Virus record (IMG/VR): IMGVR_UViG_3300042691_032310
Location: 1-23,913 of that record
Source: a virus
Strand: one strand, 5' to 3'
DNA: 23,913 nt
Shown: one piece after another, positions 1 through 23,913 of the stretch
How positions within the stretch are numbered: the stretch's first letter is position 1
Layout: each line of letters begins with the position of its first letter
The notes under the pieces: generated by a model
The model's input: the letters and a program-made list of their open reading frames with translations, nothing else
Told to the model about the DNA's origin: nothing
The model's database searches: none
Translations under genes and position numbers: made by a program

Positions 1-2995
1 CATTTACCATAGTAAAGGACATTTTTCTTCTAGCATCTGCTCTGTAGCTAGTATGAATCCAACAACTATTAGGATAACGATACTCAAGAATTAATTGATC
101 ATATGGTATAAGTTTTTCTGCAGCTTGAATAATTTCATATGTTTTAGTGTATTTGTCTGGTAAAAGAATACCAATATCTACTGCACGACCTTTACAGTGA
201 TCTGATGTTGGACTTTCATTAGGGATAACACCTTTTAAACGATAACCTGAATTAATCTGCCATTGTGTTTTATATCCACCAATATTACCAGGAAGAATTT
301 GTAACATCGGCTCAAGAAGATTTTGACACAATTGAGCAAGATTACATACAATCTGTTGTTTAGTAAAGAGAATATCTGGTCCATCTTTAACTTCTTTAAG
401 CATCTGATCAACAAGTCTATGTTCATTACTTGTTATCAACATACCAAGAGTAAAGTTCTTAGATAATCTATAATCTTTAGTAAATTCTTGAGTGGAGAAA
501 ATAATTTTACAATCAACTGGAACGATAGTGTCAGAACCACCTGTTTGTTTTTCTGCAGATTCAGATGCAGAAGGAATTGGTGCACCAATAACACCTTCTT
601 TTCGTGCCATGTCATCAGAGTTTTTACGTCCTTCTGGTGTTTCCCAATCTTCTGGCGTTTCTGCTGCAGTTTTTTCTTCAAACTGTCTTTCTGGAGGAAC
701 CAAATAAGGAACAACTGGATTAACTGGTCTGCCAACTTCTGGTGCATATAATTCAAGATCTTTAACAGAAGCTGATGTAGCACCATTACCAAAGTCTCCA
801 CGAGAATAATCTAGTCTCATATTTCCAGACGTTAATAGTTCCATAGAAGAATTAGAAGTAAATCTTGTAGAAGCGAGTGCTAAAATATCCATGTCTTCTC
901 TAGATTTAATATTAATATTTTGTGCTTCAATATTTAAATCACCAACTGCTTTGACATTTATATTTTCTCCAACAACAACATTTAAATCTTTGGCAATACC
1001 TACATTGGCATTATTTCCAATTTCAACGTTTGCATTATTAGAAACTTCAATATTAGCATCTGATCTTGCAAATATATTTGTATTACCTTCAACTGTAATA
1101 TTACATTCACCATTTACACTAATACATCCATTTCTTTCCATAATAACAAAATTATCGCCAACAATATAATTCACTTGTGTTCCAAGCGGATCTATTTCAG
1201 TAAATGTTCCAGTTCTATGGTAAGTATGAATACGTTCGTATCCTGGCGTGTCATCAAACTCTTGAATATGTCCAGCTTCAGACTCATAAACTTTGTTATA
1301 AGGATATTTTGAATTAAATACGCTTTCAGGTTGATCCCATGTACCCAATCTAATAGATCTTGGGATAGCTAATTTTCTATTCTTATCTTTTTTAGGTACA
1401 ATTGTACCATCAACTATACCACGAGACAATCTATTAGTATCTGGTTCACCAATATACTCCTTTAACGGATATTTGTTATTTGGATCTCTAAAACCAATAT
1501 TAACAGAACCAGTTTTAACTGATCGTTTAGATGGAGCAGGAACTACGACTGGTGGATCTGTATCTTTTGGAGGTTCTGGTGGAGGAGCACCAGCGTCTTT
1601 TTCAACAGCTCCAGTTGCTGCATTGCCATAAAAATATTCGTAGTAGGCTAATTTTCTAGCTGCAATATCTGGAGAATTTACCCCAACTGCTTTTTTTGCA
1701 GAATAAAAATAACCTGGATTATCTGATGGACCAACACCTTTTGGCACTCTATCTTTAATGTAGAGTGCAGCAACAAGTGCTGAAGTATTAATGTCAGAAT
1801 CTAAAGAATCTGGATTATCAACAATATTAAGTTCCAAACCATATTTTTTTGCAAGGTCTTGATAACGCTGATAGTTACCACGACCAGTTAACTGAATAAA
1901 TCCACGACCGTAATATTTTCCACCATCTGCGTCAGACTGATTACCTAAAAAGTTTTTACCACGTTTAGTAGTTCCATAAGCCCATGAGAAAAATTCTTCA
2001 CGACTCATTCCATTTTTCTGAGCATTAGAATATTTTTGCACTTCTTCATCAGTAGCAAAAGAGTAAATTTGTTTTAATCTTGTTGGATTGAAATTATATG
2101 CTTCTAGTTGTGGAATCCATCCAGACTCGCCACCTGATATACCCAATAATGCACATTTTTGTTCTTTAGTGGTCAAACCGACTTTATCACAAGCAGAAAT
2201 TAATGCTTTAATACCATCAGACGCTTTAGATTGATTTGTAACAGATTTTGGAGGTGGTAATGTTGGAATAGAATTATTAATTACAGTTTCTTTAACAACA
2301 GGTTCTCCTGCTAGTTTATTTTTCTTAACAGGATTTCCTGATGAATCTGTAACAACATCTCCAGAGCCAGTAGTTACATAATTTTGCAACTTACTTTTAT
2401 TAACTTGATCTAAATTAGATGAAGGATCTTCGAATGTTATAATATTTTCGCCAAGATTTTTAACTTCATTGCTAATAGTTACTTGAGTTCCACTGTCAAT
2501 AGAAACGATAGTTGTTTCTTTCGGGATACCATAGCCAATAACTTTCATATTAGCTTTTAACTTGCTAGTTACATTTTTATTATTTGGATTTTGTTTATCG
2601 TAGAATGTTAATTTTCTACCTGTGGTTGGACCAGCACCAGTGTATAGTTTAATGTCAGATGTTTTTGATGATGTAAAAATTGGTCCACTATCATCAGCAT
2701 CAGGTGGAATAGGATCTGATGGAATGCCACCAACAGTACCCATAATTATTGGTTGTTGTTGTTCTTCGTCTGCAAAAATAATTACTACAGAAGTTCCTTC
2801 AACTGGTCCAACTGGAGAATATCCAATACCATTCATTGCAGCAGAAACAACTGGCTGCATTGGTGTAGCCCATGGTAATTCTGATGTGGGTAGTAAATTC
2901 TTGTCATGTGTATGTAAACCAACTACACGAACTTGACATCTACCAAGTTTTAATGGGTCATTACGGTTTTCTACGATACCATAGTAAAAATTCAT
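1..2995 (-). CDS. 5: gp5-like baseplate hub spike with GH19-like and M15 peptidase domains (3' end outside window)
   Basis: The reading frame is open from the ATG at 2993-2995 to the left edge (998 codons, no stop), so the C-terminus is missing, probably by only a few residues. It starts 3 nt after the gp27-like gene with an AGGAA ribosome site. Domains in order: VgrG/gp5-type OB fold (about 1-110); a beta-rich insert with the pattern MKVIGYGIPKETTIVSI (about 130-190); a GH19 chitinase/lysozyme-like domain (about 265-440) with Glu290 in GGESGW and the signature GRGFIQLTGRGNY near 361; a gp5/VgrG-like stretch near 560-620 (ESEAGH, DDTPG); short repeats of the xxNVxV type (about 620-700) like the triangular beta-helix of T4 gp5; and an M15-type zinc peptidase at the C-terminus with ligands His933, Asp940 (SDHCKGRAVD) and His981 (WIHTSYR). 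It is inferred to pierce the outer membrane and cut peptidoglycan at DNA entry. T4 gp5 instead has a GH24 lysozyme domain in the middle. Confidence 0.9.
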   Translation of the reverse strand, partial: MNFYYGIVENRNDPLKLGRCQVRVVGLHTHDKNLLPTSELPWATPMQPVVSAAMNGIGYSPVGPVEGTSVVIIFADEEQQQPIIMGTVGGIPSDPIPPDADDSGPIFTSSKTSDIKLYTGAGPTTGRKLTFYDKQNPNNKNVTSKLKANMKVIGYGIPKETTIVSIDSGTQVTISNEVKNLGENIITFEDPSSNLDQVNKSKLQNYVTTGSGDVVTDSSGNPVKKNKLAGEPVVKETVINNSIPTLPPPKSVTNQSKASDGIKALISACDKVGLTTKEQKCALLGISGGESGWIPQLEAYNFNPTRLKQIYSFATDEEVQKYSNAQKNGMSREEFFSWAYGTTKRGKNFLGNQSDADGGKYYGRGFIQLTGRGNYQRYQDLAKKYGLELNIVDNPDSLDSDINTSALVAALYIKDRVPKGVGPSDNPGYFYSAKKAVGVNSPDIAARKLAYYEYFYGNAATGAVEKDAGAPPPEPPKDTDPPVVVPAPSKRSVKTGSVNIGFRDPNNKYPLKEYIGEPDTNRLSRGIVDGTIVPKKDKNRKLAIPRSIRLGTWDQPESVFNSKYPYNKVYESEAGHIQEFDDTPGYERIHTYHRTGTFTEIDPLGTQVNYIVGDNFVIMERNGCISVNGECNITVEGNTNIFARSDANIEVSNNANVEIGNNANVGIAKDLNVVVGENINVKAVGDLNIEAQNINIKSREDMDILALASTRFTSNSSMELLTSGNMRLDYSRGDFGNGATSASVKDLELYAPEVGRPVNPVVPYLVPPERQFEEKTAAETPEDWETPEGRKNSDDMARKEGVIGAPIPSASESAEKQTGGSDTIVPVDCKIIFSTQEFTKDYRLSKNFTLGMLITSNEHRLVDQMLKEVKDGPDILFTKQQIVCNLAQLCQNLLEPMLQILPGNIGGYKTQWQINSGYRLKGVIPNESPTSDHCKGRAVDIGILLPDKYTKTYEIIQAAEKLIPYDQLILEYRYPNSCWIHTSYRADARRKMSFTMVN

Positions 2996-2998
2996 TTA

Positions 2999-4273
2999 TT
3001 ATTTCCTATTCATACTAATCTGTGACGAATCTTTAATTAACTCTATATTACATTCATGTTTATCTCTATCAACATAGTGATTAATAGCTGCAATTAAATA
3101 GTAACCAGAAAACATTTTATCTGTAATGTCTTTCTCTTCTTTTGTTATTGGTTCTATTTTATTTAACACAATTGCTACTTTTTGACCAACTGTGTAATCA
3201 ACTCTACCTGGAACTGTTATTTCTAATTTGTTTGCTTCTGCTAATTTCATTAAAGAAACACGTTCTTGTAAATACGTGTAATTAGTAACATCACCAAACC
3301 CACTAAAGTTATTATAATATCTTGGAATATTCATAATAACAGAACTATTTCTAAAAATAGCATTATTGGAATTGATAGCGTGTTTATTTAAATGTTTCTG
3401 TTTATCAAAACGCTGGAACATATTATAATTTTTATTGATATATGTTTTCTTTGTTAAATCATAAGAAATTAATCTTGACGCTAACATACCACTTCTTAAT
3501 CTATCAATATAGTCATAACCAGTAGGAATTTTAATTTCTAAAATACGTTTATAATCTTGTGTAATATTTCTTACATCTTTACCATCTGATAATTGATCGC
3601 GAGTGTATCGATCGTATGTAAATTCTTGATGAACTCCAGTAGTATAAAGAGAGTCTAAACTAATAAAATAGAATCCATCTCTGTTTTCAAAGAAAACATA
3701 ATTAGGGGTTTTATTATCGTTTAATGCGTGTTGGGTAAGATATGATAGGTTTTTAACAGGAGACCAAAAATTTGAAATATATTTTATACTATTAGAAGTT
3801 GGTTCAATATAAACTTTTTTCTTAGTTTCTAAACCGTCTACAGTTCCATTAACTAAATTTGTAACTAAATCTGAAACTTTACCTGTAAACACTTTACTTA
3901 ATTTTTTATTTAAATCAACAACAGCCTCTTGTGATATAAAATGCAACTGATACACAACTGATCGATCACCTAACAATTCTCTGTCAGTTAGTTTGTAGAT
4001 ATAAAATCTTCCATTAATCTTTTTATTTTCTAAAGTTGGAGTAGAAATTTGTATATCTAAAAATTCTTCACCAATAAAAGGAAACAGATTAACTAAATCT
4101 AAAGATTCTTTAACAATTAAACTACCTGTTATAAATGGAGAAAATATATCTTCATAAATTTGAACATTAATAACCTGTGCAGCAATATCTTGATAGAAAC
4201 CAGAAGGTGTAATAATTATGGCTTTATCAATGCTGACATCACCAGCAAATCTAATTGGCGTGCTTGATTTCAT
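2999..4273 (-). CDS. 27: gp27-like baseplate hub subunit
   Basis: A 424-aa protein, close to T4 gp27 (391 aa). The N-terminal half has the hub pattern seen in T4-like tail proteins: IYEDIFSPFITGSLIVKE, then LVNLFPFIGEEFLDIQIST at about 40-80. In T4 the gp27 trimer forms the hub ring that joins the tail tube to the gp5 spike. Here the gene lies directly upstream of the gp5-like gene (3-nt gap), which supports that partnership. Its ATG overlaps the stop of the gp53-like gene by one base (TAATG), so translation is probably coupled; its own ribosome site is weak (AAAGA). The family assignment is from remembered sequence patterns plus position, not from a search. Confidence 0.8.
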   Translation of the reverse strand: MKSSTPIRFAGDVSIDKAIIITPSGFYQDIAAQVINVQIYEDIFSPFITGSLIVKESLDLVNLFPFIGEEFLDIQISTPTLENKKINGRFYIYKLTDRELLGDRSVVYQLHFISQEAVVDLNKKLSKVFTGKVSDLVTNLVNGTVDGLETKKKVYIEPTSNSIKYISNFWSPVKNLSYLTQHALNDNKTPNYVFFENRDGFYFISLDSLYTTGVHQEFTYDRYTRDQLSDGKDVRNITQDYKRILEIKIPTGYDYIDRLRSGMLASRLISYDLTKKTYINKNYNMFQRFDKQKHLNKHAINSNNAIFRNSSVIMNIPRYYNNFSGFGDVTNYTYLQERVSLMKLAEANKLEITVPGRVDYTVGQKVAIVLNKIEPITKEEKDITDKMFSGYYLIAAINHYVDRDKHECNIELIKDSSQISMNRK

Positions 4274-4785
4274 TATAACAAATCTTTATAATTTTTCAAT
4301 ATTGTACTAACTACAGATGGAGATATTACTTTAATTCTACGTTTTTGTTCATTTAATCTACGTTCATATTCATCATTAGAAACTGCATATGCATTTGGCC
4401 AGTCAGAATTTACAATATGAAAATCAGAATCACTATAAATTTGTGCTTCATAGTGGTGTGTATCATATCTATCTTCACCCCATTTACCAATAATATGTTG
4501 TTCTAAAGAACGTTCGTCTAAAGGAAAATCTGTCAAATAATCGTAACGATTATTAGCCAACATAATAATCCAATGATACTCAGCATTACCATATAATTTT
4601 TCTGCAATAATTTCAGGAGTTTCACCGTCTTCAATATCGTATTCATCATACAATGTAACAGTTGAAAGAATATCTCTTCTAAAACGAATATTTCTAGTAA
4701 TGTCTTTTACTAAAGAAGTTTTAGTTTCATTACTAGTATTATATTTAAAATCATATAAAAATGTTGGGAATTCTTTAAAATACAT
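4273..4785 (-). CDS. 53: gp53-like baseplate wedge subunit
   Basis: A 170-aa protein (T4 gp53 is 196 aa). The chosen start is MYFKEFPTFLYDF at 4783-4785. AAGGA lies 8-10 nt upstream, and the start falls 1 nt after the stop of the upstream gp48-like gene. A longer reading frame begins at 4896, but its extra 37 codons overlap that gene and look like noise. Family features: an N-terminal FPxFLYDF motif, RNIRFRRDIL, and the central ETPEIIAEKLYGNAEYHWIIMLAN segment typical of gp53/LysM-like wedge proteins (T4 gp53 helps close the six wedges around the hub). It sits in an operon with gp48-, gp27- and gp5-like genes, the right company for a baseplate protein. Confidence 0.85.
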   Translation of the reverse strand: MYFKEFPTFLYDFKYNTSNETKTSLVKDITRNIRFRRDILSTVTLYDEYDIEDGETPEIIAEKLYGNAEYHWIIMLANNRYDYLTDFPLDERSLEQHIIGKWGEDRYDTHHYEAQIYSDSDFHIVNSDWPNAYAVSNDEYERRLNEQKRRIKVISPSVVSTILKNYKDLL

Positions 4786-4786
4786 T

Positions 4787-5887
4787 TTATAAACCATCCT
4801 TAACTTTATCTTTAGTAAGAAGAGCCAATTCACGGAATGATAGTGTAATATTAATTTGTGTTGGCATACCATTGTCAAACGTAGTAAATGTTCCATTAGG
4901 AGTATAATTTATGTTCATCTCTGTAAGCACGCAAGATGTGTGGCGATGAATATTTAAGTTTTCAGCTTTACCTTGATAATAGAAAATATCAAACTCTGAA
5001 GGATAAATGTAAACGAAGTTATTATCATCTTTAAATTCTGGATGCATGTGATATTTAAATTCTTGAATAATGTTGAGTACGTTCTGCGCTTCGTCTTTAT
5101 CACGTGGAAAGAACTGATATTCCATCTGAAATGTTCTAAAGTCTACACCCTTAAATACTTGTTCTTTTTTAGGATTAGCTGCCAGACCAGTTGCGACCGA
5201 AACAGCTGCAGCTTGACCTGCAGGTGCTTTAGATAGTGCTAAATTAGTAATAATTGCAGCACCAACACCAGTTACATCACTAGATTTACCTTTAGACTCA
5301 ATAGCTTTCATAATCTCTTCAATACCTGCTGCACCAGCAGAAACCATAGCTGTGTCTTCATCAGACCACTGCATGCCGTATCGAATAGAAAGATTATTTG
5401 GAACATGTAATGCGATAGCTGTTTTTAATCTTTTTTGTTGTCTGGTTGTAGATGCAGCTAAATCCGCTGCAACACCAAGACCGATAGTTGGAACGTTGGC
5501 AATGGCAGCACCAGCTGCAGCACCTTTTGCACCTTTATCGAAAGCGATACTACCACCAACTATACCACTTAACGTGTTTACTGCAGCAACAGAACCTATT
5601 AATGTCTCTTTATCTAAATTTTGAGCAATAAAATCACCTCTATCACGAGTCTCCGTTTGATCTAGATCTACTGTTTCTATTTTCTGATCATTAAATAACT
5701 TAGAGTCGCTGGCTACATTAATATAAAAAATAACATAATTATCACCATAATTGGAAGACAGCAAATCTATCGGATAGCTGTAATTATTAATCTTATATTT
5801 GTCTTCATCAAAAGTTCTAGCAGCACCACGTGGAGTGTACGTTGGCTTTTTAGTATCTTTCGGATTGATGTTTGATTGAGACGCCAT
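4787..5887 (-). CDS. 48: gp48-like baseplate tail-tube cap
   Basis: A 366-aa protein, nearly the length of T4 gp48 (364 aa). The N-terminus is polar (YPIDLLSSNYGDNYVIFYINV near 38-58). The middle (about 95-235) is rich in Ala and Gly. The C-terminal part carries the tail-tube-like pattern FRTFQMEYQFFPRD, EFKYHMHPEF, FDIFYYQ and, at the end, PTQINITLSFRELALLTK. In T4, gp48 caps the hub and starts tube assembly with gp54. It is the first gene of the minus-strand tail operon, with a T4-late-like CATAAATA element about 47 nt upstream on the same strand. The alternative is a gp54-type protein; length and the Ala/Gly-rich middle favour gp48. Confidence 0.8.
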   Translation of the reverse strand: MASQSNINPKDTKKPTYTPRGAARTFDEDKYKINNYSYPIDLLSSNYGDNYVIFYINVASDSKLFNDQKIETVDLDQTETRDRGDFIAQNLDKETLIGSVAAVNTLSGIVGGSIAFDKGAKGAAAGAAIANVPTIGLGVAADLAASTTRQQKRLKTAIALHVPNNLSIRYGMQWSDEDTAMVSAGAAGIEEIMKAIESKGKSSDVTGVGAAIITNLALSKAPAGQAAAVSVATGLAANPKKEQVFKGVDFRTFQMEYQFFPRDKDEAQNVLNIIQEFKYHMHPEFKDDNNFVYIYPSEFDIFYYQGKAENLNIHRHTSCVLTEMNINYTPNGTFTTFDNGMPTQINITLSFRELALLTKDKVKDGL

Positions 5888-5900
5888 ATGTTCCCTTTAA

Positions 5901-5908
5901 CCTAAATA
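5901..5908 (+). promoter_or_regulatory. Candidate T4-type late promoter for the plus-strand virion operon
   Basis: The sequence CCTAAATA lies 30 nt before the gp4-like start, in the 51-nt gap between divergent tail and head operons. T4-like phages use a single -10-type late element near TATAAATA, and CTAAATA-type variants are known in cyanophages. A gp33 late co-activator gene is in this window, so late promoters are expected. Assigned by motif and position only. Confidence 0.5.
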
Positions 5909-5933
5909 AAATGTGGTCATTTATCCTATCACT

Positions 5934-5941
5934 TATTTATG
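5934..5941 (-). promoter_or_regulatory. Candidate T4-type late promoter for the gp48-gp53-gp27-gp5 operon
   Basis: The minus strand reads CATAAATA, one base from the T4 late consensus TATAAATA, about 47 nt upstream of the gp48-like start. It overlaps the gp4 start codon on the other strand. Paired with the plus-strand element at 5901-5908 it would form a divergent late promoter region. Confidence 0.5.
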
Positions 5942-6370
5942 TTCCATAAAAGATTGTTTAAGCCAGTTTTTCCTGAAAAATATGCAGGAGATCCTACAAA
6001 TATAGTTTTAAGATCTAGCTGGGAAATTATGTTCGCTAATTGGTGCGATATAAAATCCGATGTTATTAAGTGGAGTTCTGAAGAAACTGTTATCCCTTAT
6101 AGATGTCCAACTGATGGTAGGATTCATCGTTATTTTGTTGATTTTAGAATGCAACTTAAGAATGGAAAAACATACTTAGTAGAAGTTAAACCATTTAAAC
6201 AGACATCCCCACCAATATTTCCTGGAAAAAGAACTCAACGATATCTAACTGAATCTATAACATTTGTTAAAAATCAAGCAAAATGGAAAGCAGCTACAGA
6301 GTATGCAAAAGATAGAGGATGGGAATTTAGAATTATAACAGAATACGAGTTAGGAATAGCAACTAAATAA
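5939..6370 (+). CDS. 4: gp4-like head completion protein (PD-(D/E)XK fold)
   Basis: A 143-aa protein (T4 gp4, also called gp50, is 150 aa). The pattern FPEKYAGDPTNIVLRSSWE at the N-terminus is typical of T4-like head completion proteins. Glu29, Asp68 (YFVDFRM) and Glu82-x-Lys84 (LVEVKPF) fit a TnsA-like PD-(D/E)XK nuclease core. In T4 this protein acts on DNA-filled heads before tail joining. It is first in the plus-strand virion operon. No clear ribosome site precedes the ATG, and the late promoter motif is only 30 nt upstream, so the leader is very short. Confidence 0.85.
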   Translation: MFHKRLFKPVFPEKYAGDPTNIVLRSSWEIMFANWCDIKSDVIKWSSEETVIPYRCPTDGRIHRYFVDFRMQLKNGKTYLVEVKPFKQTSPPIFPGKRTQRYLTESITFVKNQAKWKAATEYAKDRGWEFRIITEYELGIATK

Positions 6371-6374
6371 TAAC

Positions 6375-6977
6375 ATGGCTAAACAAACTAAATTGGTAGA
6401 TGTATTCGAAAGAAACAAGTATGACTTGCATACAGCATCACGCAAGTCTAGAGCTTGGTTTGATCAACAAGTTACTCTTTTAAATAAACAAGGGTTAACA
6501 CCGCAAAAAGTATTAAATGGTAATCCAGACCAAGTGGTAACTAATATACTACCTGGAAACCTTTATATGTATGCGTATGATCCTAAAACTAAAGCAGAAC
6601 TACCGTATTATGATAGATTTCCTCTAGTGTTTCCATTTAGAGCCACCTCAGATGGATTTTATGGTTTAAATATGCACTATTTGCCATATCAGTTAAGAAT
6701 TGTACTGTTGGATAACTTGATGATTTTTAAGTCTAACAACAGATTAGATGAAACAACAAAATTAAAATACGCTTGGGCTACGATTGATGGAATATCCAAA
6801 TTTGTTGCAGCTCAACCTTGTGTCAAACAGTATTTGTATGGACATGTTAGAAGTAAATTTAGAAGAGTCTCTTCTGTAGATTGGGCAACAGCAATGTTAC
6901 TTCCTGTAGAAAGATTTATCGGTGCATCCAAAGAAGCTGTTTGGTCAGAATCAAAAAAAATTATAAGAAGATCTTAA
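6375..6977 (+). CDS. Conserved T4-like virion-associated protein (function unassigned)
   Basis: A 200-aa protein following the gp4-like gene after 4 nt. The N-terminus reads LVDVFERNKYDLHTASRKSRAWFDQQ. The centre has MYAYDPKTKAELPYYDRFPLVFPF followed by DGFYGLNMHYLPYQLR. I recognise this as a conserved protein found beside gp4 in aquatic T4-like phages. Some relatives may be labelled DNA end protector (gp2-like), and in T4 gene 2 does neighbour gene 4, but I cannot confirm homology to T4 gp2. No membrane segment or signal peptide. A role in head completion or head-tail joining is inferred from context only. Confidence 0.6.
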   Translation: MAKQTKLVDVFERNKYDLHTASRKSRAWFDQQVTLLNKQGLTPQKVLNGNPDQVVTNILPGNLYMYAYDPKTKAELPYYDRFPLVFPFRATSDGFYGLNMHYLPYQLRIVLLDNLMIFKSNNRLDETTKLKYAWATIDGISKFVAAQPCVKQYLYGHVRSKFRRVSSVDWATAMLLPVERFIGASKEAVWSESKKIIRRS

Positions 6978-6978
6978 A

Positions 6979-7674
6979 ATGATAGAACAGTTTATTTCTA
7001 CAATTAAACAACAGGGTTTGTCTAGAACTAACAGATATGCTGTTACTCTAACTCCTCCAGTTACAGTAGACAATGCCAATTTAAATACTATTTTATTACT
7101 GTGTGACCAAGTATCGCTTCCAGGTATAAATTATGCAACTGTGCAGAACAGAACATTTGGTGAATTCCGTGAAGTTCCATATGAAAAACTTTTTGATACA
7201 GTATCAATGTCTTTTTATGTAGATCAAGGACTTCAGGTAAAATTTTTATTTGATAAGTGGATGTCTTTTATTCAAGATCCAAAATCAAGAAGATTTAATT
7301 ACTATAAAAACTATATTTCTCCCATGGAAATTGTTGTACAAGATTTAATGAATAAATCTAGATATTCAGTTCAATTATATGAGTGCTATCCTAAAAATGT
7401 TGGTGCAGTCCAAATGGATTATGCAAGTAGAGATGTTATGAAATTGCAAGTAACTATGCAATATAAATGGTGGGAATCTTCTATTCTTAAAACTTTGGAT
7501 AACGGACAAATTATCACTGAAAAAACAGTATCAGATTATACAACAAATTTTAATAATTTCCAAGAAAATCAATATTCTTATAATCTTGGAAACTCATCAT
7601 TTGGTTCACAATATGATAGTTATTCTCAGCAGATTCTACCAGATACTAATGAATCTCAGATAACTGAAACATAA
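6979..7674 (+). CDS. 54: Tail-tube-fold protein, probably gp54-like baseplate-tail tube initiator
   Basis: A 231-aa protein. It begins GLSRTNRYAVTLTPP and continues with LLCDQVSLPGINYAT, FREVPYEKLFDTVSMSFYVD, FLFDKWMSFIQDP, FNYYKNYISPMEIVVQDL and LYECYPKNVGAVQMDYASRDVMKL. This is the standard profile of T4-like tail-tube proteins (gp19 and gp54 share the fold). The last 50 residues are Asn/Gln/Ser-rich and look flexible. The absence of a sheath gene next to it and its place in a baseplate/tape-measure operon favour gp54. T4 gp54 is longer (320 aa), so a gp19 major-tube assignment remains possible. The ATG is one base after the upstream stop. Confidence 0.7.
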   Translation: MIEQFISTIKQQGLSRTNRYAVTLTPPVTVDNANLNTILLLCDQVSLPGINYATVQNRTFGEFREVPYEKLFDTVSMSFYVDQGLQVKFLFDKWMSFIQDPKSRRFNYYKNYISPMEIVVQDLMNKSRYSVQLYECYPKNVGAVQMDYASRDVMKLQVTMQYKWWESSILKTLDNGQIITEKTVSDYTTNFNNFQENQYSYNLGNSSFGSQYDSYSQQILPDTNESQITET

Positions 7675-7677
7675 ATA
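7670..7677 (+). promoter_or_regulatory. Candidate T4-type late promoter upstream of gp16
   Basis: CATAAATA overlaps the stop codon of the gp54-like gene and lies 26 nt before the gp16-like ATG, which has AGGA just upstream. It has the same octamer as the minus-strand elements at 5934-5941 and 22104-22111. Confidence 0.5.
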
Positions 7678-7703
7678 CATTTGCTATTTTATAGGATTTA
7701 TTA

Positions 7704-8120
7704 ATGAAAATTGATACTAAGTTGTCAGAGGTTTTTGAGGTTGAACCTACGGCAACGTCTGAAGTTATACAAAACCAACCTGAAATTGTAATTGATTCTA
7801 ATTCTGATAAAATTGATTCAGATTATGAAATAACCAGAATTAATCTTAGAAAATTGTTGGTGCAAGGACAAGAAGCATTGCAAAACGCTTTAGAAGTAGC
7901 TAAACAATCAGAACACCCTCGTGCGTTCGAAGTTGTTGGTAATTTAATGAAGCAGTTAGCAGATGTTAATCAACAACTACTAGAATTACATCAACAGAAA
8001 CAAAAACTTGATGCACCAAAAGAAGCTGCTAAAAAAGAAGTTACTAATAATAACGCTATTTTTGTAGGCAGCACTGCTGAATTGAATAAGTTAATCAAGA
8101 ATATGTCTAAAGGAGAGTAA
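7704..8120 (+). CDS. 16: gp16-like terminase small subunit
   Basis: A 138-aa protein (T4 gp16 is 164 aa). The core at about 45-105 has INLRKLLVQGQEALQNALEVAK, QSEHPRAFEVVGNLMKQLADVN and a helical Gln/Leu/Lys-rich stretch, the typical two-helix centre of gp16 that forms the oligomeric ring regulating gp17. The N-terminus is acidic; the C-terminus has the NNAIFVGSTAELNKLI motif also seen in relatives. No gp17 large terminase follows; the next gene is a baseplate hub protein, so packaging genes are split compared with T4. A candidate late promoter and AGGA site lie upstream. Confidence 0.85.
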   Translation: MKIDTKLSEVFEVEPTATSEVIQNQPEIVIDSNSDKIDSDYEITRINLRKLLVQGQEALQNALEVAKQSEHPRAFEVVGNLMKQLADVNQQLLELHQQKQKLDAPKEAAKKEVTNNNAIFVGSTAELNKLIKNMSKGE

Positions 8121-8121
8121 C

Positions 8122-8844
8122 ATGGCATTACCTATAATGTCGGCACCGATGTATAATCTAAAAGTGCCGTCAAGTGGAGTGACGATTAAATACCGACCAT
8201 TTATGGTCAAAGAAGAAAAGGCTCTGTTAATCGCTCAACAGAGTGAAGATCCACAAGTAATGGTGGATACTTTAAAATCAGTTATCAGATCTTGTATCAC
8301 TAGCGATATAGATATTGATAAACTTGCTATTTTCGATCTAGAATATTTGTTCACACAAATTCGTGCAAAATCTGTTGGTGAAACTGTTGAATTGTTTTTC
8401 CAATGTGATACAGACCATGGAGATATGAACGAAAAAGCTAGAGCTAAAGTTGTTATCGATTTAACAAAACTGGAAGTTAAAAAAGATCCAGAACACACAA
8501 ATAAAATTAAATTGTTCGGTGATGTTGGTGTTGTTTTGAAGTATCCTAGTATCGAAGTTCTTAATAAACTACAAGGTTTAAATGAAAAAGATTTAAACAC
8601 TATCTTTGATATTATGGCAGACTCAATTGATTATGTCTACGAAAATGAAGACATTTACTATAGCAAAGAACAAACTCATGAAGAAATGTTAGAGTTTTTA
8701 AATAATTTATCTTCAGAACAGTTCTTAAAAATACAAAATTTCTTTTCTACTATGCCAAAGATTAGCAAAGAAATTGAATACGATTGCCCTGTATGTGCAA
8801 GGCATCATAAGAAAATATTGGAGGGACTCCAAAGTTTTTTTTAG
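8122..8844 (+). CDS. 26: gp26-like baseplate hub assembly protein (zero-frame product)
   Basis: A 240-aa protein of the T4 baseplate protein gp26 family. The start MALPIMSAPMYNLKVPSSG is followed by VTIKYRPFMVKEEKALLIA, the family hallmark, and DLEYLFTQIRAKSVGETVEL. Near the C-terminus Cys222, Cys225, His228 and His229 (CPVCARHH) form a possible zinc knuckle, then ILEGLQSFF and stop. The start has a GGAG site and lies 1 nt after gp16. The stop follows a run of eight T (8835-8842). The -1 frame is open across this run into the gp51-like sequence, so part of the translation probably continues as a 305-aa fusion. Confidence 0.85.
   Translation: MALPIMSAPMYNLKVPSSGVTIKYRPFMVKEEKALLIAQQSEDPQVMVDTLKSVIRSCITSDIDIDKLAIFDLEYLFTQIRAKSVGETVELFFQCDTDHGDMNEKARAKVVIDLTKLEVKKDPEHTNKIKLFGDVGVVLKYPSIEVLNKLQGLNEKDLNTIFDIMADSIDYVYENEDIYYSKEQTHEEMLEFLNNLSSEQFLKIQNFFSTMPKISKEIEYDCPVCARHHKKILEGLQSFF
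8835..8844 (+). promoter_or_regulatory. Candidate programmed -1 ribosomal frameshift site (T TTT TTT TAG)
   Basis: In the gp26 frame the message reads T TTT TTT TAG. Slipping back one base lets both tRNAs re-pair perfectly, and the next codons read TTA GTA AAT, continuing to the gp51 stop at 9036-9038. This matches the X XXY YYZ slippery heptamer. No obvious downstream pseudoknot was recognised by eye. Confidence 0.6.
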
Positions 8845-8882
8845 TAAATCTTTGTCATGAAAGTCTTGAGAACTATTATAAG

Positions 8883-9038
8883 ATGAATTTTGCTTTAATG
8901 CAATATCATCAGTATTCACTAAAAGAAATTGAAGAGATGTTACCATTTGAACGTGAAGTTTATGTTTATATGCTGATACAGTATCTGGAAGAAGAAAAAC
9001 GAAGAATAGAAGCATCTAAGAGGACATCAGGCAGATGA
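8883..9038 (+). CDS. 51: gp51-like baseplate hub assembly protein (likely made as -1 frameshift extension of gp26)
   Basis: From the ATG at 8883 the frame gives 51 residues: MNFALMQYHQYSLKEIEEML, then PFEREVYVYMLIQYLEEEKR and a short basic tail. The YSLxEIExMLPFEREVYVxxL pattern is that of small gp51-type proteins of aquatic T4-like phages. The frame stays open upstream of the ATG back to 8811. The 14 codons before the ATG (LVNLCHESLENYYK) look like real protein and have no alternative start, and the ATG lacks a good ribosome site. This suggests the sequence is normally reached by -1 frameshifting at 8835-8841. The stop overlaps the start of the tape-measure gene (ATGA). T4 gp51 is a catalyst of hub assembly that is absent from the virion. 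Confidence 0.75.
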   Translation: MNFALMQYHQYSLKEIEEMLPFEREVYVYMLIQYLEEEKRRIEASKRTSGR

Positions 9039-11080
9039 CAGTCATAACAGCGTCACCAAAAGGTTTCTCTAAGCTATTAGAGCTACAGGAAGTTGCTAAT
9101 CAAAATTTATCGAGCATAAAAAGTTTACTCGAGTTAGCCAATTCTGGAAAACAAGAACCATCTAAAGTTCAGAAAACCCATATAGAAATTCTAAAGGAAA
9201 CAAAAGAACTGCATAAGAAAAATTACGATGCCATGCACAAAGAGTTGGCAAAGGTAATGGAAAGTATGCAAACATTTAAATCTCCGTTAGAAAAATTCCG
9301 TAATGGAATAACTAGCATGATGCAAAAATTATCTCCTGATAATCTTAAAAAATCATTCCTTGAAAAAACAAATATTCTAGGTATAAACAATAAAAAAATT
9401 GAAAAAGAAAAATTTATAAAAGAGCAAAGAGTGTTGGGTGCAACTGGATCTAACGATGAACTTGCTGCTAAATTTGAAAAAGCATACTCAGTTAAAAAAG
9501 ATTATTCCAAAACAATGGAAGAAATCCAAAAATTAAAAACTGCAACTGGTGGTAAATATACCGATAAAGAATTGGCAAAATCCTCTGAACAAAATAAAGC
9601 ATTGTTCGCCAAACGTGACGAGTTAATGAAAGAATATGCTAAACATGATATCGGTGCTTCTCTAAAAACACTACCAAAAGAAACAGAACAAAAATTATCA
9701 AAAACACCTACTACACAATTCGCTGAAGCTAAAACCTCTGAAGAGGATCAATTAGAAAACGCTCGTTTGATGGGTGAACAAACTAATTTACTAAAACAAA
9801 TTGAAGAAAATACTCGTGGTGCTTCTCCAGTACAAAAAGCAAATCCAGAACAAGGTGGTGAATCTGGTGGTATGTTAAGTGGTCTTCTTGGTGGAGGTAA
9901 AGCTGGTGGAATTCTTAAAGGATTAAAAGATTTTGGTGTAGGTTTAGTTCTGATTGCTGGATCTCTATGGGTTGCTGCAAAAGCATTTGATGCATTCGCT
10001 GAAGTAGAATGGGGTAGTGTCATGAAAGGTATGACAGTACTAGCTGGCATGGTTGCTGCAGCTGTTGTGTTAAGCAAAGCGTCTAAGAGTCTAAAAGAAG
10101 TTGGTATTGGATTGATAGCACTTGGTGGTGCATTATGGGTTGCTGCAAAAGGATTATCTGCATTTGCAGAAGTAAACTGGTCTGATATAGGTAAAGGTAT
10201 CGTTGCTCTTGGTGGTTTAGTTCTTGCTTCACTTGCTCTGGATAAAGTCAAAGGACAAGTATTAATGGGTGCTGCAGCCATGGGTGCAATGGCATTAGCA
10301 ACATGGGGTATCGCAAAAGCATTTTCAGCATTCTCTGAGTTAGATTGGGGAACTATCGGTAAAGGTATGGCTGCTATTGCTGGTTTAGGAGTTCTCGGTG
10401 CTATTGCTGGCACAGCTGCACCATTATTGATAGCAGGTGGTTTAGCTTTAGGTGCTCTAGGTGCTGGATTGTGGGTTGTTGGTGAAGCAATGCAAGCGAT
10501 TGGAGATGGTTTTGATAAAATGAACGCTGGTTTAGAAAAACTAGCAAAACTAGATGGTTCTAATCTTCTTCAAGTAGCTGCAGGTGTTGCTGCACTTGGT
10601 CCAGCAATGGCAGTATTCGCTGCAGGTAATGTTGCTGCAGGTATAGGTAATCTTGTAACAGGTTTCTTATCTGCTGTAACTGGACAAAAATCTCCAGTTG
10701 AACAACTAATAGAAATTGGTACAGCAGGAAAGGGTATCAATGAAGCTGGATCTGGAATGCAAAGATTAGCTGATGGTATGGCTAAATTCAATGATATTAA
10801 AGGTGATAGTTTAAAACAACTAAAAGAATTCCCATGGGAACAAGCTACTAAATTTGTAGCTGCAGGTGGTGCAGTAACAAAAGCTGGAACTACTGTTTAT
10901 AATGCTTCCAAACAAAATGCTGAAGAAGAATCTGTTAAATCAGTAGAACCTACAACTAAACAAAACATTGTTAATGCTCCAGTTACTAATAATAGTTTCC
11001 AAAAAAATATTATTAGATCTCAAATAAGAAATCAAGAGTCTTCTCAATCTGAGTATATAAGAAAACGATTTGCTGGTTAA
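9035..11080 (+). CDS. Tape-measure protein (gp29-like position)
   Basis: A 681-aa protein. Residues 1-270 are charged and helical with several probable coiled coils. Residues about 285-300 are Gly-rich. Residues 300-580 are strongly hydrophobic (Ala/Gly/Leu), as is usual for tape measures, and include four 56-residue repeats. The C-terminal 90 residues are polar, ending IIRSQIRNQ...EYIRKRFAG. The ATG overlaps the gp51 stop (ATGA). The gene lies immediately after the gp26/gp51 pair, where the tape measure sits after its chaperones in many tailed phages. In T4 the tape measure is gp29 (590 aa). I infer the same role, though sequence similarity to T4 gp29 cannot be judged by eye. Confidence 0.75.
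   Translation: MTVITASPKGFSKLLELQEVANQNLSSIKSLLELANSGKQEPSKVQKTHIEILKETKELHKKNYDAMHKELAKVMESMQTFKSPLEKFRNGITSMMQKLSPDNLKKSFLEKTNILGINNKKIEKEKFIKEQRVLGATGSNDELAAKFEKAYSVKKDYSKTMEEIQKLKTATGGKYTDKELAKSSEQNKALFAKRDELMKEYAKHDIGASLKTLPKETEQKLSKTPTTQFAEAKTSEEDQLENARLMGEQTNLLKQIEENTRGASPVQKANPEQGGESGGMLSGLLGGGKAGGILKGLKDFGVGLVLIAGSLWVAAKAFDAFAEVEWGSVMKGMTVLAGMVAAAVVLSKASKSLKEVGIGLIALGGALWVAAKGLSAFAEVNWSDIGKGIVALGGLVLASLALDKVKGQVLMGAAAMGAMALATWGIAKAFSAFSELDWGTIGKGMAAIAGLGVLGAIAGTAAPLLIAGGLALGALGAGLWVVGEAMQAIGDGFDKMNAGLEKLAKLDGSNLLQVAAGVAALGPAMAVFAAGNVAAGIGNLVTGFLSAVTGQKSPVEQLIEIGTAGKGINEAGSGMQRLADGMAKFNDIKGDSLKQLKEFPWEQATKFVAAGGAVTKAGTTVYNASKQNAEEESVKSVEPTTKQNIVNAPVTNNSFQKNIIRSQIRNQESSQSEYIRKRFAG
9932..10603 (+). 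repeat. Four tandem 56-residue (168-bp) repeats within the tape measure
   Basis: Trp312, Trp368, Trp424 and Trp480 are spaced exactly 56 residues apart. Each starts a unit like WVAAKAFDAFAEVEW. The second Trp (326, 382, 438) also keeps the period in the first three units. The DNA keeps an 18-nt identity (TATGGGTTGCTGCAAAAG) at 9966 and 10134, 168 nt apart. The fourth unit is degenerate. Confidence 0.85.
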
Positions 11081-11083
11081 GAA

Positions 11084-11113
11084 AAAGGGGAGCCAAGCTC
11101 CCCTTTATTTTTT
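11084..11113. terminator. Rho-independent terminator between convergent operons
   Basis: A perfect 10-bp stem (AAAGGGGAGC / GCTCCCCTTT) with a CAA loop lies between the convergent tape-measure and gp32 genes. It is followed on the plus strand by ATTTTTTA. A run of A on the other side gives a U-run for the minus strand, so it can stop transcription from both directions. Confidence 0.9.
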
Positions 11114-12017
11114 ATTCTTCTTGAGCAATCTTTTCGAAGAATGACATCACATCGTCTTCATCATCATTGATCTCTGGGATCTTTGGTGCTTGTTTTGATG
11201 CGATCTTTGGTGCAGAAACACTAGCTGGTTCATCGTCTGCAATTTCAGCAGCAGACTGAACAACAAATGTATCACCAGACAACACTTCATCTAGTTTACG
11301 TTTCAATTCATCGTAAGATTTAAAGTTCTTACGATCGTTAAACTCAGCAAGTTTGTGCTCAGAATTAACAATGTTAAGAAGTGTATTCTCATCATCAGAT
11401 ACAACAGATGGTTCCATAAATACAGATTCATCATAGTTAGTAAAACCATCTTTCTTGCGCATACGTAGTTTGAAGTTTGCACCTTCCCACAAATCGAATA
11501 CGTTTACTGGTTTCTCATCTTCATAAGTTGGACGTGCTTTGTCCATAATCTTATCAAAGATCTTTTTACCAAATTTGAAGAGGAATACTTTACCTTCGTT
11601 CTCTGGATGTTTTGGGTCAGAAACAACAAGAATGTTAGCAATGTAAGACAGACGACGTTTCTGTTTACGAACAATTTCCTTGTTAGCTTCAGAACCTGTG
11701 TTCCAAAGTTTAGTGTTTAATTCTGAAACAGGATCTGCTTCATTAAGAGTGGTTAAAGAGTTTTCAATATACCACTTACCAGTTGGTCCTTGAAAACCGT
11801 GATGAAATATCCGAACCCATGGTAGTTCGTCACTCTCTGTTTTAGGAAGAAAACGGATAGTGGCTGTGCCATTACCTGCTTTGTCTCCCTCTAGTCGCCA
11901 AAAGCGATCATCAGAAAAACCTTTTTGTTCAGATTGGGGATTTGCGATTTTCTCAAACTCTCCAGCGATTTTACTGAAGTCTTGAGTACGCATTTTGCGT
12001 AGTGATTGAATGTCCAT
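11112..12017 (-). CDS. 32: gp32-like single-stranded DNA-binding protein
   Basis: A 301-aa protein, the same length as T4 gp32. The N-terminus has the basic LAST-like stretch SLRKMRTQ (5-12) for cooperative binding. The core has FWRLEGDKAGNGTATIRFLP, FHHGFQGPTGKWYIENS, KQKRRLSYIANILVVSDPKHPENEGKVFLFKFGKKIFDK. The C-terminal tail is acidic (INDDEDDVMSFFEKIAQEE), as needed for partner proteins such as gp59. T4 gp32 binds zinc through His64, Cys77, Cys87 and Cys90. Here the equivalent Cys positions are Ser87, Asp95 and Ser98, so the zinc site is lost. AAAGGAA precedes the ATG. It lies close to gp59 and gp33 as in T4. Confidence 0.95.
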   Translation of the reverse strand: MDIQSLRKMRTQDFSKIAGEFEKIANPQSEQKGFSDDRFWRLEGDKAGNGTATIRFLPKTESDELPWVRIFHHGFQGPTGKWYIENSLTTLNEADPVSELNTKLWNTGSEANKEIVRKQKRRLSYIANILVVSDPKHPENEGKVFLFKFGKKIFDKIMDKARPTYEDEKPVNVFDLWEGANFKLRMRKKDGFTNYDESVFMEPSVVSDDENTLLNIVNSEHKLAEFNDRKNFKSYDELKRKLDEVLSGDTFVVQSAAEIADDEPASVSAPKIASKQAPKIPEINDDEDDVMSFFEKIAQEE

Positions 12018-12043
12018 CGTATTTTCCTTTATATAAAAATGTA

Positions 12044-12262
12044 TTAGCGTATATTAGTATGTTGAATTTGTATCTCATCATTTATTTCAAGTTCATCATC
12101 AAATGGTGACTCATCGAATTCATAATATTCTTCAACGTAACTATTTAGCGTCTTCATACCACCAGTCTTTCGACCACTAGTATGTCTTGCATGTTTACCA
12201 GAACGCTCGCTGGTAAAATCGTCGTCAAGTTTTCTTGACTTTTGGTTATATGTCTTGCCCAT
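12044..12262 (-). CDS. Small hypothetical protein between gp32 and gp59
   Basis: A 72-aa protein with a basic N-terminal half (KSRKLDDDFTSERSGKHARH, SGRKTGG) and an acidic C-terminal half (VEEYYEFDESPFDDELEIND). No Cys, signal peptide or membrane segment. Only 4 nt separate it from gp59, and it precedes gp32 in the same transcript. The charge split suggests a flexible nucleic-acid- or protein-binding peptide, but no function is recognised. Confidence 0.7.
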   Translation of the reverse strand: MGKTYNQKSRKLDDDFTSERSGKHARHTSGRKTGGMKTLNSYVEEYYEFDESPFDDELEINDEIQIQHTNIR

Positions 12263-12266
12263 AACA

Positions 12267-12878
12267 TTAAACTGAAATTTCTTCTAAAAAATGATTGAAG
12301 ATTTTTTCTATTTTAATTTTATCGTATTTAACAAATCCAGTCAACTTTGAAATTATTCTGAATTCATTATCCCAAATATATTTCACGGATGGGTGTTGTT
12401 TCCATTTATCTAATATTGAATGATGATCATCAATAATTCGTATAGTTTCAATTGATATTTTGTTACCGATAAACAATGATAATGCCACTGGATATTCATT
12501 TTGCGTAAAATCAAAAATAGCTGTGTGTTTCAGTTTATTAGTTTCAATGTAAGTTAGAATTGCTGCCAAATCGTCAATAAAAACTTTAGTGATACTTTGT
12601 TTTCTTTTGGTCCACAAAGTGTAATTTTCCACTGCTTGTTGACCTTCATAAATTGCAGATTCGTTTCCATATGCAAAATTAGCTACAAAAAATTGAATTA
12701 TTTCTTTATCTTCTGCATAATGCCTTGCTAATTTTTCAAAGATGTATCTATCATTTCTTAGATTGAATGCTTCTCTAGTTCCACGCACATTTCCTCTGTT
12801 TTGAAAAACATTAAATTTGTCTGTGGTAAAATGTAATTTTATTGCCAAATAATAACGATATGCTTTAAAACCGTCCAC
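12267..12878 (-). CDS. 59: gp59-like helicase loader
   Basis: A 203-aa protein (T4 gp59 is 217 aa). The early segment AYRYYLAIKLHFTTDKFNVF aligns with the T4 VYKLYLMIKQHM...YDVIKY pattern, and NDRYIFEKLARHY...IIQFFVANF matches RDKYFFQKLSEKY...LALIFISNL. It is all-helical and basic, as expected for a protein that loads gp41 helicase on gp32-covered forks. Neighbours gp32 and gp33 support it. The start is uncertain: the frame opens with GTG at 12876-12878 and no clear ribosome site. Another frame just upstream reads V-K-V-R-P from a GTG at 12890-12892, resembling a gp59 N-terminus, so a one-base deletion near 12877 is possible. Confidence 0.85.
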   Translation of the reverse strand: MDGFKAYRYYLAIKLHFTTDKFNVFQNRGNVRGTREAFNLRNDRYIFEKLARHYAEDKEIIQFFVANFAYGNESAIYEGQQAVENYTLWTKRKQSITKVFIDDLAAILTYIETNKLKHTAIFDFTQNEYPVALSLFIGNKISIETIRIIDDHHSILDKWKQHPSVKYIWDNEFRIISKLTGFVKYDKIKIEKIFNHFLEEISV

Positions 12879-12903
12879 GGTCTTACTTTCACTTTAAAAA
12901 TAA

Positions 12904-13119
12904 TTATAAATCTAATTGTGCCTGTTTAGGTAGGTAATTAAGTTCGCGAAAATTCATCTCAATTTTATCTTTTAGACATTTATTAATCAATGATTTAACA
13001 TCTTCAGGTTCCAAGAAATTATCTTCACAATACTTTAATACAGCATCCATGTAACTTATTTTATTGTCACGAACTATATGCTCAATATGTAGAGAAAACT
13101 CATTAGCAGTTTTGAACAT
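12904..13119 (-). CDS. 33: gp33-like late transcription co-activator
   Basis: A 71-aa protein (T4 gp33 is 112 aa; relatives in aquatic phages are shorter). The sequence EFSLHIEHIVRDNKISYMDA, then VLKYCEDNFLEPEDVKSLIN and KCLKDKIEMNFRELNYLPK, matches the conserved gp33 core. T4 gp33 bridges host RNA polymerase and the sliding clamp at late promoters recognised by gp55; gp55 is not in this window. The gene lies two genes from gp32, as in T4, and its ATG overlaps the upstream stop (TAATG). Confidence 0.85.
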   Translation of the reverse strand: MFKTANEFSLHIEHIVRDNKISYMDAVLKYCEDNFLEPEDVKSLINKCLKDKIEMNFRELNYLPKQAQLDL

Positions 13120-13634
13120 TAATCATCCATCTCGTCAACAGATTTTAAAACGTCAACAACTTCTTCACCAGTATTATATCTAAATCCTTTTCTAGTACCA
13201 TCTTTAAAAACTACAACAAATCCTGATCCGTCATCATGAAGATGTTGTAGTTTAGCACCTGCTTCTTCTTGTTTTTTCAAACCAGATTCTACTAAAGACT
13301 TAACATCAATAACTGGCTTTTTATCTGCATTTACTTTCTGTAGCTTTTCTTGCTCTACTGTTAAAGCCTCTTCTCGAACAGTTAATACATGTTCTAGTTG
13401 TTTCTTATTAACCTTTTCTTCAGTCTTGCTTAGCCAATACTCAAGTTCTTTAATTTCTGAAGAAACTTCATCATATTCCTTTAACTTAACTTTGTATAGT
13501 TTCCATACTGGTGTATCAACTTTATCTGAATCCATTTTATCACCATACTTGTCCAAGTACATGGAGAAAAACTTATCGAGCCTCATCTTGACTCCCAATA
13601 GTTCTTCGTAACGTCTAAGTTTCGTTGTATTCAT
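13119..13634 (-). CDS. Hypothetical coiled-coil protein upstream of gp33
   Basis: A 171-aa protein, not recognised. Residues about 5-130 are Lys/Glu-rich and helical, with a probable coiled coil around 45-105 (KEYDEVSSEIKELEYWLSK, then REEALTVEQEKLQKVNADK). The C-terminal 40 residues look like a small beta unit (GFVVVFKDGTRKGFRYN) with an acidic end. AAGGAA precedes the ATG. It is coupled to gp33 by a TAATG overlap, so a role near transcription or replication is possible but not shown. Confidence 0.75.
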   Translation of the reverse strand: MNTTKLRRYEELLGVKMRLDKFFSMYLDKYGDKMDSDKVDTPVWKLYKVKLKEYDEVSSEIKELEYWLSKTEEKVNKKQLEHVLTVREEALTVEQEKLQKVNADKKPVIDVKSLVESGLKKQEEAGAKLQHLHDDGSGFVVVFKDGTRKGFRYNTGEEVVDVLKSVDEMDD

Positions 13635-13665
13635 TATTATTCCTTAAAATATGTTATAAGACAAG

Positions 13666-13860
13666 TTATTTCTGCATGATGCTGGAAATAACTTCTTTTG
13701 CATCTGCAAGATTAGAATGATTAACTAATTCATCAATCATATCAAGTTGAATGCTGTGTAGTTTATTTAGTGTTTCATCAATGGTTTTTGATTTAATTGC
13801 ATCTGAATATCTAATAGTGTACTTCATAGATCCATATTCAGGTATTGAATATTTTCCCAT
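13666..13860 (-). CDS. Small hypothetical protein
   Basis: A 64-aa protein (MGKYSIPEYGSMKYTIRYSD...). The second half is helical (IDETLNKLHSIQLDMIDELV). AAGGAAAACAT precedes the ATG. Soluble, no Cys, function not recognised. It sits in a minus-strand operon of short genes leading into the gp33/gp59/gp32 set. Confidence 0.7.
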   Translation of the reverse strand: MGKYSIPEYGSMKYTIRYSDAIKSKTIDETLNKLHSIQLDMIDELVNHSNLADAKEVISSIMQK

Positions 13861-13869
13861 ATGTTTTCC

Positions 13870-14034
13870 TTATTTTTTAGTGGCAATTAATAAAGCTGTG
13901 TTTGCTAAAGCAAGAAGCATAAGTGTGGATGATATAAAGTCCATACCTAGTGTGTATATTATGTATGCTATGATAAAAATAACTATCGATATCCATGGCA
14001 ATAACTCCCAAAAACAATCCCATAATTTTTTCAT
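13870..14034 (-). CDS. Small two-helix membrane protein (54 aa)
   Basis: A short frame of 54 residues: MKKLWDCFWELLPWISIVIF, then IIAYIIYTLGMD and a second hydrophobic segment LMLLALANTALLIA ending in TKK. Two membrane helices are likely. AAGGAG lies 6 nt before the ATG, and the ATG overlaps the upstream stop (ATGA); both are strong signs of a real gene. No function is recognised. Such tiny membrane proteins in phage early operons often act on the host envelope, but this is only an inference. Confidence 0.75.
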   Translation of the reverse strand: MKKLWDCFWELLPWISIVIFIIAYIIYTLGMDFISSTLMLLALANTALLIATKK

Positions 14035-14267
14035 AGCATGCTCCTTACCTTTTTAAATACTTCTCGTCTATCACTAAATTTAACTTTGCCGTGTACATCA
14101 ACAGGACTAAAAAATGCAGTCCATCCATGCTCAGCATGAAATGTTCCTGTAACTTGTTTACCATTTATGGTATCAAAATAAATCCAAGGATAATTGGCAG
14201 CAAAGGTTACATCTATGCCTAATTTATTGAGTCTACGAACAAATGTTTTTATTCGATAATTAGTCAT
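14031..14267 (-). CDS. Conserved small phage protein of unknown function
   Basis: A 78-aa protein: MTNYRIKTFVRRLNKLGIDV, then NYPWIYFDTINGKQVTGTFH, AEHGWTAFF and FSDRREVFKKVRSML. I recognise a common phage family with the NYPWIYxDxINGKxV...FxAxHGxT pattern, of unknown function. The ATG overlaps the upstream stop by one base (TAATG) and its own stop overlaps the next start (ATGA), so it is translationally coupled on both sides. Confidence 0.75.
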   Translation of the reverse strand: MTNYRIKTFVRRLNKLGIDVTFAANYPWIYFDTINGKQVTGTFHAEHGWTAFFSPVDVHGKVKFSDRREVFKKVRSML

Positions 14268-14620
14268 TAGTTTCTTCTCATTGTTGCAATAGCTACAGCT
14301 TCTTCATCAGAAAAAATAGGAACTGAATTAGACTTATGCATAGTCCCAATACCTTTCATAGCTGAACCAGTATAAACTTTCTGATGATGAATAGGTTTAG
14401 TAGCATTACCCAATCCAGAATTAAGACTCGGATAATATGGCGTCTCACGACGTGTAGAATTACCGAGTGAATATGAAGATGAGTTCACTGTTCTAGATGC
14501 AGCCAGTGGTTTCTTAGATTCATATTTCTTTAATAGTTTATCCCAATTTTCTTTCATTTGGCGTTGTTTAGCAGTAGGTTTTTTTGCTTTAGGTTTTTTA
14601 AATGATGTGTGAATGATCAT
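14267..14620 (-). CDS. Hypothetical basic protein
   Basis: A 117-aa protein starting MIIHTSFKKPKAKKPTAKQR at the ATG 14618-14620; a TTG three codons upstream is possible but overlaps the preceding gene. The N-terminal 45 residues are Lys-rich and helical; the rest is Ser/Asn/Gly-rich and probably disordered, ending SDEEAVAIATMRRN. It could bind DNA or a partner through the basic segment, but no family is recognised. Confidence 0.65.
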   Translation of the reverse strand: MIIHTSFKKPKAKKPTAKQRQMKENWDKLLKKYESKKPLAASRTVNSSSYSLGNSTRRETPYYPSLNSGLGNATKPIHHQKVYTGSAMKGIGTMHKSNSVPIFSDEEAVAIATMRRN

Positions 14621-14622
14621 AA

Positions 14623-15087
14623 TTACCAACTCGACTGATAATAAAAATCTATGTTATCCAATGCAGAATCTTCTAGAATCTTCTCTAGACGTCCTACAGT
14701 GTATTCTAAATGATGTTGATACCAATCATCATAATCAGATGAACCGAAAAAGAAACCACTCTGTGTAGGCAATAACTCTTCTGCTTTAGACAAATCTGCA
14801 AGAACAGTTCTGCAAATATCTAACAGTTCCACAAGTTTATCTCGTGTCACCAAAGTTTCTTGGCATTTATCTTCACCATTTTGGCAGTTGTTTACGAACC
14901 ACTGATGAATAAAGTTGGCTTTTCGCCAGTATGCTAGAAGGAATTTTATTTCCTGTACAGAATAATCTGTTTCTTCGTCACCATCAATACCAAAAATATC
15001 ATTAATAGTATTAATTTTATCTGAATCTGACTCATCAAAGTACTTACTCAGATAACGTTTTCCAGACAAAAACATATCTAAACCCAT
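14623..15087 (-). CDS. Conserved phage protein of unknown function (MGLDMFL family)
   Basis: A 154-aa protein: MGLDMFLSGKRYLSKYF at the start, then LLAYWRKANFIHQWFVNN, NGEDKC, a helical LVTRDKLVELLDICRTVLAD, then LLPTQSGFFFGSSDYDDWYQ and FYYQSSW at the C-terminus. I recognise a widespread phage and bacterial family with these invariant blocks; its function is unknown and some database names for it are unreliable. AGGAG lies 9 nt upstream. It is the first gene after the early promoter at 15116-15144. Confidence 0.8.
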   Translation of the reverse strand: MGLDMFLSGKRYLSKYFDESDSDKINTINDIFGIDGDEETDYSVQEIKFLLAYWRKANFIHQWFVNNCQNGEDKCQETLVTRDKLVELLDICRTVLADLSKAEELLPTQSGFFFGSSDYDDWYQHHLEYTVGRLEKILEDSALDNIDFYYQSSW

Positions 15088-15115
15088 AATATAGAACTCC
15101 TAAACTTAAAATACT

Positions 15116-15144
15116 ATTATACAATAATTAAGAATAAAAGACAA
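15116..15144 (-). promoter_or_regulatory. Sigma70-type early promoter (copy 1)
   Basis: On the minus strand: TTGTCT (15139-15144), a 17-nt spacer, then TATAAT (15116-15121). It lies 29 nt upstream of the MGLDMFL gene and probably drives the run of small genes down towards gp32. It shares spacer sequence with the promoters at 15454-15482 and 18961-18989. Confidence 0.8.
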
Positions 15145-15148
15145 GCAT

Positions 15149-15430
15149 TTACTTGTAATAACAATAACTTATCAAACGAGCATGACCGAATTGGTCTATA
15201 ACTTGTGTAGACTCACAAAACTGTTGACGTTGCGGTACAACAACAGTTGGATGTGTTTGAACTACCACTGGTGCTTGATTTTGATATTGCTGCATCTGTC
15301 TTTCTTCAGTTAATCTATCAAAAATCCAATAACCTGCGATACCTGTCAAAATACCTTGTTCACGTGGTCCAAATGCAAACGCACTCGTAGACAAAGATGT
15401 TGCAATAATTAATGCAATTATTTTTTTCAT
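15149..15430 (-). CDS. Small exported protein with signal peptide
   Basis: A 93-aa protein. Residues 1-19 (MKKIIALIIATSLSTSAFA) form a standard Sec signal peptide with an AFA cleavage site. The mature part is short and polar, with QVIDQFGHARLISYCYYK at the end and two Cys that could form a disulfide. Likely periplasmic in the infected host. AAGGAG precedes the ATG and a dedicated early promoter is directly upstream. No family recognised. Confidence 0.75.
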   Translation of the reverse strand: MKKIIALIIATSLSTSAFAFGPREQGILTGIAGYWIFDRLTEERQMQQYQNQAPVVVQTHPTVVVPQRQQFCESTQVIDQFGHARLISYCYYK

Positions 15431-15453
15431 ATTTTTCTCCTTAGTGTAATGTA

Positions 15454-15482
15454 ATTATACACTAATTTATAATTAAAGACAA
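15454..15482 (-). promoter_or_regulatory. Sigma70-type early promoter (copy 2)
   Basis: On the minus strand: TTGTCT (15477-15482), a 17-nt spacer, TATAAT (15454-15459), then AAGGAG and the ATG of the exported protein at 15430. The spacer is AT-rich and resembles that of the tmRNA promoter (both contain TTAATT and AAATTAG). Confidence 0.8.
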
Positions 15483-15493
15483 CACTTTTTTAA

Positions 15494-15751
15494 TTATTTT
15501 TTGTTTATTTGCAATGCTGGAGCTGCTGGAGCAGAAACGGTATTCTTGCTAGAAGCTGCATATGCAACGCAAATAACGTCTTTTTCATTAGCATATGCAC
15601 AGCGAACTGCAACTGGATCAATTCCTTTAACAATTGCAGATTCAATATTTCTCTCTAGTGAATGCATTTCACTATAATTATAGTAACAGATAGAAATAAC
15701 CAATGTTACAAAAGAAATAAAAAGACATATTGTAGAAATAATGTAATTCAT
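15494..15751 (-). CDS. Small single-pass membrane protein
   Basis: An 85-aa protein with start MNYIISTICLFISFVTLVIS at 15749-15751, supported by AGGGG six nt upstream; an upstream extension to 15817 overlaps the neighbouring gene and lacks such support. Residues 3-23 form one membrane helix. The rest contains two Cys (VRCAYANEKDVICVAYAA) and a Pro/Ala tail. Probably anchored in the inner membrane with the body in the periplasm. Function unknown. Confidence 0.7.
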   Translation of the reverse strand: MNYIISTICLFISFVTLVISICYYNYSEMHSLERNIESAIVKGIDPVAVRCAYANEKDVICVAYAASSKNTVSAPAAPALQINKK

Positions 15752-15767
15752 AATAAACCCCTTTAGT

Positions 15768-15953
15768 TTACCAAGTACCATCATCGATAACCAATCTAAA
15801 CCAAACTGGTCCACCATGAATAGAGAAGCCGAAAATTACATCGTCTTCCAGTATACTTTCTGAACCAGTTTTAATTTTAAATTCCCAATGGTAAGGATTG
15901 AGAACAATTCCCATCCATATTCCAGAATATTTAAGATAAGTCTTTAACCTCAT
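15768..15953 (-). CDS. Small hypothetical protein overlapping the ClpP-like gene
   Basis: A 61-aa protein rich in aromatic residues (GIWMGIVLNPYHWEFKIKTG, FGFSIHGGPVWFRLVIDDG). It begins inside the last codons of the ClpP-like gene (23-nt overlap), with AGGA about 9 nt before its ATG. It looks like a small beta-sheet protein. No family recognised. Confidence 0.6.
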   Translation of the reverse strand: MRLKTYLKYSGIWMGIVLNPYHWEFKIKTGSESILEDDVIFGFSIHGGPVWFRLVIDDGTW

Positions 15954-16488
15954 CGCATAATCCTAATTTTTTAGCTTCAGTTGGGCTTAACCACATATCT
16001 TGCGGAGGAAGTAGAATCTCTCGAATTTTTGCCTCTGCCAATCCAGTACATTTTTTATAATGTTGTATCATTTTTTTAGTAGTTAAGTCGAACTCTTTTA
16101 CGGTTGCAAATAACTCGTGTTCTTTACCAAACGCACCCCAAGAATATTGATGAGAAAGAATAGAAGTGTTTGGTGTAAGAATACGATGCCCTTTAGTTCC
16201 AGCGATAAAAATCATTAATCCTGCTGACGCAATTTGACCAAGTCCAATAGTCCTGATTGGAATAGAGGATCCTCTCATAGCATCAATTAGTGCAAAAGCA
16301 GAATTAAGATCTCCTCCTGGAGATGTTATAACTAAATTTAGTAACTCTGGTTTTTTTTCATTAAAGTTACATTCAAATATCCACTCTACAGTTTGTTTCA
16401 CGGAGGATAATGAAATTTCTTCCATTAAAAGAAAATATGAATGTGAAGACTGTTCTTCTTTAAGCTGTAGATTTAATTTTTGCATCAT
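15931..16488 (-). CDS. ClpP-like serine protease
   Basis: A 185-aa protein with the ClpP/crotonase fold pattern. The catalytic triad is visible: Ser88 (GQIASAG), His113 (SILSHQYS) and Asp163 (PPQDMWLSPTEA). The spacing (25 and 50 residues) is almost that of E. coli ClpP. ITSPGGDLNSAFALIDAM at 54-71 is the usual substrate-groove strand. No signal peptide; cytoplasmic. It lacks the N-terminal processing region of host ClpP. It is not next to capsid genes, so a prohead-protease role is unlikely; it could act with host Clp ATPases or change host proteolysis (inference). Coupled to the upstream hydrolase gene by TAATG. Confidence 0.85.
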   Translation of the reverse strand: MMQKLNLQLKEEQSSHSYFLLMEEISLSSVKQTVEWIFECNFNEKKPELLNLVITSPGGDLNSAFALIDAMRGSSIPIRTIGLGQIASAGLMIFIAGTKGHRILTPNTSILSHQYSWGAFGKEHELFATVKEFDLTTKKMIQHYKKCTGLAEAKIREILLPPQDMWLSPTEAKKLGLCDEVKDLS

Positions 16489-17012
16489 TATAATTTTTCA
16501 CTTTCTTTATAAAAAATATGTCTTCCAACAACGGTAGTCTTTTCTAAATGTTTCCATTTAGGATTAACATAATCAGCATGATAATATAAAGCACCATAAG
16601 TTATGTCAGATATTTTATCATAATTGACATAAACATGAAGTGCTACTTCTCGTGCTTTCCAATAGTTGGTGCTTTGTTTATTATTTTTGGATTTGTTCTC
16701 ACAAAACCATGTAAATTGGCACGTATGGTTCACTTTTTGTTTTACTACACTACAAATATCTTTTGGAAATCTTGGATCTTGTAGTCTGTTCATGGTAACT
16801 AATGCTACAGCAACTTTACCTTGTTCTGGCTCATAACCAGCTTCATAGTAGATATTGTCTGCCAAACAATCAACTTCTTTTTGAGATTCTTCAGTTAATT
16901 GAGTATATCCGATAGTAAGTAATCTATCAACTATCTTTTTATTTGATGCAATATCATAAATGATAAAACTTGATGCAAGTAATATTAATATAAGGTATAA
17001 ACGTAATTGCAT
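16488..17012 (-). CDS. SleB-like cell wall hydrolase with N-terminal membrane anchor
   Basis: A 174-aa protein from the ATG at 17010-17012, chosen because AAGGAG lies 6 nt upstream; a frame extension to 17042 lacks support. Residues 4-23 are a signal or membrane anchor (LYLILILLASSFIIYDIAS). The rest is a Hydrolase_2/SleB domain: DCLADNIYYEAGYEPEQGKV with the likely catalytic Glu57, AVALVTMNRLQDPRFPKDIC, CQFTWFCE and a C-terminal GALYYHADYVNPKW block. Such enzymes cut the glycan strand of peptidoglycan. It could aid lysis alongside the GH19 endolysin at 20314-20934, or remodel the wall. Confidence 0.85.
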   Translation of the reverse strand: MQLRLYLILILLASSFIIYDIASNKKIVDRLLTIGYTQLTEESQKEVDCLADNIYYEAGYEPEQGKVAVALVTMNRLQDPRFPKDICSVVKQKVNHTCQFTWFCENKSKNNKQSTNYWKAREVALHVYVNYDKISDITYGALYYHADYVNPKWKHLEKTTVVGRHIFYKESEKL

Positions 17013-17034
17013 AATTATCTCCTTGTTGATGAAA

Positions 17035-17052
17035 GGGTGCACGAATGCACCC
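17035..17052 (-). terminator. Intercistronic hairpin with UUCG loop
   Basis: On the minus strand GGGTGCA-TTCG-TGCACCC forms a 7-bp stem with a UUCG loop, followed by only three T. It lies between the small gene ending at 17064 and the SleB-like gene. It may be a weak terminator or an mRNA-stabilising hairpin. Confidence 0.5.
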
Positions 17053-17063
17053 CAACAACCCTA

Positions 17064-17339
17064 TCAGGTGGACTTTTTGCTAGTCTTGTCTTGTATATTT
17101 GGGATTTGTGAAACGAAACCGTTTAATGTTTGCGCTTTAGCAATAATATCGATTTCACTTGGATATGGAGGAAAGCCAGGATGATCTGGAACAGATCCGC
17201 CATTTAATTTAGCAACTTCGACTTTGATTTGCCAGTCATTGCTAACTTGTTCACGTTTCGCATAATATTCTTCGGATAACATATCTTTCGCCATTTTTAA
17301 AAGTTCAAGGCGAATCTCGAACGGTGTCATGTTTGACAT
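17064..17339 (-). CDS. Conserved hypothetical T4-like phage protein
   Basis: A 91-aa protein: MTPFEIRLELLKMAKDMLSE, EYYAKREQVSNDWQIKVEVA, then PDHPGFPPYPSEIDIIAKAQ and TLNGFVSQ. I recognise the pattern from aquatic T4-like phages, where it is unannotated. Mostly helical and soluble, with a Pro-rich turn in the middle. AAAGG precedes the ATG, and a late-like CCTAAATA element lies about 72 nt upstream, suggesting expression late in infection. Confidence 0.75.
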   Translation of the reverse strand: MSNMTPFEIRLELLKMAKDMLSEEYYAKREQVSNDWQIKVEVAKLNGGSVPDHPGFPPYPSEIDIIAKAQTLNGFVSQIPNIQDKTSKKST

Positions 17340-17410
17340 AATAATACCTTTCTGTGTTGTGTTATGTGTAATGGTGATTTTGTAGGGTTCACCAACCCTC
17401 TGTGTAATAA

Positions 17411-17418
17411 TATTTAGG
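17411..17418 (-). promoter_or_regulatory. Candidate T4-type late promoter
   Basis: The minus strand reads CCTAAATA, the same octamer as the plus-strand element at 5901-5908, in the 84-nt gap upstream of the conserved gene ending at 17064. A 6-bp hairpin (17384-17399) lies just downstream of it. Confidence 0.4.
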
Positions 17419-17423
17419 AAGAA

Positions 17424-17612
17424 TTATTTCTTATCTTCTATCTTTTTCTTAGGTGTTGGTTTAATTCCTTTGGGTATAGGAGGACATTTACCATTTTTAT
17501 CTTTGCTTACGCAATTTACTACGTCTACTGATTTAATATCTTTTTTTCCATGCACATTAGCAAAACAAGTAATGGAAAATATTATCATGATCATTGCTAG
17601 TAATAACTTCAA
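17424..17612 (-). CDS. Small exported protein (TTG start)
   Basis: A 62-aa protein. The TTG at 17610-17612 is chosen because AGGAG lies 7 nt upstream and the codon overlaps the previous stop (TTGA). Residues 1-18 (MKLLLAMIMIIFSITCFA) form a signal peptide. The mature part is Lys/Pro-rich with two Cys (VVNCVSKDKNGKCPP), ending in a charged tail. Probably periplasmic. Function unknown. Confidence 0.7.
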   Translation of the reverse strand: MKLLLAMIMIIFSITCFANVHGKKDIKSVDVVNCVSKDKNGKCPPIPKGIKPTPKKKIEDKK

Positions 17613-18097
17613 TGTGGTTCTCCTATGAAATTAAATTTAATATGCGGATGATTATTAATAAGTTCTTTCCATCTTGATCTCCAAACAATCACATTCTTAC
17701 CAATATCTATCGATCGACTATCAACAAACTGATGTGTGTAACTATCAGTATTATTTACAAATAAAGAATCACATCCATAGACGTCAACCTCTGTTGCACC
17801 AAGTTGTATAACTATTCTTGTTGCAGCGTGACCAGTAGAATCATATTCTTGTATTGGGTCAAAAAGTTCAATTAAATAATTAATAAATTTATCACGATTT
17901 TTTAATTCTCTCCATGCATTTCTACTACAATAAAATTTAATTGGAGTTTCAAATTTATTTAAAACTTCAACATCCAATATAACAGTAGAATCTACTTGTG
18001 TCCATGGTATGTTACACCCTATAACATAATCATACTTGTTTGTCTGATTATGATACATAACTCTAGAATTTCCATTACAAAGAACTGCTGTTTTCAT
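17609..18097 (-). CDS. MptE/DUF115-like or glycosyltransferase-like protein
   Basis: A 162-aa protein starting MKTAVLCNGNSRVMYHNQ. The Gly-Asn-Ser motif near 8-12, the strand-turn DYVIGCNIPW (about 24-33), TGHAATRIVIQLGATEVDVY and GCDSLF (about 108-113) resemble the Rossmann-like DUF115/MptE fold, seen in glycan-modifying and pterin-related enzymes. The substrate cannot be deduced. The start overlaps the stop of the methyltransferase gene (ATGA), so the two probably act together, for example on a small molecule or surface glycan (inference). Confidence 0.55.
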   Translation of the reverse strand: MKTAVLCNGNSRVMYHNQTNKYDYVIGCNIPWTQVDSTVILDVEVLNKFETPIKFYCSRNAWRELKNRDKFINYLIELFDPIQEYDSTGHAATRIVIQLGATEVDVYGCDSLFVNNTDSYTHQFVDSRSIDIGKNVIVWRSRWKELINNHPHIKFNFIGEPH

Positions 18098-18639
18098 CTG
18101 TCTTTAAACATATTAATCTTGTTGTTACATAAAATTGCTTTTCCATTACCTTTACCATAAACATACATAAGTGTTAATATATTTGCATGCGGTAATGTCT
18201 GCTTAACCCACCAGTCAAGAGATTTTAGTGTAACGTGTGCATTTCTACCGTCTGGTAAAAAAGAATCTGCTAATGTATTACATATTCCAAGATAGACAAA
18301 CTTTTCTGCCTTAGAATAAATTTGTTTTATAATCTCACCAACATCTTGTTCTTCAATATGTTCAAGCACATCTGTGCAAATTACTGCATCAAATTTGCCC
18401 TGTGGTAGTATTGAGTATTCTTCAACTGCTGGATCATAAAGAGATGGCATAATTCCATAGAAATAAGTTTCATGTAATTTTTCTTTATGATATTGTATTG
18501 CTTTACCACAACCATAATCTAAAATAGTTTTACAATTGGTCAAATACTGACGAATGTTATCTTTATGAATGGTTAGTGCTGAACCTGCATAAAGGTTTTT
18601 ATCTTTATGCATTTCTTTATATTGTTCTACTAAATTCAT
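18094..18639 (-). CDS. Class I SAM-dependent methyltransferase
   Basis: A 181-aa protein. Motif I is ILDYGCGKA (39-47), the SAM-binding glycine loop; VICTDVLEHI (about 86-95) is the usual post-motif II block. The family acts on small molecules, sugars or proteins; no DNA-methyltransferase motif (DPPY or PC) is seen. It starts about 15 nt after the tmRNA coding piece and may be read from the tmRNA promoter. Its stop overlaps the next gene (ATGA). Confidence 0.8.
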   Translation of the reverse strand: MNLVEQYKEMHKDKNLYAGSALTIHKDNIRQYLTNCKTILDYGCGKAIQYHKEKLHETYFYGIMPSLYDPAVEEYSILPQGKFDAVICTDVLEHIEEQDVGEIIKQIYSKAEKFVYLGICNTLADSFLPDGRNAHVTLKSLDWWVKQTLPHANILTLMYVYGKGNGKAILCNNKINMFKDR

Positions 18640-18658
18640 AACAACCTATAAAATTGGT

Positions 18659-18827
18659 GGTAAGTTATTCTGTTACGAGGAAACTTACCGAAACCCTAAG
18701 CAGCGTTTAGGCTGCTAATGCGTAAACTTCATCGTTTGCGTTTACTTTGATTTGCTTCATTTACGACGATCGCCTGTCGTGCTGTCCACTCTGTTACTCA
18801 TTGCCCTGTCGAAACCTAGTCATCCCC
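18659..18827 (-). other. tmRNA coding piece (5' end of mature tmRNA with tag reading frame)
   Basis: It begins with G at 18827 and holds the D-loop-like start (GACTAGGTTTCGACAGGG), the upstream sequence AGTAAAC before the resume codon, and the tag. An 8-bp hairpin (18659-18666 with 18682-18689, GGTAAGTT / AACTTACC on the minus strand) closes the 3' end. That hairpin may be a remnant pseudoknot stem or a transcription stop; the following T-run is short. Confidence 0.85.
18707..18739 (-). other. tmRNA proteolysis tag ANDEVYALAA
   Basis: Resume codon GCA at 18737-18739, then AAC GAT GAA GTT TAC GCA, TTA GCA GCC and stop TAA at 18707-18709. With the charged alanine the tag is A-ANDEVYALAA, ending ALAA, the signal read by ClpXP. 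It is closer to the gamma/betaproteobacterial ANDExYALAA type than to the longer tags usual for alphaproteobacteria. Confidence 0.93.
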
Positions 18828-18889
18828 ATCAGAAGTATATTGCCACTTTCGTGTTTGCTTCCAGAATACTCGGATCGTCAATATACTTT
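18828..18889 (-). other. tmRNA intervening segment (removed between acceptor CCA and 5' G)
   Basis: 62 nt join the CCA end to the 5' G of the coding piece. The segment closes on itself through a perfect 10-bp stem (18833-18842 with 18879-18888, AAGTATATTG / CAATATACTT), which would stack on the acceptor stem. This is the expected precursor form of permuted tmRNA genes. Encoded CCA means no nucleotidyltransferase is needed. Confidence 0.85.
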
Positions 18890-18953
18890 TGGTGGAGATG
18901 GTGGGAATCGAACCCACGTCCAGAACACCTTTCTCATCGCTTCATACAGCAAT
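18890..18953 (-). other. tmRNA acceptor piece
   Basis: About 64 nt from the predicted transcription start near 18953 to the encoded CCA (18890-18892). It contains GATGAGAAAGGTGTTCTGGAC, the T arm and the 3' acceptor strand. Its 5' end may be trimmed; the exact mature start is not visible. Confidence 0.8.
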
Positions 18954-18960
18954 TCTATTA

Positions 18961-18989
18961 ATTATACTCTAATTTAGAATTAAAAGCAA
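18961..18989 (-). promoter_or_regulatory. Sigma70-type promoter of the tmRNA gene (copy 3)
   Basis: On the minus strand: TTGCTT (18984-18989), a 17-nt spacer (TTAATTCTAAATTAGAG), TATAAT (18961-18966). Transcription would start near 18953, directly at the tmRNA acceptor piece. It closely resembles the early promoters at 15116-15144 and 15454-15482, so the tmRNA is probably made early. Confidence 0.85.
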
Positions 18990-18990
18990 A

Positions 18991-19284
18991 TTATTCTGTC
19001 TCTGGTTTAAATAATTTAGCATTTATAACTGCAAAATCTCCAGGAACATTAGGATTATCCCAATCGATTCTTACGTGTTTGTCATTGTCAATAAATTTCC
19101 AACACCCACGAATATAAACTCCATCAGATCTTTGAACTACTGCACGTGAACCTGTTAATGTATTAACAAGACATGATTCTGCAGAAAGAACTATTCTAAC
19201 ATCTGATGTATAATTATAAACCATATATGATTTTGCAAAAACAACGACTGGAACTAAAACAAATAGAAATATTAGTGCTCTCAT
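18991..19284 (-). CDS. Small exported Cys-pair protein (paralogue of 19281-19676)
   Basis: A 97-aa protein with a signal peptide (MRALIFLFVLVPVVVFA). The mature part has VLSAESCLVN, a short gap to SRAVVQRSDGVYIRGCW, then RIDWDN and a C-terminal KLFKPETE. The two Cys are about 24 residues apart and may form a disulfide. The neighbouring gene has the same LxxxxC ... A ... DGxI..GCW ... W ... FKP layout, so the two are probably related. Likely periplasmic. Its ATG overlaps the neighbour's stop (ATGA). Function unknown. Confidence 0.75.
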   Translation of the reverse strand: MRALIFLFVLVPVVVFAKSYMVYNYTSDVRIVLSAESCLVNTLTGSRAVVQRSDGVYIRGCWKFIDNDKHVRIDWDNPNVPGDFAVINAKLFKPETE

Positions 19285-19676
19285 ATATTGTTCTCTGTTT
19301 TATATGGTTTGAACTGATTTTGTGCATATGTTGTTAAATCACCAGTATGCCAAATAACATTTACCAATGGAACTATTTTTATATTTGGATCGCCAACTGG
19401 AGCATCTTGTATATTAGGAGTATTCCAACATCCTTCATGAATGGTTCCGTCTGGTTCAGTAGCATATGCTCTACTAGAAAATTGTTTTTTAATTTTATCT
19501 TCTAGTTTACATTCATCAAGTGTCAATATAATTTGGCCACCTGCTTCATTTGGCATTGATAATTCTTTATATTGACTATAATCAATTGCGCTCGCATCAT
19601 CTATCATGAAAAAAAATAAAACTGCAGTGACAAATAAAATTACATAATAAATTATGTTTTTTATAAATTCTTGCAT
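19281..19676 (-). CDS. Membrane-anchored Cys-pair protein
   Basis: A 131-aa protein. Residues 8-30 form a membrane anchor or signal (IIYYVILFVTAVLFFFMIDDA). The outer part has IILTLDECKLED, SSRAYATEPDGTIHEGCW, NVIWHTGD and NQFKPYKTE, matching block by block the protein at 18991-19284. The start ATG lies inside the end of the nuclease gene (16-nt overlap). Probably faces the periplasm. Function unknown. Confidence 0.75.
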   Translation of the reverse strand: MQEFIKNIIYYVILFVTAVLFFFMIDDASAIDYSQYKELSMPNEAGGQIILTLDECKLEDKIKKQFSSRAYATEPDGTIHEGCWNTPNIQDAPVGDPNIKIVPLVNVIWHTGDLTTYAQNQFKPYKTENNI

Positions 19677-20314
19677 CTTCGATATTCCTCCCTTAATGAG
19701 ATAAATCCATTAATCCAATCGTCTCGTTTTTCTTTGAAAATTAATGGTGTGCTATTTTCTACTGCCATTATAATCACGAGGCGATTCACTGGAATACGAG
19801 TTAATTCTTCAAAAGCAACTGCATATGCTGCAGTCTGCATAAAATAATTATGTATGTCGTCTCTTTTCTTTACTCTCGATGATGTCTTAAAATCAATAAT
19901 CGAGAGATTACCTTCATATTCTGCAATACAATCAACAGTTCCTGCTACTTTTAAATAGTCAGAGTATAATGGTGATTCTAATGCATGAATATTGTCTATC
20001 CTATCAAGATAAGGAATAATACTACTAAACATTTCCTTATCAAATATATCTGGAACAATATTTTCACCCAACAAATAATGTTCACAAAGATTATGTATTC
20101 TTGTGCCTCTAATTGCAGCACGATTAGAAACTCTGTTGGCTTCTTCATCACCAACACGTTTTCTCCATTCTAAAATGGAATCTTTATTATATAAACTGGT
20201 AACAGTTGTTACACTTGGATAAGAAAAACCCGATGGTGTTAAATATGTTCTAGATCCATCGTGGTTTGTCTCACGTTTCAATTCACCGAATTCATGATGT
20301 ATAAATGTTTTCAT
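19661..20314 (-). CDS. PD-(D/E)XK nuclease, RecB/Cas4-like
   Basis: A 217-aa protein. Early RGTRIHNLCEHYL gives His74 and Glu78. The active-site core is VAGTVDCIAEYEGNLSIIDFKTS with Asp128, Asp141 and Lys143. The later QTAAYAVAFEE block is the usual RecB-family Gln-Tyr motif. This is the PDDEXK_1 exonuclease type found in many phages, likely for recombination, repair or host DNA turnover. There is no Cys cluster for an iron-sulphur centre like that of Cas4. The ATG overlaps the endolysin stop (TAATG). Confidence 0.85.
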   Translation of the reverse strand: MKTFIHHEFGELKRETNHDGSRTYLTPSGFSYPSVTTVTSLYNKDSILEWRKRVGDEEANRVSNRAAIRGTRIHNLCEHYLLGENIVPDIFDKEMFSSIIPYLDRIDNIHALESPLYSDYLKVAGTVDCIAEYEGNLSIIDFKTSSRVKKRDDIHNYFMQTAAYAVAFEELTRIPVNRLVIIMAVENSTPLIFKEKRDDWINGFISLREEYRRCKNL

Positions 20315-20934
20315 TATGCCAATAAATGGATAGCTTCCTTGTAATGTTTAATTCTATCTTCAAGTCCAATATAACCACCGTTAATCTTTTTGGTCATAGT
20401 TTTTATATCACCAGCATCTGCTTCACGATTTAACTTGTTTTTATTCCAAAACCAAATAGCAGACATCAACGCAAAATCTTTATCTGATGTAACCCAATCA
20501 GGATTCTCAAAAAGATTTTCCCAATCTTCAAACATATCCTGTGCAAAAGAACGATAGTTATCTTTTCCAGTTAGTTGTATTGGTCCACGTCCACGATATT
20601 TCCAACCATCTCCAGATGACTCTGGTCCATTGCCCATACGGTTAGCATATACTTTATTAGCAATCTTTTCTGGTTTACGTGCATAAGGTTGTGCAGATTC
20701 AAGTGTAGGAAAATACTTCTTGAAAGTTAAACACAACCCTTGTGCAGAATAATTAAGGTTTTCTTGAAAAATAGTCCATCCACCAGATTCATGTCCACAT
20801 TGTGCTAAAAAAGCAGCTACACGTTTTGGAGTGTTAATCTCATATGTGAGAAATACTGCATTCATAGAATCAACCCAAGATTGTGGATCTTGGGCTTTTG
20901 GAAATAAATGGTGGAATTGTTCTACTGTAATCAT
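20314..20934 (-). CDS. GH19 chitinase-like endolysin
   Basis: A 206-aa protein, a single GH19 domain without a signal peptide. The first catalytic Glu is Glu49 (AQCGHESGGW), followed by NLNYSAQGL. A second acid, Glu105, lies in ANRMGNGPESSGDGWKYRGR, and GPIQLTGKDNY follows. GH19 endolysins cut the glycan strand of peptidoglycan. Lacking a signal peptide, it needs a holin: the 37-aa membrane protein ending at 20931 overlaps it (ATGA) and is the obvious candidate. Probably transcribed late from the CATAAATA element at 22104. Confidence 0.9.
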   Translation of the reverse strand: MITVEQFHHLFPKAQDPQSWVDSMNAVFLTYEINTPKRVAAFLAQCGHESGGWTIFQENLNYSAQGLCLTFKKYFPTLESAQPYARKPEKIANKVYANRMGNGPESSGDGWKYRGRGPIQLTGKDNYRSFAQDMFEDWENLFENPDWVTSDKDFALMSAIWFWNKNKLNREADAGDIKTMTKKINGGYIGLEDRIKHYKEAIHLLA

Positions 20935-21044
20935 TTTTTAAGTAATGATAAAACCTTATCTTTTAATGATGCAACACAAGCTGGCATAGCAACATGCCAA
21001 CCTACTAGTAATCCTACTACTGCTCCTAAAACGAATAATGTCAT
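20931..21044 (-). CDS. 37-aa membrane protein, holin candidate
   Basis: A very short frame: MTLFVLGAVVGLLVGWHVAM then PACVASLKDKVLSLLKK. One Gly-rich membrane helix (2-18) and a basic amphipathic C-terminus. AGGAGG lies 6 nt before the ATG. It overlaps both PhoH and endolysin genes (ATGA at each end). Position and shape fit a small holin or pinholin, but no experimental or family evidence is available. Confidence 0.75.
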   Translation of the reverse strand: MTLFVLGAVVGLLVGWHVAMPACVASLKDKVLSLLKK

Positions 21045-21829
21045 TTGTGACCTCCTTGTTCATTAATGTCTTCGTACCTTAATTTAGCCAAGATGTAATC
21101 CTTGACCAAAGAACTTCTTACAATATCATCTGTAGTAAACTCAATACGTGTAAATGCATGCATATGTTGTGAAATATCAAAGAACTTCAGAATACCTGTC
21201 ATATCATTCTTTTTCTTATTTAAATCAGTCTGGCGATAATCTCCACACCAAATAATTTTAGAACGATACCCAACACGTGTCATAACAGTATCAATTTCTT
21301 CAAATGTTAAATTTTGCATTTCGTCAACGATAATAATTGCATCATCAAATGACATACCACGAATGAATGATGTAGAAATAAACTCTATGTGGTGTTGTTC
21401 CTCTAATCTATCATATGCATCCTTACGTGCAAATAATGTTTCGCAAATTTGACGATACGGTTGTTGATAGATTTCCATCTTTTCAGAAACATCTCCTGGA
21501 AGATGACCAATTTCACGTGACTGGACTGCTGACCTAACAATAATAATTTTATTAAAAGGATTTCCCTTATCTAAAACTTCTTCTATTGCTTTGTATAAAG
21601 CAATGAATGTTTTACCTGTACCAGCTACTCCGTGTAATGCTACGAAATAATCTCCTCTTTTATAAGCATCAAAAAACTTCTTCTGATTATCAGTTAGTGG
21701 TTGAAATGATTTTAAATCATCTATCCTTAAACGTAAATGATTACTAACTAATTTATTATTTTTATTATTTTCTCTTAGCTCACCGTGTTCATACTCTGAT
21801 AATTTTACTACTGCTGGTTTTCGAGCCAT
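21041..21829 (-). CDS. phoH: PhoH-like ATPase
   Basis: A 262-aa protein from the ATG at 21827-21829, with AAGGAAG upstream; a TTG one codon earlier is less likely. After a polar N-terminus comes LTDNQKKFFDAYKRGDYFVA, Walker A GVAGTGKT (67-74), RSAVQSREIGHLPGDVSEK, Walker B IIIVDE (165-170) and a final RSSLVKDYI. PhoH proteins are P-loop ATPases common in marine phages, related to the helicase/RNA-binding PhoH family. Their role in infection is unclear. It sits in the same operon as the lysis genes. Confidence 0.93.
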   Translation of the reverse strand: MARKPAVVKLSEYEHGELRENNKNNKLVSNHLRLRIDDLKSFQPLTDNQKKFFDAYKRGDYFVALHGVAGTGKTFIALYKAIEEVLDKGNPFNKIIIVRSAVQSREIGHLPGDVSEKMEIYQQPYRQICETLFARKDAYDRLEEQHHIEFISTSFIRGMSFDDAIIIVDEMQNLTFEEIDTVMTRVGYRSKIIWCGDYRQTDLNKKKNDMTGILKFFDISQHMHAFTRIEFTTDDIVRSSLVKDYILAKLRYEDINEQGGHK

Positions 21830-21839
21830 CAAAACTTCC

Positions 21840-22085
21840 TTATAATTGTGTTGATGATTTGTTTAGTTCACTTCCTGGAGTTTTCTCATGGATTCTTTGC
21901 AATACCTCCTTAAAACCTGTGTCCATTTTACGTGCACCCACACGAACAGGGTCGCATATCATAGGTGCATCAATAAGTTTTTCTAGATGCGGATTTTGCT
22001 TACGAAAAGAATCAAGTTCTGATATTCTCATAATATGTTCAGTGACATCACCTGTGTTTATGTCTCGAAATGTGTATGTTGGCAT
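21840..22085 (-). CDS. Conserved small phage protein (FmdB-like start, no zinc cysteines)
   Basis: An 81-aa protein: MPTYTFRDINTGDVTEHIMR, ISELDSFRKQNPHLEKLIDA, then PMICDPVRVGARKMDTGFKE and VLQRIHEKTPG. The start resembles FmdB-type zinc-ribbon regulators (MPTYxF), but only one Cys is present, so no ribbon can form. I recognise the family from aquatic T4-like phages; function unknown. AAGGAG precedes the ATG, and the late promoter motif at 22104-22111 is 18 nt upstream. Confidence 0.8.
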   Translation of the reverse strand: MPTYTFRDINTGDVTEHIMRISELDSFRKQNPHLEKLIDAPMICDPVRVGARKMDTGFKEVLQRIHEKTPGSELNKSSTQL

Positions 22086-22103
22086 AATATCTCCTTACAT
22101 ATG

Positions 22104-22111
22104 TATTTATG
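22104..22111 (-). promoter_or_regulatory. Candidate T4-type late promoter of the PhoH-lysis operon
   Basis: The minus strand reads CATAAATA 18 nt before the small conserved gene, overlapping the stop of the upstream gene. The operon behind it includes the endolysin and the holin candidate, which fits late expression. Confidence 0.55.
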
Positions 22112-22715
22112 CTGGAATCATTTTGAAACGAATCTTGTTGGACTCTTTTAATGCAATAGCTTTGTGATTCATTGCACGATATGCGTTTACATACCATTCT
22201 GGGATTGGTCGATTGGTCCACACAGCAAATCTCTGTTTATCTCCGATGTAGTAATTATGATATGCTTCAATTGAGTCATCAACTTTGTATTGATCTGGCA
22301 TACACTGTGGCATCGATGTTATATTATCAATCTTTATATTTTTAGGTAAATTATCAAGGTAAGGAATTAGTTTTTCAGCAACATGATGTTTACCATAACG
22401 AAATGTATATTCTGTCATTAAATCACGCCAAAGAGTATACAACCAAATATAATTACTAGAAGTTTTACGACACCATATACCTGATGGATGTTTCATGTGT
22501 GATGCGAGATACAAATTATTTTCGCGAGCATCATCTAATTTCCATCTCATGGCTTTTCTACCAGAAATAGATTTACCTTCATACTCTGTTCCATCCAGCA
22601 AACGATGCGCAGTGGAAAGAAGTTGTGCATATTCTAAAATCATTTTGACAACATGTTTATCTAAATGTTCTTGTGCACAAGATTTAGGATCTTTATTCAA
22701 ATAAAAAATATTCAT
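22107..22715 (-). CDS. Conserved phage protein of unknown function
   Basis: A 202-aa protein: MNIFYLNKDPKSCAQEHLDK, HVVKMILEYAQLLSTAHRLL, then GRKAMRWKLDDAREN, HPSGIWCRKTSSNYIWLYTL, MPDQYKVDDS and HNYYIGDKQRFAVWTNRPIP. I recognise this family in many T4-like phages of aquatic bacteria; conserved His, Lys and Trp residues suggest an enzyme, but no activity is known to me. Its ATG overlaps the stop of the membrane protein (ATGA), with AAGGA upstream. Confidence 0.8.
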   Translation of the reverse strand: MNIFYLNKDPKSCAQEHLDKHVVKMILEYAQLLSTAHRLLDGTEYEGKSISGRKAMRWKLDDARENNLYLASHMKHPSGIWCRKTSSNYIWLYTLWRDLMTEYTFRYGKHHVAEKLIPYLDNLPKNIKIDNITSMPQCMPDQYKVDDSIEAYHNYYIGDKQRFAVWTNRPIPEWYVNAYRAMNHKAIALKESNKIRFKMIPA

Positions 22716-23002
22716 ATAATTAACATCCTTGTTAAACCAATAAAATCAATTGTTACTAAAAGTAAATAATTAGCAAGCATACCAAATGATTTCCTAGTAT
22801 AAGCAGCCCAAGCATACAAAGCACACCCACTAATCCAAATAGGATATAAAATAAGTAACGGAGGATTGGGAACTGTAACAGCCATTGTGATACTACAACC
22901 AACAGAAATACACCAAGCAAGCACTTCAATAATAAACCGACCACGATAAGAACTGTAGTCATTTTTTATCCATTCAAATATACCATAAAATAAATCGTTC
23001 AA
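22712..23002 (-). CDS. Multi-pass membrane protein (TTG start)
   Basis: A 96-aa protein with three probable membrane helices (about 23-43, 48-68 and 74-94). The TTG at 23000-23002 overlaps the upstream stop (TTGA), and no in-frame ATG comes before the first helix. The N-terminus MNDLFYGIFEWIKNDYSSYR is amphipathic. Function unknown; the layout is loosely like small transporters, but no motif confirms that. Confidence 0.7.
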   Translation of the reverse strand: MNDLFYGIFEWIKNDYSSYRGRFIIEVLAWCISVGCSITMAVTVPNPPLLILYPIWISGCALYAWAAYTRKSFGMLANYLLLVTIDFIGLTRMLII

Positions 23003-23505
23003 GTTAATCTCTTTTCTTCAGCCTTTAATTTATCAATCAATTCAGTCAATTCAACAATAGTAGTTTTTGCGTTTATGTGGTGTATTGCATGACCACCAGC
23101 ATTTCTAAATGGCTCTACACATTCCAAATGATCATCAATCAAAATAGTATGTTTATTTGCATATTCTGCTTTTTCTTCTCTGCATCTAACAAAATTTGGT
23201 TTGTGTGGGATATTATTCCTTTCCAACCAATATGCTTTTTGTAATTTTATTTTATGACCAAGAGTCTCATCAAATGTTCCTACTGATGTGAGCATTTCGA
23301 TATGAATATGTTTCAAAGTTGCCAAATGAAGTAACATTTGCAATGCATCGGGCATCGCTTTTAATTTTTTAAATATCTCATGTTGTTCAACAACAAAACG
23401 AAACTTGTCTTTGTCTTCTAAGTCTGACTGTATCTCAGCATATGGTGTATCAAAATCACAAAGAACACCATCCATGTCAAGATATAAGGTCATCATGTTA
23501 TGCAT
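22999..23505 (-). CDS. HAD-family phosphatase, 5'(3')-deoxyribonucleotidase-like
   Basis: A 168-aa protein. The HAD nucleophile motif is YLDMDGVLCDFD (Asp10, Asp12). Motif II is MLTSVG, motif III a Lys-rich segment (HKIKLQKAYW), and motif IV is ILIDDHLECV followed by GGHAIHH. This is the small nucleotidase type (NT5C-like) common in phages, suggesting a role in nucleotide turnover. The preceding MazG-like gene overlaps by TAATG, supporting a nucleotide-pool module. Starts at MHN or at the MMT three codons later. Confidence 0.85.
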   Translation of the reverse strand: MHNMMTLYLDMDGVLCDFDTPYAEIQSDLEDKDKFRFVVEQHEIFKKLKAMPDALQMLLHLATLKHIHIEMLTSVGTFDETLGHKIKLQKAYWLERNNIPHKPNFVRCREEKAEYANKHTILIDDHLECVEPFRNAGGHAIHHINAKTTIVELTELIDKLKAEEKRLT

Positions 23506-23906
23506 TATTTAATCCCTGCTGGTTTTGGAGGTTTTTGAACAAACTGATGAAAATTTGGTTCTTTCCATCCTTGTGGTTTAAGAATTTTTCCATCTTCACG
23601 ACGAAGAACTTTACCAGTTGCATGATCAATTTTAAATAAATTACTTTTAGCACCCTCATCCCATGCACGATCAATATCCCAGCCACGAGTTTTAGCATAT
23701 GCCACAATAACCCAAATCATATCAAAACATGCATCCAGTTGTTCAGCATCGTCATTAGATTCAATTGCTTCTTGGAATTCATTATATTCCTCATCAATCA
23801 AAGATTTATACAAATCAGATAGAGCATTTGGTTCGCATGGCATTGGCGAAGGTAAATGATCGCATGCTCGCATAAACATATGTACATCTGTAAAAACTTT
23901 ACTCAT
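23505..23906 (-). CDS. MazG-like NTP pyrophosphohydrolase
   Basis: A 133-aa protein with the all-alpha NTP pyrophosphatase metal site: EEYNE (Glu39, Glu40, Glu43), then DDAEQLDACFDMIWV with Glu55, Asp58 and Asp62. The tail AWDEGAKSNLFKIDHATGKV, then REDGKILKPQGWKEPN, is common in phage members. The enzyme hydrolyses NTPs or dNTPs to monophosphates. The start ATG is at 23904-23906; only seven bases remain upstream, so the promoter is not visible. Confidence 0.87.
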   Translation of the reverse strand: MSKVFTDVHMFMRACDHLPSPMPCEPNALSDLYKSLIDEEYNEFQEAIESNDDAEQLDACFDMIWVIVAYAKTRGWDIDRAWDEGAKSNLFKIDHATGKVLRREDGKILKPQGWKEPNFHQFVQKPPKPAGIK

Positions 23907-23913
23907 ATCTTTC

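Follow-up and report, generated by a model that had tools for sequence, protein, structure and literature searches.

Two-piece tmRNAs encoded by phages have precedents. The two-piece ssrA of the Methylophilales phage Melnitz has already been published, as has how widespread two-piece tmRNAs are among aquatic phages (PMC9004378), and permuted ssrA genes are also present in betaproteobacteria, where they are represented by the Rfam model RF01850; a copy on a Cupriavidus plasmid (NZ_CP017753.1), for example, matches this model with 231.7 bits. Inserts within tmRNA genes have been described as well. A 2025 tmRNA database paper reports a permuted tmRNA whose intervening sequence (IVS) contains a tRNA-Ala, a feature it calls unique, together with one repetitive element (PMC11915505), and some tmRNA genes carry group I introns as removable inserts.

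Here we describe a permuted tmRNA gene in an IMG/VR virus record of 23,913 bases, which was analysed as a whole and is referred to as the window. Its order of pieces, T arm, PK1, 3′ hairpin arrangement and promoter position are those of the betaproteobacterial genes, but it scores lower than they do, and its IVS is 62 nt long and contains a structured element (module a), as compared with 31 nt in Cupriavidus. The presence of a functional-looking element inside the IVS recalls the tmRNA with a tRNA-Ala (PMC11915505), although in the phage genes this element is an unclassified structured RNA or, in relatives of the window, a small protein gene, and appears to have been exchanged repeatedly. Unlike a group I intron, the phage insert lies between the CCA and the 5′ end, has no Rfam match, is not itself a group I intron, and is presumably removed by tRNA-type processing. 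The basic kind of gene, a phage two-piece tmRNA, is known, and the new part is the IVS.

A permuted tmRNA gene at a conserved phage locus

The region matches RF04321 (tmRNA_permuted) over its full length in a cmscan search, with 150.3 bits (E 3e-30, threshold 47), and also matches RF01850 (beta_tmRNA) over its full length, with 149.7 bits (E 2e-46, threshold 84); ARAGORN, run independently, also identifies the gene as a permuted tmRNA, with the tag ANDEVYALAA, whose reading frame has a resume codon and a stop. The first-pass annotation had claimed a two-piece phage tmRNA with this tag on the minus strand and had named a covariance-model search and an ARAGORN run as checks, and both of these agree with it, the first with scores well above the thresholds and the second with the same tag. 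The parts of the gene are likewise as they had been described (Table 1): the acceptor piece ends in an encoded CCA (...CATCTCC-ACCA, read at 18890), the intervening stretch is exactly 62 nt, and the coding piece opens with GGGGATGAC at 18827. The two strands of the acceptor stem, GGGGATG and CATCTCC, the latter followed by ACCA, pair at seven of seven positions and include the expected G.U pair at position 3 (G3.U70). The fold of the acceptor stem together with the IVS has a z-score of -4.3 relative to shuffled sequences.

Table 1. Positions in the window of the tmRNA gene, its parts and the neighbouring locus markers
Feature	Position	Strand	Basis
Whole permuted tmRNA gene with promoter-like site	18655-18989	-	Rfam, ARAGORN
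Promoter-like site, TTGCTT-17-TATAAT	18961-18989	-	sequence; aligns to RF01850 promoter region
Acceptor piece (5′ end approximate)	18890-18951	-	RF04321 and RF01850, cmscan
Acceptor piece, 5′ pairing strand		-	
Acceptor piece, T arm	18899-18922	-	
Acceptor piece, acceptor 3′ strand CATCTCC	18894-18900	-	
Acceptor piece, encoded ACCA	18890-18893	-	
Intervening sequence (IVS), 62 nt	18828-18889	-	sequence
Module a, within IVS	18833-18888	-	alignment A1, covariance model R1
Module a, P1	18880-18888 with 18833-18841	-	
Module a, GACGA	18875-18879	-	
Module a, hairpin P2	18860-18874	-	
Module a, AGCAAACA	18852-18859	-	
Module a, hairpin P3	18844-18853	-	
Coding piece (3′ end approximate)	18656-18827	-	RF01850 cmscan, ARAGORN
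Coding piece, G1	18827	-	
Coding piece, acceptor 5′ strand GGGGATG	18821-18827	-	
Coding piece, PK1 hairpin	18763-18781	-	
Tag reading frame GCA...TAA, ANDEVYALAA*	18707-18739	-	sequence, ARAGORN
Coding piece, 3′ hairpin	18659-18689	-	
PD-(D/E)XK exonuclease	19661-20314	-	phrog_298 E 2e-74; PF12705; synteny
PhoH-like protein, upstream locus marker	21041-21832	-	phrog_170 E 8e-84; synteny
ClpP-like serine protease	15931-16488	-	PF00574 E 1.6e-28
gp32-like single-stranded DNA-binding protein	11112-12017	-	phrog_224 E 3e-103

The promoter-like site comprises a perfect -10 hexamer (TATAAT, 18961-18966) and, across a 17-nt spacer, a TTGCTT (18984-18989) that agrees with the -35 consensus in three of its six bases. 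The RF01850 consensus itself includes a promoter, to which this region of the window aligns; the closest relative (L157) retains the -10 and the spacing (TTGCCT-17-TATAAT), and TATAAT lies directly upstream of 26 of 116 phage genes, as compared with a mean of 7 and a maximum of 16 in shuffles. A strong promoter had been proposed for the gene, and while the site is present as described, its strength is not borne out, both because of the poor -35 match and because a promoter scan of the window does not include it among the promoters listed. It is nonetheless plausible that this is the tmRNA's own promoter, weak at -35.

Profile matches identify genes in the window for gp32, gp59 (PF08993), phoH, a PD-(D/E)XK exonuclease and a ClpP-like protease, as well as a tail-tube protein, endolysin(s) and a cell-wall hydrolase. 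There is no match at the DNA level between the window and any isolate phage; by gp32 the closest isolates are Pelagibacter phage HTVC008M and Methylophilales phage Melnitz, both at about 51%, and the source phage, a T4-like myophage, is a distant relative of these two T4-like phages. By placing the window proteins on fetched contigs we read the gene order as phoH - (lysozyme) - exonuclease - tmRNA - ... - cell-wall hydrolase - (ClpP) - gp59 - gp32, and this full order is found in most contigs that contain enough of the region. Melnitz retains the core of it, and HTVC008M has phoH - exonuclease - tmRNA, with gp32 close to the start of its linear record. The exonuclease is a conserved upstream neighbour of the tmRNA in the lineage, these two isolates included, and the gp32-like protein marks the right-hand end of the conserved block. 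Among 29 contigs that span from the exonuclease to gp59/gp32, all picked by phoH alone, ARAGORN finds a permuted tmRNA in 23 and none in the other six, and the gene is therefore dispensable.

It had been suggested that the gene belongs with those of Melnitz and the SAR11 phages, and this is true of the backbone and the locus, given the gp32 similarity and the shared gene order, but not of the tmRNA itself. When subtype is assigned from Rfam model scores, the tmRNA of the window is of the beta type (149.7 bits, against 70.1 for alpha, with beta retained in clan competition), whereas those of Melnitz (106.7 bits for alpha, 25 for beta) and HTVC008M (83.8 and 56 bits, respectively) are of the alpha type; the content of their IVSs also differs from that of the window. 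By these scores a single locus, which phoH and the PDDEXK exonuclease precede and which lies towards gp32 in the block, is occupied by an alpha-type gene in the marine isolates and a beta-type gene in the window and most related contigs, and this difference may reflect either divergence of an ancestral gene or replacement in place. A glutamine riboswitch, which is common, although not universal, near ssrA in the Melnitz/SAR11-phage group, was not found in the window at the gathering threshold. We note also that the permuted tmRNA of HTVC008M (KC465899.1, 145161-145370; tag ANFNEYALAA) is without annotation in GenBank and overlaps the end of a hypothetical CDS.

The intervening sequence and its contents

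The IVSs of the 120 distinct permuted phage genes range from 26 to 175 nt, and in most of the genes they are closed by an outer helix (mean 10.1 bp, as compared with 3.4 in shuffles). A gene pattern that allowed a gap of 30-60 nt gave no match, because the real gap is longer than this. Comparison of the genes with each other reveals 19 pairs that share 93% identity or more in the coding piece and less than 60% in the IVS, and 74 pairs with the opposite relationship, in which the IVSs are at least 95% identical and the coding pieces less than 75%; these counts are not frequencies, as part of the gene set was gathered by an IVS pattern. An example of the former is the pair L089/L112, with coding pieces that are 99% identical and acceptor pieces that are 98% identical, but in which one IVS is a 138-nt ORF and the other a 65-nt RNA module. 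IVS identity is also essentially uncorrelated with that of gp32, phoH and the exonuclease (Mantel 0.07, -0.01 and 0.07, respectively). Together, these comparisons indicate that the IVS is swapped as a unit, independently of the rest of the tmRNA gene; one further gene (L006) was left out as support for such exchange, since its coding piece has an insert that makes the divergence look greater than it is. The 76 distinct genes recovered by scans that were not selected on the IVS include a dozen recurrent RNA types, 23 singletons and 12 IVSs with ORFs.

Two other arrangements were seen among the relatives. A module resembling GTAGTCCGAAAGGATCAAGAGATAATTTCAAAGACC is situated in the IVS in L024 and in the coding piece, upstream of the tag, in L006 (15917-16330), and L105 has an enlarged intervening region with a partial duplication of the acceptor end and a tRNA-like fragment.

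The IVS of the window contains module a, which has the layout P1 - GACGA - P2 - AGCAAACA - P3 - UGGC - P1′ over 28 aligned copies (alignment A1). Compensatory double changes are present in nine of its 13 predicted pairs, for example a U-A/A-U exchange at the foot of P2 and changes in six of the seven outer P1 pairs, and the alignment predicts that module a is a three-way-junction RNA. The module in the window scores 69.1 bits with the covariance model R1, and the only matches to R1 in 1.13 Mb are in tmRNA interiors and just before tRNAs, noting that the sequences from which R1 was built match by construction. A pattern search yielded 38 distinct copies in tmRNA interiors, a further two in contexts resembling a tmRNA, and five that precede a gene for tRNA-Gly, -Cys, -Tyr or -Met by 26-40 nt, a distance counted from the end of the AGCAAACA string, such that the module itself ends about 10-20 nt before the tRNA. 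Eight further pattern matches, all in coding DNA and away from any tRNA or tmRNA, were attributed to chance and not included as members.

Two other IVS modules, b and c, resemble module a in this respect, with b divided between tmRNAs and tRNA spacers, and c found almost entirely in tmRNAs. None of the three modules has a match in Rfam 15, known ribozymes and riboswitches included, beyond the tmRNA itself and chance-level hits. Modules b and c also occur after the CCA ends of tRNAs in phage tRNA arrays, as in L370 (5085-5120), L371 (13804-13839) and L326 (minus strand), where long inverted repeats, the CCA being part of them, lie on either side (CCATATAAAAGTAATTTC ... GAAATTACTTCTATATGG).

Because module a is also present before phage tRNAs, it is most likely an element of tRNA and tmRNA precursors, and we think it most likely that it aids the folding, processing or protection of these precursors, or else spreads by recombination among such sites; a role in processing is conjectured from where the module lies.

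Some relatives of the window, although not the window itself, have an ORF in the IVS, and we recognise six ORF families that begin 10-15 nt after the CCA and encode 26-50 amino acids, the TGA stop of several of them overlapping the GATGGGG junction. Families were retained if an ATG lies about 10-15 nt after the CCA and the IVS is long, with Melnitz added; most ORFs in short IVSs continue into the coding piece and were not considered credible. The substitutions in two families, YWVY (L123/L089; pS 0.71, pN 0.27) and KYK (L068/L082; pS 0.71, pN 0.21), fit purifying selection in the ORF frame and in no other frame. Outside the IVS, the YWVY and KPTE families have free-standing relatives (just before the tmRNA in L009, L041, L052 and L071; also L030 and L014), and a copy of KYK lies outside any called tmRNA in L080. 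For the two families searched, no homologues were found in isolated phages at an E-value of 0.05. In Melnitz (MZ577097.1; L171/L175), where the tmRNA is annotated at 45984-46436, a 54-codon ORF starts within the IVS and has a GGAG-like Shine-Dalgarno site, and there is no CDS annotated there.

We found no description of ORFs or modules in tmRNA intervening sequences in the literature searched, subscription papers being mostly outside its scope, and as far as could be checked an exchangeable IVS with a conserved, unclassified RNA module is undescribed.

Function of the gene and competing explanations

The G3.U70 pair of the acceptor stem, which is the identity pair for alanyl-tRNA synthetase (AlaRS), is present in all of the 120 distinct permuted genes, and the acceptor stem is paired in every one. 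For 118 of these the pair was scored automatically, and the two remaining genes (L134 and L140) were parsing errors, their stems in fact reading CATCTCC; one of the tmRNA parsers demanded U70, and the second did not. Acceptor pairs 4-6 vary among the relatives, with G-C, C-G, A-U and U-A versions all represented, and the combination of an invariant G3.U70 with compensatory changes in the stem speaks for AlaRS charging of the phage tmRNAs. The tags of the relatives fall into 47 types that end mostly in ALAA or LAA. Coding-piece identity has a moderate correlation with that of the exonuclease (Mantel 0.43) and weak ones with phoH (0.21) and gp32 (0.17); as these values are low for vertical descent, recombination of the whole tmRNA gene is frequent. 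Two permuted tmRNAs (L202, 855-1245; L093, 3671) have odd, long ARAGORN tags, such as AKASTGEVTVSAKNLKFRTLAAKGQSLAV, which are likely to be either mis-called tags or altered coding pieces, and in L113, L090 and L136 a tRNA-like sequence lies directly upstream of the acceptor piece.

SmpB (PF01668) was found neither in the window, which is a contig fragment, nor in 23 other phage records, and presumably the SmpB of the host is used. The single SmpB match was in a record from a bacterial-isolate genome (L106, IMGVR_UViG_2903405734_000002, 215 kb); this record contains a one-piece ssrA as well as smpB, and thus probably includes bacterial chromosome and not virus only.

The observations are, in our judgement, very probably best explained overall by a working phage-encoded permuted tmRNA of the beta type with an IVS cassette. 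A single precursor would be transcribed, the IVS cut out by host tRNA-processing enzymes, and the two tmRNA pieces would remain paired; host AlaRS would then charge the acceptor piece, and host SmpB and EF-Tu would deliver the tmRNA to stalled ribosomes, with addition of ANDEVYALAA followed by degradation of the product by host ClpXP or the phage ClpP-like protease. The probable benefit to the phage would be the recycling of ribosomes stalled on mRNAs that are cleaved during host takeover. A ribosome-rescue role of this kind is plausible, and because the IVS would be discarded it could be a tolerated docking site for cassettes.

The ClpP-like gene raises a different prospect, that the tag directs chosen host or phage proteins to the phage protease as a takeover device. 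The gene shares the strand of the tmRNA and lies downstream of it, its Ser/His/Asp triad is apparently intact (as placed by eye in the translation), and its conservation in relatives is strong (73-94%), so that it is a possible partner for a ClpXP-type ALAA tag. We nevertheless regard a takeover device as unlikely, since many tmRNA-bearing relatives have no ClpP match, two relatives without a tmRNA (L016 and L062) do have ClpP, and bacterial ClpXP is sufficient for ALAA tags.

Somewhat less likely again is that the molecule is a decoy, which titrates SmpB or competes with the host tmRNA instead of rescuing ribosomes. Such a role has been proposed for the tag-less molecule of phage DS6A (PMC11915505), and the failure to find SmpB in the phage records would be in keeping with it; but DS6A has no tag part, whereas the window keeps the tag, the resume region and the hairpins, and a decoy would not need the ALAA or LAA ends that are mostly kept across the 47 tag types.

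Strongly disfavoured is the chance capture or scar of a host ssrA (by imprecise prophage excision, for example) that is functionless in the phage, for although ssrA is a common bacterial integration site, prophage-derived ssrA fragments are known (PMC9004378) and six of the 29 spanning relatives have no tmRNA gene, the gene is complete and at the same locus in many divergent phages, HTVC008M and Melnitz among them, the acceptor stem has compensatory changes around an invariant G3.U70, and T-arm strings of the phage AGGTGTTCTGGACG type were not found in a collection of genomes from 84,980 species of bacteria and archaea.

Beyond the working tmRNA that we favour, a broader proposal can be put forward tentatively, and we hold it to be somewhat less probable than its negation: that the phage tmRNA IVS is a docking site which swaps RNA modules and small genes, and that module a represents a new structured-RNA class, found both inside tmRNAs and in tRNA arrays, which has an activity of its own, for instance cleaving itself, binding a ligand or a protein, or moving between sites. 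If this is true, it would be a new way for a virus to exploit a part of a stable RNA that is otherwise thrown away, with genes and RNAs carried there while the tmRNA stays intact, and part of the proposal can be tested at the bench, as Melnitz is cultured and an ORF starts in its own IVS. The apparent difference in subtype between relatives at one locus bears on the exchange of ssrA between phages and hosts. The tmRNA gene, formerly noted as a curiosity, is conserved and fixed in position across a large T4-like phage lineage.
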